In this document: in pieces, positions 1 to 64,000 of the stretch | How positions within the stretch are numbered: the stretch's first letter is position 1 | Layout: each line of letters begins with the position of its first letter | Source: Pseudarthrobacter sp. BIM B-2242 | GTDB lineage: Bacteria; Actinomycetota; Actinomycetes; Actinomycetales; Micrococcaceae | Assembly (NCBI RefSeq): GCF_014764445.1 | Contig: NZ_CP061721.1 | Location: 2,294,001-2,358,000, forward strand | Direction: 5' to 3' | Length of the DNA: 64,000 bases | The notes under the pieces: model-generated | Database searches by the model: none | The model's input: only the letters and a program-made list of their open reading frames with translations | What the model was told of the DNA's origin: nothing | Translations under genes and position numbers: made by a program

Positions 1-768
1 GCGGGCAGCCGCACGCAGCGCCAGTTCGCCCCAGCCGGTCCCGATCTCAAGCAGCCGCGTGCCGGATCCGACGCCGGCCTGGTCCAGCAGCCTGTCGATC
101 TTCGCCTGCTGCGCCTCTGCCAGGACCTCCCAGGGAACGGACTCCAGCGCGCCCTCATTCCGCGGGAACAGGGCGGAGGAGTAGCTCATGGTGGTGTCCA
201 GGAAGTTCGAGAAGAGCTCGTTGGACAGATCGTAGTGCCGTGAGATGTTGCTGCGCGTGTTCTGCTCTTCGTTGCGTTCGTGCCGAGGCGTCCGGGGCAG
301 GTACAGCGTCCGGAGGGTCTGCAGCGGCTTGGGAATGAGTGTGCCCACGGATCCCGCGAAGACCTCCAGCACCCCGGCCAGATCAGACGACTCCCAATCC
401 CCCGCCATGAACGACTCGCCCAGCCCAATCAGGCCGTTGTCTCCGATCCGCCGTTCAAACGCTTCCGGCCTGAGCAGGGTCATGACCGGCGCCTCGGTGC
501 CGCCGGTGCCCAGGACCGACCCGTCCGGGTAGGCAACACGCAATGGCAAGCGCCGGACGGCTGCCTTGAACAGCAAGCCTGCGGCTTTGCCTGCGATGAC
601 GGATTTAGTGCCCGACGGCGCGTGGGCAACTCCCGGCCAGATGTCCGGATCGATGGTGGCCGGCGACGCCGGTACCCCGGCGGCGCTGTTGCCTGCCAGC
701 GGGTGCCGCGCGGACTTCCCGGCGGGAACCTGCGCAGCGGCCGTTCCGTTCTCGTCGGTCATTGTCAT
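1..768 (-). CDS. Cyclopropane-fatty-acyl-phospholipid synthase-like methyltransferase (3' end outside window)
   Basis: SAM-dependent methyltransferase of the CFA/mycolic-acid cyclopropane synthase family, expected to add a one-carbon unit to the double bond of a membrane phospholipid acyl chain. 256 codons are visible and the C-terminus runs off the window. The N-terminal region is followed by the family's RHYDLSNELF segment, the MSYSSALF segment and the SAM-binding motif LLEIGTGWGELAL close to the edge. The start is set by GGAGG about 7 bases upstream and by an ATGA overlap with the stop of the DUF1365 gene. It is the third gene of a coupled trio with the flavin amine oxidase and DUF1365. 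The family is secure; the product (cyclopropane, methyl-branched or furan acid) cannot be told from sequence. Confidence 0.9.
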   Translation of the reverse strand, partial: MTMTDENGTAAAQVPAGKSARHPLAGNSAAGVPASPATIDPDIWPGVAHAPSGTKSVIAGKAAGLLFKAAVRRLPLRVAYPDGSVLGTGGTEAPVMTLLRPEAFERRIGDNGLIGLGESFMAGDWESSDLAGVLEVFAGSVGTLIPKPLQTLRTLYLPRTPRHERNEEQNTRSNISRHYDLSNELFSNFLDTTMSYSSALFPRNEGALESVPWEVLAEAQQAKIDRLLDQAGVGSGTRLLEIGTGWGELALRAAAR

Positions 769-1496
769 TGAACTGCCTCCTGTGAGGGGTGATGTGGCCT
801 TTTGACGACGGGCAGACGCCTTGCCCAGAGTTTAACTCCCTGAAACCTGATCAGGGCGGATACCAGCAGCGGCGCGGCCGGAACAGCGACGGCGGCTGCC
901 AGGACGTTCCTGGTGGTGGCCGGGCGCCGGTCACCGTCCATGGTTGCGACGAAGGGCCGGTGCCCTTCCCGCTCCAGGATGATTGAAACGTTGAGGCGGT
1001 CCTCCGGAGCCGGCACCTTCATCCGGTATTGACCGTCCACATCGTTGAAGGGTGAGACGTAAAAAGCTTTGGGAACGCTGGCCCTGCCGGACGCATCCGT
1101 CTCCAGGAGGTAGCAGTGGCGTTCGCCGTAGGTGTTGTGGACCTCGGCTACAACACACTGCAGTTCGCCGGACTCCCGGTAGCACCAGAAAAGCGTCAGC
1201 GGGTTGAATACATGGCCAAAGACCCTGGCGCTGGCCAGCATCCGGATGGGCCCGCCGTCGGGCTCTATTCCACGGCTCCGGAGGAACCGTTCCACGTTGC
1301 TGCGAAATGTGGCGGCGGGATCGCCGAGGTGGTCGGCGGCACGGAAGACCGCCAGCGGCCGCAGCAGCCAAGGAAGGTTAGGCAGCCGGTCCACGTCCAC
1401 AAACCAGCTGTAGCTCCGGTAAGTGAACGCATTCTTTAGCGGAGTCTGCCGCACATGGGAGATCGATGTGCGGTAGATCGCGGCCGTTGGGCTCAT
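765..1496 (-). CDS. DUF1365 family protein
   Basis: 243-residue DUF1365 protein. The family has no settled enzymatic role but recurs next to flavin amine oxidases and CFA-type synthases, which implies a part in modifying lipid acyl chains. Family-like segments are visible: an early YRSYSWFVDVD stretch, HVFNPLTLFWCY, and AEVHNTYGERHCYLL in the middle. An upstream in-frame extension was rejected because the ATG at 1496 forms an ATGA overlap with the stop of the preceding amine-oxidase gene. The stop overlaps the next start in the same way, so the three genes are probably translated as a unit. Confidence 0.85.
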   Translation of the reverse strand: MSPTAAIYRTSISHVRQTPLKNAFTYRSYSWFVDVDRLPNLPWLLRPLAVFRAADHLGDPAATFRSNVERFLRSRGIEPDGGPIRMLASARVFGHVFNPLTLFWCYRESGELQCVVAEVHNTYGERHCYLLETDASGRASVPKAFYVSPFNDVDGQYRMKVPAPEDRLNVSIILEREGHRPFVATMDGDRRPATTRNVLAAAVAVPAAPLLVSALIRFQGVKLWARRLPVVKRPHHPSQEAVQ

Positions 1497-2872
1497 GTTC
1501 CCTCCGCGGCTGTCATGAGATCCGGTGCGTAGGGTTCCGCCTCCGGAGCGGCCCAGCTGCGGCCCAGGCTGGCGGCGGCACGGACGCCGGACAACGCGCC
1601 GTCCTCGTGGAACCCCCACCCCAGATAAGCGCCTGCGTAGGCGATGCGGTAATCGCTCAAGGCTGCGATCTTCTGCTGCGCACGGAGGGATTCGGGTGTG
1701 TATTGCGGGTGCTCATAGACCATACGTTCCAGAACACGGTCCTCCCGGATCAGGTCGGACTCCCCCAGGCTGACCAGATACGGCTGGCCGTCGGCGGGCT
1801 GCAGACGCTGCAGCCTCGTGAGGTCATAACTGACCAGGACCTTGTCCGGCCGGGCATCGCAATCCGGAAGCCGGTAGTTCCAGGATGCCCGGGCGTTCTT
1901 TGCCACGGGCATCACGGCAGGGTCCCGGTGGAAGACCGTCTGGTTGACCGAGTAGGGCATGGCCCCGAGTGCTTCCTTTTCAGCCGGGGTGGCATCTGCC
2001 AGGAACCCGAGGGCCTGAGCGGGATGTGTGGCGATAACCACCGCCTCGAAATCCTCCACGCCGTCAGCGGTGTCCACTTCGACGCCGAGGGCGTGCCGCC
2101 GGATGGCTGTGACGGGGCTGTTCAGCCGGATGTCCGGCAGCGTGGCGGCCAGCTTCTCCACGTACCGCCCAGACCCGCCGGTGACGGTCCGCCACTGCGG
2201 CGAGCCCTTGACGCCCAGCATGCCGTGGTGGCCCAGGAAGGTGAAGAGATAACGCGCCGGGTAGGACAGTGCCGTGGTGGGGTCACAGGACCAGACCGCG
2301 CTGACCACCGGGGTCATGAAATGGGAGATGAAGTAGGGGCTGAACCGTTCCTTCGCCAGGAATTCGCCCAGGGTGAGCTCGGCACCGTTGGTGCCCAGGC
2401 CGCCGTCGGACGCTTCCCCCGCATCGATCAGGGCCCGCGCCCGGCGGTAAAAGCGCATAACCTCAGCCAGCATCAGCAGGTATCGGCCACGCAGCAGGCT
2501 TGACGGCCGGGCAATGATCCCTTTCCCGCCGTCGCGCGCACCCGCGAATTCCAGGCCGCAGCCATCGCAGCGGATGGACATGCTCATTTCAGAATCCTGA
2601 GTCTCCACGCCCAGCTCGGCGAACAGCCGCAGCAGGGTGGGATATGTCCGCTCGTTGTGGACGATGAAGCCCGTGTCGATGCCGAAAGTGGAACCGTCCG
2701 GCTGCGGGACGCTGTGCGTGTGGGCGTGGCCGCCCAGCCTGCCGTCGGCCTCGAAGAGCGTGACGTGGTCGTGCCGGTTCAGGACGTAGGCGGCCGTCAG
2801 GCCCGCCACACCACTGCCGATGACCGCAATGCGCCTTCTGGCGCCTCCACTCCATACTGGGGTCGGTGACAA
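1493..2872 (-). CDS. FAD-dependent amine oxidase/desaturase-like oxidoreductase
   Basis: 459-residue flavoprotein with an N-terminal Rossmann dinucleotide motif (IAVIGSGVAGLTAAYVL, residues about 15-31), then ADGRLGGHAHT, typical of the amine oxidase/phytoene-desaturase superfamily. It probably oxidises or desaturates a lipid substrate rather than an amine, given its coupling to DUF1365 and a CFA-type methyltransferase. The start is a TTG chosen because AGAGGAG lies about 6 bases upstream; no ATG fits. It is the first gene of the trio and diverges from a LysR gene across 127 bp. Superfamily is certain, substrate is inferred. Confidence 0.85.
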   Translation of the reverse strand: MSPTPVWSGGARRRIAVIGSGVAGLTAAYVLNRHDHVTLFEADGRLGGHAHTHSVPQPDGSTFGIDTGFIVHNERTYPTLLRLFAELGVETQDSEMSMSIRCDGCGLEFAGARDGGKGIIARPSSLLRGRYLLMLAEVMRFYRRARALIDAGEASDGGLGTNGAELTLGEFLAKERFSPYFISHFMTPVVSAVWSCDPTTALSYPARYLFTFLGHHGMLGVKGSPQWRTVTGGSGRYVEKLAATLPDIRLNSPVTAIRRHALGVEVDTADGVEDFEAVVIATHPAQALGFLADATPAEKEALGAMPYSVNQTVFHRDPAVMPVAKNARASWNYRLPDCDARPDKVLVSYDLTRLQRLQPADGQPYLVSLGESDLIREDRVLERMVYEHPQYTPESLRAQQKIAALSDYRIAYAGAYLGWGFHEDGALSGVRAAASLGRSWAAPEAEPYAPDLMTAAEGT

Positions 2873-2934
2873 CCTTTGCTCCTCTGCTGAACATCTGCCA
2901 TTGGATAGACACCGGCAATTCGGAACCGTGAGCG

Positions 2935-2975
2935 CGTTGGATGGGTGGGCCGGCAGGGATCTTTTTCATCCAACG
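2935..2975. promoter_or_regulatory. Inverted repeat in the amine oxidase/LysR divergent region
   Basis: CGTTGGATG at 2935-2943 is perfectly inverted as CATCCAACG at 2967-2975, and a third TTGGAT copy lies at 2911-2916. It sits between the divergent flavin-oxidase and LysR genes and its right half overlaps where the LysR -35 should be. That position fits an autoregulatory LysR operator, but binding is inferred. Confidence 0.4.
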
Positions 2976-2987
2976 GGCCTGCAGCAG

Positions 2988-2993
2988 TAGGGT
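2988..2993 (+). promoter_or_regulatory. -10 element of the LysR gene (leaderless pattern)
   Basis: TAGGGT lies 6 bases before the GTG at 3000 and no Shine-Dalgarno is present, so transcription probably starts at or next to the start codon. Confidence 0.4.
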
Positions 2994-2999
2994 GGGCGG

Positions 3000-3917
3000 G
3001 TGGTCAATCCCGTACACCTGAAGACCCTCCTTGAGGTTACCCGGCTGGGTTCGTTCGCTGCCGCCGCGGCACGCCTGGGTTACACCGCCTCGGCGGTCTC
3101 CCAGCAGATGTCCGCCCTCGAACGCGAGGCAGGCGTGATCCTCTTCCAGCGCTCGGCCCGCAGCGTGATTCCCACGGAGGCCGCGATGGTGATGACACGG
3201 CACGCGGCAAAGGTGCTGACCGACATCGAGGCCCTGATGGCAGCCGCCGCCAAAACCCACGACAGCACCAGCCAGGAACTCAGGCTCGGCATCTTTCCCA
3301 GCCTTGCCACATACGTCCTGCCGCGCATCCTGAAAAATCCGGCCTGGAAAGACCTGGGCATCGACCTCCGCGTCTCGGTAGCGGAACCATCCCAAACCAT
3401 CCAGGGGCTGCGCACCGGCGGAGAACTCGATGTGGCGCTCGTCTTCCAGGTGGGCCAGTCCGGGCTGGCCTGGCCCCACACCATTAACCGGCAGTGGATC
3501 GGCGACGACAACTTCCGTGTGGTCCTTCCGGCGGGCTGGGGCTTCGGCGCGGAAGCAAAGGTGGCAGCGGACCACCTCTCCGAGCTGCCGTGGATCATGC
3601 ACCACCCCGGAACCCCTGATGCCGTGGTGATCGAACGGCTCTTCGCCAGCTGCAACCTGCACCCCCGCGTGGTGGCCCACAGCGACGACTTCCATGCCAG
3701 CCTGGAAATGGCTGCGGCCGGACTGGGCGCCGCGCTCGTGCCGGAACTTGCGTTACTGAACCGGCCGGCGGGTGTGGTGGTGCTCGATGTTCCGGAGATC
3801 CGGCTGGCACGGAACGTCTTCGCGCTGCTGATTAATGAGAAGAAGACCGCCCGGGTGCAGCTGTTTGTGGACCTGCTCGCGGAAACGCTGGCGGGCCTGG
3901 GAGCTGTAGGCAAATAG
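3000..3917 (+). CDS. LysR family transcriptional regulator
   Basis: 305-residue LysR-type regulator. The N-terminal winged helix-turn-helix is clear (residues 1-60: LKTLLEVTRLGSFAAAAARL, then SAVSQQMSALEREAG), followed by a periplasmic-binding-like effector domain from about residue 90. The start is the GTG at 3000, which has no Shine-Dalgarno but has a -10-like hexamer 6 bases ahead. It is divergent from the flavin oxidase-DUF1365-CFA trio, the usual position of a LysR relative to its target, so that trio is the likely regulon. The effector is unknown. Confidence 0.92.
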   Translation: MVNPVHLKTLLEVTRLGSFAAAAARLGYTASAVSQQMSALEREAGVILFQRSARSVIPTEAAMVMTRHAAKVLTDIEALMAAAAKTHDSTSQELRLGIFPSLATYVLPRILKNPAWKDLGIDLRVSVAEPSQTIQGLRTGGELDVALVFQVGQSGLAWPHTINRQWIGDDNFRVVLPAGWGFGAEAKVAADHLSELPWIMHHPGTPDAVVIERLFASCNLHPRVVAHSDDFHASLEMAAAGLGAALVPELALLNRPAGVVVLDVPEIRLARNVFALLINEKKTARVQLFVDLLAETLAGLGAVGK

Positions 3918-3950
3918 CTCCGAACGCTGGAATGCACAGCGCTTCGGGTC

Positions 3951-3956
3951 TATGTT
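3951..3956 (+). promoter_or_regulatory. -10 element of the DUF2004 gene (leaderless pattern)
   Basis: TATGTT lies 6 bases before the ATG at 3963. Confidence 0.4.
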
Positions 3957-3962
3957 GAAGGT

Positions 3963-4469
3963 ATGAACAGGGTAGCGAGCCAGCACTTTGGAGAAATCGA
4001 GCTCAACCACGGCAGGGACCACAACGTCGCTGCCAGACATGAGCTCGGGGGCCAAACGCTGGAACTCGACCTGAACATCAACGCGCATGACCATTTCGAC
4101 GAAGCGGCCATGCACAAGGTGGATTACCGGCTCAGGTTCCTCCCCGAACTCGTGGACGAGGTCCGGCAGATGATCGCCGACGAACTGGAGCAGGAAGGCA
4201 CCAGCCCCCAGGAGTACCTCCGCTTCCACTGCAGCGCCCTGAAGGACGAACACCTGCAGAAGGTGTTCGGCGTGGAGGACCGCAGCCAGCTCACCAACGA
4301 CGTCTTCCTCAAGGCCCTCAAGCTCGGCCACGTGGGCATTTTCCCCGGCCAGCCTGAGCGCTACTTCGTCCTGGACTTCACCCTCGGCGCCCACTTCACC
4401 GACGAGGTGCTGGTTGCCTCCGCGGACGAAGACGGCGTCGTGGACGACGAAATCCTCTGGGAGTCCTAA
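3963..4469 (+). CDS. DUF2004 domain-containing protein
   Basis: 168-residue soluble acidic protein resembling the DUF2004 family, whose function is unknown. It opens with HFGEIELN and has a conserved-looking LDLNINAHDHFDEAAMHKVDY segment; the C-terminal part YFVLDFTLGAHFTDEVLVAS suggests a beta-rich fold. There are no membrane segments and no recognisable catalytic motif. It has its own promoter-like hexamer directly upstream and is followed after 25 bp by a membrane-protein gene on the same strand. Confidence 0.75.
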   Translation: MNRVASQHFGEIELNHGRDHNVAARHELGGQTLELDLNINAHDHFDEAAMHKVDYRLRFLPELVDEVRQMIADELEQEGTSPQEYLRFHCSALKDEHLQKVFGVEDRSQLTNDVFLKALKLGHVGIFPGQPERYFVLDFTLGAHFTDEVLVASADEDGVVDDEILWES

Positions 4470-4494
4470 GCCCAACCGACCCGCCCCATGAGCC

Positions 4495-5184
4495 ATGGAT
4501 AAGCGCAGACGTTGGCGGCTGGCGGCGGAGCTGCTGCTTGCCGGCGTGGTGGTATCCCTGCTGGCGGGCCTGCTGCATGCTGAAGCAGGCGATCCCAATG
4601 ACCACACCGCCTCCTTCGCGGCGTACGCGGCGAGCGGGATCTGGACAGCGGTGCACCTTGGCCAGTTCCTTGGCATGGCGCTGCTGACCGCCGGGCTGTT
4701 TGTGCTGCTTCCCGCCCTCATCGTCCGGCCGGGGCTCCTCGCCGTGACCGCCCGCTTCGGGGCACTGGCGGCGGCCACGGCCCTGGCACTCTACGGAGCG
4801 CTCCAGGCTGTGGACGGCGTCGCCCTCAAGCAGGCCGCGGATGCTTGGGCAGCCGCCGCCGAGCCTGAGAAGTCCATGCGGTTCGCTACCGCGGAAGGCA
4901 TCCGCTGGCTCGAGTGGGGACTGCGCAGCTACCAGAGCTTCCTGTTGGGTACCGCCCTGATACTTTTTGGCATCGTGGTGGCGGCGACTCGGCACGTATC
5001 CCGGCTCATCGGCTACCTGATGGGCCTGTCCGGGGTGGCGTACCTGGCCCAGGGCTGGATCATCGGGGCATCCGGTTTCGCCGCCGCCAACACCTGGCCC
5101 ACCCTGTTCGGGATCGTGGTGACCGTCGTCTGGAGTGTGTGGCTGCTCGTCAGTGCGCTGCGAATGTCATCGAGTGCTCCGTAA
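4495..5184 (+). CDS. Multi-pass membrane protein (DUF4386-like)
   Basis: 229-residue integral membrane protein with about six hydrophobic helices (for example near residues 8-28, 55-75, 82-102, 140-160, 170-190 and 198-218). The overall arrangement resembles DUF4386 proteins of unknown function. No catalytic motif is visible. It lies 25 bp after the DUF2004 gene and may share its transcript, and it is followed by a palindromic terminator. The start at 4495 follows the annotation-like MDKRRRW N-terminus, a short basic leader; no strong ribosome site is seen. Confidence 0.6.
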   Translation: MDKRRRWRLAAELLLAGVVVSLLAGLLHAEAGDPNDHTASFAAYAASGIWTAVHLGQFLGMALLTAGLFVLLPALIVRPGLLAVTARFGALAAATALALYGALQAVDGVALKQAADAWAAAAEPEKSMRFATAEGIRWLEWGLRSYQSFLLGTALILFGIVVAATRHVSRLIGYLMGLSGVAYLAQGWIIGASGFAAANTWPTLFGIVVTVVWSVWLLVSALRMSSSAP

Positions 5185-5185
5185 G

Positions 5186-5211
5186 CGCCCTTTTGAGAGC
5201 TCAAAAGGGCG
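5186..5211. terminator. Palindromic hairpin between convergent genes
   Basis: Twelve-base arms (CGCCCTTTTGAG and its complement) around a 2-base centre, between the plus-strand membrane protein and metE. It can act in either direction; the plus gene is the closer one. Confidence 0.55.
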
Positions 5212-5238
5212 GTTATGGAGCAGTCGATGGGTTAAAGC

Positions 5239-5278
5239 GCGACGGCGGCCGGTCACCTGGGTGACCGGCCGCCGTCGT
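5239..5278 (-). terminator. GC-rich hairpin downstream of metE
   Basis: Seventeen-base perfect arms (5241-5257 with 5260-5276), extendable by one pair and a wobble, 14 bases past the metE stop. On the minus strand it is followed by a short CTTTAA stretch, so the U-tract is weak. Confidence 0.65.
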
Positions 5279-5292
5279 TGTGGTTCTTTGGG

Positions 5293-7632
5293 TTACTTCG
5301 CGGCTTGCAGCAGGCCGGCGCGGACGGTCTTGGTGGCCTTGACCAGGTTGCGCAGGGACTCTTCGGTCTCGGCGTAGCCGCGGGTCTTCAGGCCGCAGTC
5401 CGGGTTGACCCACAGCTGGCGGGACGGGACGTGCTTGACGGCGGTGGCCAGCAGTTCAGTGACTTCGGCCTCGCCCGGAACTCGGGGCGAGTGGATGTCG
5501 TAGACGCCCGGGCCGACGCCGCGGCCGAAGCCGTGGGACTCGAGGTCGTGGACAACCTCCATGCGTGAGCGTGCGGCTTCGATGGAGGTCACGTCGGCGT
5601 CGAGGCCGTCGATCGCGTCGATGATCACGCCGAACTCGGAGTAGCAGAGGTGGGTGTGGATCTGCGTGGCATCGGCAGCACCGGCGGTGGCCAGGCGGAA
5701 GGAGTCAACGGACCATTTCAGGTACGCGGCGTGATCGGCCTTGCGCAGCGGGAGGAGTTCGCGCAGGGCGGGCTCGTCCACCTGGATGACCTTGATGCCG
5801 GCTGCTTCGAGGTCGGCGATCTCGTCGCGCAGTGCCAGGCCGACCTGGTTGGCGGTCTCGCCCAGCGGCTGGTCGTCGCGGACGAAGGACCATGCCAGGA
5901 TGGTGACCGGACCGGTGAGCATGCCCTTCATGGGCTTGTTGGTCAGCGACTGGGCATACTCGGCCCATGCCACCGTGATGGGGGCACTGCGGGTGACATC
6001 GCCCCACAGGATGGACGGACGCGTGCAGCGTGAGCCATAGGACTGGACCCAGCCATGGACCGTGACGTCGAAGCCTTCGAGGTTCTCGGCGAAGTACTGG
6101 ACCATGTCGTTGCGCTCGGGCTCGCCGTGCACCAGCACGTCGTAGCCGAGCTCTTCCTGCAGCTCCACAACGCGCTTGATCTCGTCCTTCATGAGCTGCC
6201 CGTACTGCTCGTTGGTGAGGTCGCCCTTGTTGTTACGGGCACGGGCCGAACGGATTTCGGAGGTCTGCGGGAAGGAGCCGATGGTAGTGGTGGGCAGCGG
6301 CGGCAGGTGCAGGGCCTCTTCCTGGGCGGCCTCGCGGACTGCGTATTCGGAGCGGCTGAAGTCGGCGGCGGTCAGGGCCCCGGTGCGGGCGCGGACGTCG
6401 GTGCGGTACACACCGTTAGCGGCAGCACGGGCTGCGATGACGGCGGATGCCTCGTCGATGGCGGCCTTGGCCGAGGCGGGGTCTGCCAGGTAGGACGCGA
6501 GGGTCCTGACCTCAACAGCCTTCTGGTCAGCAAAGGCGAGCCAGCTGCGGAGCTCGTCGGAGAGCTGGCCCTCTTCGGTGACATCGTGCGGAACGTGCTG
6601 GGTGGACGTTGAGGTGCTCACTGCAAGCTTGCCGGCAGCAGCCTTTAGTTCATCCAGCTTGGCGGCGGAGACGGCGAGGTCGTTCCGCCAGATGTTGTGG
6701 CCGTCAACGACGCCGGCAACCAGGGTCTTGTCCCCCAGGGCAGCAAGTGCCGCTGCGGAGGGAACGGCCCCCTTGAAGGCGTCGATGTGGAGGGCATCGA
6801 TATTGGTGGCGGCCAGCGTACCGAGCTGACCGTCCAGGGCGCCGTACGGGGTGGAGACAAGGATCTGCGGGCGCGCGGCGGTAGCGGTGAGCACCTCATA
6901 AGCGCGGGCAACGGCGGCTTCAATTTCGGCGGCCGGGGTGTCCTGGTCAACTACCAGGGCGGGCTCGTCAAGCTGGATCCAGCCGGCGCCTGCAGCGGCG
7001 AGCTTTTCGAGCAGCTGCACGTAGACCGGCAGGACGTCCTCAAGGCGGGACAGCGGGGCGAATCCTGCGGGGGCGTCGTCGGACGCCTTGGAGAGCAGCA
7101 GGTAGGTGACCGGGCCAACGATGTACGGGCGGGTCTCGATGCCGTTGGCCAGGGCGAATTCGAATTCCTCCACGATGCGGTTGGAGGCCAGGGTGAACGC
7201 GGTCTCGGGGCCGATCTCCGGCACGAGGTAGTGGTAGTTGGTGTCGAACCACTTGGTCATTTCCAGCGGCTGCTGTTCCTTGGTGCCGCGGGCCAGGGTG
7301 AAGTAGCCGTCGATGTCCAGCTGGCCCTCGGCGTTGAGGAGGTTACCGAAGCGGGCCGGGACTGCGCCGAGGTGGGCAGTGGCGTCCAGCACCTGGTCGT
7401 AGTAGGAGAATGTTCCCGGTACGGCAGCGGCCTCGGTGAGGCCGAGTTCCTGCAGGCGCTTGGCGATGGTCAGCTGGATGTCCTTGGCGGCGGCGTCCAG
7501 TGCCGCTGCGTCGATGGTGCCGGCCCAATAGGCTTCGACGGCTTTCTTCAGTTCGCGGCGGCGGCCGATGCGGGGGTAGCCCAGGAGGGAAGCGGCCGGG
7601 AACGGGGTGCGGGCGGTGTTGTTTTCAGGCAT
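5293..7632 (-). CDS. metE: Cobalamin-independent methionine synthase
   Basis: 5-methyltetrahydropteroyltriglutamate-homocysteine methyltransferase, 779 residues, the normal length for MetE. It makes methionine by direct methyl transfer from methyl-folate to homocysteine. The N-terminal half begins ASLLGYPRIGRRRELKKAVE. The catalytic C-terminal half shows TTTIGSFPQT and the zinc-ligand segments IHTHLCYSEF and NPDCGLKTRGY. The start ATG has AAGGAA 6 bases upstream. It is 50 bp downstream of metF, which supplies its methyl-folate, and both lie behind the long metF leader. A GC-rich hairpin follows the stop. Confidence 0.98.
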   Translation of the reverse strand: MPENNTARTPFPAASLLGYPRIGRRRELKKAVEAYWAGTIDAAALDAAAKDIQLTIAKRLQELGLTEAAAVPGTFSYYDQVLDATAHLGAVPARFGNLLNAEGQLDIDGYFTLARGTKEQQPLEMTKWFDTNYHYLVPEIGPETAFTLASNRIVEEFEFALANGIETRPYIVGPVTYLLLSKASDDAPAGFAPLSRLEDVLPVYVQLLEKLAAAGAGWIQLDEPALVVDQDTPAAEIEAAVARAYEVLTATAARPQILVSTPYGALDGQLGTLAATNIDALHIDAFKGAVPSAAALAALGDKTLVAGVVDGHNIWRNDLAVSAAKLDELKAAAGKLAVSTSTSTQHVPHDVTEEGQLSDELRSWLAFADQKAVEVRTLASYLADPASAKAAIDEASAVIAARAAANGVYRTDVRARTGALTAADFSRSEYAVREAAQEEALHLPPLPTTTIGSFPQTSEIRSARARNNKGDLTNEQYGQLMKDEIKRVVELQEELGYDVLVHGEPERNDMVQYFAENLEGFDVTVHGWVQSYGSRCTRPSILWGDVTRSAPITVAWAEYAQSLTNKPMKGMLTGPVTILAWSFVRDDQPLGETANQVGLALRDEIADLEAAGIKVIQVDEPALRELLPLRKADHAAYLKWSVDSFRLATAGAADATQIHTHLCYSEFGVIIDAIDGLDADVTSIEAARSRMEVVHDLESHGFGRGVGPGVYDIHSPRVPGEAEVTELLATAVKHVPSRQLWVNPDCGLKTRGYAETEESLRNLVKATKTVRAGLLQAAK

Positions 7633-7682
7633 GGGAAATTCCTTGGAGGTTGAAGCTGGAAGTGGTGTGAAAGTGCAGGCGG

Positions 7683-8666
7683 TCAGCTGGCGAGCCGGGC
7701 GTGCCTTGTGGCGTTGGAGCGGACAGCGGCGCTGCGGCGGCCAACTGAACGGACGTGGCGCGGAAGTGCCAGTTTGTCCAGCACCTCCAGTGCGCTCACG
7801 TGTTCATTGAAGGTGTAGAGGTGGATGCCCGGCGCGCCGGAGTCCAGCGCCGCGTTGGCCAGGTCAACGGTGGCGCGGACGCCGATCCGGAGCCGCTCGG
7901 CCTCAGTGTCGGCCCCGGCCAGGCGGGCCAGGAGCTCCGGTGCCGGCTGGACGCCTGCCAGCTCGCCGAGGCGGGTGACGCGGCGCAGGCTGGTCAGCGG
8001 CATAACACCCGGGATGATGGGGATGGTGACACCCGCACGACGGGCCCTCGTGATGAGGTCCGCGTACTGCGCGGTGTCGAAATAGACCTGCGTGATGGCG
8101 AAGTCCGCGCCGGAGCGCTGCTTTGCGAGCAGCACCTCAACGTCATGCGCCTCGCTGGGTGACTCCGGATGCCTGGTGGGGTAGGCGGCCACTCCCACGG
8201 CGATCTTGCCCGCGCACAGCAGCGCTGAACGCCGCTGCTCAACCCGGCGGATGAGTTCGATCAAATCCTGGGCATACCGCAACGAACCGGCAACCGGCGG
8301 TTCGCCGTCCTGGGGACGGTCGCCGCGGAGCGCCAGGATGCCGCGCACCCCGGTGTCCAGCAGGTCCCCGATGATTTCGGCCAGCTCGTCCGGCGTGTTG
8401 CCCACACAGGTCAGGTGGGCGAGCGGCCGGAGCGTGGTTTCCAGCACGAGCCGGTGGATGAGTTCGACGGCGGTGTCCCGGTTCGAACCGCTGGCACCAT
8501 ACGTGACGGCGACATAGTCCGGCTCGGTGGCCTCGAGTTCCCGGATGGTGGTCCAGAGGGACTCTGCGGCCGCCGGAGAACGTGGCGGGAAGAGTTCATA
8601 GGAGAGCGCCACGGGGGCCGTCTCGGTCAGGTTTGGATGTGTTTCTATAAGGCTTGGCGGTGACAT
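7683..8666 (-). CDS. metF: Methylenetetrahydrofolate reductase
   Basis: 327-residue flavin TIM-barrel enzyme that reduces 5,10-methylene-THF to 5-methyl-THF, the methyl donor for MetE. Diagnostic segments are SYELFPPRSP near the N-terminus, YVAVTYGASGS, LRGDRP and DFAITQVYFD. The frame stays open 147 bases further upstream, but that extension is unlike a protein of this genome and overlaps a structured leader. The ATG at 8666 has AAGGA about 6 bases upstream and yields the family length. Its ribosome site is perfectly complementary to a 10-base stretch inside the leader, which points to translational control. metE follows after 50 bp. Confidence 0.95.
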   Translation of the reverse strand: MSPPSLIETHPNLTETAPVALSYELFPPRSPAAAESLWTTIRELEATEPDYVAVTYGASGSNRDTAVELIHRLVLETTLRPLAHLTCVGNTPDELAEIIGDLLDTGVRGILALRGDRPQDGEPPVAGSLRYAQDLIELIRRVEQRRSALLCAGKIAVGVAAYPTRHPESPSEAHDVEVLLAKQRSGADFAITQVYFDTAQYADLITRARRAGVTIPIIPGVMPLTSLRRVTRLGELAGVQPAPELLARLAGADTEAERLRIGVRATVDLANAALDSGAPGIHLYTFNEHVSALEVLDKLALPRHVRSVGRRSAAVRSNATRHARLAS

Positions 8667-8885
8667 TTGCGTCCTTGGCTTTGTACCATTGACGGCTACC
8701 GGCCAGCAGATGTGGCGGTGGTGCCGCAATGAATTGAGTTTGGGGAACACGGAAGAACTCCACAAGGACGCAGCCGCGACTGTTACGCCTGGAATGAAGT
8801 TGTCCGTGAGCAAATGTCAGGCCCACATGGGGGCACCCACACCCTCCATAGCGGAGGATCGCTGACACGTTACCTCGGTAACTTG
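8667..8885 (-). promoter_or_regulatory. Structured 5' leader of metF-metE with anti-Shine-Dalgarno (candidate riboswitch)
   Basis: About 215 nt of untranslated RNA. A closing stem (TGTCAG/CTGACA, plus positions 8862-8867 with 8815-8820, plus a G.U pair) encloses a CCTCC/GGAGG hairpin (8853-8857 with 8843-8847) and a further GC-rich arm. Downstream, minus-strand TGCGTCCTTG (8772-8763) is perfectly complementary to CAAGGACGCA (8677-8668), which contains the metF ribosome site. A GCGG-CCGC hairpin lies within the loop. I do not recognise the SAM-I, SAM-IV, SAH or cobalamin consensus. The pairing is seen; the regulatory role is inferred. Confidence 0.6.
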
Positions 8886-8891
8886 TATAGA

Positions 8892-8920
8892 ACTCTAGGA
8901 TCCCAAGGGACGCCGTTCAA
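8892..8920 (-). promoter_or_regulatory. Promoter of metF-metE
   Basis: TTGAAC (-35, 8915-8920) and TAGAGT (-10, 8892-8897) with a 17-base spacer, read on the minus strand. It predicts a start near 8885. The remainder of the gap up to 8983 shows nothing else recognisable. Confidence 0.55.
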
Positions 8921-8983
8921 GTCCACCACCGAATTAAGACGCGGGTTTACGCCTTATTGCGTCACACTGCAGAATTTTGTTCG

Positions 8984-9763
8984 TCACCAGGGCTTGTCAG
9001 GACCCGCACCGAAGTCATCGTCGCTCAGGTACTCGTCCCGTTCACGCCCCGAATTCCGTTCACTTTGGGCATCGCGGGTGCTCTTGTTGAGCTCCTCGAG
9101 CCGGCTCTGGTGTCCCGGCTCGGCAGGAGTGTCCTCCTGCCCGGGTGAAGATCCCGGGTCCGGCGCAGTGCCGGCGGCCGCTTCTGCAGACTTTTGGGTT
9201 AGCCGCTCCGCTGCCTGTTCCAGCTTTTCCCCTGTCTCGGCCTCGGCACGCTCCGCTCCCCCGCCTGCTCCCCCGCCTGCTTCGGCGGCTGCGTCGAAGC
9301 AGCCGGCCGGCGCAGCCTCCACCACCGCCAGGCCTTCGGTGAAGAGCCGGGCAGCCGCCGTCGGATCCCCTGCAGCGGCCCGGGCATCACCGAGGCGCTC
9401 TATGCTGAGCGCAAGATTGACCCTGATGACGCATTCGTCATCCTGGCCCGCCACCTCCAGCGCTTCCTCGAAACGCTGCCGGGCTCCGGCGAAGTCGCCG
9501 GCGAGGAACAGGCCGTCACCTTCCGCGAACGGCGCCTTGTGCGGTTCAGTAAAGTTGGCGATGCGCAGCCCCGCCACGGCCTCTGCCACTGCCCGCGGGT
9601 CGCCTGCTTCGAAGGCCCGTGCAGCGTTGCCGGCCAGCACACCCACGCTGAGCAGCTTGGCAGCCAGGCACAGTGTCAGCAGAACAGGCAGCAAAGACCA
9701 CCAGAGCAGCCGACGGCGGCTCGCGAGCCTGTGCCCGGACGGCACCTGTGCGGGGTGCGTCAT
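8984..9763 (-). CDS. TPR-like membrane-anchored protein of the MoxR/VWA operon
   Basis: 259-residue protein with one N-terminal membrane helix (LLWWSLLPVLLTLCLAAKLL), then alpha-helical tetratricopeptide-like repeats (about residues 45-160: AGNAARAFEAGDPRAVAEAV, GDFAGARQRFEEALEVAG, GDPTAAARLFTEGL) and a charged, proline/glutamate-rich low-complexity tail. It occupies the place of BatC-type TPR proteins at the end of bat operons. The start overlaps the stop of the upstream VWA gene by ATGA. It probably scaffolds the VWA proteins at the membrane. Confidence 0.75.
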   Translation of the reverse strand: MTHPAQVPSGHRLASRRRLLWWSLLPVLLTLCLAAKLLSVGVLAGNAARAFEAGDPRAVAEAVAGLRIANFTEPHKAPFAEGDGLFLAGDFAGARQRFEEALEVAGQDDECVIRVNLALSIERLGDARAAAGDPTAAARLFTEGLAVVEAAPAGCFDAAAEAGGGAGGGAERAEAETGEKLEQAAERLTQKSAEAAAGTAPDPGSSPGQEDTPAEPGHQSRLEELNKSTRDAQSERNSGRERDEYLSDDDFGAGPDKPW

Positions 9764-10827
9764 TTCCGTGCCTCCTCTGCGTGCCGGACTGCGGCTTTCT
9801 GTGCGTCGTCAGGCACCACAGACGCACGCGGGAGCCGCCGCCAGTGGAGCAGCAACAGGAACGCCTCGCGCAGGCCCAGCAGGAATGCCCCGAACGCGAG
9901 GATCCAGTAGAACTCGGTCCGGCCATCAGGTCCGGAACCTTCCGGAGCCCGCTGCAGCTCGCCCGGGTCCGCGGCCTGCATCATGGGCGCCACCGCGTCT
10001 CCGGCCGAACGGTGGACATAGGGGATGCCGAGCTGGTCCGCGATCCACTGGAGCCGGCCCTCGTCGATCACAGACAGTGCGTCCCTGCCGCTCCCGGTGG
10101 TGCGGTCCTGGATGTATCCGCCGTCAGTGCCGGAACGCTGACCCGTGTTCTCCTTCATCCGGCCACCTTCGGGCGTGCCGTAGCCCAGCACCGCTCCCCC
10201 GTTGACCAGTCCGCCGTCGGGCTTGATCGCCTCCGGTGCCGCTGCACTGGTTTGTTCCCCGTCGCCGAGGTAGTAGACCAGCCGGGGCCGTTCGGGGTGG
10301 CTGTCCCGGGCGGCGCGCAGCCGCTCTGTCAGCAGCTTCCCGGCGGCGGTAACGCTGCTTCCCTTCGAAAAGGCGGTCACCTGGGGCTGCAGTATTGCGA
10401 CGGCCGTGTCCAGCGCCGTCGTGTCCGTGGTGAGGGGCATCCGGACCACGGCGCTGCTGTCGAACGTCAGCAGGGAGAACCGGGCTCCGGCGAGTTCACC
10501 GGCGACGGCCATGATGTCCCGGCGCACGCCGTCCAGCCGGGGCGAGCCGCTTCCGTAGTCTTCGGCCACGATGCTGCTGCTGGTGTCCACCACAAAAAAG
10601 ACATTGACGTCGGCGGTGGCGGCCTGGCTGCTCCCGCCGGGAACACCGGGGCGGAGGGCCGCAGCAAGGAGCAGCAGTACCATGGCGCTCCGGAACAGCC
10701 ACTCCCGCCGCTGCCGGCTGCCGGCCGGTCCGCGGGACGCCACGGCCAGCCGCCAGCCAAGGAAAACCGCCGACGCGGTGACGAGGATGGCCATCAGCCA
10801 CCAGGGAAGGATCGGCTGCAGGGTCAT
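9760..10827 (-). CDS. VWA domain membrane protein (BatB-like)
   Basis: 355-residue membrane protein with two N-terminal helices, a von Willebrand A domain on the outer face and a C-terminal helix (FYWILAFGAFLLGLREAFLLLL). The metal-ion-dependent adhesion site is intact (VDTSSS near residue 80, matching DxSxS). YYLGDGEQTS continues the fold. It resembles BatB of Bacteroides aerotolerance operons, which MoxR-type AAA proteins are thought to remodel. ATGA overlaps on both sides couple it to its neighbours. Confidence 0.85.
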   Translation of the reverse strand: MTLQPILPWWLMAILVTASAVFLGWRLAVASRGPAGSRQRREWLFRSAMVLLLLAAALRPGVPGGSSQAATADVNVFFVVDTSSSIVAEDYGSGSPRLDGVRRDIMAVAGELAGARFSLLTFDSSAVVRMPLTTDTTALDTAVAILQPQVTAFSKGSSVTAAGKLLTERLRAARDSHPERPRLVYYLGDGEQTSAAAPEAIKPDGGLVNGGAVLGYGTPEGGRMKENTGQRSGTDGGYIQDRTTGSGRDALSVIDEGRLQWIADQLGIPYVHRSAGDAVAPMMQAADPGELQRAPEGSGPDGRTEFYWILAFGAFLLGLREAFLLLLHWRRLPRASVVPDDAQKAAVRHAEEARK

Positions 10828-11825
10828 GGCCTCAGCCGCCAGGATGCGCCGGCCAGCACCAGGCCGGAGAGCAGTGCCACTGTCAGCGGCACATCAGGAA
10901 CGTCCGTGACAACGGCGCGGGGGGCGCCCTGCAGTGCGGCGGCTTCCGTGTCCTGCACGCGCCGCACAATGTCCGCCACGGCATCGGGAGTGTCCAGCGC
11001 GTAGTAGGCACCGCCGCTGGCATCGGCTGCCGCACGCAGCGTGGCCCCGGGCTGGTCAGGGTCAGGGCCGTAATCGAAGTCCCCGGGATTCAGCGCGTAC
11101 ACACGCACGCCGGCCTCCTGTGCCAGGACACCCGCCTGTTCAAGGGTGAAAATCGGGTCGCCGGAGAGGAAGTTGTCTGTCGCGAGGACAACGGACCGCG
11201 AGCGCTGCTGGCTGTCGGCACCACCCGACCCGGCGCCGGGGAAGCCGTTGACGCAGGAGGCCAGACCGTCGCCGATCAGCGACGATCCCCGGCCGCTCCA
11301 CGTGCCGTCCAGGAACCCCGCACTGCCGGGGTCGCCGTCGAAGGCATCCTTGGCAAGCGTGAGTTGTTCCTGCACGTACTCGTAGTCGTCGGTGAGCGGG
11401 AAGACCTGGACGGCGCTGCTGTCGAAGATGGTCAGGCCTACGCGTTCGCCGTCAAACTCCTTCGCCAGGACGCCGAAGACCTCCACCACGGCAGCGTCGG
11501 CGCTGCTCATGGAGCCGGAGGTGTCCAGGCACAGCATGATGTCCCGGTTCCGCTGCCCGGGGCTGATGGTGGTCAGTTCCGCCGGCCGGGCAGCGGCGGC
11601 CACGGCGGACACCAGCAAGGTGGCTGCTGCGAGCGCGGCCACGGCGAGCCAGCGCCGGTGGCGCCGCAGGGCGGCCTGGTATTCGGGCAGGGCGGTGAGG
11701 CGGTCCGCGTTGGCTACCAGCCGTCGTCGTTCGTTTGCCTGCGGGTCAGGACGGTACGCACGCCAGAGTGCTGCACCAGCAAGAACGGCGGCCGGCGGGA
11801 TCAGCCACCAGAACATCAGTTCCAT
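10824..11825 (-). CDS. VWA domain membrane protein (BatA-like)
   Basis: 333 residues with N-terminal helices, a VWA domain with intact MIDAS (LDTSGSMSS) and a C-terminal helix (VALLSGLVLAGASWRL). It resembles BatA, the partner of the second VWA protein encoded directly downstream. I prefer the ATG at 11825 over the GTG at 11831 because AGGCGG is then 7 bases upstream. It overlaps the preceding gene by 10 bases. A loop carrying a cysteine and several glycines (GLASCVNGFPGAGSGGADSQ) interrupts the VWA domain. Confidence 0.85.
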   Translation of the reverse strand: MELMFWWLIPPAAVLAGAALWRAYRPDPQANERRRLVANADRLTALPEYQAALRRHRRWLAVAALAAATLLVSAVAAAARPAELTTISPGQRNRDIMLCLDTSGSMSSADAAVVEVFGVLAKEFDGERVGLTIFDSSAVQVFPLTDDYEYVQEQLTLAKDAFDGDPGSAGFLDGTWSGRGSSLIGDGLASCVNGFPGAGSGGADSQQRSRSVVLATDNFLSGDPIFTLEQAGVLAQEAGVRVYALNPGDFDYGPDPDQPGATLRAAADASGGAYYALDTPDAVADIVRRVQDTEAAALQGAPRAVVTDVPDVPLTVALLSGLVLAGASWRLRP

Positions 11826-12286
11826 TGCCACACCGCCTGGCGCGCCGTCTCGGCCGATTGCTCAACCTGCGGCAGCGGCTCCAGCCCGAACTCACCCGGG
11901 TAGATCCTGCGGACGGCTTCAGCAACCGCCGGCAGAGGGTGGGCGTGCAGCTCAGCCAGCGTCATGCGTGGAGCATCAACACCCGTGACGTCACGGGCGA
12001 ACCTGCGCACCAGCAGGCTCAGCTCAAGGTGCGACTCCCGGGCAGTCAGGAGCCCGGCGGCGGCATCGGCCGTCACGGCGTCGATCCTGTGCACGTAGGC
12101 CGCCTTCAGGTCGTTAAGGTCCGACGGCGGGGTGAACCGGGCCAGCGGCGGGGGTGACCTGCGCGGCCGCGTGCTGAGGAGCACAAAGCCGTACCAGGCC
12201 AGGATCACGGCGAGAAGGGCCAGGCCCGCCCACAGCCAGCCCGTGCTGTACGGGAGCGGTCCGATGATGCCGGGGTCAGCCTGCAC
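11816..12286 (-). CDS. Small membrane protein of the MoxR operon (DUF4381-like)
   Basis: 156 residues with one membrane helix (about residues 14-38) followed by a cytoplasmic helical domain with LNDLKAAYVHRID and LELSLLVRRFARDVTGVDA. The position between DUF58 and VWA genes and the single-helix layout match DUF4381-type proteins of other MoxR operons, but sequence similarity is weak. The GTG start overlaps the DUF58 gene by 11 bases. Confidence 0.65.
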   Translation of the reverse strand: MQADPGIIGPLPYSTGWLWAGLALLAVILAWYGFVLLSTRPRRSPPPLARFTPPSDLNDLKAAYVHRIDAVTADAAAGLLTARESHLELSLLVRRFARDVTGVDAPRMTLAELHAHPLPAVAEAVRRIYPGEFGLEPLPQVEQSAETARQAVWQWN

Positions 12287-13160
12287 GCCGGTGCCTTTCC
12301 AGGAGGGCGAACAGTTCAGTCATGACCGTGCTGCTTCCGGTCACGTGGCCTTGGGTGATGCCGGTCCGGCGGAACATGGCCTGCCTGCCGGCGTCCCGCT
12401 CCTCCGCGGCCCTGGCGTAGGCCGCGGTGACAGCTGCGGAAGCAGCCAGGTGCCCCAACAGCGCGGAGGAGTCGGCCACGTTCAAGGCGTCCTGCGGGAT
12501 GCTGCCGTCCCCGGCCAGGTCAGCGTCCCGGACGGTGAGCCACAGGATCTCATGCTGGGCGCGGAGCCGGCGCAGCAGCTGCTCAGTGCCCGGGCTGGCG
12601 GCCAGCTCGTCGGCCACCACAAACAGCAGGAACCTGCCCTTGACCGTGCGGGCCACGTGGTCGAGATGGTCATCAATCCTGCTGGGGCCGGAGTCCGGGC
12701 CGGCAGCCGAGTCGACGTCCCGCAGGAGCCGTTCCAGGTGCGCTTCGCCGGCCTTGGCCGGAACCGTGCGCGTGCCGTTGGCGTCACCGTGGACCAGGCC
12801 CACCACATCGCCGTGCCGGTGGGCCAGGTACCCCACCACACCGAGGGCCATCACGGCGATGTCCTTTTTGGTTTCCCCGTCGCGGGCTTCAGCCGCCATG
12901 TTCCGCCCGGTGTCGGCGATCAGCAGGACTGTCTGGCGGCGAACTGCAACATACCTCTTGATGAGCGGGGAGCCATGGCGGGCGGAGGCCTTCCAATCAA
13001 TATCCCGTACGTCGTCGCCGGGAACGTAGGCGCGGAGATCGTCAAAGTCCAGGCTGCGGCCACGGAAGACGGAACCGTATTCACCGTCGAGCATGCCGCG
13101 GGCTTTCCGGTGGGCGAAGATAGCCATCTTCGACTTCACACGCTGGAGGAGACTGGTCAC
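12276..13160 (-). CDS. DUF58 domain-containing protein
   Basis: 294-residue DUF58 protein. The family signature GRSLDFDDLRAYVPGDDVRD followed by IDWKASARHG is plain near residues 33-65, and the C-terminal part is a VWA-like fold (VLLIADTGRNM). DUF58 proteins are the constant partner of MoxR ATPases and are believed to be their substrate or adaptor. The GTG start lies 8 bp after the moxR stop. Confidence 0.92.
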   Translation of the reverse strand: MTSLLQRVKSKMAIFAHRKARGMLDGEYGSVFRGRSLDFDDLRAYVPGDDVRDIDWKASARHGSPLIKRYVAVRRQTVLLIADTGRNMAAEARDGETKKDIAVMALGVVGYLAHRHGDVVGLVHGDANGTRTVPAKAGEAHLERLLRDVDSAAGPDSGPSRIDDHLDHVARTVKGRFLLFVVADELAASPGTEQLLRRLRAQHEILWLTVRDADLAGDGSIPQDALNVADSSALLGHLAASAAVTAAYARAAEERDAGRQAMFRRTGITQGHVTGSSTVMTELFALLERHRRAG

Positions 13161-13168
13161 CGCCGGGC

Positions 13169-14176
13169 TCAGGGGGTCTGGACGGACGCCACAATGGCGT
13201 CAATGATGGCCTCCACCGGCACCTGCTCGGCGACGGCGTCGAACCCCAGGATAAGGCGGTGCCGCAGGACGCGGTGGGCGAGGGACTTAACGTCCTCCGG
13301 GATGACGTGGTCCCGGCCGTTGAGCAGCGCAACGGCCCGGGCGGCCTGGCTGAAGGCGATGCTGGCGCGCGGGCTGGCGCCGAATTCTATAAAGCCGGCC
13401 AGACGGGGTTCGATGTACTGCCCGGCATTGCGGGTGACAAACACCAGGCCCACGATGTAGTTGATGATGGCCGGGTCGATGTAGATCCGCCGGACCAGGT
13501 CCTGCACTCCCACCACGGCATCGAGGGAGGCCGCGGCTGCTGGTTTCTGCTCCACCGTGAAGACGCCGGCGTCAATCCGACGGAGGATCTCCGTTTCCTC
13601 TGCCGGCGACGGATAGTCCAGCACATCCTTGAGCATAAACCGGTCCATCTGCGCCTCCGGCAACTGGTACGTGCCCTCCTGCTCGATCGGATTCTGGGTG
13701 GCGAGCACAAGGAACGGTGCGGGCAGTTTGTATTCCTGGCCCCCAATGGAGGTCTGCCGTTCCTGCATGGCTTCGAGCATGGCGCTTTGGGTCTTGGCGC
13801 TGGAGCGGTTGATTTCATCAAGGAGGACGATGTTGGCATGCACGGGGCCCAGCTGCGTGATGAAGGTGCCCTTGGCGGCGTCGTAGATCTGCGTGCCCAC
13901 GATGTCGCTCGGCAGCAGGTCCGGGGTGCACTGGATCCGGCGGAACTCGGCGCTCACGGCCTCGGCCACGGTCTGGGCGGCGGTGGTTTTCGCCAGGCCC
14001 GGAACACTCTCCAAGAGGATGTGCCCGCCGGTCAGGAGACCCACCAGCAGGGATTCACGCAGCCGTGCCTGCCCCACCACCTTGGCGTCGAAGCTGCGCG
14101 AAATATTCGCCACAACCTGCTGTGCACGGGCCAGTTCCGCCGGTTCGATGCGTGCGGGCGCACTGGTCTGAAGCAC
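13169..14176 (-). CDS. MoxR family AAA+ ATPase
   Basis: 335-residue MoxR ATPase, a chaperone-like enzyme thought to activate metal-binding VWA proteins. Walker A is SVPGLAKTTAAQTVAE, Walker B is IVLLDEINRSSAKTQ, and the sensor region ATQNPIEQEGTYQLPEAQ is textbook MoxR. An upstream extension in frame to 14485 was rejected; the GTG at 14176 has AGGGGG 7 bases upstream. It heads a six-gene minus-strand operon with DUF58, a DUF4381-like protein, two VWA proteins and a TPR protein, all spaced by 8 bp or overlapping. Confidence 0.95.
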   Translation of the reverse strand: MLQTSAPARIEPAELARAQQVVANISRSFDAKVVGQARLRESLLVGLLTGGHILLESVPGLAKTTAAQTVAEAVSAEFRRIQCTPDLLPSDIVGTQIYDAAKGTFITQLGPVHANIVLLDEINRSSAKTQSAMLEAMQERQTSIGGQEYKLPAPFLVLATQNPIEQEGTYQLPEAQMDRFMLKDVLDYPSPAEETEILRRIDAGVFTVEQKPAAAASLDAVVGVQDLVRRIYIDPAIINYIVGLVFVTRNAGQYIEPRLAGFIEFGASPRASIAFSQAARAVALLNGRDHVIPEDVKSLAHRVLRHRLILGFDAVAEQVPVEAIIDAIVASVQTP

Positions 14177-14317
14177 TGGATTTCCCCCTGATGGTGGTGC
14201 CTGATGACGATGGACTGATGGTGTTGCCTGCCGGCTGCACTCCGCCCGCCATCCTATCCAAGCCACCTGCGGATATACCCGCAATGGGGACCCCTCCCCA
14301 TGGCGGGTCCGCGGGTC

Positions 14318-14323
14318 TATCCT
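14318..14323 (+). promoter_or_regulatory. -10 element of the 67-residue gene (leaderless pattern)
   Basis: TATCCT lies 6 bases before the ATG at 14330 with no ribosome site. Confidence 0.4.
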
Positions 14324-14329
14324 GTTGCA

Positions 14330-14533
14330 ATGAAGGAGCTTCCAGCCAGTTACCAACAGTTTCTCGCCGACAAAAGCGAGATCTTCGTCCTCGCCGTCAA
14401 GCCTGTGCTGCAGCAGTCCGCTGCTGACCAGCTTCACGGAGTGCGGGTGACGTACAACATCGGTTCCACCGGCCATCAGGCCCACCTCGATGACAGCATC
14501 CCCTACGGGGTTATCGTTGAGGACATCGACTGA
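14330..14533 (+). CDS. Small conserved-looking hypothetical protein
   Basis: 67 residues, not assignable to a family I know. It begins MKELPASYQQFLADK and ends YGVIVEDID, and is acidic, soluble, without cysteines. It is divergent from moxR and convergent with the ABC permease (18 bp gap). A -10-like hexamer 6 bases before the ATG and the absence of a Shine-Dalgarno suggest a leaderless message. Codon third positions look GC-biased as in real genes here, so I believe it is coding. Confidence 0.6.
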   Translation: MKELPASYQQFLADKSEIFVLAVKPVLQQSAADQLHGVRVTYNIGSTGHQAHLDDSIPYGVIVEDID

Positions 14534-14551
14534 CTTCCTTGCCCGGCCGGG

Positions 14552-15436
14552 TCAGCCTTTGACTGCTCCCGACAAGGCGAAGGAACTGCCGGCGCCCCTG
14601 GCCACAATCACGTAGAGGGCCAGCACCGGTACTGAGTACAGGATGGAAAATGCGGCCAGCTGGCCATATGCCACGGCGCCGTGCTGTCCGAAGAAGCTGA
14701 AGATCGATACCGCTGCCGGCTGCCTTGCCTCGGACAGGAGCAGGACGAACGGGACAAAGAAGTTCCCCCAGGCCTGGATGAACACAAAGATGAACACCAC
14801 GCCCAGCCCTTGGCGCATCAAGGGCAGCACGATGGTCCGCAGCGCCGTCAATCCGGACGCGCCGTCCACCCAGGCCGCCTCTTCCAAGGACACCGGCACC
14901 GCGTCCATGAAGTTCTTCGTCATCCAGATGGCCATGGGCAGCGTGGTGGTGGCCATAAAGAAGATGGTTGCCGCCATGGAATCCAGGAGGTCCAGCTGCA
15001 CAAACAGCCCGTAGACCGGGACCATAATGGCGGTGATCGGCAGGCAGGTCCCGAACAGGATGGTGTACATAAACGGCCTGTTGAACCGCGACTGGTACCG
15101 GGAGAGCGGGTAGGCAGCCAGGACAGCTGCTATCAGGTTGACGGCCGCGGTCCCGGCAGAGAGCAGCATGCTGTTCCACAGCGGCTGGAACAGCAGGCCA
15201 GGGGTCATAATCGCAGCGAAATTATCCAGCGAAACCCGGGCGGGAAGCCGTGCCTCGTGACCGGCCGAGACGTCAAGGGATGCAAGGACCAGCCACAGCA
15301 GCGGCAACACAAAGCAGGCGCCGATCAGGATCAGGGCTGCATCCGCCGGCACCCGGGCACGATGCTGCGCGCGCGAAACAGCACCCGCTCCCGCCCGCCG
15401 CCGGGCCCCCGGTGACGCCCGCGCCGCCGTCGTCAT
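14552..15436 (-). CDS. Carbohydrate ABC transporter permease (MalG/LacG type)
   Basis: 294-residue inner-membrane permease with about six helices. The EAA loop that docks the ATPase is visible as EEAAWVDGASGLTALRTIVLP around residues 195-215. It is the second permease of a sugar importer, overlapping the first by ATGA. A basic N-terminal extension of about 30 residues precedes the first helix. Confidence 0.93.
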   Translation of the reverse strand: MTTAARASPGARRRAGAGAVSRAQHRARVPADAALILIGACFVLPLLWLVLASLDVSAGHEARLPARVSLDNFAAIMTPGLLFQPLWNSMLLSAGTAAVNLIAAVLAAYPLSRYQSRFNRPFMYTILFGTCLPITAIMVPVYGLFVQLDLLDSMAATIFFMATTTLPMAIWMTKNFMDAVPVSLEEAAWVDGASGLTALRTIVLPLMRQGLGVVFIFVFIQAWGNFFVPFVLLLSEARQPAAVSIFSFFGQHGAVAYGQLAAFSILYSVPVLALYVIVARGAGSSFALSGAVKG

Positions 15437-16350
15437 CCTTTTGACCCGCGGAGCAGCCGCACGTAAGCCGCGCCGAAGACCAGGCCGATAAGGATCAGCA
15501 CGGATGCAACCGCCGTTCCGTACCCGATATCGCCGAACTTGAAGGCTTCCTGGTACGCCAGCACAGGCAGCGTGGTGCTGGCGTTGGCGGGTCCCCCCGC
15601 CGTCATGACCCAGATCAGGGTGAACACCGCCAGCGTCTGCAGCGTGATGAGCATCAGGTTCGTAGCGATGCTGCTGCGGATCATGGGGATGGTCACGTAG
15701 GCCAGTCGCTGCCAGCCACTGGCGCCGTCCATCAGGGCGGCCTCCGTGACCTCACCGGGAACATCGTCCAGCGCCGCGCGGTACACCAGCATGGAGAACG
15801 CGGTGCCGCGCCAGATATTGGCCAGCATGATGGCCACCATCGGGAACGAATACAGCCAGTCAGGCTGGCCGAATCCCAGGCCACCCAGGATCTGGTTCAG
15901 GGTGCCGTCGCGGCTGAAGTAGGCGTAGGCGGCGAAGGCTGCCACGATCTCCGGCAGCACCCAGGCCGCTACCACCGCGGTTCCGACAACTGCGGCCACC
16001 GGCCGGCGTGCCCGCTTCATCAGCAGCGCGAGGGCAAGTCCCAGCAGGTTTTGCCCCAGGATGGCCGAGCCGCCGACGAAGACGACGGTCAGCACGAGGG
16101 ACAGCGGGAGAACGGGGTCGGTGATGAGGCGCTGGTAGTTCTCGAGCCCCACCCAGCCCGGACTGCGGGCGTTGCGGCCGGTCAGCGCAGCGTTGGTGAA
16201 TGACGCGTGGAACGCCCACAGCACGGGCCCGGCCAGGAACACCAGCAGAAGCAGCACGGCCGGCAGGACCGGCAGCAGCCGTGCCTGCCGCCGGAGATGG
16301 GGATGAAGCCGGTTTACTGTCCGCAGCCGCTGGGGAGTGGTTGTGGCCAC
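15433..16350 (-). CDS. Carbohydrate ABC transporter permease (MalF type)
   Basis: 305-residue permease with six or seven helices and an EAA loop (VTEAALMDGASGWQRLAYVTIP, about residues 205-226). It pairs with the downstream MalG-type permease. The GTG start lies 3 bp after the binding-protein gene, so all three are co-transcribed. No ATPase gene is in the window; such importers commonly borrow a shared MsmK/MsiK-type ATPase. Confidence 0.93.
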   Translation of the reverse strand: MATTTPQRLRTVNRLHPHLRRQARLLPVLPAVLLLLVFLAGPVLWAFHASFTNAALTGRNARSPGWVGLENYQRLITDPVLPLSLVLTVVFVGGSAILGQNLLGLALALLMKRARRPVAAVVGTAVVAAWVLPEIVAAFAAYAYFSRDGTLNQILGGLGFGQPDWLYSFPMVAIMLANIWRGTAFSMLVYRAALDDVPGEVTEAALMDGASGWQRLAYVTIPMIRSSIATNLMLITLQTLAVFTLIWVMTAGGPANASTTLPVLAYQEAFKFGDIGYGTAVASVLILIGLVFGAAYVRLLRGSKG

Positions 16351-16353
16351 AGG

Positions 16354-17706
16354 CTACTTCGCGGCGGTTTTGGCGTCACCTACGATGCCTTTCACCGCCG
16401 TGTCATAGTCCGCTGCCGCCTGCTCAGGGGATTTCGCCCCGGTGATCACAGCTTCGGTAGCTTCCTGGACCGCTGCCGAGATCCGCGGATAATCTGCCGT
16501 GGCCGGGCGGTAGTGGGTGACCGCCACGAGTTCGGACACGTCTTTCACAAAGGGGTTGGCCGCCTGGTAGCCGGAATCCGCGGCGACGTCCTTCCGGACG
16601 GCAATCTGGGAACTGGCAATGTTGAACGCCAGTGAGTTCTTCCGGTTCAGGGCTGTGGCCAGGAAGCCGAAGGCCAGGTCCGGTTCCTTGGTTCCGGCCC
16701 CGACCGCCAGTGTCCAGCCGCCGGACATGCTGACACCGCCGGGCGCCTGGCCGTTCTGCGTGGGGAACGCTGCCACCCCCATGTCCTCTGCATACCCCGG
16801 CCATTCATAGCTGCCGCCCTTCTGCCAGAAGGAGGGCGTGTACGAGCCTTCCACGGTGGCGGCCATCTTGCCCTGCGGGAGCCATTCCCCGAAGACCTTC
16901 TTCCACACATTCGCGTCGAGGGCCTCGGCCGGGGAGACGGCCAGCTGTTCGTCGTAGAGGGTTTTGAGGAAGGCCAGCGAGTCCGTGAACCCCTGGGAAC
17001 CCACTACCCACTTCTTGGCGTCAGCGTCGTACAGTTCAGATCCGGTTCCATAGAGCAGTTCGTAGAAGCTCTGCATCACCGTGCCTTCTCCGGTGGCCTT
17101 TCCGGCGTACATGTTGAAGGGCACCACGCTGGGATCGCTGGCCTTGATTTTCCGCGCGGTATCCAGGATCTCCTGCCAGCTTCGTGGCTCCCACGGGACA
17201 CTGACGCCCGCAGCGGTGAGGACTTTTTTGTTGTACCAGATGGCCCGGGTGTCCGTGCCCAGCGGGACAGCGTACGTGCCGCCGTCGTCCGCCAGCCCTG
17301 CCGCCTTGGCTCCCTCATCGAAGGTGTCCCAGTCCGTCCACCCTTCAAGGTGGCTGTCCAGTTTCAGGAGATAGCCGGCATCAACGTCGGACCGGACCTT
17401 GAAGGTGTCCTCGTAGAAGACGTCCGGAGCGGTGGACGGCGACCGGAGGGCCAGGGCAAGCTTGGTGCCGTAGTCGTCGTCGTTTGCCTGGATGGGTTCC
17501 AAGGCAACTGTGACCCCTTGGTTGGCGGCTTCAAACTCCTGTTTGGCGGCCTGGAAAAGATTGTCCAGCGCGCTGAAGGAATCGGTCTTTTGGTAAACCA
17601 CCTTCAGTGTTTTTGCCTCGTCCTGCGGGGCGGCCGGTGAACAGGCTGTCAGCATCAACGCTGTTGCAGCGATGAGGGCGGTGATTTCAAAGACCCGACG
17701 ACGCAT
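16354..17706 (-). CDS. Extracellular sugar-binding lipoprotein
   Basis: 450-residue family-1 solute-binding protein. The signal peptide ends in a lipobox (LMLTAC, cysteine at about residue 22), so the mature protein is lipid-anchored outside the membrane. The rest has the two-lobed binding-protein pattern (WYNKKVLTAAGV, GGWTLAVGAGTKEPDLAFGF). It captures a sugar or oligosaccharide for the two permeases downstream. The ATG has TGGAG upstream. The substrate cannot be named, since no glycosidase is adjacent. Confidence 0.93.
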   Translation of the reverse strand: MRRRVFEITALIAATALMLTACSPAAPQDEAKTLKVVYQKTDSFSALDNLFQAAKQEFEAANQGVTVALEPIQANDDDYGTKLALALRSPSTAPDVFYEDTFKVRSDVDAGYLLKLDSHLEGWTDWDTFDEGAKAAGLADDGGTYAVPLGTDTRAIWYNKKVLTAAGVSVPWEPRSWQEILDTARKIKASDPSVVPFNMYAGKATGEGTVMQSFYELLYGTGSELYDADAKKWVVGSQGFTDSLAFLKTLYDEQLAVSPAEALDANVWKKVFGEWLPQGKMAATVEGSYTPSFWQKGGSYEWPGYAEDMGVAAFPTQNGQAPGGVSMSGGWTLAVGAGTKEPDLAFGFLATALNRKNSLAFNIASSQIAVRKDVAADSGYQAANPFVKDVSELVAVTHYRPATADYPRISAAVQEATEAVITGAKSPEQAAADYDTAVKGIVGDAKTAAK

Positions 17707-17774
17707 GGTGCTCCATTCAAATCAATGGCTGCCGTCCCCTTTGACTGCGGGCCCCCAGCCGCGGTGATATCCAC

Positions 17775-17803
17775 ATGCTAGATGGGGCTCCCGCCACAGG
17801 CAA
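17775..17803 (-). promoter_or_regulatory. Promoter of the sugar ABC operon
   Basis: TTGCCT (17798-17803), 17-base spacer and TAGCAT (17775-17780) on the minus strand, between the ROK gene and the binding-protein gene. CCATT/AATGG half-sites at 17716-17731 lie just before the start and could be bound by the ROK regulator. Confidence 0.5.
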
Positions 17804-17814
17804 GAAGCCCCCGT

Positions 17815-19071
17815 TCAGACCTCCAGGAGAAGCCTTTGCGCCCGGGGCGCGAGGGTATGTTCCAGGACCAGGCAGGCAGCACCAATGGCGCCCACGTCCT
17901 CACCGACGCCTGTGCCGACAACCTCGATGGTATGGATCTGGCGGGCGGCGCTGCTGGCGTCCACCAGGGCCGGGATCTTCTCCAGGTAGCGGTCCGCGAT
18001 CCGGCTCCAGAAGGGGCCCCCGAACACCACCCGCTCCACATCGAGCGTGTTGGTGACCACGGAAACTGCCCGGGCAACGAGCACGGCAGACTTGTCGATG
18101 ATGGCCAGGGCCCTGGCGTCTCCGGCATCAGCGAGGTCGCACAACTGCGCGAAGCTCTGCTGCACCTCAGCTCCGCTGGTGTGCTTTCCCGGGCCGTCAA
18201 GAATGCCTGCCTCGATGGCTTCGGCCACCAGAACCTGCGGGATGGCCGATGACTTCACGCAGCCCCGCAGGCCGCAGTCACAGGCCGGGCCGTCAGGGTC
18301 CACGATGATATGGCCGATCTCGCCGGCGTTCCCCGACGTTCCGCGCACAACTTCGTCGTTGAGCACAATGCCGCAGCCGATGCCGGTGCCCATGTACATA
18401 AACACAAAGCTGCCCGCGCCGCTGGGGCCGCCGGCCCACGTTTCGGCGACGGCGGCGCTGGTGACGTCCTTGTCCACGAGGACGGAGTAGCCGGTGGCCT
18501 TGCCCAGGGCGTCCCGGAGTTCCACGCGGTCCCAGCCGGGCAGCAGCGGCGGGTCCACCACGGTGCCGTGATCGAGGTCGATCGGCCCGGGAGCCGCGAG
18601 GCCCAGTCCGGCGATCCTGCTGGTGTCCACGCCGGACCCGGCGACCAGCTGCTCAATCTCGGTGGCCATGGTTGCGATCACGGCGGCAGGATCGTTCCCG
18701 CCGGGTGTTTTGATCCGGGAGTGCTGGACCACGGAGCCCACCAGGTCCAGGACCACGAAGGTTGTCACGGCAGGGTCCAGGTGCACCCCGACCGCATACA
18801 TGCCCGCCGGGTTGAGCCGGAGCATGGTGCGCGGCTTGCCGGGACCGCTGCCTTCCTTGCCGGCTTCGACAATCAGGTGCTGGTCCAGCAAACGGCGCGA
18901 GATATTGGAAATGGTCTGCGGCGAAAGCCCGACGATCTGGGCGAGCTCAACACGGCTGAGGCCACCGGCTGACCGGCGAATGGCATCGAGAATCACTGTG
19001 AGGTTAAAGTCCCCCATGCGCGGCAGGTTGGTACCGCGCCGTGGCGCCGAGGGCTGGCGAGTTTCTGGCAC
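17815..19071 (-). CDS. ROK family transcriptional regulator
   Basis: 418-residue repressor of the ROK (NagC/XylR-like) class. An N-terminal winged helix (LSRVELAQIVGLSPQTISNI, SRRLLDQHLI) precedes a sugar-kinase-like domain with the structural-zinc motif CDCGLRGC and the DKDVTSAAVAE loop. The chosen GTG at 19071 is near a GGGGAG; a shorter start at 19017 (MGDFNL) is possible and a longer frame upstream is not. It lies directly upstream of, and in the same direction as, the sugar importer, which it probably represses until the sugar binds. Confidence 0.9.
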   Translation of the reverse strand: MPETRQPSAPRRGTNLPRMGDFNLTVILDAIRRSAGGLSRVELAQIVGLSPQTISNISRRLLDQHLIVEAGKEGSGPGKPRTMLRLNPAGMYAVGVHLDPAVTTFVVLDLVGSVVQHSRIKTPGGNDPAAVIATMATEIEQLVAGSGVDTSRIAGLGLAAPGPIDLDHGTVVDPPLLPGWDRVELRDALGKATGYSVLVDKDVTSAAVAETWAGGPSGAGSFVFMYMGTGIGCGIVLNDEVVRGTSGNAGEIGHIIVDPDGPACDCGLRGCVKSSAIPQVLVAEAIEAGILDGPGKHTSGAEVQQSFAQLCDLADAGDARALAIIDKSAVLVARAVSVVTNTLDVERVVFGGPFWSRIADRYLEKIPALVDASSAARQIHTIEVVGTGVGEDVGAIGAACLVLEHTLAPRAQRLLLEV

Positions 19072-19175
19072 GGTCTCCCCTATGGTTAGCGGCCTCGTAG
19101 TGATGATGTCTGAATGGTACGTTACCGCCTGACGCACGCCCAGAGCCGGAGGCAGGCCACGAAGCGGGCCCGTGG

Positions 19176-20318
19176 CTAGGGGCGCCTGGCGCTGACTGCC
19201 ACGGTGAATTTCGGGTTGCTGCCCTTGACGGTGGTGGGGCCCACCAGCCGCTCCAGCGCCGGGAGGTACTGAAGGTGGCGGTTGAAGACCGTCCACAGTT
19301 CGCCGCCGGGCGCCAGTACCCTGGCAGCTGCCTCGAAGAGCTTGATCCCGGCGCCGGCATGCACGCTTGCCCCCAGGTGGAACGGCGGGTTCAGCAGGAC
19401 CAGGTCGGCACTGGCATCGGGCAGGGTGCTCATGGCGTCATCCTGGAGCGTGGTGATCCTCTCCGCCAGGCCGTTGGCACGTGCGGTGCCCAGCGCCGAG
19501 GCGACGGCGGCGGCTGACCGGTCCGTGGCCGTGACGCGTGCTCCGGGGTTCTGGCGGGCATACATGGCAGCCAGGATCCCGGAACCGCAGCCCAGGTCGA
19601 TGGCATGCCGTGCGGCGGGCATCTCCGGGAGGAACGTCAGCAGGAACCTGGTGCCGATGTCCAGCTTCGCGCCGGCGAACACGGCGCCGTGCGCTTCAAC
19701 ATCCAGGTCCAGTTCGGCGATGTGTTCAAGAGTGGAATGCCCGACGGCGGGGTGCCCGGGGTTGCCCTCCCGGACCGCTCCGGCGGCGACGAGGAGCCTG
19801 GACTTCTGCCGCGCCAACTGCGGCCGGACATCCTGGAAGTGGCGCTCCAGCACCGCATTCATCCCCAGCGACATGTGCTTGATGCGTCCGCCTGCAAGGA
19901 GCACAACATCCGGGGCGGCGTGCCGGGCCACGGCAGCGGCGATTTCTTCGAGCTCCGCCAGGGTCCGGGGAAGCTGCAGCAGCACGGTCTGTGCACCGGC
20001 GAGCAGCTCCGCCCCCAGCGGCAACTGCTCAAAGCCTGCCAGCCCCAGGGCACCGGCATTGTTCTGCAGGGCCCGTTCTCCCGTGATGAGGTCCTCATGC
20101 ACACGGACCCGCCGGACTCCGAGCGTGCCCAGCGCGCCGAGGGTCAGGGCGCCGTAACGGTCGCCGATCACCGCCAGGCTGCTGTCCGGACCCACGCGGC
20201 CGGCTGCGGCTTCAAGCAGGAGCCTGTCCGTTGCGTCCCAGGCCTGAAGGTTGGGCGCTTCGACGTCCGGGTACCGCCTGAGCATGCCGAAGATGTCCTC
20301 AAGGCTTTTCTCTGCCAC
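19176..20318 (-). CDS. Class I SAM methyltransferase, RsmC/RlmG-like
   Basis: 380 residues arranged like RlmG/RsmC, the guanine-N2 rRNA methyltransferases: a degenerate N-terminal methyltransferase-like half (to about residue 190) and an active C-terminal half with the SAM motif AIDLGCGSGILAAMYA and the catalytic NPPF (LVLLNPPFHLG). The NPPF/Y motif indicates methylation of an exocyclic amino group. The start is a GTG with AGGA 5 bases ahead; a long upstream frame is spurious. Which rRNA base is modified cannot be told. Confidence 0.85.
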   Translation of the reverse strand: MAEKSLEDIFGMLRRYPDVEAPNLQAWDATDRLLLEAAAGRVGPDSSLAVIGDRYGALTLGALGTLGVRRVRVHEDLITGERALQNNAGALGLAGFEQLPLGAELLAGAQTVLLQLPRTLAELEEIAAAVARHAAPDVVLLAGGRIKHMSLGMNAVLERHFQDVRPQLARQKSRLLVAAGAVREGNPGHPAVGHSTLEHIAELDLDVEAHGAVFAGAKLDIGTRFLLTFLPEMPAARHAIDLGCGSGILAAMYARQNPGARVTATDRSAAAVASALGTARANGLAERITTLQDDAMSTLPDASADLVLLNPPFHLGASVHAGAGIKLFEAAARVLAPGGELWTVFNRHLQYLPALERLVGPTTVKGSNPKFTVAVSARRP

Positions 20319-20380
20319 GTGGTTCCTGCCGTCGTTGTTCTGGTTGATGTGTGTTTGTGGTGCGCTGCTTGGGGGGGCGT

Positions 20381-21439
20381 TCAGGGCTGCAGCGCGGGGA
20401 GCTTGAGGATGGCGGCCACGGCCGCCCGGCCCGCCCGGTTGGCGCCGATGGTGGACGACGACGGGCCGTAGCCCACCAGGTGCACGCGCGGTTCGGCTGC
20501 CACCTGGGTGCCGTCCATGGCGATTCCGCCGCCGGGACCGCGGAGGTGCAACGGCGCGAGGTGTTCCAGCTCGGCCCGGAACCCCGTGGCCCACAGGATG
20601 ATGTCCGCCCGGAGCAGGCTGCCATCGGTGAGCCGGACGCCGTCGGGCTCGATGGCTGTGAACATGGGCCGACGCTCAAGCGCCCCGCGCTTTTCTGCCG
20701 CGCGCAGGGCGGGAGTCCGGATGAGCCCGGTCACCGCCACAACACTCTGCGGCGGCAGTCCCTGCCGCACGCGTTCTTCCACGAGGGCAACGGCGTTGTG
20801 CCCGGCCTGGGCGTCGAACGTCGCGTCCCGCCAGTCCGGTTCGCGCCGTGTGAACCAGCTCGTGGTTGTGACCTGCGAGATCTCGTCCAGCAGCCCGACA
20901 GCGGAAATACCGCCGCCGACAACGATGACGTGCAGCCCGCGGAACTCCTCAGCTGAGACGTAGTCGGCCACGTGCAGCTGACGGCCCAGGAAAGTGGAGC
21001 GGCCCGGGTAGATGGGCCAGAACGGCCGTGTCCAGGTGCCGGTGGCGTTGATGACGGCCTTCGCGGACCACCCGCCGCGGCCGGAACTGACGCGCAGGTT
21101 TCCGGCCGGATCCGTATCTTCCCTGGCAACGGAGCTGACTTTGACCGGTCGGAAGACCTCGATCCCGACTTCGCGCTCGTAGCCGCCGAAGTACCTGCTC
21201 AGGAATTCGGAGCTGGGTTCGGCGGGGTCCACGTCGGGCTTCGCGATTCCGGGAAGGTCGCTGATGCCGTTGACCGTTGCCATCACCAGGCTTTTCCAGC
21301 GATGCCGCCACGCACCGCCCGGGCCCTGCTCTGCGTCGAGGACCGTGTACTCAAGTCCCCGGCGCTGCAGATGGTAGGCGGCCGACAGGCCCGCCTGCCC
21401 CGCGCCGATGACCACAACATCGGTGCTTGCGTCTTCCAT
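20381..21439 (-). CDS. Flavin-containing monooxygenase-like NAD(P)/FAD oxidoreductase
   Basis: 352-residue two-dinucleotide-domain flavoprotein. FAD binds at VVVIGAGQAGLSAAYHL (residues 8-24) and NAD(P)H at VIVVGGGISAVGLLDE (about residues 165-180), with ATGTW and DIILWATGFR typical of the FMO/Baeyer-Villiger-like group. The substrate is unknown. It lies 62 bp upstream of the methyltransferase gene and 19 bp downstream of phnA on the same strand. Confidence 0.88.
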   Translation of the reverse strand: MEDASTDVVVIGAGQAGLSAAYHLQRRGLEYTVLDAEQGPGGAWRHRWKSLVMATVNGISDLPGIAKPDVDPAEPSSEFLSRYFGGYEREVGIEVFRPVKVSSVAREDTDPAGNLRVSSGRGGWSAKAVINATGTWTRPFWPIYPGRSTFLGRQLHVADYVSAEEFRGLHVIVVGGGISAVGLLDEISQVTTTSWFTRREPDWRDATFDAQAGHNAVALVEERVRQGLPPQSVVAVTGLIRTPALRAAEKRGALERRPMFTAIEPDGVRLTDGSLLRADIILWATGFRAELEHLAPLHLRGPGGGIAMDGTQVAAEPRVHLVGYGPSSSTIGANRAGRAAVAAILKLPALQP

Positions 21440-21458
21440 GGTTTGCCTGCCGGTTCCG

Positions 21459-21812
21459 CTAGACCTTCTTCACCACGGAGGATTTGAGCTGCATGGGCCC
21501 CACGCCGTCCACTTTGCAGTCAATGTCATGATCGCCCACGCCGTCCATCAGCCTGATGCCACGCACCTTGGTCCCCACCTTGATGACGCTGGAGCTGCCC
21601 TTGATTTTCAGGTCCTTGATCACCGTGACAGTGTCGCCGTCAGCGAGCACGTTGCCCACGGCATCCTTGATCACCCGCGGTCCGGCCTCTTCGGCTTCCG
21701 CGGCTGATTCGGCTGACCACTCGTGGCCGCACTCGGGGCACACCAGGAGTGCACCCATCTCATACGCGTAGGTACTGGCACATTCGGGGCACGGCGGCAG
21801 GGACTCATTCAC
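21459..21812 (-). CDS. PhnA/YjdM family zinc-ribbon protein
   Basis: 117-residue member of the YjdM (formerly PhnA) family. An N-terminal zinc ribbon with two CPEC motifs ([19 protein letters not shown]) is followed by the SH3-like KOW-type domain ([34 protein letters not shown]). Despite the old alkylphosphonate label its function is unsettled. The GTG at 21812 gives the usual family N-terminus; a GTG nine codons further upstream is less likely. The open frame continuing to 23372 is antisense to the next gene and not real. Confidence 0.9.
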
Positions 21813-21896
21813 TCCCCCATGATAATCGGGGCGGTGCACTGACAGGTGCGCTCCGCCGTCGTACTGTTGGGCCATACCGGTAGAAAGGCGCAGACC

Positions 21897-23204
21897 ATGG
21901 CAAGAGACAACGGAGCAGCATCGCTGCTGGCCAAAGCGTTGGGAATCGTCCTGGGGACGTCCGGGATCCCGCTCCGGCTCCGCGCGTGGGACGGTTCCGA
22001 GGCAGGTCCGCCCAACGCACCCATCCTTGAGTTCAGGTCGCGCCGGGCGCTGCGCCGGATCCTTTGGTCGCCCGGGCAGCTGGGGCTGAGCCGGGCGTAC
22101 GTGGCCGGGGACATCGATGCGCCGGGTGACATCTTTGAGGCCTTCACGGCGCTGAGCTCGGCAGGCAAGTTTTCCGAACCCGGCCCATTCCGGCCCCTGA
22201 CCCCGCGCGAACTGGGCACGTTGGTCAGTGCGGCCGTCCGGCTGGGAGCCTTGGGCCCTAACCCTGCGCCGCCGCCGGAAGAGGCAAGAGTCGCCCGAAA
22301 GGGCCGGCTTCATACGCGGCGGCGGGACGCTGCGGCGATCTCGCACCATTACGACGTCGGCAACGACTTTTATGCCCTCGTGCTGGGCGGGTCGATGGTC
22401 TACTCGTGCGCCGTATGGGACGAAGGTTCGTCCGTTGACAACATCGGGCTTGCGGCCGGACTGGACGGAGCCCAGAGGGCCAAGCTGGACCTGGTCTGCC
22501 GGAAGCTTGGCCTCAAACCCGGGATGAGGGTCCTGGACGTGGGCTGCGGCTGGGGCAGCTTTGCCCTGCATGCCGCACAGCAGTACGGCGTCACAGTGGT
22601 GGGCGTAACCCTGTCCGCGGAGCAGGCAGTGCATGCCCGAAAGCGGGCGGCGGATGCCGGGCTGACGGAGAACATCGATATCCGCGTCCAGGATTACCGG
22701 GACATCGCCGACGGACCCTTCGATGCGATCAGCTCCATCGGCATGTCCGAACACGTCGGCCGGGAACAGACGCCCCGCTACGTGGAGACGCTGCATGGGC
22801 TGCTCCGTCCGGGTGGCCGGCTGCTCAACCACGCCATCTCCTGGAACGCAGGACGCACCAAGCCTGACCCGGACTCGTTTATTCCGCGCTACGTGTTCCC
22901 GGACGGCGAGATGCTCAGCCTCGGCGAGATGGTCACCGCACTGGAATCCGGCGGATTCGAGGTGCTGGACGTCGAGGCGCTGCGCCGGCACTACGCCCTG
23001 ACCCTTCGCGCGTGGGTGCGCCGGCTGGAGACGAACTGGGACGAAGCCGTCAGGCTGACCAGCCTGGGGCGGGCGAGGGTCTGGCGGCTGTACATGGCAT
23101 CGAGCGCCCTGGGCTTTGAAACCGGCCTTACGGGCGTGAACCAGATCCTGGTGCAGCGTGCCGGCGGGGGCCAGCCGCCGCTGCGCCGAACGGACTGGAT
23201 CTAG
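21897..23204 (+). CDS. Cyclopropane-fatty-acyl-phospholipid synthase family methyltransferase
   Basis: 435-residue SAM methyltransferase of the CFA family, a second copy in the window and more complete than the one at the left edge. Visible motifs are [24 protein letters not shown], the SAM loop [16 protein letters not shown] and [10 protein letters not shown] with the family's glutamate. The ATG at 21897 follows AAAGG; a 17-residue upstream extension was rejected. It diverges from phnA/yjdM across 84 bp. It should modify unsaturated phospholipid acyl chains. Confidence 0.93.
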
Positions 23205-23274
23205 GACGCTGGTGACGGGCAGCCGGATTTGCGGCTGCAGCCACGGTAGCCGGCTAGCCAAAAGAGCCGGCAAA

Positions 23275-23308
23275 CCAAAAGAGCCACCCCGCGGGGTGGC
23301 TCTTTTGG
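23275..23308 (-). terminator. Rho-independent terminator of the first tRNA-Ala
   Basis: Perfect arms of 17 bases (CCAAAAGAGCCACCCCG and complement) followed on the minus strand by TTTTGGTTTGCC. It lies 20 bases past the tRNA and can also end the convergent plus-strand CFA gene. Confidence 0.85.
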
Positions 23309-23327
23309 GTGGACACTGTGTCCGGTT

Positions 23328-23403
23328 TGGTGGAGCTGAGGGGACTCGAACCCCTGACCCCCTGCATGCCATGCAGGTGCGCTACCAGCTGCGCCACAGC
23401 CCC
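23328..23403 (-). tRNA. tRNA-Ala (anticodon GGC)
   Basis: Complete cloverleaf on the minus strand: acceptor GGGGCTG, D-stem GCGC, anticodon stem CCTGC/GCAGG around loop ATGGCAT, and GGTTCGAGTCC T-loop. The 3' CCA is encoded (23328-23330). The 73-base body is identical to the second copy 285 bp away. Confidence 0.97.
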
Positions 23404-23450
23404 AAACCGTTGTTCCGTTGGCCACTCGGGCCGCTCGAAGCAACCTGATC

Positions 23451-23480
23451 AGCTTAATAGAAATCCGCGCCCGGCGCCAA
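23451..23480 (-). promoter_or_regulatory. Promoter of the first tRNA-Ala
   Basis: TTGGCG (23475-23480), 18-base spacer, TAAGCT (23451-23456). The following start-site region GTTGCTTCG is shared with the promoter of the second copy. The rest of the 23404-23650 gap shows nothing else. Confidence 0.5.
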
Positions 23481-23650
23481 TCGGGAGCCCGGTCCCGGTA
23501 ATTCCGGGCTGGTTCGCACACCAGGACCTTCAGTTCACGGTGCGGCGAACTCCCCCGCCCAGGTCTTATCCCCCGCGGACGCCAACCGAAAAGACCTTGT
23601 GCGGGGGAAATGATTCACCGCTCAGGCGGGAATCCCGGGGCAAACAAAAA

Positions 23651-23682
23651 AGTCCGCCGGAATCTTTCGATTCCGACGGACT
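23651..23682 (-). terminator. Rho-independent terminator of the second tRNA-Ala
   Basis: Fourteen-base arms with one mismatch around a TTTC loop, followed on the minus strand by TTTTTTGTTTG. Confidence 0.85.
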
Positions 23683-23688
23683 ATCCGG

Positions 23689-23761
23689 TGGAGCTGAGGG
23701 GACTCGAACCCCTGACCCCCTGCATGCCATGCAGGTGCGCTACCAGCTGCGCCACAGCCCC
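23689..23761 (-). tRNA. tRNA-Ala (anticodon GGC), second copy
   Basis: Same 73 bases as the first copy, with anticodon GGC in the ATGGCAT loop. Here the encoded 3' triplet is CCG rather than CCA, so CCA must be added enzymatically. Confidence 0.97.
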
Positions 23762-23801
23762 GGACCTTCGCCGCTCCGGTGATCTCCGAAGCAACTCAAA
23801 T

Positions 23802-23831
23802 ATCTTAGATCACCGTTTCCGAAAATTCCAA
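23802..23831 (-). promoter_or_regulatory. Promoter of the second tRNA-Ala
   Basis: TTGGAA (23826-23831), 18-base spacer, TAAGAT (23802-23807), predicted start about 34 bases before the mature tRNA. It sits in the short gap after rsfS. Confidence 0.55.
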
Positions 23832-23862
23832 ATCGGGCATATTCGGGACCCGTGAGGGCCTC

Positions 23863-24264
23863 TTATTCGCTTTCAGCAGCGGCCGAAGCCTTGGCTGAAG
23901 CGTCGTCGGCAAGCTGCAGGTCAACGACGGGGCAGTCCTTCCAGAGGCGCTCCAGGGCGTAGAAGACGCGGTCCTCTTCATGCTGGACGTGGATGACGAT
24001 GTCCGAGTAGTCAAGCAGCACCCAGCGTCCGCCGGAACGGCCCTCGCGGCGGACCGGACGGAGGTCCTGCTTGGAGAGTTCTTCCTCGATGCCGTCCACA
24101 ATCGCGTTGACCTGGCGTTCGCTGGGCGCTGAGGCGATGAGGAAGACGTCCGCCAGGGCAAGGCGTTCGCTCACGTCGAGCGCCACGATATCGTGGGCGA
24201 TCTTGTCCGCAGCGGCCTTGGCGGCGTGGCGGGCTATGGCGATGGATGAATCTGATGCAGTCAC
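23863..24264 (-). CDS. rsfS: Ribosome silencing factor RsfS
   Basis: 133-residue RsfS/Iojap protein that binds L14 and blocks subunit joining in starved cells. The family core VALDVSERLALADVFLIASA, ERQVNAIVDGIEE and WVLLDYSDIVIHVQHEEDR is intact. The start is a GTG with AAGGAGT 3-6 bases upstream. It closes the nadD-rsfS block, the conserved bacterial order. The alanine/glutamate-rich tail is typical of actinobacteria. Confidence 0.95.
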   Translation of the reverse strand: MTASDSSIAIARHAAKAAADKIAHDIVALDVSERLALADVFLIASAPSERQVNAIVDGIEEELSKQDLRPVRREGRSGGRWVLLDYSDIVIHVQHEEDRVFYALERLWKDCPVVDLQLADDASAKASAAAESE

Positions 24265-24311
24265 GGGACTCCTTGTAGTTTTCTAAAGCTTCGTAAAGGG
24301 TGCGCAGCCGG

Positions 24312-25739
24312 TCAGCGGGACATGCCGCTGGCGATGAGGATGACGCCGGAAATGAGGGCCACGATCCCGAAGGCCAGGACCAGGACCTGCATGAGCCTGA
24401 GCCGGTTGGCGCGGGCCAGCCCTGCCGTGGCCGCATCCAGCGGCTCCAGGCCATGGGCGGACCGGGCCGGGATGCGGGGCAGGTCCGCGAAGAGGTCGTC
24501 AGACTCCCCCGCCCGGGCGTCCGGGGCAGCGGGAATTATTCGCTTGGGCTCGGTGGCGGCACGGGCGGCTGCTTCGGCCCGGGCGATGACCCGGGAACGG
24601 CCTGCCGGAGCGCCAGGAGCAGCAGCCGACTGCCTGGACGCGGCGGACTGCCGGCGGTTTTTGGCACCCGGCCGGACTTTGGCTCCCGGCTGGGTCTGAA
24701 CCGGTACGTAGGACGTCGCCGGGGGCTTCATCACCGGCCTGTCGACGCCGGGTACCTGGACAAATTCAAGCGGCGTCACCATGGCGAGGTTGTCCGCGGT
24801 GGCCGGCCCTGACTGACCGGTTGCCGGCTGGCCTTTTGCTGACTGGCCTTTTGCCGGCTGCGCGCTTACAGGCTTTGCGCTTACAGGCCTGGCGCTTACG
24901 GGCTTCGGGCTTGCCGGCTGTGCGGTTACGGCCTGCTGCGGTGTGCCCTGGACGGCCGGGGCCTGCGATGCAGGTGGTGCGGCTTGCTCGGCCAGCTTCT
25001 GCTTGGCCATGGCCCGGCGGTTCAGGACGGCAGCCCGCTCGGCAAGGGCGATCTGTTCGGCCAGGATGTCCGGGTCCACGGCTTCGGGGTCGAGGGAGGC
25101 GATATGCTCCATCTTGGCCAGCTGGTTCTTGGCCTGCTCGGCAATGAGGGTGCGGGCCGCGAGTGCCTGCTCCACGCTCATGCCCTCCGGAATGCCCGGA
25201 CCCTTGCCGGATCCTGCGGGTGCCGGTTTGGCGATCGCCGGGGACCCGACGGGGCCGGAGGGACCGGTGGGACCGGTGGGACCGGCGGATCCAGGAAGCG
25301 GCTTGCCCATCGGGGCCGGAATCGGCTGGCCCGTAGAGGAAAGCGGCTGCCCCATCGGGGCAGGAACCGGCTTGCCCGTGGATGGCAACGGCTTGCCCAT
25401 CGGGGCCGGAATGATGGGGTTGGCCGACGTGACAGCCTGTTCTTTAAGCTGCTGGAGCCGCAACTGCCTGCGCGTGGGAGGGCCGCCGGCAGAAAGCTGC
25501 CCTTCCTTCTCCTCAAGTTCCTTAATGGTGCGCAGTGCGGCACGGTCGCGGGCACGGATCTGCGAGGACCGCTGGGCCTGGGACTGTTCCGGGACAGAGT
25601 CCACGGGGGCGTCGGCTGCTCGCCGTTGTTTTGAGGCAGGCGAAACCTGGCCCGGGCCCGTCGGGCCGGTAGCCGGCTTCTCATCTCTGGCCTGCCGCAA
25701 TTCGCGGCGGCTGCGGACGGGGGGCTGTTCCTGACTCAT
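24312..25739 (-). CDS. Proline/alanine-rich repeat protein with C-terminal membrane anchor
   Basis: 475 residues of low complexity ending in one hydrophobic helix (VLVLAFGIVALISGVILIA) and a three-residue tail, so probably tail-anchored with the bulk in the cytoplasm. It contains a 16-residue repeat of the type PAPMGKPLPSTGKPV (three to four copies, residues about 125-175), a short collagen-like GPTGPTGPSGP run, an A/E-rich helical stretch around residues 205-265 and KPVSAxP repeats near 290-320. The start is uncertain: the ATG at 25739 is 8 bases past the nadD stop, and an ATG at 25790 would add 17 residues. No function is known. It occupies the nadD-rsfS gap, where other bacteria have small or no genes. 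Confidence 0.75.
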   Translation of the reverse strand: MSQEQPPVRSRRELRQARDEKPATGPTGPGQVSPASKQRRAADAPVDSVPEQSQAQRSSQIRARDRAALRTIKELEEKEGQLSAGGPPTRRQLRLQQLKEQAVTSANPIIPAPMGKPLPSTGKPVPAPMGQPLSSTGQPIPAPMGKPLPGSAGPTGPTGPSGPVGSPAIAKPAPAGSGKGPGIPEGMSVEQALAARTLIAEQAKNQLAKMEHIASLDPEAVDPDILAEQIALAERAAVLNRRAMAKQKLAEQAAPPASQAPAVQGTPQQAVTAQPASPKPVSARPVSAKPVSAQPAKGQSAKGQPATGQSGPATADNLAMVTPLEFVQVPGVDRPVMKPPATSYVPVQTQPGAKVRPGAKNRRQSAASRQSAAAPGAPAGRSRVIARAEAAARAATEPKRIIPAAPDARAGESDDLFADLPRIPARSAHGLEPLDAATAGLARANRLRLMQVLVLAFGIVALISGVILIASGMSR

Positions 25740-25746
25740 TGAGAAC

Positions 25747-26364
25747 TCATTCAGTACTGGCTGGCTCGTCTGTTTCGGTTGTTCGGACATCTTTGGGCTG
25801 TGTTCCCTCGGCGTACAGTCCGTATTTGGCGATGTACTGCACCACACCGTCCGGCACGAGGTACCAGACGGGGTTGTTCCCGGCGACCCGCGCACGGCAG
25901 TCGGTAGAGGAAATGGCCATGGCAGGCACCTCCAGAAGGCTGACGTCTTCCCGGCCCATGCCATCGAGAACGTGCCCGGGACGGGTCACACCGACAAAAT
26001 GCGCCAGCGACCACAACTCGTCGATGTCTTTCCAGGACAGGATCTGCGCCAGGGCATCGGCACCGGTGATAAAGAACAGGTCGGCATCCGGACGCTGGGT
26101 CCGGAGGTCGCGCAAGGTATCAATGGTATACGTGGGACCCGGCCGGTCAATATCCACCCGGCTCACGGTGAAGCGCGGGTTTGATGCCGTGGCGATCACT
26201 GTCATCAGATAGCGATGCTCGGGCTCGCTGACGTGCTTGTGCGTTTTTTGCCACGGCTGCCCGGTAGGGACAAACACCACTTCATCCAGGCCGAACTTGT
26301 CAGCCACTTCGCTTGCTGCCACGAGGTGGCCGTGGTGGATGGGATCGAACGTCCCACCCATCAC
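25747..26364 (-). CDS. nadD: Nicotinate-nucleotide adenylyltransferase
   Basis: 205-residue NadD that adenylates nicotinate mononucleotide in NAD synthesis. The nucleotidyltransferase motif [12 protein letters not shown] lies at the extreme N-terminus and the second signature ISSTDCRAR near residue 170. The GTG at 26364 gives MMGGTFD, which is short by a few residues compared with many homologues that read [10 protein letters not shown]; no upstream start codon is in frame. It precedes the repeat protein and rsfS. Confidence 0.95.
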
Positions 26365-26413
26365 GCCCAGCCGCAGCCGCCTTTGCGCACCGCGGTTCAG
26401 AACACGGGAAATG

Positions 26414-26647
26414 TTAGTGGCCCTGGCCGTGATCGTGCTTGTTGGGGTGCTGGCGGTGCGGATCGGCGTGTTCTTCCGTGGCCGTGTGCCGGTTGCCCAG
26501 GTTGGAGTAGGACAGCGTGACGAACATCATGGCCAGCAGGATGGCAAACATGACGATCCCGAAAACCCACGGATCGGCCCAGAGCGGGGCAAGTTCGTGT
26601 TCTTCGCCTTCTGCGGCAACGGTCATGGCGATCTGCTGGAGCAGCAT
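26414..26647 (-). CDS. Small membrane protein with histidine-rich tail
   Basis: 77 residues with one helix ([21 protein letters not shown], about residues 27-47) and a cytoplasmic or external tail rich in histidine ([20 protein letters not shown]), which might bind metal. AGGGGAG precedes the ATG. It lies between proA and nadD in the same direction. I cannot assign it to a family. Confidence 0.7.
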
Positions 26648-26722
26648 TTTCTCCCCTAGGGTTCAAGGATGTGGCAGCGGATCTTCCCGCCGTTCCGGAC
26701 TTCTGTCTATGTTACCGCGTTG

Positions 26723-28099
26723 CTACCCGCGGACTTGGCCCTCGCCCTGCACGATCCACTTTGTGGTGGTGAGCTCGGTCAGGCCCATCGGGCCGCGGGC
26801 GTGCAGTTTCTGCGTGGAGATGCCCACTTCGGCACCGAGTCCCAGCTCTCCGCCGTCGGTAAAGCGTGTGGAGGCGTTGACGATCACGGCAGCCGAATCC
26901 ACCTCGGCGATGAACCGCTCCGCGTTGGCTAGGTCATTGGTGAGGATGGCTTCGGTGTGGCCGGTGGACCACGTGCGGATGTGCCTGACGGCGTCATCCA
27001 GGCTGTCCACCATAGCCACAGCCAGGTCGAGGTCCATGTACTCCGTTGCCCAGTCCTCGTCCGAGGCTGGAGTGGATTCGATGGAGGAAGGCAGTGCGGC
27101 GCGGATCCGCTCGTCGGCGTGCAGCGTGACACCGGCGCCACGAAGCGCGGCGGCAACGGCTGGCAGGACGGTGGACCGGGAGTGGACCAGGAGCGTCTCT
27201 ACGGTGTTGCAGACGCTTGGCCGCTGGGTCTTGGCGTTCAGGAGGATCTCCACCGCCATGTCCTCGGAAGCGGATTCGTCAATGAAGATATGCACGTTGC
27301 CTTCACCGGTTTCGATAACCGGCACGGCCGCGTTCAACACTACGGACTGGATCAGGTCCCGGCCGCCCCGGGGAATCAGGACATCCACCCGCCCGCGTGC
27401 CCGCATCAGGGCGTTGGCACCTTCACGGCCGTACTGGTCCACCGTCTGCACGGCATCGGCGGGCAGGCCCACGCTGTCCAGGGCGTCCCGGAGAACCTGG
27501 ACCAGGGCCTCGTTCGTGGCTGCCGCGGCGGTACCGCCGCGGAGGATAACGGCGTTTCCGCTCTTCAGTGCGAGGCCGGCAATATCTACTGTGACGTTGG
27601 GGCGGGCCTCGTAGATGGCGGCCACCACACCCATGGGCACGTTGACCTGGCGCAGGCGCAGGCCGTTGGGCAGGGTCTGGCCGCGGACCACGTTACCCAC
27701 GGGGTCCGGCAGGTTGGCGAGGTTCTCCAGGGCATCCACGAGTCCGGTAATCCGGGCGTCAGTCAGTGTAAGGCGGTCCAGCATGGCCGCGGACGTGCCG
27801 TTGGCCTTGCCGGCCGCTACGTCCTTGGCGTTAGCTGCGAGGATGCGGCGCTTTTGTTCCAGCAGGGCGGCCCCGATGGCACGCAGGCCACGGTCCTTCC
27901 ACGCCCGGTTTGCCCGCGACATACGCCGGGCGGCGTGCCTGGAGCGGTCCGCGATGGCATGGACAGCGGCCTCCACATCCTGCGGCGACTGCGGCACTGC
28001 CGTCTCCGGCGAGGTCAGCTCCGGCTCCATGGTGGCAGCGGAAACTGCGGTGTTGTCGCCGGAAGTCGCAGCAGTGGTGTGGGTCAGTGCCTCAGTCAT
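26723..28099 (-). CDS. proA: Glutamate-5-semialdehyde dehydrogenase (gamma-glutamyl phosphate reductase)
   Basis: 458-residue ProA, the second step of proline synthesis. The catalytic cysteine is in RPSVCNTVETLLVH and the NADPH-binding region reads EARPNVTVDIAGLALKSGNA. It has an N-terminal extension of about 35 residues compared with E. coli ProA. It lies 26 bp after proB. A TAAACT hexamer 6 bases before the ATG suggests an additional leaderless transcript besides read-through from proB. Confidence 0.97.
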   Translation of the reverse strand: MTEALTHTTAATSGDNTAVSAATMEPELTSPETAVPQSPQDVEAAVHAIADRSRHAARRMSRANRAWKDRGLRAIGAALLEQKRRILAANAKDVAAGKANGTSAAMLDRLTLTDARITGLVDALENLANLPDPVGNVVRGQTLPNGLRLRQVNVPMGVVAAIYEARPNVTVDIAGLALKSGNAVILRGGTAAAATNEALVQVLRDALDSVGLPADAVQTVDQYGREGANALMRARGRVDVLIPRGGRDLIQSVVLNAAVPVIETGEGNVHIFIDESASEDMAVEILLNAKTQRPSVCNTVETLLVHSRSTVLPAVAAALRGAGVTLHADERIRAALPSSIESTPASDEDWATEYMDLDLAVAMVDSLDDAVRHIRTWSTGHTEAILTNDLANAERFIAEVDSAAVIVNASTRFTDGGELGLGAEVGISTQKLHARGPMGLTELTTTKWIVQGEGQVRG

Positions 28100-28105
28100 G
28101 ATCCA

Positions 28106-28111
28106 AGTTTA
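28106..28111 (-). promoter_or_regulatory. -10 element of proA (leaderless pattern)
   Basis: TAAACT on the minus strand, 6 bases before the proA ATG at 28099. Confidence 0.4.
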
Positions 28112-28125
28112 GGCGAGTTGCGGGC

Positions 28126-30958
<2,833 letters not shown>

Positions 30959-30971
30959 TCAGAACTATGAG

Positions 30972-31235
30972 TTACTCTGCAGCTGCAGCAGCAACGATGT
31001 TGACGACGCGGCGACCGCGGCGGGTGCCGAACTCGACAGCTCCCGGGGTCAGTGCGAACAGGGTGTCGTCTCCGCCACGGCCAACGCCGGCGCCCGGGTG
31101 GAAGTGGGTGCCGCGCTGGCGGACGATGATCTCGCCAGCGGAAACTACCTGGCCGCCGAAGCGCTTGACGCCGAGGTACTGGGCGTTGGAGTCACGACCG
31201 TTGCGAGTGGAACTCGCGCCTTTTTTATGTGCCAT
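30972..31235 (-). CDS. rpmA: 50S ribosomal protein L27
   Basis: 87-residue L27. It begins [19 protein letters not shown], the mature-type N-terminus that reaches the peptidyl-transferase centre, without the cleavable extension of Firmicutes. It lies 59 bp after rplU and before obgE, the universal order. Confidence 0.99.
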
Positions 31236-31294
31236 TTGAAATGCCTGCCTCTAAATTCTGGGGAATCTGCTGAAAACCTGAACAGTAACGAAGG

Positions 31295-31615
31295 TTACTT
31301 GATACCAGTGATCTTGACCTTGGTCAGTTCCTGACGGTGACCCTGGCGCTTCTTGTAACCGGTCTTGTTCTTGAACTTCTGGATGACGATCTTCGGACCA
31401 CGGAGGTCATCGAGGATCTCAGCCGTAACAGTTACCTTGGCCAGGTCCGCAGCGGCGGAGGTGACCTTGTCACCGTCTACCAGGAGCAGTGCGGGCAGCT
31501 GAATGGTGCTGCCGGCTCCACCGGGGACGCGGTTCATGGTAACGAAGTCTCCAACGGAAACCTTCTCTTGCCGGCCGCCTGCGCGGACAATCGCGTACAC
31601 CACTTGGGAACTCAC
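31295..31615 (-). CDS. rplU: 50S ribosomal protein L21
   Basis: 106-residue L21 with [19 protein letters not shown] at the N-terminus and [15 protein letters not shown], the rRNA-binding segment, near the C-terminus. The GTG at 31615 follows GAGAGA. Its leader is about 115 nt and structured (see separate entry). Confidence 0.98.
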
Positions 31616-31730
31616 TTCTCTCGACGTTTATTACTAGATTTGCGTGCGGAACCTGGGCCAATGTTTGACTGGGTTCCCGCTGTGCCTCAACGCCGTGGGG
31701 TCGTAACCCAAGTGTTGGCGTAAGCACCGA
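31616..31730 (-). promoter_or_regulatory. Structured leader of rplU-rpmA
   Basis: Predicted 5' untranslated RNA with a GGGT-TACG-ACCC tetraloop hairpin nested in CGCC/GGCG, and a second GGAACC/GGTTCC stem (31672-31677 with 31648-31653). Ribosomal-protein leaders often bind their own product; that role is inferred only. Confidence 0.35.
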
Positions 31731-31736
31731 AGATCT

Positions 31737-31766
31737 AGAATACGCTAATTTCGCCTTCGGCCGCAA
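31737..31766 (-). promoter_or_regulatory. Promoter of rplU-rpmA
   Basis: TTGCGG (31761-31766), 18-base spacer, TATTCT (31737-31742) on the minus strand. Confidence 0.5.
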
Positions 31767-31875
31767 ATGAGGCTGGTTACGGCCGTTTGACTGTGATAGG
31801 TCCCACTAATGGGAACAACACTGACAATCCGAAACCGTGCCCGACTATCGTACCGGCTGCGTGGCCCTTCGGCGT

Positions 31876-33480
31876 TCAGGCATGCAGCCGCGGCGCGTCG
31901 AAGAACTCCACTTCGAACCGGCTTGAGTGCTTGAAGGCCTGAACCATGGCAGCCCGCTCGTCCCCGGAGGCCTTTCGTCCGGCGTCGTCAACCAAGGCGA
32001 TCGCGTCCCGCGTGGCCTGCGCGAAATCCTCGTCCGCGTACGTCCGCAGCCATTCGGCATAAGGGTGCTCCGCCGGAGCGCCTGCCGCAAGGAACCGGGC
32101 GTGGAGTGCCTTGCCCGCCTCGGCGTACAGCCAGAAACACGGCAGCAGGGCCGCCACCGCAACTCCGTAGCTGCCGGAGGCTGGGGCGGCCAGCAGATGG
32201 TCCACATAGGACTTGGTGACCGGGCCCAGGACGTGCTCCACGGTGCGGGTGCTGAGCCAGTTGCGGTGCAGTTCGGATTCGACGTCAAGGCATTGCTGGG
32301 CAGACCTGGCCCAGAACAGCTGCGCGGCTTCTGTCGGCGCCAGCGCGCTGGCGCGGGCAAGAACCCGTGAATAGCCGTTGAGGTAGATGGCATCCTGGGC
32401 GAGGTAGTAGGCGAACTGTTCCTCTGCCAGCGAGCCGGCCGTCAGGTCGCGGATGAATTCCAGCCCGTAGATAGCCTCCAGGTAAGGGGCCGCCGTCCGC
32501 TGCAGGAGTGCAGCGAATTCCCCGGCAGCGGGAGGCTGCTGTACATGGTGGAAGTGGTGGACCGGGCCGTTGCCGCCGCCGACCCCCAGTTGGCCGGATG
32601 CCCGCAGCGCGCCGGCAAGCCACGGCTTCACCAGCAGCAGGGACGCCTCCCAATCCCCCAGCCGGGCCTGTGCAGTTGCCATGGCCGAGGACAGCGAGCA
32701 GCCCGTGCCATGACTGTTGCGCGTGGCGATCCTGTCTCCCGTCACTTCCACAACCGGCCGGGAAAGCAGTCCCCCGGCATTGACCAGGGCATCAGGGCAC
32801 GTGTCGCCGTCGAGATGGCCTCCCTTAACCAGGACCGTGGCGCCGGTAGCCGCGGCCAACCGTTTTCCCTGCTCCAGCGCCTCCGCCCAGTCCCGGGCCT
32901 GGGGCTCCCCTGCCAGGATGGCGAGCTCCGCAAGGTTTGGTGTAATCAGGTCCGCAAGCGGCAGCAGGGCCCGCATGGCCGTCTCGGCCGGCTCCTGCAG
33001 CAGCCGGTCTCCACTGGTTGCCACCATCACCGGATCGAGGACCACGACGGCGGGACGTACCTTTTCCAGCCAGCTGCGGACCGCATCGATCACCTCCGCG
33101 TTGCCCAGCATGCCGATCTTGACTGCATCGATGGTGATGTCGTCGCTGATGGCGTCAAGCTGCTGGCGCAGGAACGCAGCGGGGGGAACGTGGACTGCCT
33201 GGACGCCGAGTGTGTTTTGAACCGTCAAAGCGGTGATGGCTGCCATGCCGTATCCGCCCATGGCGGCAATGCTTTTGAGGTCAGCCTGGATCCCGGCTCC
33301 CCCGGACGGATCCGAGCCGGCAATGGACAACACCCGCGGGGTATCAGTCAGAACATCCGCTGCGGCCGATGGCGCAAAGGCGGTGCCGGCGGCCGGGGCT
33401 GCTGGTCCCGGGGCTGTCAGTGGCGGCAGGGCCGCTGGAAGATCGGGGGTTGCGGGAGGAAGGACATAAGTCGAAGCCAA
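31876..33480 (-). CDS. thiD: Bifunctional HMP/HMP-P kinase and thiaminase II (ThiD-TenA fusion)
   Basis: 534-residue fusion for thiamine synthesis and salvage. After a 45-residue proline/alanine-rich lead, the ThiD kinase (residues about 48-305: VLSIAGSDPSGGAGIQADLK, DPVMVATSGDRLL, SHGTGCSLSSA) phosphorylates hydroxymethylpyrimidine. The TenA domain (about 325-530) has the catalytic cysteine in ALLPCFWLYAE and salvages pyrimidine from degraded thiamine. The start is a TTG: AAGGGA at the 3' edge of the TPP riboswitch lies 7 bases upstream, so ligand binding can hide the ribosome site. It is inserted between rne and rplU. Confidence 0.95.
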   Translation of the reverse strand: MASTYVLPPATPDLPAALPPLTAPGPAAPAAGTAFAPSAAADVLTDTPRVLSIAGSDPSGGAGIQADLKSIAAMGGYGMAAITALTVQNTLGVQAVHVPPAAFLRQQLDAISDDITIDAVKIGMLGNAEVIDAVRSWLEKVRPAVVVLDPVMVATSGDRLLQEPAETAMRALLPLADLITPNLAELAILAGEPQARDWAEALEQGKRLAAATGATVLVKGGHLDGDTCPDALVNAGGLLSRPVVEVTGDRIATRNSHGTGCSLSSAMATAQARLGDWEASLLLVKPWLAGALRASGQLGVGGGNGPVHHFHHVQQPPAAGEFAALLQRTAAPYLEAIYGLEFIRDLTAGSLAEEQFAYYLAQDAIYLNGYSRVLARASALAPTEAAQLFWARSAQQCLDVESELHRNWLSTRTVEHVLGPVTKSYVDHLLAAPASGSYGVAVAALLPCFWLYAEAGKALHARFLAAGAPAEHPYAEWLRTYADEDFAQATRDAIALVDDAGRKASGDERAAMVQAFKHSSRFEVEFFDAPRLHA

Positions 33481-33486
33481 GGAGAC

Positions 33487-33562
33487 ATCCCTTCGCCGGT
33501 GCTAACCGGACAGGTTCTACGGGTCTGGATCTCAGCCGGCTTTCTGCCGGCACCCCGTGTCA
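33487..33562 (-). promoter_or_regulatory. TPP riboswitch (THI element)
   Basis: Minus-strand core matches the THI box: GGGGTGCC, GGCTGAGATC, ACCCGTAGAACCTG, then CCGGTTAGCACCGGCGAAGGGA. The last segment contains the AAGGGA that also serves as ribosome site for the thiD-tenA TTG start, so control is probably at translation initiation. Confidence 0.95.
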
Positions 33563-33618
33563 GTCACCCAGCCTAGCCTTTCTTTGGTGCCGCTGCCCGA
33601 AGATGAAGCCGGGACGCA

Positions 33619-33662
33619 GAATGCCCGGACGCGCCCCCAATGAAGGGCGTGTCCGGGCATTC
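33619..33662 (-). terminator. Terminator downstream of rne
   Basis: Eighteen-base arms with one wobble around an 8-base loop, 21 bases past the rne stop. It separates rne from the riboswitch-controlled thiD-tenA. Confidence 0.75.
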
Positions 33663-33683
33663 CGGCCTATGTCCGGCGAAGGA

Positions 33684-36600
33684 TCAGAGTTCTGAGGCAG
33701 GAACCCCTACACCCAGGATGATCGGCGCGCTGGTTTCGACCGGTTTGGCACTTGCGGGAGCCTTGGCGGGCTCCGGCGCCTTGGCCGCGTGCGTGTGCCC
33801 GGCCGCGGCTGCAGGGACAGCTTCGTGATGCTCCACCGTGGTGGCATTGGCTGCGCCCTGGGCCCGGCTGGCACTGCGGTTCCGCCGCGGCCGTCGGGTG
33901 GCGGGCTGCTGGGTGTGATCCGAGTAGTCCCGTTCAACAACGGCGGGAACCTGGCGGGCAGGGGCTGCAGCGGGCGCGCTGACGGCCTGCCGGCTCACTT
34001 CCGGCTCTGCCTGCCTGACCTCGGCGGGCTGGCTTGCCTCCTGACCGCTTTCGGTTTCAGGGGCCGGACCGCCGAGCCTGGCGAAGGCCTCCGCCAGGCG
34101 GTCAAGGGTCAGGGCAGGGGCTTGCGGCTGGTCCTCGTGGTGCTCGACAAACGGCAGCACTACCTGTTCACCGCCGAAAGTCAGCACGGCGGCCGGGCGG
34201 CCGGTAATTTCGCCTTCCGACCGTTCCGGCGCAGGGGCGGGGGCCTCCGTGCCGGCGGCCCGGGCCGCCGCAGCAGCCTGGGCTACTTCGTCGTCATGCA
34301 GGTGGGCCGCGTGTGCTGCGGCAGCAATATTGGCCAGAGCTGCCCGCGTGGCCTCCGCCTTGGCGTGGCGCTCGGCGTCGCTGGGGTCCGGGTGGACCGT
34401 GTGGATCTGCACCGGAGCTGCCGGTGCCACCTCCAGGGGCTGGCCGCCACGGCCGCGGCGGCGCTTCCGGTCGGTCCGGCCGCCCTGCTGTGCGTCCGGA
34501 CGCTGGGTGTCGCTGCGCTGGCTGTCCATCCGCTGGGTGTCCGGGCGGCTGTCCGTGCGCTGCACGTGGTGCTCGGCGGCGACAGTGTTGGCGCGACGGT
34601 GCTCCACAGGATCGTCGTGGGTGACGATTCCGCGGCCGGCGCAGGTTTCGCACTGCTCGCCGAAGACTTCCAGGAGCCCTGTGCCCATGCGCTTGCGTGT
34701 CATCTGCACCAGTCCCAGGGAGGTCACTTCGGCCACCTGGTGCTTAGTGCGGTCACGGCCCAGGCATTCCACCATGCGGCGGAGCACCAGGTCGCGGTTG
34801 GACTCAAGGACCATGTCGATGAAGTCGATGACAATGATGCCGCCGATGTCCCGGAGGCGGAGCTGCCGGACTACTTCTTCGGCCGCTTCGAGGTTGTTCT
34901 TGGTGACGGTTTCCTCGAGGTTTCCGCCGCTGCCGGTGAACTTGCCGGTGTTGACGTCCACCACGGTCATGGCTTCGGTCCGGTCAATGACCAGCGACCC
35001 GCCGGAGGGCAGGAAGACCTTGCGTTCCAGGGCCTTGTGGATCTGCTCGTCGATCCGCCAGGCGGCGAAAATGTCCTGGTCCTTGGTCCACTTCTCCAGC
35101 CGGCCCACCAGGTCCGGGGCAACGTACGTGACATAGGCCTCGATGGTGTCCCAGGCCTCTTCACCGGAGACGATGAGCTTGGAAAAGTCCTCGTTGAAGA
35201 CGTCGCGGACCACCTTGATGGTGAGGTCCGGTTCGCCGTAGAGCAGTTCCGGCGCCAGCACTTTGGTGGATGTGGACTGGCTTTCGATGCCCTCCCACTG
35301 CGCCCGCAGCCGGTTGATGTCGTGGGTGAGTTCCTCTTCGGAGGCACCCTCGGCAGCGGTGCGGACAATCACACCGGCATGCTCGGGCAGGCGGTCCTTG
35401 AGGATGCGCTTGAGGCGGTTGCGTTCGACGTCGGGCAGCTTGCGGGAGATCCCCGTCATGGAGCCGCCGGGAACGTAGACGAGGTAACGGCCCGGGAGGG
35501 AGATCTGGCTGGTCAGGCGTGCGCCCTTGTGGCCGACCGGGTCCTTGGTGACCTGCACCAGGACGGTGTCGCCTGATTTCAGCGCGTTCTCGATCCGGCG
35601 CTGTTTGCCTTCGAGGTTGACCGATTCCCAGTTGACTTCACCGGCGTACAGCACGGCGTTGCGGCCGCGTCCGATGTCAACGAACGCCGCTTCCATGGAG
35701 GGCAGGACGTTCTGCACCTTGCCAAGGTAGACGTTGCCGATCAGGGAGTCCTGCTGCGTCTTGGAAACAAAGTGCTCGGCCAGGACGCCGTCTTCGAGGA
35801 CGCCGATCTGGATTCTGTCGTCGCGCTGGCGGACGATCATCTGCCGGTCCACTGATTCCCGGCGCGCCAGGAACTCCGCTTCGGTGATGACGGTGCGGCG
35901 GCGGCCCGTGTCGCGGGATTCGCGGCGGCGCTGCTTCTTCGCTTCGAGCCGGGTGGAACCCTTGACGCTGGTCACGCGGTTGTTGACGGGCGCCTCGGTC
36001 ACGGCGCGCGGCGCGCGGACCCGGGTCACGGTGTTGGGCGGATCGTCGCCCTCTCCACCGGTCAGTTCAAGATCCTGGTCGCCACGGCGGCGACGGCGGC
36101 GACGGCGGGACGTCACTCCTTCGTCACCCTGGCCGATGGACTCTTCCTCGTCTTCAGCGCCACCGTCCTGGTCGCCGTCGGAACCCTCGGCGTCGGCGTC
36201 AGCTTCGTTGTCTCCGGTGCGCGTGCGCCCGCGGCGGCCGCGGCTGCGGCGCCTGCGGCGGCTGTTGGCGTCGTCCGCTTCGCCTTCTTCGGCGTCGTCC
36301 TCTTCCGGCTCTTCCGCAGCCGCGGCGGGAGCAGGACGGACAACAGTGGTCAGGTCGGGGGCCTGGAAGAGGACGGACGTGGCCGAACCCGGCTCCAGGA
36401 ACAGCGAACCGAAGGGGCTGGCAGGCGCGGCGGCAGGCTCTTCCGCCGGAGCGGCGGCCGGGGCCGGAGTTTGTGCGGCCGCCGGGGCCGCTGCTTCAGG
36501 AGGTGCTGCGGCGGCGGCGGCTTCGGGCGCCGCCTTGGCCTGCGGGGCAACGGCGGCAGGGGCCGCTTCTTCCGCCGGCACGGCGGCGACATCCAGCGCC

Positions 36601-37043
36601 GCAACGTCCGGCGCTGAAGTTTTGCGGGTGGCTACCCGACGGCGGCGGACGGGCTTTGCGTCGGCTTCCCCCTCGGCTGCCGGGGCATCGGCTGCGGGCT
36701 CAACGGCAGAGGCGCCCGCTGCTGCAGCCGGCGCTTCGGTGGCGTCGCCGGCGAAGGCGGGCAGCGGCTCCGCGCCCTCCGGCTTCTTGCGGGCACGCGT
36801 CCGGCGAACGGGAGTTTTGGTTTCCGGTGCAACCTCCACCACAGCCACTCCCTCAAGGACGGCAGCGGTCTCGGCGTCGCGCTGTTCCCCGGCGTCGGTG
36901 AGGGTCCCGGCGTCAGCCGATGCTGCGGCGTCGGCGGCCTTCGGCGCTGCTTTACGCCGCGTCCTTACTGCCCTTTTGGGCGCTTCGGCGGCTTCGGGGG
37001 CCGTTGCTTCAACGTTAACGGCTGGTACTTGTTCATTTTCCAT
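33684..37043 (-). CDS. rne: Ribonuclease E/G family protein
   Basis: 1119-residue actinobacterial RNase E/G. The catalytic core lies in the middle (residues about 385-830): S1 domain LIGNVYLGKVQNVLPSMEAA, the Mg-binding aspartates in DVNTGKF (about 695) and IVIDFIDM (about 742), and the zinc-link CETCAGRG (about 801). It is flanked by long disordered arms: an A/P/E-rich N-terminus with several RRxR clusters and a C-terminus rich in A, P, Q and H, expected to bind RNA and degradosome partners. The ATG at 37043 has GGAG 11 bases upstream; the longer frame to 37295 is not supported. It is the main mRNA-decay and rRNA-processing endonuclease. Confidence 0.95.
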   Translation of the reverse strand: MENEQVPAVNVEATAPEAAEAPKRAVRTRRKAAPKAADAAASADAGTLTDAGEQRDAETAAVLEGVAVVEVAPETKTPVRRTRARKKPEGAEPLPAFAGDATEAPAAAAGASAVEPAADAPAAEGEADAKPVRRRRVATRKTSAPDVAALDVAAVPAEEAAPAAVAPQAKAAPEAAAAAAPPEAAAPAAAQTPAPAAAPAEEPAAAPASPFGSLFLEPGSATSVLFQAPDLTTVVRPAPAAAAEEPEEDDAEEGEADDANSRRRRRSRGRRGRTRTGDNEADADAEGSDGDQDGGAEDEEESIGQGDEGVTSRRRRRRRRGDQDLELTGGEGDDPPNTVTRVRAPRAVTEAPVNNRVTSVKGSTRLEAKKQRRRESRDTGRRRTVITEAEFLARRESVDRQMIVRQRDDRIQIGVLEDGVLAEHFVSKTQQDSLIGNVYLGKVQNVLPSMEAAFVDIGRGRNAVLYAGEVNWESVNLEGKQRRIENALKSGDTVLVQVTKDPVGHKGARLTSQISLPGRYLVYVPGGSMTGISRKLPDVERNRLKRILKDRLPEHAGVIVRTAAEGASEEELTHDINRLRAQWEGIESQSTSTKVLAPELLYGEPDLTIKVVRDVFNEDFSKLIVSGEEAWDTIEAYVTYVAPDLVGRLEKWTKDQDIFAAWRIDEQIHKALERKVFLPSGGSLVIDRTEAMTVVDVNTGKFTGSGGNLEETVTKNNLEAAEEVVRQLRLRDIGGIIVIDFIDMVLESNRDLVLRRMVECLGRDRTKHQVAEVTSLGLVQMTRKRMGTGLLEVFGEQCETCAGRGIVTHDDPVEHRRANTVAAEHHVQRTDSRPDTQRMDSQRSDTQRPDAQQGGRTDRKRRRGRGGQPLEVAPAAPVQIHTVHPDPSDAERHAKAEATRAALANIAAAAHAAHLHDDEVAQAAAAARAAGTEAPAPAPERSEGEITGRPAAVLTFGGEQVVLPFVEHHEDQPQAPALTLDRLAEAFARLGGPAPETESGQEASQPAEVRQAEPEVSRQAVSAPAAAPARQVPAVVERDYSDHTQQPATRRPRRNRSASRAQGAANATTVEHHEAVPAAAAGHTHAAKAPEPAKAPASAKPVETSAPIILGVGVPASEL

Positions 37044-37502
37044 ATGTGGCAACACTCCTGCCCCTGACGTACCGCCACATCCGGCACCCATTGGGGCACA
37101 TATTGTCAAAACCCGCAGGCGTTGACAGAAGTCAAGTGGATACTCCCAGGTTCGCACCGGCATTGGGGTGCGGCAGCCCGTGGGAGCCGTCGGCTGTGTC
37201 CTGAAACCCGTTGTTCTACACGCCACAACCAGGTGCCGACCAATGGAGTTGCGGGAAACCGGATCAGAGAATCCGAAGCCTGCCCTGCTCATCATTGGCG
37301 GTCTTGAAACAAGCCACCGGACCGGAGTCCGAATGTGGGTCGGCCTCCAGCCACGTTCATTCTCTCATACCCGCACTGAAACGCCGCGGAGGCCGGGGTA
37401 TCCGATCCGCAAATGTGCAGCGGGCCGGAGCCGCTGAAAACAGTCTTCAGGTGCCGGCGTTACAATCGGGCGAGGAGCACCCGAAGCAAAGGACGCTAGA
37501 CC
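37044..37502. other. Divergent intergenic region rne / VKOR gene
   Basis: 459 bp without a gene. A TACAAT -10-like hexamer at 37461-37466 could serve the VKOR gene, and AAAGGA (37484-37489) is its ribosome site. A TTGACA-like hexamer on the minus strand near 37105-37110 might belong to rne, whose leader would be under 70 nt. I see no ORF, RNA gene or repeat. Confidence 0.4.
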
Positions 37503-38177
37503 ATGCCCAGCATTTCCCCGCACGGCACCGATACGCCGGCAGCCTCCCCCGCGGCAGGGACATTGACCGCACAGTCCTCCAGCGTTCCGCTCATGACGCG
37601 CAACCGGCCCCTGGGCTGGCTCATGGTCATTACCGGTGCCATCGGCTGGCTGGCCTCGGGAACCCTGGTCCTTGAGAAGCTCGAGGTCCTCAAGGATCCC
37701 AACCACACCACTGTCTGCGATGTGAATCCATGGATTTCCTGCGGCCAGGTGATGCAGACGTGGCAGAGCTCGGTTTTCGGGTTCCCCAACATGTTCATCG
37801 GAATCGTGGCGTTCGCCATCATCATCACGGCGGGGATGGCCCTGCTGTCCGGCGCCACGTTCGCGCGGTGGTACTGGGCGGGCCTTCAGGCCGGCGTCAC
37901 CCTCGGCTTCGCGTTTGTGGTGTGGCTGTGGTCCCAGGCCCTGTACGAAATCCACATCCTCTGCCCGTTCTGCATGGTGGTGTGGGCAGCCATGATTCCG
38001 CTGTTTGTCTGGGTGACCATCCGGAACGTCAGCCACGGGATCATCCCCGCACCCGCAGGCGCCGCACGTGTCCTGGGCGATTCGGGCTGGATCATCACCG
38101 CGCTGCTCTACGTCGCGGTGATCGCCACCATTTTCTTCGCCTTCATCCAGGTGTTCGCCGGAACCTCAGGCTTCTAG
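37503..38177 (+). CDS. Vitamin K epoxide reductase (VKOR) family protein
   Basis: 224-residue VKOR homologue with four to five membrane helices. It carries the redox pairs expected of bacterial VKOR: the loop pair in CDVNPWISC (about residues 62-70) and the CPFC active site in HILCPFCMVVW (about 156). It re-oxidises a DsbA-type partner and passes electrons to menaquinone, driving disulfide formation outside the membrane. AAAGGA is 9 bases before the ATG. It is convergent with ndk across a long palindrome. Confidence 0.93.
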   Translation: MPSISPHGTDTPAASPAAGTLTAQSSSVPLMTRNRPLGWLMVITGAIGWLASGTLVLEKLEVLKDPNHTTVCDVNPWISCGQVMQTWQSSVFGFPNMFIGIVAFAIIITAGMALLSGATFARWYWAGLQAGVTLGFAFVVWLWSQALYEIHILCPFCMVVWAAMIPLFVWVTIRNVSHGIIPAPAGAARVLGDSGWIITALLYVAVIATIFFAFIQVFAGTSGF

Positions 38178-38195
38178 GAGCAACCGCCACCGGAA

Positions 38196-38252
38196 CGAGG
38201 TGACAGAAAAGGCCAGTGTCCGCGCAGGACATTGGCCTTTTCTGTCACCTCG
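38196..38252. repeat. Long imperfect palindrome between VKOR gene and ndk
   Basis: Two 26-base arms (38196-38221 and 38227-38252) with a single G.U-type difference around a 5-base loop. It occupies the convergent gap, so it can fold in transcripts from either side and probably ends both. It has no long U-tract. Confidence 0.8.
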
Positions 38253-38274
38253 ACGAGGCGGGAGGGTCCAGGTC

Positions 38275-38694
38275 CTAGTCCTGGAACCAGATCTTGATTT
38301 CGCGCTCGGCCGAGTCCACGGAATCGGAGCCGTGGACCAGGTTCTGCTGGACCTTCAGGCCCCAGTCGCGGCCGAAGTCGCCACGGATGGTACCCGGAGC
38401 GGCCGTGGTGGGATCGGTGGTTCCGGCCAGGGACCGGAAGCCTTCAATGACGCGGTGGCCTTCGAAGATCGCCGCCACTACCGGACCGCTCAGCATGAAT
38501 TCCACCAGCGGCTCGTAAAACGGCTTGCCCACGTGCTCCTCGTAGTGCTGCTCCAGGAGTTCGCGGGTGGCGTCCACCTTCTTCAGCTCGGCCAGGGTGT
38601 ATCCCTTGGCCTCGATGCGGCTGAGGATCGCGCCGCTGAGGTTGCGGGCCACGCCGTCGGGCTTGATCAAAACGAGGGTGCGCTCAATGCTCAC
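38275..38694 (-). CDS. ndk: Nucleoside diphosphate kinase
   Basis: 139-residue Ndk that equilibrates nucleoside di- and triphosphates through a phosphohistidine. The N-terminal [15 protein letters not shown] and the C-terminal active-site [17 protein letters not shown] are intact; the catalytic histidine is in LVHGSDS. The GTG at 38694 follows GGAG, and a longer frame to 38868 overlaps the next gene and is spurious. It ends the ileS-folC-DUF4233-ndk cluster. Confidence 0.98.
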
Positions 38695-38731
38695 GGTTGC
38701 TCCAATACTTGGTGGGGGTTTCGGGACAAGT

Positions 38732-39178
38732 CTACGAGGCCGGCGGGGTGTCCCCGTGCGCCGCATTCCATTCCGCCTGTTCGCGTTCGCGCTGCGCGGA
38801 CTCCGAGTCGAGCCGGATGCCGGTGCGGATCCCGTACCACCAGGCCATGCCGAACATGCCGCCCACAAGGAACATCATGGGTTCCACGATTCCGGTGAGG
38901 ATCAGGACAATCTGCAGGATCCAGCCCAGGCCCACACCCCACGGCCTGGACAGCACCGCACAGGCAAAGATCATGATCAGGCTGAGGGCGATGCCGGTTC
39001 CCAGGATCAGGGCCGGCGGGAATTCGCCGCGCTTGAGCCCGAATACGGCCAGGGTGGCAAAAAAGACCACAAACGCCTCGAGCAGCAGGACCGTGGAGGC
39101 AAACATCACCTTGGTGGAACGGCGCTTCCTGGGCATCCCCGGACGCCATTCACGCTGGGCTTTTGTCAGCTTGGCCAT
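38732..39178 (-). CDS. DUF4233 domain-containing membrane protein
   Basis: 148-residue protein with about four helices between residues 25 and 115 and a charged C-terminal tail. DUF4233 genes sit almost invariably between folC and ndk in actinobacteria, as here; function unknown. The start is 2 bp past the folC stop. Confidence 0.88.
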
Positions 39179-39180
39179 GG

Positions 39181-40539
39181 CTAGGCCTCCGTCTTTCCGA
39201 GCAGGATCCGCGCCTCTGCCACCAACGTGATGGAACCGGTCACCAGCACGCCGCCGGACAGGTCATCGTTGGCTTCGGCACGCTCCACGGCCCATTCCAG
39301 GGCATCATCGAGCTTCTCCGCGATGTGGATGTTGTCTTCGCCGAAGCCCATCTCCACGGCCAGTTCCGCCAGTTCTGCCGCAGGTACAGCCCGCGGGGAG
39401 TTGGACTGGGTGAAGCAGTATTCCTCGGCCATGTCGCCCAGGGATTCCTTGAGCTGGCGCAGAATCTCTTCCGCGTCCTTTTCCTTGAGGACACCCACCA
39501 CCGGAACGAGCCGGGTGAACGTGAAAGCCTCCTGGATGGCCTCGGCGGAGACCCTGATGCCGTCCGGGTTGTGCGCGGCGTCCACGATGATGGTGGGAGC
39601 CGTCCGGACAACTTCGAGCCGGCCCGGTGAGGTGACCGAAGCAAATGCTTCCTGCAGCACCTCGGCGTCCAGTTCTTTTTCCCCGCCGAAGAAGGCCTCG
39701 AGCGCCGCAACGGCCACGGCCGCATTCTGGGCCTGGTGGGCACCGTGCAGCGGGAGCAGCAGGTCGGGGTAGCGGCCGGCGATGCCCTGGATGCTGACCA
39801 CCTGCCCGCCCACGGCTACGGTCCGGGATTCAACGCCGAATTCCACGCCCTCGAACCGGAACGGTACTGCCACGTCCTTGGCCTTTTCCAGCAGGACCTG
39901 GGCGGCATCCACCGGCTGGGACGCGCTGATGAGGTAGCCGCCGGGCTTGATGATGCCGGCCTTTTCGTACGCGATGTCCTCTGTGGTGTCCCCCAACAGG
40001 TCTGTGTGGTCCAGCGAGATGGGTGTGATCACCGAGACCAGGCCGTCGCCCACGTTGGTGGCATCAGTGATGCCGCCAAGGCCCACTTCGATGACTGCCA
40101 CGTTGACTGGCTGGTCGGCGAAGATGGCAAACCCCAGGATGGTCAGGCATTCAAAGTAGGTCAGCCTGGGCTCCCCCGCGGCTTCCAGCTCGGAATCCAC
40201 GATCTGCAGGTAGGGGCGGATCTCATCCCAGATCCGCACAAACGTTTCATCCGATACGGGATGCCCGTCGATGCTGATCCTTTCGGTGACCTTGGACAGG
40301 TGCGGGCTGGTGTAGCGGCCCGTGCTCAGGCCGTGGGCACGCAGCCCGGCTTCGATCATCCGTGCCGTGGAGGTTTTGCCGTTGGTTCCGGTGACATGGA
40401 TGATCGGGAACGCCTTGTTGGGCTCCCCCAGCACATCCATGGCGCGGAACAACGGCGCCAGGCGCGGTTCCATCTTGTTTTCGGGCGCACGGCCCAGCAG
40501 TTCGGCGTAGACACTCTCTACGGAGAATTCGTCGGTCAT
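39181..40539 (-). CDS. folC: Folylpolyglutamate synthase / dihydrofolate synthase
   Basis: 452-residue FolC that adds glutamate to dihydropteroate and folates. The P-loop is VTGTNGKTSTARMIEAGL and the family segments YTSPHLSKVTERI and DHTDLLGDTTEDIAYEKAGI follow; VDAAHNPDG marks the C-terminal ligase domain. It is 3 bp downstream of ileS and 2 bp upstream of DUF4233, so co-transcribed under the ileS T-box leader. Confidence 0.97.
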   Translation of the reverse strand: MTDEFSVESVYAELLGRAPENKMEPRLAPLFRAMDVLGEPNKAFPIIHVTGTNGKTSTARMIEAGLRAHGLSTGRYTSPHLSKVTERISIDGHPVSDETFVRIWDEIRPYLQIVDSELEAAGEPRLTYFECLTILGFAIFADQPVNVAVIEVGLGGITDATNVGDGLVSVITPISLDHTDLLGDTTEDIAYEKAGIIKPGGYLISASQPVDAAQVLLEKAKDVAVPFRFEGVEFGVESRTVAVGGQVVSIQGIAGRYPDLLLPLHGAHQAQNAAVAVAALEAFFGGEKELDAEVLQEAFASVTSPGRLEVVRTAPTIIVDAAHNPDGIRVSAEAIQEAFTFTRLVPVVGVLKEKDAEEILRQLKESLGDMAEEYCFTQSNSPRAVPAAELAELAVEMGFGEDNIHIAEKLDDALEWAVERAEANDDLSGGVLVTGSITLVAEARILLGKTEA

Positions 40540-40542
40540 ATC

Positions 40543-43500
40543 CTAGGCCTCTGTCTTTTCGACGGTAATGCGGGGGTCGCCGGACTCTGCCGGGACGGTG
40601 TCCAGCGCAAGGGTCAAGGTTTCGGTCTTGACCAGTCCGGCATTGGCCAGGAGGGCATCAAGCACGGCCTGGGTGGCAGTGACGCTTGTCCGGATGCGGT
40701 CGCTGACGTTCAGCCCGGCGTCCTTGCGTGCCTGCTGGATGGCACGGACCATGTCGCGGGCGGTTCCTTCGGCTTCAAGCTCCGGCGTGACCTCGGTGTT
40801 GAGCACCACAAACCCGCCGCCCGGCAGCACGGCGGCCGCCCGGGATCCGGCGCCGTCCGCGGACTCTGCCACCACGGTTTCCAGGCTGTACTCCTGCGGT
40901 TCCAGTTCCAGCCCGCCCGCGGTGACAACACCCTCATCGGAGACAGACCAGTCACCCGACTTCGAGCCCTTGATGGCCTGCTGGACGTTTTTGCCGAGGC
41001 GCGGCCCGGCTGCCCGGGCGTTGACCACCAGTTTCTGCTCGATGCCAAACTCCTCCGGGGAAGCGTTCCCGGCGTCGAGCAGGCGGACGGACCGGATGTT
41101 CAGTTCATCGGCGACGACGGCGGCGAAACCTTCCAGCGCATCCGCGCCGGGTGCCACCACAGTCAGTTCCTGCAGCGGCAGGCGGACGCGAAGGTTCGCT
41201 GCCTTGCGGAGTGAGGACCCGGTGGAGCAGATCTGCTGCACGCGGTCCATCGCTTCCACCAGCGACGCGTTCGACGGGAAGAGCTCCGCTTCGGGCCAGT
41301 CGGCCAGGTGCACGGAACGGCCGCCGGTCAGGCCGCGCCAGATCTCCTCGGAGACCAGCGGCAGCAACGAGGCGGCCACGCGCGAGACGGTTTCCAGGGC
41401 GGTGTAGAGCGCGTCGAACGCGTCGGCGCTTTCATCGAAGAAGCGCTGGCGGCTGCGGCGGACGTACCAGTTGGTGAGCATGTCCAGGTAGCTGCGCAGC
41501 TCGTCGCAGGCACCGGAGATGTCGTAGCTGTCCAGCTGGGCGGTCATGTTGCGGACCAGGTCACCGGTGTTGGCCAGCAGGTACTGGTCCAGCGTGTCGG
41601 CGTAACCGTCGTAGCGGAGCTTCGCGTCGTACCCGGAGCCGCCATCGGCGGCGTTCGTGTACAGCGTAAAGAAGCTGTACACATTCCACAGCGGCAGGAT
41701 GACCTGCCGGACGCCGTCGCGGATTCCCTGCTCGGTGACCACGAGGTTGCCGCCACGGAGGATGGGGCTGGACATCAGGAACCAGCGCATGGCGTCGGAG
41801 CCGTCGCGGTCCAGGACCTCGGAGACGTCCGGGTAATTCCGCAGGCTCTTGGACATCTTCTGACCGTCGGAGCCCAGCACAATGCCGTGGCTGATGACGT
41901 TGCGGAACGCGGGCCGGTCAAACAGCGCGGTGGACAGGATGTGCAGCATGTAGAACCAGCCGCGGGTCTGGCCTATGTACTCCACGATGAAGTCGGCCGG
42001 GTTGTGGGTATCGAACCAGGCCTCGTTCTGGAACGGGTAATGCACCTGGCCGTAAGGCATGGAGCCGGAGTCGAACCAGACGTCCAGGACGTCCTCGACG
42101 CGCCGCATCACGGACTGCCCCTCTTCGGGGGTCCGGGGATCGTCCGGGTTGGGGCGGGTCAGTTCATCGATGAAGGGGCGGTGCAGGTCGACCTGGCCGG
42201 CCTTGTTCAGCGGCAGGCGGCCGAAGTCGGCTTCGATCTCGGCGAGGGAGCCGTAGACGTCGGTGCGCGGGAATTCGGGGTCGCTGGACTGCCATACCGG
42301 GATGGGGCTGCCCCAGTACCGGTTGCGGCTGATGGACCAGTCGCGGGCATTGGCCAGCCACTTGCCGAACTGGCCGTCCTTGACGTTGCCCGGGATCCAG
42401 TTGATGTCCTGGTTCAGTTCGGACATGCGGTCCTTGAACTTGGTGACTTCCACGTACCAGGAGGACACGGCGCGGTAGATCAAGGGGTTGCGGCAGCGCC
42501 AGCAGTGCGGGTAGCTGTGTTCGTAGCTGGCCTGGCGGACCAGCCGGCCCTGCGCACGGAGCACCTGGGTGATCGGCTTGTTGGCTTCGAAGACCTGCAG
42601 GCCAACGATGTCATGAAGGTCGCCGTGGCTGAAGAGCGGCAGGAACTTTGCGCCCTCGTCCACGGACAGGACCACGGGGATGCCGGCCTCTTCACAGACC
42701 TTCTGGTCGTCTTCACCATAGGCGGGAGCCTGGTGGACGATGCCGGTGCCGTCGGTGGTGGTGACGTAATCGGCCACGAGGAAGCGCCAGGCGTTCTGTG
42801 TACCGAATTTTTCGGTGTCGCTGAAGTCGTTCCAGAGCGGCTGGTACTGCAGGCCTTCAAGGTCCGCACCGGTGTGGGTGGACGTCACGGCTGCCTCAGC
42901 GGCGTCAGCGTCCTCGTAGCCCAGGTCCTTGGCGTACGTGGCCAGCAGGTCCGCGGCCAGCAGGAAGCTGCCGGTGACCGGTGCGTCCGGCGACGCGGCC
43001 TTGATGCCGTTGGGTCCGGCGGGGAGCACGGCGTAGGTGATGGCGGGCCCGACGGCGAGCGCCAGGTTGGTGGGCAGCGTCCAGGGGGTGGTGGTCCAGG
43101 CGAGCGCCTGCACACCCGAAAGCTGCTGCGACAGCGCCGACTCCCCCGCCGTGATGGGAAACGTGACCGTGACGGTCTGGTCCTGGCGGTTCTTGTAGAC
43201 GTCGTCGTCCATGCGCAGTTCATGGTTGGACAGCGGCGTCTCGTCCTTCCAGCAGTACGGCAGCACGCGGTAGCCGTTGTAGGTCAGGCCCTTCTCGTGC
43301 AGCTGCTTGAAGGCCCAGAGGACGGACTCCATGTACTCGACGTTGAGTGTTTTGTAGTCGTTGTCGAAGTCCACCCAGCGGGCCTGGCGGGTGACGTAGC
43401 TCTTCCACTCGTCCGCGTACTTCATCACCGAAGCGCGGCAGGCGTCGTTGAACTTATCGATGCCCATGGCTTCGATCTGGGTCTTGTCCGTCATGCCCAG

Positions 43501-43863
43501 CTGCTTCATGGCTTCCAGCTCGGCGGGCAGGCCGTGGGTGTCCCAGCCGAAGCGGCGTTCAACACGGCGGCCGCGCTGGGTCTGGTAGCGGCCCACCAGG
43601 TCCTTGGCGTAGCCGGTCAGCAGGTGGCCGTAGTGCGGGAGCCCGTTGGCGAACGGCGGGCCGTCGTAGAAGACGAATTCGTTGCTGCCGGGTTCCCCGC
43701 CCGGGGCGTCCGCGCTGCGCTGGTCGATGCTGGCCTGGAAGGTGCCGTCCCGGTCCCAGTACTTGAGGATGCGCTCTTCGATCTCCGGGAACTTCACGGA
43801 GTGGGAGACGCCGGCGGCAGCGCCGTTTGCAGCAGTGGCTGAGGCTTTGGGGTAATACGTCAT
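40543..43863 (-). CDS. ileS: Isoleucyl-tRNA synthetase
   Basis: 1106-residue class I synthetase of the long IleS2 type found in actinobacteria and eukaryotes. The HIGH motif appears as HYGH ([13 protein letters not shown], about residue 78) and KMSKS as [11 protein letters not shown] near 671; an editing domain lies between them. IleS2 enzymes tolerate mupirocin better than IleS1. The ATG at 43863 has AGGA 8 bases upstream, and that ribosome site is sequestered by its own leader. A 40-residue upstream extension is part of that leader. Confidence 0.98.
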
Positions 43864-43868
43864 TCTCG

Positions 43869-44150
43869 ACATCCTGGGTTGAGCTGGTGAACCGGCCAGC
43901 CGTTGCTGGATGGTTCCGTTCAGGATGCGAGGACGGCTCCTGTGCAGCCGTATGACTGCACGCTTACCGCGGTACCACCTCACTTACCGGCATTCCGTCC
44001 GCTCCGCGAAGGAGAAGTGGAGTTGCCGGCCGCTCATTACAGCTGTGACGGGCATACCCGTCCGGTTCTAGTGACACCGACTGCCAGGTGGCGGGTCGGT
44101 GCGTTCTTCCGGAAGCTCACCGGTGATAGCCGGATCATAGCCATCACTGA
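43869..44150 (-). promoter_or_regulatory. ileS T-box riboswitch, translational type
   Basis: Minus-strand RNA with the T-box sequence GGTGGTACCGCGG (43979-43967) that pairs the tRNA 3' end, and an ultrashort Stem I with specifier ATC (44127-44125, isoleucine) in GGCTATCACCGG. The ribosome site CAGGATG (43876-43870) is complementary to CATCCTG (43927-43921), and CCAGC/GCTGG and GAACC/GGTTC pairs nest between them. Uncharged tRNA-Ile should free the site. It fits the known actinobacterial ileS T-box. Confidence 0.93.
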
Positions 44151-44237
44151 GTCTACTATCGCCTGCCCGTCCACCGCCATTCCCCGCCGGGCGCAAGCAT
44201 GGGGGCGGATGGGCATGCCGGGCAAAGGGTCACTCCC

Positions 44238-44243
44238 TAGACT
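44238..44243 (+). promoter_or_regulatory. -10 element of the EEP gene (leaderless pattern)
   Basis: TAGACT lies 7 bases before the ATG at 44251. Confidence 0.35.
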
Positions 44244-44250
44244 CGGAGCT

Positions 44251-45354
44251 ATGACTGCTTCAGCCCAGGGCTCCCCTACCGCGCCGCCGCACACCGGGAT
44301 CAGTGCTCCACAACCGCCCTCCCCGGCGGCAGCCGGCAGACCGGTCAGGAGTTTCCTGCAATCGGCTTGCCGGTGGCTGGCAGTCCTGGTGGCCATGCCT
44401 GTACTGGTGCTGTCCGTATTCCGGGCAGTCCCTGCCGAATGGCCCGTCCTGGCAGTCCAGCTCCTGTCCTTCACGCCATGGCTGACCATTCCTGCCGCGG
44501 TGGCCGCGGCCCTGGCGCTGCTGGGCCGGAGCAGATGGCTGCTGGCGATTGCTGCACTGCTGTTGGGATGCCAGCTTTTCTGGCTCCTCCCCTTCGATGC
44601 CGCCCGTCCTGCCCCGGCATCCGGCGCTGATGCGGCTGCCGGTTCGGTGGCCGCTGTGGACCTGACGGCGATGAGCATCAACTCGGAGTACGGGCAGGCG
44701 GACGCAGCCGGCATCGTCCAACTGGTCAAGGACAACAGTGTTGGCCTCCTGGCCATCCAGGAACACACCCGGTCACTGGAGGAACGCCTCACAGCCGAAG
44801 GCCTGGACCTGGTCCTCCCCCACCGCGTCAGCGACCCTACGGACGACGCAGCCGGCAGTGCCGTGTACTCCAGCTATCCCCTCGAACCGGTAGGGCTCAT
44901 CCCGGACACGCCGTTCCGGATGCCGACGGTCCGGCTGACAGCCGCTGACGGCGCGGCCACAGCAGTCCTGGAAGTAACCAGCGTCCACACCCTGCCGCCG
45001 GTGGATGTGAGGGTCGACCAGTGGCGGAGCGACCTTCGGGCGATAGCCCGGCTGGCGGAGCGTCCAGGCAACAGGCTGCTGATCGGTGACTTCAACGCCA
45101 CTTACGACCATGCAGAGTTCCGGGAACTCCTTGCCACGGGAGGGCCGGACGGCCCGGGGCTCGTTGACGTGGGCGCAGCCTCTGGATCGCGGCTGACCCC
45201 CACGTGGCCGATGGACGGGTCCCTGCTGCCGGGGATTGCCATCGATCATCTGGTCACGACACCCGGGATTTCCAGCACCGGCTACCAGGTCCGGTATCTG
45301 CCGGGCACGGACCACGCAGCGGTCCTTGCCTCCCTCGCCATCCCGGCCGGCTGA
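44251..45354 (+). CDS. Membrane-anchored endonuclease/exonuclease/phosphatase family protein
   Basis: 367 residues with three N-terminal helices (about residues 38-60, 68-90, 95-115) and an extracellular EEP-fold hydrolase domain. The metal and catalytic segments AIQEHTRS, LLIGDFNATYDHAEF and the final GTDHAAVLA are present. Such proteins cleave phosphodiesters or phosphomonoesters outside the cell; the substrate is unknown. The ATG at 44251 has only a close GGAG, and a start at 44209 would add 14 residues. Confidence 0.85.
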   Translation: MTASAQGSPTAPPHTGISAPQPPSPAAAGRPVRSFLQSACRWLAVLVAMPVLVLSVFRAVPAEWPVLAVQLLSFTPWLTIPAAVAAALALLGRSRWLLAIAALLLGCQLFWLLPFDAARPAPASGADAAAGSVAAVDLTAMSINSEYGQADAAGIVQLVKDNSVGLLAIQEHTRSLEERLTAEGLDLVLPHRVSDPTDDAAGSAVYSSYPLEPVGLIPDTPFRMPTVRLTAADGAATAVLEVTSVHTLPPVDVRVDQWRSDLRAIARLAERPGNRLLIGDFNATYDHAEFRELLATGGPDGPGLVDVGAASGSRLTPTWPMDGSLLPGIAIDHLVTTPGISSTGYQVRYLPGTDHAAVLASLAIPAG

Positions 45355-45447
45355 CCAGTCCGCCAGGCGCTGCCGGCAGGCGGCCCGTCGGGCTGCCTGC
45401 AGCCGCCAACCTGCCGGCAGATCAGCCCTTGTGGTCACCCCTTCGGA

Positions 45448-46251
45448 TCAGCCCTTTCGGATCAGCTTGTGGTTGGCGGCCTGGGCAACAGGCCTGATCA
45501 CGATCTGGTCCAGGTTCACGTGGTGCGGTGCGCTGACGGCATAGCGGACCACTTCGGCTACGTCTGCCGCGGTGAGCGGCTTCTCCACGCCTTGGTAAAC
45601 CTTCTCCGCCGCGGCCTCGTCACCCAGCCGGTTGAGGGCGAACTCCTCTGTCTGCACCAGGCCCGGCGCCACCTCGATGACACGGAGATTGTGCTCAACT
45701 TCCTCCAGGCGGAGAGCATTGGTCAGCGCGTGCTGGGCAAACTTGGCCGCGTTGTACCCGGCACCGCCCTCGTACGCGGCCAGGCCTGCCGTTGAGGTCA
45801 GATTCAGGACGGTCCCCTCACCGTTTGCCCGGAGCATCGGCAGGAACGCGCGGGTGAGCTTCATGGTGCCCAGGACGTTGACCCGGTACATCCACTCCCA
45901 GTCCTCGGTGTTGGCGGCACCGATGTAGTCGGCGCCGCGGGCCCCGCCGGCGATGTTAATCAGCGTTCCCACCCCGCCCGCTTCGGTGACACGGGCAAGC
46001 AGCCGGGCCACGTCGTCGTCCTCGGCGATGTCAGCGGGAATCCCGACGGCGCCGGTCTCAGCTTCCAGCGCAGCCAGCCGTTCAGCGCGGCGCGCCACCG
46101 CGAAGACCGTCCAGCCCTCCGCCGTCAGGGCACGGACTGTCGCCTCGCCGATGCCTGTGCTGGCGCCGGTCACAACAGCGCCCCGATTCTTTAGCGGATC
46201 GATTGGTGATGCCGGGGTCTGCGCGGTTTTGGTCTGTGAATCGTCAGTCAT
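45448..46251 (-). CDS. Short-chain dehydrogenase/reductase
   Basis: 267-residue classical SDR. The cofactor motif is VVTGASTGIGEATV and the catalytic YxxxK is YNAAK, with the preceding serine in NLTSTAG and NIAGGARG as the NNAG-type segment. SDRs of this subgroup (YdfG-like) reduce 3-hydroxy acids or small carbonyls with NADPH; the exact substrate is unknown. No Shine-Dalgarno is seen, but a -10-like hexamer lies 6 bases ahead. Confidence 0.92.
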   Translation of the reverse strand: MTDDSQTKTAQTPASPIDPLKNRGAVVTGASTGIGEATVRALTAEGWTVFAVARRAERLAALEAETGAVGIPADIAEDDDVARLLARVTEAGGVGTLINIAGGARGADYIGAANTEDWEWMYRVNVLGTMKLTRAFLPMLRANGEGTVLNLTSTAGLAAYEGGAGYNAAKFAQHALTNALRLEEVEHNLRVIEVAPGLVQTEEFALNRLGDEAAAEKVYQGVEKPLTAADVAEVVRYAVSAPHHVNLDQIVIRPVAQAANHKLIRKG

Positions 46252-46257
46252 GGCACC

Positions 46258-46263
46258 ACCCTA
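46258..46263 (-). promoter_or_regulatory. -10 element of the SDR gene (leaderless pattern)
   Basis: TAGGGT on the minus strand, 6 bases before the ATG at 46251. Confidence 0.4.
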
Positions 46264-46422
46264 ACGGCCCCGGTACGACGGGTGCCGTTGTATGAACTCC
46301 GGCAACGTGTCCCTGAGCTGTGATGCGTTTACTCCCAAAAGTCTCCGCCGCCGCGCCCCCACGCCGCATGGTGCTGCAGTCCCGTAGCCGCGGGGCGGAT
46401 GAGTCCATGAAACAATTGCCAA

Positions 46423-49041
46423 ATGGCTGAAGACACTCAGGGTACAGACACGCCCTCCACCGCCCCTATCAACGTTCCGGATAAGCCCGCCCTTGAAGGG
46501 CTCGAAGCTGCCCTGACGCAGCGCTGGCTTGCCGAAGGGACCTACAAGTTCAACCCGGACACCACCCGGGAGCAGGTCTACTCGATCGACACTCCCCCGC
46601 CCACCGCGTCCGGCTCGCTGCACGTGGGGCACATGTTCTCCTTCACACAGACGGATGTGCTGGCCCGCTACCAGCGCATGATCGGCAAGAACGTGTTCTA
46701 CCCGATGGGCTGGGACGACAACGGCCTGCCCACCGAACGCCGAGTACAGAACTACTATGGCGTCCGGTGCGATCCCGCCATCGCCTACAACGCCGACTAC
46801 CGGCCGCCGGCGCAGCCTGCCAAGAACCAGCGCGATTTCGACGTCGTCTCACGCCGGAACTTCATCGAGCTGTGTGAAGAACTGGCTGTGGAGGATGAGA
46901 AAGTCTTCGAAAGCCTGTTCCAGCAGCTCGGCCTGTCCGTGGACTGGCAGCTGACCTACCGGACCATCGATGACGCGTCCCGTGAGGTCTCCCAGCGCGC
47001 CTTCCTGGCCAACCTGGCAGCCGGCGACGCCTACATGGCCGAAGCCCCCACGCTCTGGGACGTCACGTTCCGCACCGCCGTGGCACAGGCCGAACTCGAA
47101 GACCGGGAAGTGGCCGGCTCGTACTACCGGTACCCGTTCTTCACCGAAGACGGCGAAAAGATCTTCATCGAGACCACCCGTCCCGAACTGCTGGCCGCGT
47201 GTGCCGCGCTGGTGGCAAACCCCGACGACGAGCGCTATAAGCCGCTGTTCGGTAAAAAAGTCACGTCCCCGGTCTTCGGTGTCGAGGTTGAGGTCAAGGC
47301 CCACCCGCTGGCGAAGGCGGACAAGGGCTCGGGCATTGCCATGGTGTGTACCTTCGGTGACCTGACCGATGTCACCTGGTGGCGTGAACTCCAGCTCCCC
47401 ACCCGCGCCATCGTGGGCCGCGACGGCCGGATCATCGGCGAGACCCCGGACTGGATCACCACCGGCGCCGGCCGCACCGCCTTCGAAGCCATTGCCGGCA
47501 AGACCGTCTTCAGTGCCAAGGAAACCGTGGTGGAGCTGCTGGCTGCCGAGGACCTGATCGACGGCGAGCCCAAGAAAATCATGCACCCCGTGAACTTCTA
47601 CGAGAAGGGCGACAAGCCCCTCGAAGTGGTCACATCGCGCCAGTGGTACTACCGCAACGGCGGCCGCGAGGAGGACCGCCGCGAACGCCTCATCGCGCGC
47701 GGCCACGAAATCGACTTCCACCCGGCCTTTATGCGGTCCCGGTTCGAGAACTGGATCTCGGGCCTGAACGGTGACTGGCTGGTTTCCCGCCAGCGCTTCT
47801 TCGGCGTGCCCATCCCCGTCTGGTACCCGCTGGACGCCGACGGCAACCCGCAGTACGACACCCCCATCGTGCCCAAGGATGAGCAGCTGCCGGTGGATCC
47901 TGCCGCCGACGCCGCACCGGGATACGACGAGGCGCAGCGCGATGTTCCGGGTGGCTTCACCGGCGACGCCGACATCCTGGACACCTGGGCGACATCCTCC
48001 CTGACACCGCAGATTGTGGGCGGCTGGAGCCGGGACGAGGACCTCTTCGCCAAGGTGTTCCCGTTCGACCTGCGTCCCCAGGGCCACGACATCATCCGAA
48101 CCTGGCTCTTCTCCTCCGTGGTCCAGGCCGACGCGCTGCAGAACGTGGCCCCGTGGAAGCATGCCGCCATCTCCGGCTGGATCCTTGACCCGGACCGGAA
48201 GAAGATGTCCAAGTCCAAGGGCAACGTGGTGGTTCCCACCGACGTGCTCGACGAATTCGGTTCCGACGCCGTCCGGTACTGGGCCACGTCAGCCAAGCTC
48301 GGCGCCGACACGGCGTACGAGATCGCGCAGATGAAGATCGGCCGCCGGCTGGCCATCAAGCTGCTGAACGCTTCCAAGTTCGTCCTGAACCTCGGTGCCA
48401 CCGAAAAGTCCGTGGTCTCCACGGACCTCTCGGTCCTGACCAATCCCCTGGACCGCGCTGTGCTGGCACAGCTGGCTGATGTGGTGCGGCAATCCACCAA
48501 GGCGTTCGAGAACTATGACTACGCCCGGGCCCTGCAGATCACCGAGAGCTTCTTCTGGCAGTTCACGGACGACTATGTGGAGCTCATCAAGGACCGCGCC
48601 TACGGTGCCGCCGGCGAAGCGGAGCAGGCATCTGTCCTGGCCGCCCTCGCCACGAGCCTGGATACGCTCCTGCGACTGTTCGCCCCGTTCCTGCCCTTCG
48701 CTACCGAAGAAGTCTGGGGCTGGTGGCGTCTCGGATCCGTGCACCGCGCCGAATGGCCTGCCGCCGTTGAGGTTGACGGCGACACCACCCTGCTGGCCAC
48801 CGTGGGTACCGCCCTCAGCGGCGTCCGCAAGGCGAAGTCCGAAGCGAAGGTCAAGCAGCGCACCGAGGTCCTGTCCGCCACCATCACGGCGTCGGAGTCC
48901 CTGACCACGCAGCTGAAGGCCGGGCTGGGTGACCTGAAGGCAGCCTCGAACGCCCGTGAGCTGACCCTCGTAGCAGGCGACGGCGAGTTGACGGTCAGCG
49001 ACGTGGTCCTGGCGGCTCCTGAAGAGCAGCCGGCCGTCTGA
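46423..49041 (+). CDS. valS: Valyl-tRNA synthetase
   Basis: 872-residue class I synthetase. HIGH appears in GSLHVGHMFSFTQTDVLARY (about residue 66) and KMSKS in RKKMSKSKGNVVVPTDV (about 595). The segment after HIGH reads MGWDDNGLPTERRVQNYYG rather than the GTDHAGIATQ of ordinary bacterial ValS, which resembles the type-2 (archaeal/rickettsial-like) enzymes. No T-box or long leader is visible. A hairpin terminator follows. Confidence 0.97.
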   Translation: MAEDTQGTDTPSTAPINVPDKPALEGLEAALTQRWLAEGTYKFNPDTTREQVYSIDTPPPTASGSLHVGHMFSFTQTDVLARYQRMIGKNVFYPMGWDDNGLPTERRVQNYYGVRCDPAIAYNADYRPPAQPAKNQRDFDVVSRRNFIELCEELAVEDEKVFESLFQQLGLSVDWQLTYRTIDDASREVSQRAFLANLAAGDAYMAEAPTLWDVTFRTAVAQAELEDREVAGSYYRYPFFTEDGEKIFIETTRPELLAACAALVANPDDERYKPLFGKKVTSPVFGVEVEVKAHPLAKADKGSGIAMVCTFGDLTDVTWWRELQLPTRAIVGRDGRIIGETPDWITTGAGRTAFEAIAGKTVFSAKETVVELLAAEDLIDGEPKKIMHPVNFYEKGDKPLEVVTSRQWYYRNGGREEDRRERLIARGHEIDFHPAFMRSRFENWISGLNGDWLVSRQRFFGVPIPVWYPLDADGNPQYDTPIVPKDEQLPVDPAADAAPGYDEAQRDVPGGFTGDADILDTWATSSLTPQIVGGWSRDEDLFAKVFPFDLRPQGHDIIRTWLFSSVVQADALQNVAPWKHAAISGWILDPDRKKMSKSKGNVVVPTDVLDEFGSDAVRYWATSAKLGADTAYEIAQMKIGRRLAIKLLNASKFVLNLGATEKSVVSTDLSVLTNPLDRAVLAQLADVVRQSTKAFENYDYARALQITESFFWQFTDDYVELIKDRAYGAAGEAEQASVLAALATSLDTLLRLFAPFLPFATEEVWGWWRLGSVHRAEWPAAVEVDGDTTLLATVGTALSGVRKAKSEAKVKQRTEVLSATITASESLTTQLKAGLGDLKAASNARELTLVAGDGELTVSDVVLAAPEEQPAV

Positions 49042-49103
49042 TCCCTGGCCGGACCTTTCCAGGTTCCCGCTAAGGACACCTCAGCCTGTTTTTGGGCAAA
49101 GGG

Positions 49104-49139
49104 GAAGCCCCATCAGCGTTTTGCCGTTGGTGGGGCTTC
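49104..49139 (+). terminator. Terminator downstream of valS
   Basis: Twelve-base arms with one mismatch (GAAGCCCCATCA with TGGTGGGGCTTC), followed by CTTTTC. Confidence 0.7.
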
Positions 49140-49338
49140 GACTTTTCGGCCATCCGGTGACGACTTGATGGTCTGGCAGAATCCTTGGAATTTCAGGTCT
49201 TCCTACCACGTCACTGGTAGCTTATATCTAACTTTGCCGAAGGCTGCGTCGGATACATATCACTGAATCTTTGGTTCCTGCGTCCCGCTTCTTTCGAAGT
49301 GGGTAAGAACTATTCTGGTCCCGCCCCCGGCGAAGCGC

Positions 49339-49384
49339 AAGAGCCCCGAATGAACTACATCACAGTAATTCATTCGGGGCTCTT
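49339..49384. terminator. Bidirectional hairpin upstream of the DsbA-like gene's 3' end
   Basis: Perfect 16-base arms (49339-49354, 49369-49384) around 14 bases. It lies 34 bases past the stop of the minus-strand DsbA-like gene, whose transcript would read ...CTCTTGCGC after it. Confidence 0.8.
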
Positions 49385-49417
49385 TGCTGCCCGATATTGC
49401 CAGGCGGCAGGCCGGCA

Positions 49418-50032
49418 TCAGTCGAAGGCAGGGCTCTCGCTGCGGCTGCGCTTGATCTCGAAGAAATGCGGGTAGGAGGCCAGCGCGACCGTGGCATCCC
49501 ACAACTGCCCGGCCTGCTCCCCGCGCGGGATGCGCGTCAGCACAGGACCGAAGAAAGCCGTGCCGTTAAAGGCCACAACCGGCGTGCCCACATCCTGGCC
49601 GACCAGGGAGATGCCCTTTTCATGGCTGGCCCGAAGCTGGGGGTCGAAGGCGTCCGAGTCAGCGGCGTCCGCCAGGTCTGCCGGCAAACCGCACTCGGCC
49701 AGCGCTTTGGTGATGACGATGCCGAAGTCCTTTTCGCCGCCGACGTGGATCAGGGTGCCCATGGCGTCGTACAGCGGCTTCACAACCTGCTCGCCGTGCT
49801 GCTCTTTGGCAGCAATGATGACCCGGACTGGGCCCCATCCGTTGTCCATCGCTTCCCGGTAGCCCGGATCAAGTTCCCGGCCCTCGTTCAGGACCGAAAG
49901 GCTCATCACGTGCCAGGCCGTCCTGATGCTGCGGACCTCCTCCACCTCGCCGATCCAGCGGGACGTGATCCAGGCGAACGGGCACAGCGGATCGAACCAG
50001 AAGTCGGCTTGGTTGGTGGTGGTTTCAGACAT
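49418..50032 (-). CDS. DsbA-fold protein, Rv2466c-like (mycothiol-dependent nitroreductase family)
   Basis: 204-residue thioredoxin-fold protein of the DsbA/2-hydroxychromene isomerase group, closest in layout to Mycobacterium Rv2466c, a mycothiol-dependent reductase. The N-terminal active site reads DPLCPFAW, so the second cysteine of the CPWC motif of Rv2466c is alanine here. GTPVVAFNGTAFFGPVL provides the cis-proline loop. It begins 47 bp after clpX and is probably co-transcribed with it. A one-cysteine mechanism using mycothiol is likely. Confidence 0.88.
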   Translation of the reverse strand: MSETTTNQADFWFDPLCPFAWITSRWIGEVEEVRSIRTAWHVMSLSVLNEGRELDPGYREAMDNGWGPVRVIIAAKEQHGEQVVKPLYDAMGTLIHVGGEKDFGIVITKALAECGLPADLADAADSDAFDPQLRASHEKGISLVGQDVGTPVVAFNGTAFFGPVLTRIPRGEQAGQLWDATVALASYPHFFEIKRSRSESPAFD

Positions 50033-50079
50033 GGGTCAGTCCTCGGAGGTAGTCAGTATGGGGCTGGAATACGTCAGGG

Positions 50080-51360
50080 TCAGGCGGACTTGCGCCGTTT
50101 GGTCACGTGCGGGATCAAGGTGGGCTCGGCCTTGCTCAGCACCACATCAGCGGTGATGACCACGCTGGCAACGTCCTCGCGGCTGGGCAGGTCAAACATG
50201 ACCGGCAGCAGGACTTCCTCCATGATGGCGCGCAGGCCACGGGCGCCGGTGCCGCGCTCCAATGCCTGCTCGGCGATGGCGTTGAGGGCCTCCTCGTCGA
50301 AAACGAGTTCCACGCCGTCGATCTGGAACATCTTCTGATACTGCTTGACCAGCGCGTTCTTGGGCGTGGACAGGATCTGGATGAGGGCGTCCCGGTCCAG
50401 GCTGGAGACCGTGGTGATTACGGGCAGCCGGCCGATGAATTCGGGGATCAGGCCGAATTTCAGAAGGTCTTCGGGCATCACCTCGCCATAGGAATCCACC
50501 TTGTTGCTGGCATCGTTGAGCGGGGCGCCAAAGCCGATGCCCTTACGCCCGGAGCGCGAGCCGATGATCTCTTCCAGGCCGGCAAAGGCGCCGGCCACGA
50601 TGAAGAGGACATTGGTGGTGTCAATCTGGATGAATTCCTGGTGGGGGTGCTTGCGTCCGCCCTGCGGCGGGACCGAGGCAACTGTTCCTTCGAGGATCTT
50701 CAGCAGGGCCTGCTGGACGCCTTCACCGGAGACATCCCGGGTGATGGACGGGTTTTCGCTCTTGCGCGAAATCTTGTCGATTTCGTCGATGTAAATGATG
50801 CCCTGCTCGGCCTTCTTGACATCGTAATCCGCTGCCTGAATCAGCTTCAGGAGGATGTTCTCGACGTCTTCGCCCACGTAGCCGGCCTCGGTCAGCGCGG
50901 TGGCATCAGCAACGGCGAACGGAACGTTAAGCCGCCGCGCCAGGGTCTGGGCGAGGTAGGTTTTTCCGCAGCCCGTGGGGCCGATCAGCAGGATGTTGGA
51001 CTTGGCGATCTCGACGTCGTCGTGGTGGCCGCCGTCGGCGAGGCTGCCGCTCTTCGGCGCGTGACCGGCCTGGATCCGTTTGTAATGGTTGTAGACGGCG
51101 ACGGCGAGGGACCGCTTGGCAGGTTCCTGGCCGATGACGTATTCCTGGAGGAAGTCAAAGATTTCGCGGGGCTTGGGCAGTTCGAAGCTTCCCAGATCGG
51201 CGACTTCGGCGAGCTCTTCCTCAATGATCTCGTTGCAGAGCTCAATGCATTCGTCGCAGATGTAGACACCGGGCCCGGCTATAAGCTTCCGCACCTGCTT
51301 CTGGCTCTTTCCGCAGAAAGAACACTTCAGCAGATCCGTGCTCTCGCCAATCCGAGCCAT
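50080..51360 (-). CDS. clpX: ATP-dependent Clp protease ATP-binding subunit ClpX
   Basis: 426-residue AAA+ unfoldase that feeds ClpP1P2. An N-terminal zinc-binding domain (CSFCGKSQ, then CDECIELC), Walker [16 protein letters not shown] (about residue 118), Walker [11 protein letters not shown] and the pore region are complete. It lies 179 bp downstream of clpP2 with a hairpin between, so it may have its own promoter. AAGGGG precedes the ATG. Confidence 0.99.
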
Positions 51361-51489
51361 ATGTGAACCCCTTTAGTATCTTGCTGCCAGGCAGCTGTGC
51401 ACCGTTGCTGGAATCGTGGCGGGCCTGGGAGGACCGGCCGTGACACCTTCCACTCTAGGTCACAATTGCCCGCAAGGGTGGAAAGCGAA

Positions 51490-51525
51490 GGCCGGTGCGG
51501 CCCAAATTACTGGACCGCACCGGCC
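51490..51525 (-). terminator. Hairpin between clpP2 and clpX
   Basis: Arms GGCCGGTGCGG and CCGCACCGGCC, with one interior mismatch before two more pairs, 15 bases past the clpP2 stop. The U-tract is poor, so termination may be partial. Confidence 0.6.
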
Positions 51526-51539
51526 GTTGAAGAGCCTTG

Positions 51540-52199
51540 TTACCGGGTGATGGCCTGGGGCTTCATCTTGCGGGAATCAAGCACCTGGTCAATGAGGCCG
51601 TAATCGAGGGCCTCGGCGGCGGTCAGGATCTTGTCGCGCTCGATGTCGTTGTTGACCTGCTCCGGGGTGCGGCCCGAGTGGTGGGCCAGCGTGTCCTCAA
51701 GCCATGCGCGCATCCGCATGACTTCCGCAGCCTGGATCTCAAGGTCCGAGGCCTGGCCGCCCTGGCCGCCGGACAGGGCCGGCTGGTGGATCAGGACACG
51801 GGCGTTGGGCAGGGCGAGGCGCTTGCCGGGCGTGCCCGCTGCGAGGATCACGGCGGCAGCGCTGGCGGCCTGGCCAAGGCAGACGGTCTGGATCTCGGGC
51901 CGGATGTACGTCATGGTGTCGTAGATCGCGGTCATAGCGGTGAAGGAGCCGCCCGGGGAGTTGATGTAGAGCGTGATGTCGCGGTCCGGGTCCGTGGACT
52001 CGAGAACCAGCAGCTGTGCCATCACGTCGTCGGCCGAGGCGTCGTCGATCTGGACACCGAGGAAGATGATGCGGTCCTCGAACAGTTTGGTGTACGGGTC
52101 CTGGCGCTTGAAGCCATACGGCGTGCGCTCTTCGAACTGGGGAAGTACGTAGCGGCTGGTCGGAAGGTTACCGGCAGTCGATCCGAAGTTGTAGGTCAT
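51540..52199 (-). CDS. clpP: ATP-dependent Clp protease proteolytic subunit (ClpP2)
   Basis: 219-residue serine peptidase. The triad is visible as Ser in [15 protein letters not shown], His in [11 protein letters not shown] and Asp in [15 protein letters not shown]. The second of a tandem pair, it should form a mixed ClpP1P2 barrel as in mycobacteria. It lies 38 bp after clpP1. Confidence 0.98.
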
Positions 52200-52237
52200 T
52201 TTGTTGCTCCTGATCTGAATGTTCGAAAGTGCCGGGT

Positions 52238-52888
52238 TTACTTCTCGGATGCCGGCTCGCCGGAGGTGCCGTTGGCGGTGCCGCCGCCACCGGAGACGGA
52301 ACCGGCATGCGCCGCGATCTTGTCAAAGAAGCCGTATTCGAGGGCTTCGGTGGCGGTGAACCACTTGTCGCGGTCGTTGTCCTTAAGGATGGTTTCCACG
52401 CTCTGTCCGGTCTGGTCCGCCGTCAGTTCCGCCATGACCTTCTTCATGTGCAGGATCAGCTCGGCCTGGATCTTGATGTCCGAGGCCGTGCCGCCGATGC
52501 CGCCGGAGGGCTGGTGCATCAGGACGCGGGCGTTGGGGGTGGCGTAGCGCTTGCCCTTGGTTCCGGACGAAAGCAGGAACTGGCCCATGGAAGCTGCCAG
52601 GCCGGTGGCAACGGTGACGACGTCGTTCGGGATGAACTGCATGGTGTCGTAGATGGCCATGCCTGCGGTCACGGAGCCGCCGGGAGAGTTGATGTAAAGG
52701 TAGATGTCCTTTTCCGGGTTCTCGGCCGAGAGGAGCAGCAGCTGGGAGCAGATGGCGTTCGCATTGTCGTCACGCACCTCGGAGCCCAGCCAGATGATCC
52801 GCTCCTTGAGGAGGCGGTTGTAGATGTAGTTGTCCTGGGCCGCCGGATCGACAGTCGCCATCCGGGGGGTCTCTGCGTGCTGTGACAT
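52238..52888 (-). CDS. clpP: ATP-dependent Clp protease proteolytic subunit (ClpP1)
   Basis: 216-residue ClpP with Ser in [16 protein letters not shown], His in [12 protein letters not shown] and Asp in [15 protein letters not shown]. The glycine/serine-rich C-terminal tail differs from ClpP2. AGAGGTAA precedes the ATG at 52888; an in-frame ATG nine codons later is also possible. A ClgR-like operator lies about 100 bp upstream. Confidence 0.98.
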
Positions 52889-52983
52889 GTGTACTTACCT
52901 CTCGCTGGTGACGGTGACATCACTGAACTTCACTACTTGGACACTAACCGGTTTGATCGCCGATTTGTTCGCCGGAATCGCGC

Positions 52984-53001
52984 TGTTCGCTGACGGCGCA
53001 C
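52984..53001. promoter_or_regulatory. ClgR-type operator upstream of clpP1P2
   Basis: CGCTGACGGCG at 52988-52998 matches the ClgR core CGCYNANRGCG known from Corynebacterium and relatives, with T-rich flank on the left. ClgR activates clp genes under protein stress in actinobacteria; binding here is inferred from the match. Confidence 0.6.
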
Positions 53002-53047
53002 GATGCTGTGGCGGCGCGTCCTGCCCGAGTGATGCAGGGCCAATAAC

Positions 53048-53087
53048 GAAGGCAGCCCCCGGACCGGTAGGTCCAGGGGCTGCCTTC
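53048..53087 (-). terminator. Terminator downstream of tig
   Basis: GAAGGCAGCCCC and GGGGCTGCCTTC arms with an inner GGACC/GGTCC stem, 22 bases past the tig stop. Confidence 0.75.
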
Positions 53088-53108
53088 ACTCGCACTGCCA
53101 GGGGCGTG

Positions 53109-54500
53109 CTAGAACTTCACGGCTGCCGGGTCGTCACTCGAGGTGGCTTCAGTCTCTGCGGTCGCCTCTTCAGCGGCCTCTTCCTCAACGGCCGGAGCTT
53201 CTTCTTCGCCGCCGGGGCGGACGAAGTCGCTGAGGTCAACGGCCTTGCCGTCGGTGTCGGTCACAGTGGCCTGGCCGAGAACAACGGCCAGCGCCTTACG
53301 GCGGCGGACCTCGGAAACCATCATGGGGACCTGGCCGCTCTGATCGATGATCTGGGCGAACTGGTTCGGATCCATGCCGTACTGGCTGGCGGTGGAGACG
53401 ATGTAGTCGATCAGCTCGTTCTGGCTGACGTTGACCTCTTCCTTTTCGGCGATGGCGTCGAGGATGATTTCGTTCTGGAAGGCGCGGGCGGTGTTGGCCT
53501 TGACCTCTTCGCGGTGCTCCTCGGTGTCGTGCTCGCCTTCACCGTGGCCGTTGCCCTCCTTGAAGTGGGCTTCGAGCTGCTCTTCAACCACAGAGTCCGG
53601 AACCGGAACCTCAACGAGCTCAACGAGCTTGTCCAGCACCTTGTCGCGGGCCTCTACGCCCTGCTCAACAACCTTGGAGTCTGCAGCCTGCTTGGCCAAG
53701 TCTTCGCGGAGTTCGGCCAGGGTGTCGAACTCGGACGCCAGCTGGGCAAAGTCGTCGTTGGCCTCGGGGAGCTCGCGCTCCTTAACGGCCTTGAGGACAA
53801 CCTTGACCTGGGCGGACTCGCCGGCGTGGTCGCCACCCACCAGGGTGGTGTCGAAGATTGCATCTTCGTCGACGCTGAGGCCGGTAACGGCTTCGTCCAG
53901 GCCCTCGAGCATGGTGCCTGCGCCCACCTGGTAGGACAGGCCGGACGCGGAGTCAACGTCGGCGCCGTCAATGGTGGCCGTGATGTCGATGGTCAGGAAG
54001 TCGCCATCGGCAGCCGGGCGGTCCACGGACTTGAGCGTGCCGAAGCGGCCGCGCAGTTCGTCCAGGGCCTTGTCAACGTCTTCGTCAGAAGACTCGGCAG
54101 CGGCAACCTCAACCTTGATGCCGGCGTAGTCCGGGAGTTCGATCTCCGGGCGGACATCAACCTCGGCGTGGAACTTCAGTTCCCCGTCCGTGGAGGTGGG
54201 GTCCGGAACTTCGGTGATCTCAACCTCGGGGCGGCTCAGGGGGCGGATGCCGGATTCCTGGACTGCTGCCTGGTACCAGCCGTTCAGGCCTTCGTTGATG
54301 GCCGTCTCCAGGACGTAGCCGCGGCCGACCCGCTGATCGATCAGCTTGGACGGGACCTTGCCCTTACGGAAGCCAGGGACCTGGATCTGCGAAGCAACAG
54401 TCTTGTATGCCTCGTCGATGCTGGGCTTCAATTCCTCAAAGGGGACCTCAACATTGAGCTTGACCCGCGTGGGGGTGAGGTTCTCGACAGCGCTCTTCAC
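53109..54500 (-). CDS. tig: Trigger factor
   Basis: 463-residue ribosome-bound chaperone. The N-terminal ribosome-binding domain contains [19 protein letters not shown] (the signature loop), the FKBP-type isomerase domain spans about residues 160-245 ([15 protein letters not shown]) and the helical C-terminal arms follow. A 30-residue acidic tail rich in E/A/T ends the protein. It precedes clpP1-clpP2-clpX, the standard bacterial order. Confidence 0.98.
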
Positions 54501-54583
54501 GGTCTAAGTACTCCTGGGTTTGTGGGAATGGGTATCTGCAACGCATTTCTGCCCAGACCGCGTAGACGGTCCAGGCCGCAGAG

Positions 54584-54658
54584 TCGGGGTGACAGGATTT
54601 GAACCTGCGACTTCCTGCTCCCAAAGCAGGTGCTCTAGCCAAGCTGAGCTACACCCCG
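54584..54658 (-). tRNA. tRNA-Pro (anticodon TGG)
   Basis: Minus-strand cloverleaf: acceptor CGGGGTG/CACCCCG, anticodon stem CCTGC/GCAGG around loop TTTGGGA, T-arm GCAGGTTCAAATCCTGT. CCA is not encoded. Confidence 0.97.
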
Positions 54659-54805
54659 TAAGTGCACAGGCAAGTCTACGGTGATTCCGGCCCTGAATGC
54701 ACATTTGACACGTGGGGCATGAATTAGGTTTAGTTGTATCCGGCTTCAACAGCCAGCCCGAAGAAACGCAGACAGCCCGGAAATACGGCTAAGCTGGACT
54801 TCTCC

Positions 54806-54879
54806 GGGGACGTAGCTTAATGGTAAAGCCTCAGTCTTCCAAACTGATTACGCGGGTTCGATTCCCGTCGTCCCCTCCA
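54806..54879 (+). tRNA. tRNA-Gly (anticodon TCC)
   Basis: Plus-strand cloverleaf: acceptor GGGGACG/CGTCCCC, anticodon stem TCAGT/ACTGA around loop CTTCCAA, T-arm GCGGGTTCGATTCCCGT. The 3' CCA is encoded at 54877-54879. Confidence 0.97.
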
Positions 54880-54896
54880 CGGCGATATCAACAGAC

Positions 54897-54931
54897 AAAA
54901 AGCAGGGCCCCTCGCGAGGGGCCCTGCTTTT
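54897..54931. terminator. Rho-independent terminator after tRNA-Gly
   Basis: Perfect arms (AAAAGCAGGGCCCCTCG and its complement) ending in TTTTGTG; it also faces the minus-strand nei gene. Confidence 0.88.
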
Positions 54932-54957
54932 GTGTCACCAGCTTGCATCACCGGCGC

Positions 54958-55845
54958 CTACTGCTGGCAGACCGGGCACCAGTAAAGCTTGCGTCCCACC
55001 AGTTCCGTGATAGCCACCGGCGCCTCGCAGACCCGGCAGGGAAGCCCTTCACGCTTATAGACGTAATGGGCGTCCTCACCGGAGGGAAGCGCGGCTCCTT
55101 CCGCCCAATATGCCGCCGGTGTGGTGATGATCCGCCCGTCACGAACGCCGTCGGCCATCAGCGCTGCGGTATCGTCCCACAACAGTCCGGCAGCTCCCGC
55201 CTGCAGGGCGTTGCCTGGCAGCCACGGATCCAGCCGCTGCCGAAAGAGCACTTCAGCGCGGTAGACGTTCCCGACGCCGGCGATCACCTTCTGGTCCATC
55301 AGCAGGGCTGCGATGGGCGTCTTGCGGGTCAGCATGCCCGTCACAAAGCGGGACCTGGCCTCGGGCTGGTTCCGCAGCGGGTCAGGTCCAAGCCTGGCCA
55401 GGACGGCGCGCGCCTCGGCCTCAGTAATGGCGGCGCAGGTGGTGGCACCGCGCAGGTCAGCCCAGCCGTGCCCGCTGACAAGCCGGACGCGGACGGCGCC
55501 ACGGGGTTCGGGCGGACCGGCGTACTCGGCGCTCCCGCCGTCGTCGAAGACCTCCCGCTCTCCGATCTTCCGCGGCGCGCCGATGCTGGAAGCACCCAGG
55601 AACGTGGCATCGCCGCCGAAGTCCCAGGCACCGTAGAGCCCCAGGTGGACGTGCAGCACCACCGCGTGGTCAAAGTGCAGGAAGAGGTGCTTGCCGTGGG
55701 CGCGGGAGTGCGTCAGCACGTGGCCGTCCAGCAGGGCAGCGCCGGCGGTAAACCGGCCCTGCGGACTGCTGACAGAGAGTGCTTCGCCGGTAAAAACATC
55801 GCCGAACTGCTGCGCGAGGCGACGGACCGAGTGGCCCTCGGGCAC
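54958..55845 (-). CDS. Fpg/Nei family DNA glycosylase
   Basis: 295-residue base-excision glycosylase/AP lyase. After removal of Met, Pro2-Glu3 form the catalytic N-terminus (PEGHSVRRL; PEGH points to the Nei/endonuclease VIII side). IAGVGNVYRAEVLFRQRLDP is the helix-two-turn-helix and CRVCEAP...CPVC the C-terminal zinc finger. It removes oxidised bases. Its start overlaps the rpiB stop by one base. Confidence 0.95.
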   Translation of the reverse strand: MPEGHSVRRLAQQFGDVFTGEALSVSSPQGRFTAGAALLDGHVLTHSRAHGKHLFLHFDHAVVLHVHLGLYGAWDFGGDATFLGASSIGAPRKIGEREVFDDGGSAEYAGPPEPRGAVRVRLVSGHGWADLRGATTCAAITEAEARAVLARLGPDPLRNQPEARSRFVTGMLTRKTPIAALLMDQKVIAGVGNVYRAEVLFRQRLDPWLPGNALQAGAAGLLWDDTAALMADGVRDGRIITTPAAYWAEGAALPSGEDAHYVYKREGLPCRVCEAPVAITELVGRKLYWCPVCQQ

Positions 55846-56339
55846 TACTCCACAACCTCGCCGGTTGCTTCGTAGGCAGCGATCTTGCCGATCCGGCGGA
55901 CGTGGCGTTCGTCGTTGCTGAACGGCTCGGTGAGGAAGGCTTCGATCAGTTCCGTGGCTTCCTCGACCGTGTGCTGGCGTCCGCCGACGGCCACCACATT
56001 GGCGTCGTTGTGTTCACGTGCCAGCGTGGCCGTGGAGTGGTTCCAGGCGAGGGCTGCACGGACACCCTTGACCTTGTTGGCGGCAATCTGTTCTCCGTTG
56101 CCTGAGCCGCCCAGGACGATCCCCAGTGCATGGACGCCTGCCTGCTGGTCTGCCACCACCGCGAGCGCCGCGTTGATGCAGAAGGAAGGGTAGTCATCCT
56201 GTGCGTCGTATTCCTTGGGGCCGTGGTCCACCACGTCGTAGCCTTTGGCCGTGAGGTGGCTGACCAGGTGGGCGCTGAGCTCCATGCCTGCGTGGTCGGT
56301 GGCGATGTGGACCCGCGGGAAGGCAGGGGAAGAAGTCAC
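55845..56339 (-). CDS. rpiB: Ribose-5-phosphate isomerase B
   Basis: 164-residue RpiB interconverting ribose-5-P and ribulose-5-P in the pentose phosphate pathway. The active-site loop GGSGNGEQIAANK has glutamate where E. coli RpiB uses cysteine, as in mycobacterial enzymes. HIATDHAGMEL and ARREHNDANVV-like segments are present. It overlaps the nei start. Confidence 0.96.
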   Translation of the reverse strand: MTSSPAFPRVHIATDHAGMELSAHLVSHLTAKGYDVVDHGPKEYDAQDDYPSFCINAALAVVADQQAGVHALGIVLGGSGNGEQIAANKVKGVRAALAWNHSTATLAREHNDANVVAVGGRQHTVEEATELIEAFLTEPFSNDERHVRRIGKIAAYEATGEVVE

Positions 56340-56417
56340 AGCAGTATCCGTTCGTTTCGGCGCCGGGGCCAGCGGGGGCTGGGTCAGGCCAGGGTCAGAT
56401 CAACACGGACAAGGTTA

Positions 56418-57434
56418 CTAGGACTCAGGCTCCGCGGCACCCGCGCCGGGACCGCCGCCGCGCGCCCTGGCCGCGACGCGTGTCAGCACTTCTGCCAGCC
56501 GGGCCGCCGTCGCAGGACTTCCGCCGCTGACCGCCACGTTGTGTCCGTCCGTTTTGCGGACGACGACGGCGGGACCGCTGCTGACCAGCATCGCCGCGGT
56601 GCCGCCGTGGTTCCGGTAGCCCCAGCCGCCGTAGTCGGCGGCGCGGACCTCCGCGGCACTGGCGGCCGAAATCGCGGCGGCGGGGACATCCATGACCGGC
56701 AGCACGCCGGCCACCAGCACGCGCAGGCCCCGGCGGTCCGCCTTGATCCGTGCGAAGAGGAAGGCAGCCGCCACCACGGCACAGACTGCCACAAGGGCGC
56801 CAAGCCAAGGCAGCGCCACGGCAATCAGCGCGGCAGGAAAGAGGCTGGCCACAGCGATCATCACAAACACAGAGCTCCGGGCGTGTACCCAGAGGCGGTA
56901 GGTGTCCCCTGCCAGGTCGGGATCCAGCTCGCGCGCCAAGGCAAGCTGGAGGGCGCGGTCATCCTCCGGCGACCATTGGTTGTCGGCCTTGAAGACAAAT
57001 CCCATGATGACTCCGAGCGACACCGCCGCGCCGCTGCCAAGCGCAAGGACGATCATGTCCACATGGGACTCGCGGGCATCGGCAAGCCCGGTCTGGCCTA
57101 CCAGTCCCGCGGCGAGGACAGCGGTGATGAACAGGCTCAGGAACAGTCCGGTCCCCATCATGATCCTCCGCATGACCGCAGGCCGGGACACGGGCACGGC
57201 CTGGGACAACACCAGCCACCCGGCGGCGACGATCAATGCCGCCCCGCCCCACGCGTACGCGCCGAACGGCGCAAAGTAGGCGCCGCCGTCGGCCGTCCAG
57301 CCAATCGCCACGGGGTCCGGAAGGTCGGCACGCAGCAGAAAAGCACAAAACACAAAGGCACCGGCAAGTAGCACCGGAAACCCCACCGCAAAGCGCAACG
57401 CCTTGGCATCCACCGAATCCCGGAACTTACCCAT
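56418..57434 (-). CDS. DUF1648 domain-containing membrane protein
   Basis: 338 residues with about six helices: two N-terminal (FAVGFPVLLAGAFVFCAFLL, WGGAALIVAAGWLVL), two in the middle and two near residues 190-235, followed by a soluble C-terminal domain of about 90 residues. The N-terminal LRADLPDPVAIGW resembles the DUF1648 region of SdpI-like proteins. Function unknown. A leaderless-type -10 hexamer lies 6 bases before the ATG. Confidence 0.78.
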   Translation of the reverse strand: MGKFRDSVDAKALRFAVGFPVLLAGAFVFCAFLLRADLPDPVAIGWTADGGAYFAPFGAYAWGGAALIVAAGWLVLSQAVPVSRPAVMRRIMMGTGLFLSLFITAVLAAGLVGQTGLADARESHVDMIVLALGSGAAVSLGVIMGFVFKADNQWSPEDDRALQLALARELDPDLAGDTYRLWVHARSSVFVMIAVASLFPAALIAVALPWLGALVAVCAVVAAAFLFARIKADRRGLRVLVAGVLPVMDVPAAAISAASAAEVRAADYGGWGYRNHGGTAAMLVSSGPAVVVRKTDGHNVAVSGGSPATAARLAEVLTRVAARARGGGPGAGAAEPES

Positions 57435-57440
57435 GCATTA

Positions 57441-57446
57441 ACGCTA
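57441..57446 (-). promoter_or_regulatory. -10 element of the DUF1648 gene (leaderless pattern)
   Basis: TAGCGT on the minus strand, 6 bases before the ATG at 57434. Confidence 0.4.
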
Positions 57447-57534
57447 CTCCCGCCGGCGGCCGTGACAGAATGACTTCACTTGTGCCGGCGCAGGTCACCG
57501 CCCGCCGGCAACCGAACCCTTCTGGAGGCCCCAC

Positions 57535-60108
57535 TTGCCAGGTATGAACCTGACTCGCGCCGAAGCCCGCGAGCGTGCCGAACTCATCAACGTTGACTCC
57601 TACGATGTCGTCCTGGACCTCACCCGGGGCGGGAAAGTCTTCGGGACCACCACCACGGTGAAGTTCACGGCAGTAACCGGTTCCTCCACATTCATCGACG
57701 CCGTGACGGACACCGTGCACAGCGTCACCCTCAACGGCCGCACGCTGGACCCCGCCTCCGTCTCCGACGGCGTCCGCATCCAACTGCCGGATTTGGCAGA
57801 GTCCAACGAGCTCACGGTGGTGGCCGACGCGCCGTACATGAACACCGGTGAGGGACTCCACCGGTTCGTCGATCCGGTGGACAACGAGGTGTACCTCTAC
57901 ACCCAGTTCGAGGTGCCCGATTCCCGGCGGATGTTCGCGGTTTTTGAACAGCCCGACCTCAAGGGCACGTTCGCCTTCACCGTCACGGCGCCGGCGCACT
58001 GGGACGTCATCTCCAACTCCCCCACGCCGGCGCCTGTTGAAACCGCGCCGGGAGACGGCGGCGCCCGCTCGGTCTGGACGTTCGCCCCCACCCCGCGGCT
58101 CTCTTCCTACGTCACGGCACTCATCGCAGGCCCGTACCAATCGGTTCGCAGCGAAGTTCACAGCTCTGACGGCCGCGTCATCCCGCTGGGCGTCTTCGCA
58201 CGGAAATCCCTGATGCAGTACCTGGATGCGGACAACATCTTTGACCTGACCCGGCAGGGCTTCGAATTCTTTGAGGCCCAGTTCGGCTGTGCGTACCCGT
58301 TCGAGAAGTACGATCAGCTGTTTGTGCCCGAATTCAATGCCGGCGCCATGGAGAATGCGGGCGCCGTGACCATCCTGGAAGGCTACGTTTTCCGCAGCAA
58401 GGTCACCGGGGCGCAGATCGAGCGCCGGGCCATCACCGTGCTGCACGAACTCGCCCATATGTGGTTCGGCGACCTCGTGACCATGCGCTGGTGGAACGAC
58501 CTCTGGCTCAATGAGTCCTTCGCGGAATACATGTCCCACCTCGCCGCGGTGGAGAACACGGCCTTCACCAGCGCGTGGACCACTTTCGCCTCCGTGGAAA
58601 AATCCTGGGCCTACCGCCAGGACCAGCTGCCCACGACCCACCCGATCTTCGCCGAGATCAACGACCTCCAGGACGTGGAGGTCAACTTCGACGGCATCAC
58701 CTACGCCAAGGGCGCCTCGGTGCTCCGCCAGCTGGTGGCCTGGGTAGGCCCGGAACAGTTTATGGCCGGCGTCCGCGAATACTTTGCCAAGCACGCCTGG
58801 CAGAACACCGAACTCAGCGACCTCATGATGGAACTCGAAAAGGCCAGCGGCCGCGATCTTGATCACTGGGGCCGGCTCTGGCTGGAGACGGCCGGGGTCA
58901 ACACCCTCACGCCGGAACTCGAGGTGGACGCCGACGGTACCCTGACCGCCTTCAGCATCGTCCAGTCCGCCGTGGACGAATGGCCCACCATCCGTCCGCA
59001 CCGCCTCGCCGTCGGTTTCTACAACCTGAACGGCGCAGGCAAGCTCGAACGCGTACACCGTGAGGAGCTCGACGTCGACGGCGAGCGCACCGAGGTGCCT
59101 GCCCTCGTGGGAATGGCACAGCCGGACCTGATCCTGGTCAATGATGACGACCTTGCCTATGCAAAGGTCAGGCTGGACGAGAAGTCCCTGGCCACGGCCA
59201 CAGCGCACCTGAAGGACTTCAGCCAGAGCCTGCCCCGGACCCTGGTGTGGAACTCCGCCTGGGACGCGGCGCGCGACGGCGAGACCCCCGCCCGCCGCTA
59301 TGTGGAACTGATCCTGGCCAACGTCGCTGCCGAATCGGATTCCTCCGTGATCCTCGTCCAGCTGCGCCAGCTGGCCACCACCCTGAACTTCTACGTTGCC
59401 GAGGAACACCGGGAAGCCACCTCGGTTGCCGCTGCGGACACCCTGTGGGACCTCGCCAGCGCGGCGCCGGGCGGCTCGGATGCCCAGCTGCAGTTCGTGA
59501 AGTCTTTTGCCCTGCTGACTTCCAGTGGAGCCCAGCTGGACACCGTGGCCGGCCTGTACGACGGATCGGCTGCGCTGGCCGGGCTGGCCGTGGACCAGGA
59601 CCTGCGCTGGGAACTGCTCGCGTCACTCGTGGCGGGCGGCAGGCTGGGCCAGGAACAGATCAACGCCGAACTCGAACGGGACAACACGGCCAGCGGACAG
59701 AACGCTGCCGCGCTGGCCCGGGCCGCGCTGCCCACGCCCGAGGCCAAGGCTGCCGCGTGGGAATCGATTGTGGTCACAGGGGAGCTTTCCAATGCACTGC
59801 AGGGTTCGGCAGTCACGGGCTTTATGCGGGTGCTGGACCGGACGCTCCTGGAGCCCTACGCGGAAAAGTATTTCGAGGCCGTTCCCGGGATCGTGGCCAA
59901 CCGCACGCACGCACTCGCCCAGCAGATCGTCGTCGGGCTCTACCCGGCACTGCTGACAACGCAGGCAACCGTGGACCGGACGGACCGTTTCCTGGCCGGA
60001 CTCCCGGCGGACAGCTCCGCGCTGCGGCGGATGATGCTGGAAAACCGCGACGGCGTGGCGCGGGCGCTGCGGGCACGCGCGGCGGACGTCCTCCCGGGTG
60101 GGGCCTAG
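57535..60108 (+). CDS. pepN: Aminopeptidase N (M1 family)
   Basis: 857-residue zinc aminopeptidase. GAMEN occurs in FNAGAMENAG (about residue 270), the zinc site HELAH followed by the distal glutamate in WLNESFAEY (about 303-325), and the C-terminal ERAP1-like helical domain ends the protein. The TTG at 57535 is chosen because GGAGG lies 6 bases upstream; an ATG three codons later is too far from it. It trims N-terminal residues of peptides in the cytoplasm. Confidence 0.97.
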   Translation: MPGMNLTRAEARERAELINVDSYDVVLDLTRGGKVFGTTTTVKFTAVTGSSTFIDAVTDTVHSVTLNGRTLDPASVSDGVRIQLPDLAESNELTVVADAPYMNTGEGLHRFVDPVDNEVYLYTQFEVPDSRRMFAVFEQPDLKGTFAFTVTAPAHWDVISNSPTPAPVETAPGDGGARSVWTFAPTPRLSSYVTALIAGPYQSVRSEVHSSDGRVIPLGVFARKSLMQYLDADNIFDLTRQGFEFFEAQFGCAYPFEKYDQLFVPEFNAGAMENAGAVTILEGYVFRSKVTGAQIERRAITVLHELAHMWFGDLVTMRWWNDLWLNESFAEYMSHLAAVENTAFTSAWTTFASVEKSWAYRQDQLPTTHPIFAEINDLQDVEVNFDGITYAKGASVLRQLVAWVGPEQFMAGVREYFAKHAWQNTELSDLMMELEKASGRDLDHWGRLWLETAGVNTLTPELEVDADGTLTAFSIVQSAVDEWPTIRPHRLAVGFYNLNGAGKLERVHREELDVDGERTEVPALVGMAQPDLILVNDDDLAYAKVRLDEKSLATATAHLKDFSQSLPRTLVWNSAWDAARDGETPARRYVELILANVAAESDSSVILVQLRQLATTLNFYVAEEHREATSVAAADTLWDLASAAPGGSDAQLQFVKSFALLTSSGAQLDTVAGLYDGSAALAGLAVDQDLRWELLASLVAGGRLGQEQINAELERDNTASGQNAAALARAALPTPEAKAAAWESIVVTGELSNALQGSAVTGFMRVLDRTLLEPYAEKYFEAVPGIVANRTHALAQQIVVGLYPALLTTQATVDRTDRFLAGLPADSSALRRMMLENRDGVARALRARAADVLPGGA

Positions 60109-60111
60109 GCT
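60106..60111 (+). promoter_or_regulatory. -10 element of the OsmC gene (leaderless pattern)
   Basis: TAGGCT, overlapping the pepN stop, lies 6 bases before the ATG at 60118. Confidence 0.4.
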
Positions 60112-60117
60112 AGTGGC

Positions 60118-60591
60118 ATGGGACTGAGCGAGCACCACTATGCGCTGACGGTACGGTGGACCGGAAATCTTGGCGACGGGACAACGTCGTACCGCGGCTA
60201 CTCGCGGGAGCATGACATCGTGATCCCCGGGCTGCCCGTCCTCAAGGGGTCGGCCGATCCGACGTTCCACGGGGACCGCGAACGCTACAATCCGGAGCAG
60301 CTGCTCCTGGCCGCGCTCGCCCAGTGCCACATGCTGTCCTTCCTGCACGTGGCTGTCCGGCACGGCGTGGTGGTCACCGACTACCGCGACGACGCCACGG
60401 GCCAGCTGCGCCTGAACGGGGATGGCAGCGGCCAGTTCGAGTCGGTCACCCTGAACCCGCGGGTGACCGTGGTGGATCCGGCACACGTGGCCCTTGCGGA
60501 GCAGATGCACCGCGAAGCCAATCAGGTCTGTTTCATCGCCCGGAGCGTCAATTTCCCGGTGCGGCATTCCCCGGTGACGGTGGCAGGATAG
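60118..60591 (+). CDS. OsmC family protein
   Basis: 157-residue OsmC/Ohr-fold protein. The two redox cysteines are in LAQCHMLSFL (about residue 70) and NQVCFIARSVNFPV (about 138), the arrangement of thiol-dependent peroxidases that reduce organic hydroperoxides. It starts 9 bp after pepN without a ribosome site but with a -10-like hexamer. A long palindrome follows. Confidence 0.92.
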   Translation: MGLSEHHYALTVRWTGNLGDGTTSYRGYSREHDIVIPGLPVLKGSADPTFHGDRERYNPEQLLLAALAQCHMLSFLHVAVRHGVVVTDYRDDATGQLRLNGDGSGQFESVTLNPRVTVVDPAHVALAEQMHREANQVCFIARSVNFPVRHSPVTVAG

Positions 60592-60598
60592 GCACCCC

Positions 60599-60658
60599 AA
60601 CTAGGTAGCGCTAACTGTCGTTTTGAAGGTCCAAAACGACAGTTAGCGCTACCCAGTT
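60599..60658. repeat. Long near-perfect palindrome between OsmC and epimerase genes
   Basis: Two 27-base arms (60599-60625 and 60632-60658) with one mismatch around a 6-base loop; each arm contains the self-complementary AGCGCT. It fills the convergent gap, 15 bases from the epimerase stop. It lacks a U-tract, so it is either an unusual terminator or a REP-like repeat. Confidence 0.85.
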
Positions 60659-60673
60659 TCGCCTGTTTGGGGG

Positions 60674-61663
60674 TCAGCGGCCTAGGAGTTCCCCGGCCAG
60701 CCGGGCCTCCGTTGCCGGCGTGAGACCCGCCTTCCGGTGACGCTCCAGGCCCTGGCCGCGCTCGTACGCGAGCGTGTCCGCCAGCGTCTCCTGCCATGGC
60801 CTCGTCTGCAGGCCCGCAGCGCGCGCCGCCTGGTTGCTGCGTGTGCAGAATCCGTCGTGGCCGGGCGGCAGCCACAGCGGAAGGGAATCCGGCCCGGACC
60901 AGTAGTCGACGCCATGCTCCACGAGCCAGCCCTCCGAAGCGGTGAGCACTTCGCCACCGAACGCGGCCACCGTCCGTGATTCCTCTATGTAGGTTCCGAA
61001 CGGCACCCTGTCGCCCACCGCGTTCAGCGCGCCGGTCACGCCCCGCTCCGCTGCCGTGAGGATCCAGCCGGCCAGGTCGCGCACGTCGATGACCTGGGTG
61101 GCATGGCCGGCTATGTCAGGGACGACGGCGGGCCGGTTGTCCCGCGCGAACCTTGCCGGCCAGTAACCGTAGCGGTCGGTTCCGTCGCCTGGACCGCCGA
61201 TCAGGCCCGGGCGGCAGATGTGGACCTTGCCTGCGGCCAGCCTCAGGGTTTCCTGCTCGATGGCGGCCTTGGATTCCCCGTAGGTTTCGGGCGTGGACTC
61301 AGTTCCGCGCGGCAGCGGCGGCAGGATTTCGGCTTCTTCCCTTGCGTCCGGCGTTGAGTGGTCTGCGTAGACGGAGCAGCTGGACACAAAGGTCCAATGC
61401 CCGGTCCGGTCAGTAAGGGCCTCCAGGGCATCCGCTGCCGGCGCCGGATCACGGGCCACATCGATGACCGCATCCCAGTCCCGTGCCACGCCGGCGTAAC
61501 TGTCCGCGCCACGGGAACGGTCCGTTTTCACCCAGGTGACCCCGGCCGGCGGCTCCGCTGCCGAACCCCGGGCCAGGCAAGATACCTGATGACCTGCGGC
61601 GACTGCCTGTCGGGCAATTTCCGCGGAGAGGAAGACGGTGCCGCCGAGTATCAGGATGCGCAT
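60674..61663 (-). CDS. NAD-dependent epimerase/dehydratase-like protein
   Basis: 329-residue extended-SDR protein with the N-terminal Rossmann motif MRILILGGTVFLSAEIARQA. The segments VDVARDPAPAADALEAL, FVSSCSVYADHS and ETYGESKAAIEQ give the Ser-Tyr-Lys site (YGESK). The TVFLSAEIA form of the glycine loop is less canonical than GxxGxxG. The substrate is unknown. An in-frame upstream extension is antisense to mscS and not real. Confidence 0.88.
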   Translation of the reverse strand: MRILILGGTVFLSAEIARQAVAAGHQVSCLARGSAAEPPAGVTWVKTDRSRGADSYAGVARDWDAVIDVARDPAPAADALEALTDRTGHWTFVSSCSVYADHSTPDAREEAEILPPLPRGTESTPETYGESKAAIEQETLRLAAGKVHICRPGLIGGPGDGTDRYGYWPARFARDNRPAVVPDIAGHATQVIDVRDLAGWILTAAERGVTGALNAVGDRVPFGTYIEESRTVAAFGGEVLTASEGWLVEHGVDYWSGPDSLPLWLPPGHDGFCTRSNQAARAAGLQTRPWQETLADTLAYERGQGLERHRKAGLTPATEARLAGELLGR

Positions 61664-61669
61664 GGGTCC

Positions 61670-61675
61670 ACGGTA
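61670..61675 (-). promoter_or_regulatory. -10 element of the epimerase gene (leaderless pattern)
   Basis: TACCGT on the minus strand, 6 bases before the ATG at 61663. Confidence 0.35.
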
Positions 61676-61781
61676 CGACGCTAGGGTTAAGGGAGGACAG
61701 AGCCTTAAGCGCCGGGCGAACCGCGCGCTGGCCTTCGTTATCCCCGGCCGCCGCCGGAAACCCCAAGGAGTCTCACCCTTT

Positions 61782-62471
61782 ATGTTCAGCATGATGTCGA
61801 TTGCCCCCTCCCTCACCGCCGATCCCGACGGTGTCAGCGTCGCGGGCATCGCGATCAGTCTCGGTGTCGGTGTCACCATCTGGCTGGTGGCGACGTTCCT
61901 GATTTCCCGGATCAGCAAGCGGGTCGCGTCGGGCAGCAACTTCTTCAAGAAAGCGCATTTCAAGTGGGTTGCCCCGGCCATCCGGGCATTGGACCACGAG
62001 CGGCGCGTGCAGCGGGCCGAAACCATCGGTTCGCTGCTCAACAGCATCGTGGGCGTCCTGGTGGCCGTCATTACCACCATGTATGTCCTGCAAAACCTGG
62101 ACATCAACATCGCACCCCTGCTGACCAGCGTCGGCATCCTGGGTGTGGCCATCGGTTTTGGCGCCCAGCAGCTGATCCGCGACTTCCTCGCCGGCATCTT
62201 CATCACCATCGAAGACCAGTACGGAATCGGCGATGTCATTGAAACCAGCGAGGTAGTGGGCGTTGTGGAATCCATGGGGCTGCGCATCACCCGGGTCCGC
62301 TCCGAGGACGGCGCCATCTGGTACCTCCGCAATGGCGAGATCCTGCGTGTGGGCAACCGGTCGCAGGGAAACTTTGTACCCGTCCCGGATACCCCGGTTA
62401 GCGGTCCTGACGCTGCGCTGCACCAGCCTGCCACGGAGGCCAATAAGAGTGCCCAGAAAGCTGGAGAATAG
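61782..62471 (+). CDS. Small mechanosensitive channel (MscS family)
   Basis: 229-residue MscS-family channel that opens under membrane tension to release solutes. Helices are at about residues 22-44, 80-100 and 104-125; the last is the pore helix of the signature GILGVAIGFGAQQLIRDFLAG, followed by GIFITIEDQYGIGDVI of the beta domain. It is shorter than E. coli MscS and lacks most of its C-terminal cage. AAGGAG lies 11 bases before the ATG. The haemoglobin gene follows after 4 bp. Confidence 0.93.
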   Translation: MFSMMSIAPSLTADPDGVSVAGIAISLGVGVTIWLVATFLISRISKRVASGSNFFKKAHFKWVAPAIRALDHERRVQRAETIGSLLNSIVGVLVAVITTMYVLQNLDINIAPLLTSVGILGVAIGFGAQQLIRDFLAGIFITIEDQYGIGDVIETSEVVGVVESMGLRITRVRSEDGAIWYLRNGEILRVGNRSQGNFVPVPDTPVSGPDAALHQPATEANKSAQKAGE

Positions 62472-62475
62472 AGCC

Positions 62476-62928
62476 ATGACAATGCCCATCGAGCCGCAGA
62501 GGCCACGCCAGCTTATGCAGAACGATCCCTTTAGCCAGCCCGGCTATACGGACAATTTCTACGACGCCGTGGGCGGGCACGAGACCTTCGTCAAACTGAT
62601 CGATGTGTTTTACGACGGCGTCGCGACCGATCCGCTGCTGCGCCCGATGTACCCGGAGGAAGATCTCGCCCCCGCCAAACGCCGCTTCCTGATGTTCCTG
62701 GAACAGTATTGGGGCGGGCCCACAACTTATGGGGAAGAACGCGGCCACCCGCGCCTGAGGATGCGGCACATGCCGTTCCGGGTCACACCCGAGGCCAAGG
62801 AGCGCTGGCTGTTCCATATGAGGACGGCCGTGGACTCCCTGGCCTTGCCGCCCCTGCATGAGGGAACCCTGTGGGATTACATGGAACGCGCCGCGCTGTC
62901 CATGGTGAACAGCCCTTCGGAAGCCTAG
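62476..62928 (+). CDS. glbO: Group II truncated haemoglobin
   Basis: 150-residue trHbO-type globin. Family features are FYDAVGGHETFVKLIDVFYD, LRPMYPEEDLAPA, FLEQYWGGPTTY and the proximal histidine in HPRLRMRHMPF, with a tryptophan at the G8 position (KERWLFHM). It binds oxygen or reactive gases with haem and probably supports respiration or detoxification. It is 4 bp after mscS. Its stop shares a CTAG with the stop of the convergent downstream gene. Confidence 0.95.
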   Translation: MTMPIEPQRPRQLMQNDPFSQPGYTDNFYDAVGGHETFVKLIDVFYDGVATDPLLRPMYPEEDLAPAKRRFLMFLEQYWGGPTTYGEERGHPRLRMRHMPFRVTPEAKERWLFHMRTAVDSLALPPLHEGTLWDYMERAALSMVNSPSEA

Positions 62929-63581
62929 AGTCCGCTGCCGCTTCGCACGAGTACGTGCCCGCGCGGGCCGCTGAGACGGTACCACCGGCCCGCCCTGTAG
63001 AGCACCTGCTCACCGTCAGCCAGGAAGCCGAGCGTGAGGGCCGCGAAAGCTGCCCCGGCCGGGAGCCCATCGTCGTTCAAGGGGCGCCCCCACACAGCGG
63101 CGCGGGCGTTATTGACAATCAGCGCTCCGGGCTGCGCGGGCACAATTCCGGCAACTTCGGTAATGCCGGTTTCGGCCGCCCGCCGCAGTTCGGCGTCCGG
63201 GAGCGTGCCCACAAGCTCCCAGCCCGTCCGCGGCGCGCCGACACCCGTCCACGATTCGGTGACGGTGGACGGCGGAACCGGCAGCTCGACGTCGTCCTCT
63301 CCTGCCCTGGCCAGCCGGTCAAGGACGGCTGACAGCGAAACAGTGACATCAATCATGGACGGTTCGGCCAGCCCGATGGTTCGAAGTCCCAGGATGGTGG
63401 GGGTGGACTCGCCCAGCAGCCGCGGCCGCAGGACACACACGTACGCCGCCAGAACGGAGCCGGAAGCCTGGAGCCGGATGGCGCCGTCGTCGACGGTTTT
63501 GGCGCGCGTGGCGAACGTGCGCAGGTCGGCGAGATCGCGTGGATCTGCGAAGCGGAAGGACTCGGTGAGTAGATCAGACAC
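62925..63581 (-). CDS. Hypothetical protein
   Basis: 218 residues, soluble, without a family I can name. It begins SDLLTESFRFADPRDLADLR and has a central beta-rich stretch (AAYVCVLRPRLLGESTPTILGLRTIGL) and a C-terminal VLYRAGRWYRLSGPRGHVLV. The GTG at 63581 is chosen because TAGTGT lies 7 bases before it; a frame reaching 63977 is antisense to tesB and rejected. It is convergent with glbO (shared CTAG stop) and divergent from tesB. Confidence 0.7.
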   Translation of the reverse strand: MSDLLTESFRFADPRDLADLRTFATRAKTVDDGAIRLQASGSVLAAYVCVLRPRLLGESTPTILGLRTIGLAEPSMIDVTVSLSAVLDRLARAGEDDVELPVPPSTVTESWTGVGAPRTGWELVGTLPDAELRRAAETGITEVAGIVPAQPGALIVNNARAAVWGRPLNDDGLPAGAAFAALTLGFLADGEQVLYRAGRWYRLSGPRGHVLVRSGSGL

Positions 63582-63588
63582 ACTATGA

Positions 63589-63594
63589 ACACTA
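63589..63594 (-). promoter_or_regulatory. -10 element of the hypothetical gene (leaderless pattern)
   Basis: TAGTGT on the minus strand, 7 bases before the GTG at 63581. Confidence 0.3.
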
Positions 63595-63632
63595 CCGGCT
63601 GCGCCTCGGTTGAGCGGTGCCGGGGCGCCGTC

Positions 63633-63638
63633 TAGAGT
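63633..63638 (+). promoter_or_regulatory. -10 element of tesB (leaderless pattern)
   Basis: TAGAGT, 6 bases before the ATG at 63645. Confidence 0.4.
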
Positions 63639-63644
63639 CGAACC

Positions 63645-64000
63645 ATGACTGAAGCCGAAACCGGACTGCTGGCGCCGCCCAGCGGTGACCCTACGTCCAC
63701 GCTCATCCGGCTCCTTGACCTGGGAGAGCTGGAGGGGGCCCGGACGGATGAAGACATCTTCCTGGGACCGTCGTGGCAGCCGCAGCCCCGTGCGCGCGTG
63801 TTCGGCGGCCAGGTGCTGGCGCAGTCGCTGATCGCCGCCATGCGAACGGTGGACCCTGACCGCAATGTCCACTCGATGCACGGTTACTTCCTGCGGCCAG
63901 GCGACGCCAACAAGGCCATCACGTTCGGCGTCCAGCGGCTGCGGGACGGCCGGTCGTTTTCGGCCCGCCGTGTCCACGCCTACCAGGAGGGCGTGCCCAT
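63645..64000 (+). CDS. tesB: Acyl-CoA thioesterase II (3' end outside window)
   Basis: 118 complete codons of a TesB-type double-hotdog thioesterase that hydrolyses acyl-CoA to free acid. LLDLGELEGARTDEDIFLG, RVFGGQVLAQSLIAAMRTV and VHSMHGYFLRPGD match the first hotdog domain. The second domain with most of the catalytic residues is beyond the window. A -10-like hexamer 6 bases before the ATG suggests a leaderless message. Confidence 0.93.
   Translation, partial: MTEAETGLLAPPSGDPTSTLIRLLDLGELEGARTDEDIFLGPSWQPQPRARVFGGQVLAQSLIAAMRTVDPDRNVHSMHGYFLRPGDANKAITFGVQRLRDGRSFSARRVHAYQEGVP

What the first reader, a model, noticed from the sequence alone, without database searches (positions are those of the whole stretch)
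8667..8920. metF-metE leader: closed multi-branched fold plus a 10-base anti-Shine-Dalgarno, with no riboswitch class I recognise
Seen: a TTGAAC-17-TAGAGT promoter predicts a leader of about 215 nt. Its 5' part is enclosed by TGTCAG/CTGACA (8862-8867 with 8815-8820) around a CCTCC/GGAGG hairpin and a GC-rich arm. Its 3' part has minus-strand TGCGTCCTTG (8772-8763), perfectly complementary to CAAGGACGCA (8677-8668), which holds the metF ribosome site. A 10-base match is rare by chance in 215 nt. Known: SAM, SAH and cobalamin riboswitches control such genes, but I cannot fit their consensus. Inference: a translational riboswitch or other RNA switch for methyl-group metabolism.
Basis: partly seen in the sequence, partly recalled or inferred. 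Interest (0 to 1): 0.72.

Follow-up and report, generated by a model that had tools for sequence, protein, structure and literature searches.

The report
New RNA switch before methionine genes
The RNA in front of two methionine-making genes of this soil bacterium carries a strongly conserved folded element, shared with many relatives and matching no RNA family in the library searched, that looks like a switch controlling translation of the genes, probably by sensing a methionine-cycle metabolite.

Summary
In detail: promoter, ~219-nt leader and stems are as described, and Rfam 15 has no match. The core (8882-8810, minus strand) is conserved far beyond the genus: 143 of 395 family genomes, one match each, 11 of 32 genera; in 58 of 58 true hits of the first family search metF follows. 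P0 and P2 covary; P1 and a G/C-rich core are invariant. The conserved partner is the strand ending P1, CUGACAUUUGC, which pairs with the metF start region GCAAAUGUC; it covaries, and in one subclade its partner has moved to the ribosome site. Of 20 motif-less metF loci examined, 15 carry a SAM or SAM-IV riboswitch there; of 20 motif-bearing loci, none. Best reading: a translational riboswitch class not in Rfam, for the methionine cycle; SAM is the leading ligand guess, SAH next. Ligand binding and polarity are inferred, not shown.

The parts
8892..8920 (-). promoter: -35 TTGAAC (8920-8915), 17-base spacer, -10 TAGAGT (8897-8892); transcript expected to begin near 8885 (inference)
   Evidence: sequence; TTGnnn-17/18-TAnnnT upstream in 183 of 187 motif-bearing loci
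8869..8882 (-). P0 hairpin GTTAC (8882-8878) / GTAAC (8873-8869)
   Evidence: 4 of 5 pairs show changes on both sides, 86.4 % of cells paired on A3; some rows (L111 type) have P0 shifted in that alignment; not seen by eye in L160-L162
8816..8866 (-). P1 GTCAG (8866-8862) / CTGAC (8820-8816), closing stem of the aptamer-like core; extendable to 8868-8862/8820-8814 in most rows
   Evidence: invariant in all 50 distinct rows of A3, so without covariation
8841..8859 (-). P2 hairpin ATCCTCC (8859-8853) / GGAGGGT (8847-8841), loop variable in relatives
   Evidence: 6 of 7 pairs change on both sides, 95.1 % of cells paired; stretch between GTCAGCGA and GTGGGT 14 to 65 nt among 157 leaders
8821..8840 (-). 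conserved core GUGGGUGCCCCCAUGUGGGC with hairpin P3; GCCC:GGGC and GUGGG:CCCAU pairings both fit
   Evidence: many invariant columns; the two alternative helices keep 99.5 % and 98.8 % of cells paired, no two-sided change
8810..8818 (-). switching strand GACATTTGC: 3' end of P1 plus linker (ATTTGC, 8815-8810)
   Evidence: pairs with metF start region; covaries
8748..8808 (-).
   Evidence: a helix of at least 4 bp with p>=0.5 begins within 7 nt of the linker end in 147 of 157 leaders folded
8661..8677 (-). ribosome site CAAGGA and start region GCAAATGTCA (8670-8661), partner of the switching strand
   Evidence: free-ensemble pairing with the linker 0.93-1.00 in the 16 leaders folded
7683..8666 (-). 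metF, methylenetetrahydrofolate reductase
   Evidence: best NCBIfam match TIGR00676, E 4.5e-74, 249 bits, below its curated cut-off of 293.7
5293..7632 (-). metE, cobalamin-independent methionine synthase, downstream in the same direction
   Evidence: TIGR01371 988 bits, above cut-off; metE matched after metF in 56 of 58 family loci, many loci holding only its first part

Best explanation
A cis-acting translational switch, most likely a metabolite-binding riboswitch of a class not in Rfam, dedicated to metF-metE of Micrococcaceae. The aptamer-like core is P0-P1-P2-P3 (8882-8816). Its output is the strand CUGACAUUUGC: in the calculated ligand-free fold its GACAUUUGC pairs with GCAAAUGUC around the metF start codon and blocks initiation; when the core closes P1 (GUCAG:CUGAC) part of that strand is taken away and the start region is partly released. 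Shown: conservation, covariation of P0 and P2, covariation and relocation of the linker:start pairing, competition of P1 with it in calculated folds of most members. Inferred: that a small molecule binds the core; that it belongs to the methionine cycle (SAM about 0.45, SAH about 0.2, homocysteine, methionine or a C1-folate together about 0.3); the polarity (ON upon P1 closure about 0.55, lowered from 0.6 on rechecking).
For: 143 of 395 family genomes in 11 of 32 genera, one match each at E<=0.001; metF downstream in 58 of 58 true hits (the 59th, L170, is a false hit). 30 columns invariant over 51 selected rows, with MetF identity down to 57 %. Covariation: 10 of 21 pairs with two-sided changes, 95.2 % of cells paired against 26.0-48.5 % for slid partners. 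Linker:start: of 136 unique leaders 119 have GACATTTGC/GCAAATGTC, 6 a G-U variant, 4 TTTGT with matching ACAAATGTC (2) or ACGAATGTC (2); in a g31 subclade TTCGTAC(G) matches (C)GTACGAA over the ribosome site. Own linker with own start region binds better than permuted partners over 12 representatives I chose (mean -12.7 against -10.7 kcal/mol, 0.0004 of 20000 permutations as low). Linker:start 0.93-1.00 in the free ensembles of 16 leaders; forcing P1 costs 3.9 kcal/mol here (3.2-16.4 over 18 leaders) and lowers start-region pairing from 0.98-1.00 to 0.31-0.81. SAM-class riboswitches sit there in 15 of 20 motif-less metF loci and in 0 of 20 motif-bearing loci.
Against: P1 is invariant, so its pairing has no covariation support; P3 is unresolved. 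With P1 forced, the remaining six-pair linker:start helix persists at 0.36-0.87 in 5 of 18 leaders (L123, L128, L139, L152, L162), and in the six g31-subclade leaders folded the linker:ribosome-site helix coexists with P1, so simple competition does not explain all members and polarity is open. In one search the own start region is the best partner in only 3 of 12 rows, since most partners are alike. Pairing exceptions: L150 weak, L148 and L158 one mismatch each. Start codons were picked with a preference for ATGTC, GTGTC or ATGCC, which favours the count. Two of the five covariation measures were reached by 39-42 of 500 shuffles. The motif goes with one MetF lineage and the SAM riboswitch with another, so whole operons were exchanged and the ligand inference is weaker than for an in-place swap. 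One kind of operon only, so gene context cannot separate SAM, SAH, homocysteine and folates. No binding or expression data.
Confidence: 0.75

Rival explanations
1. An ON switch for S-adenosylhomocysteine (or homocysteine): ligand closes P1, frees the start codon and turns metF-metE on to recycle homocysteine.
For: Calculated default fold is OFF and P1 competes with the OFF helix; in Proteobacteria the core SAH-riboswitch regulon is ahcY and metF (PMC4239095, passages).
Against: The elements at this position in other Micrococcaceae metF loci are SAM and SAM-IV riboswitches, which repress (recalled). The only copy in the own genome precedes metF, not ahcY.
Confidence: 0.2
2. OFF switch by stacking: ligand-closed P1 stacks on AUUUGC:GCAAAU and stabilises the block of the start site, as SAM repression would need.
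For: In the g31 subclade the pairing lies outside P1 and persists when P1 is forced, as does the six-pair helix in 5 of 18 other leaders; SAM riboswitches occupy the site elsewhere.
Against: In 119 of 136 leaders the complementarity includes GUC opposite the GAC of P1; where the partner moved, 3 of 6 subclade leaders have ATGCC instead of ATGTC, against L148 alone among the other leaders, which suggests that the overlap with P1 is selected.
Confidence: 0.3
3. The leader is read by a protein or small RNA rather than by a metabolite.
For: Not excluded by sequence; no ligand data; no partner was sought.
Against: About 30 invariant positions in a closed multi-stem core with variable loop length is typical of aptamers (recalled).
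Confidence: 0.15
4. A translated three-codon upstream ORF inside the core, (A/G)UG-NGG-GYC-UGA, controls access to the linker by ribosome occupancy.
For: ATG (134) or GTG (22) with in-frame TGA in 156 of 157 unique leaders; the exception L140 (ATC) precedes a metF match with two stops that begins at residue 73 (G288).
Against: Codons 2 and 3 are not conserved as amino acids (W/R, A/V); no ribosome site seen by eye at the usual distance; the purine-U is also explained by pairing GUGGG:CCCRU.
Confidence: 0.07
5. A DNA-level operator, or chance conservation among close relatives.
For: Very high identity within the genus.
Against: Covarying stems, loop length variation and persistence at 57-60 % MetF identity while flanks diverge.
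Confidence: 0.03

Closest known systems
SAM-I (RF00162) and SAM-IV (RF00634) riboswitches
   Same: same position before metF (usually metF-metE) in other Micrococcaceae; SAM-IV also elsewhere in the same genome
   Different: no covariance-model match
SAH riboswitch (RF01057)
   Same: metF is in its core regulon in Proteobacteria (PMC4239095, passages)
   Different: no Rfam match; own-genome copy is not before ahcY
SAM/SAH riboswitch (RF01727)
   Same: lineage-restricted class tied to one met gene (Rhodobacterales, metK; PMC2864571, passages)
   Different: no Rfam match; a pseudoknot like its own was not tested for here
SAM-VI riboswitch
   Same: actinobacterial and translational (recalled; PMC6914780 seen in a search listing only)
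   Different: no Rfam match; lies before metK (recalled)

Membership tests
SAM-I / SAM-IV riboswitch | covariance model match at gathering score | tested here: not met
   none in the window or in 20 motif-bearing loci; the same kind of search finds them in 15 of 20 motif-less loci
any Rfam 15 family | covariance model match | tested here: not met
   E<=10, one match, 12.4 bits; E<=5 on six relatives, one unrelated 18.9-bit match
SAH riboswitch | RF01057 match | tested here: not met
riboswitch (as a kind) | conserved structure with covariation in a 5' leader | tested here: met
   covariation in P0 and P2 only
riboswitch (as a kind) | mutually exclusive folds that expose or hide the start site | tested here: inconclusive
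   P1 and the full linker:start helix exclude each other in calculated folds, but a shorter linker helix persists with P1 in 5 of 18 leaders and in the six g31-subclade leaders
riboswitch (as a kind) | direct ligand binding and ligand-dependent expression | not testable with these tools
   needs in-line probing and reporter assays

The most novel reading that the evidence does not exclude
A new riboswitch class, found so far only in Micrococcaceae, that turns metF-metE on in response to a substrate-side signal for which I recall no natural riboswitch (homocysteine, 5,10-methylene-THF or 5-methyl-THF), using the 3' strand of its closing stem as an anti-start-codon strand.
Probability: 0.15. Interest if true: 0.9.

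Novelty: new variant of a known kind. Interest (0 to 1): 0.72.

Why it matters
It would add a riboswitch class to methionine metabolism in a large family that otherwise has SAM-I or SAM-IV at the same place. Because both leader types drive the same gene pair in sister lineages, in genus g8 side by side, the case allows a direct test of whether unrelated RNAs were recruited for one ligand or whether the operon's input signal changed. The start-codon pairing strand, with natural covariants and a relocated partner, is a ready set of constructs for the mechanism.

Tried and rejected
Cobalamin as ligand: 22 of 28 motif-bearing genomes examined have no MetH match at E<=1e-50 (the window's genome does), so repression of metE by B12 where MetH substitutes does not explain the motif there. 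Wider spread: R1 in 396 phylum genomes found only two genomes of the own genus; R2 in 297 order genomes gave marginal hits outside the family and two inside (L182, L184), none with a metF or metE match within the fetched 1.5 kb flanks, of which L177, L179, L180 and L183 are one conserved coding stretch by eye. These large searches use stricter filters and may miss divergent copies. L170 (22 bits with R1) was dropped as a false hit. Plasmids: no match. Leader peptide: the open frame upstream of metF differs in length between relatives; no peptide comparison was made. P3: two pairings counted, a third (CCC:GGG) considered by eye, none decided. One search's printout was cut; the motif count is. 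One search's tally of the RUG triplet was off by one base; one search is the corrected count. Literature: eight searches gave listings in which I saw no report of this motif; passages were read in PMC2864571, PMC4239095 and PMC3766115. The 2017 survey of 224 candidate RNAs is not held and was not checked; most subscription papers are not in the library.

Full report
WHAT IS THERE. On the minus strand a TTGAAC-17-TAGAGT promoter precedes a leader of about 219 nt (start near 8885 is inferred), then metF (8666-7683) and metE (7632-5293). MetF rests on TIGR00676 at 249 bits, below that model's cut-off of 293.7; MetE is above its cut-off. Rfam 15 finds four tRNAs and a TPP riboswitch (33471-33567) in the window, and around the leader only one 12.4-bit match at E<=10.

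CONSERVATION. MetF was found in 128 of 150 genus genomes. From 80 named Pseudarthrobacter/Arthrobacter records, 30 loci of the genus sample and two of the own genome, a pattern GTGTCAG...CTGACATTTGC was found in 111 of 112 loci; the one without, L002, is a distant second MetF-like match. An alignment of 35 leaders that I selected has 44 invariant positions. Covariance model R1 matched 59 of 197 family genomes, one of them (L170) falsely; R2 matched 143 of 395, one match each, in 11 of 32 genera. The own genome has one copy. Of the 58 true loci all have metF after the element and 56 a metE match after metF; L134 (whose locus ends about 400 bases after metF) and L168 do not. MetF at E<=1e-30 was found in 111 of the same 197 genomes, so about half of the metF-bearing genomes carry the element.

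STRUCTURE. On a 51-row alignment (50 distinct; selected, and fitted to R1, so leaning towards its P1, P2 and P3) the four helices P0, P1, P2 and P3 have 95.2 % of cells paired; 10 of 21 pairs show two-sided changes, all in P0 and P2; slid partners give 26.0-48.5 %. Shuffles reach the observed number of two-sided pairs in 42 of 500 and of pair types in 39 of 500, and never reach the cells paired, two-sided cells or covariation score. P1, GUCAG:CUGAC, never varies. P3 could be GCCC:GGGY or GUGGG:CCCRU; both are kept in nearly all rows without two-sided change. 30 columns are invariant. A further hairpin P4 begins within 7 nt of the linker in 147 of 157 leaders.

THE SWITCHING STRAND. The 3' side of P1 plus linker, CUGACAUUUGC, is complementary to the metF start region GCAAAUGUC. 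Of 136 unique leaders, 119 have the nine perfect pairs, 6 a G-U variant, 2 have CTGACATTTGT with ACAAATGTC and 2 with ACGAATGTC; seven single types (L148, L150, L156, L158, L163, L168, L169 by comparison) deviate. The script preferred ATGTC, GTGTC or ATGCC when choosing the start codon. Four g8 leaders (L164-L167) are not in that count; they have CAAATGTC, eight pairs. In a g31 subclade the linker reads ATTCGTAC and its complement GTACGAA sits upstream, overlapping the ribosome site GAAGAGG (L168, L169; L222, L224, L225, L228); 3 of these 6 start ATGCC and 3 ATGTC. Among the g31 metF copies that lack the element, L186 and L187 show altered versions of that complement by eye, L189 none. For 12 representatives chosen by me, own linker-start duplexes are on average better than permuted ones (0.0004 of 20000), but the own start region is the best partner in only 3 of 12 rows because most partners are alike.

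FOLDS. In the 16 leaders scored (four of the 20 asked for were absent from the set) the free ensemble has linker:start at 0.93-1.00 and P1 near 0. In 18 leaders, forcing P1 costs 3.2 to 16.4 kcal/mol (3.9 here) and reduces start-region pairing from 0.98-1.00 to 0.31-0.81; SD pairing changes in either direction (here 0.34 to 0.81), and the six-pair linker:start helix persists at 0.36-0.87 in five. This predicts a blocked start when P1 is open and only partial release when it closes. In the six g31-subclade leaders the linker helix stands at about 0.55-1.0 with P1 forced, higher than free in L222 and L228, whereas in L223, L229 and L164 it falls to 0.2 or less. ViennaRNA ignores tertiary contacts and ligand.

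TGCGTCC with GGACGCA is intact in 52 of 96 leaders counted as genus; 35 have TGCGCCC (34 with GGACGCA, a mismatch); 3 have TGCGTCC with an altered partner, 6 neither; 0 of 40 leaders counted as other genera has either form (the genus label is my script's, by locus number, and named records were not checked against taxonomy). It lies inside P4.

WHAT REPLACES IT. I fetched 20 metF loci from 19 of the 53 family genomes that have MetF but no motif hit. Thirteen carry RF00162 and two RF00634 at gathering score in the metF leader; L198 and L199 show the same core by eye, that of L199 scoring 42.4 bits, below cut-off; L186, L187 and L189 have metF close behind another open frame by eye and no element. 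None of 20 motif-bearing loci chosen by me has a SAM-class hit. All 40 genomes tested have at least one SAM-IV over cut-off, the own genome three; RF00162 is over cut-off in 26 of 40, not in the own genome (27.7 bits). The own genome's SAM-IV elements precede genes with Pfam class-V aminotransferase, alpha/beta hydrolase (a homoserine acetyltransferase by my reading) and rhodanese plus Cys/Met-metabolism PLP enzyme domains. A MetF tree of 52 chosen rows puts 15 SAM-class loci in one supported group apart from the motif-bearing rows, L202 and L203 far off, and L186, L187, L189 among motif-bearing g31 rows; three label changes. Genus g8 contains both types. So operons were exchanged rather than leaders swapped in place.

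LIGAND. SAM is favoured by this functional equivalence; SAH by the ON-type logic and by metF being in the SAH-riboswitch core regulon of Proteobacteria (PMC4239095, passages). B12 is disfavoured: 6 of 28 motif-bearing genomes examined have MetH, the window's genome among them. Lineage-restricted SAM-sensing RNAs have precedent (PMC2864571, passages; PMC3766115, passages).

VERDICT. A real regulatory RNA, widespread in the family and not in Rfam; a translational riboswitch is the best explanation, with ligand and polarity open.

Noticed in passing
window 8828-8817 (-) and relatives: The core contains (A/G)TG-NGG-GYC-TGA, a possible three-codon reading frame, in 156 of 157 unique leaders; the exception L140 has ATC.
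   Followed up: partly
L140 (G288): The metF match next to a divergent core (ACCTCCATCTGGG) has two stops inside and begins at residue 73 of the query, so gene and leader may be decaying together.
   Followed up: no
L187 and L188 (G261): One genome has two metF genes, one grouping with motif-bearing g31 rows but without the element, one with a SAM riboswitch leader.
   Followed up: partly
L176 (G797), locus centre: A 31-bit R2 match in another family of the order, with no metF in the fetched flanks; probably chance, a distant relative not excluded.
   Followed up: partly
window 33471-33567 (-): TPP riboswitch by Rfam.
   Followed up: no
leaders 3' of P4, e.g. window 8753-8741 (-): A pyrimidine-rich stretch (TTCC...CCCC) follows P4 in many relatives and could be a general anti-Shine-Dalgarno; seen by eye only.
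   Followed up: no
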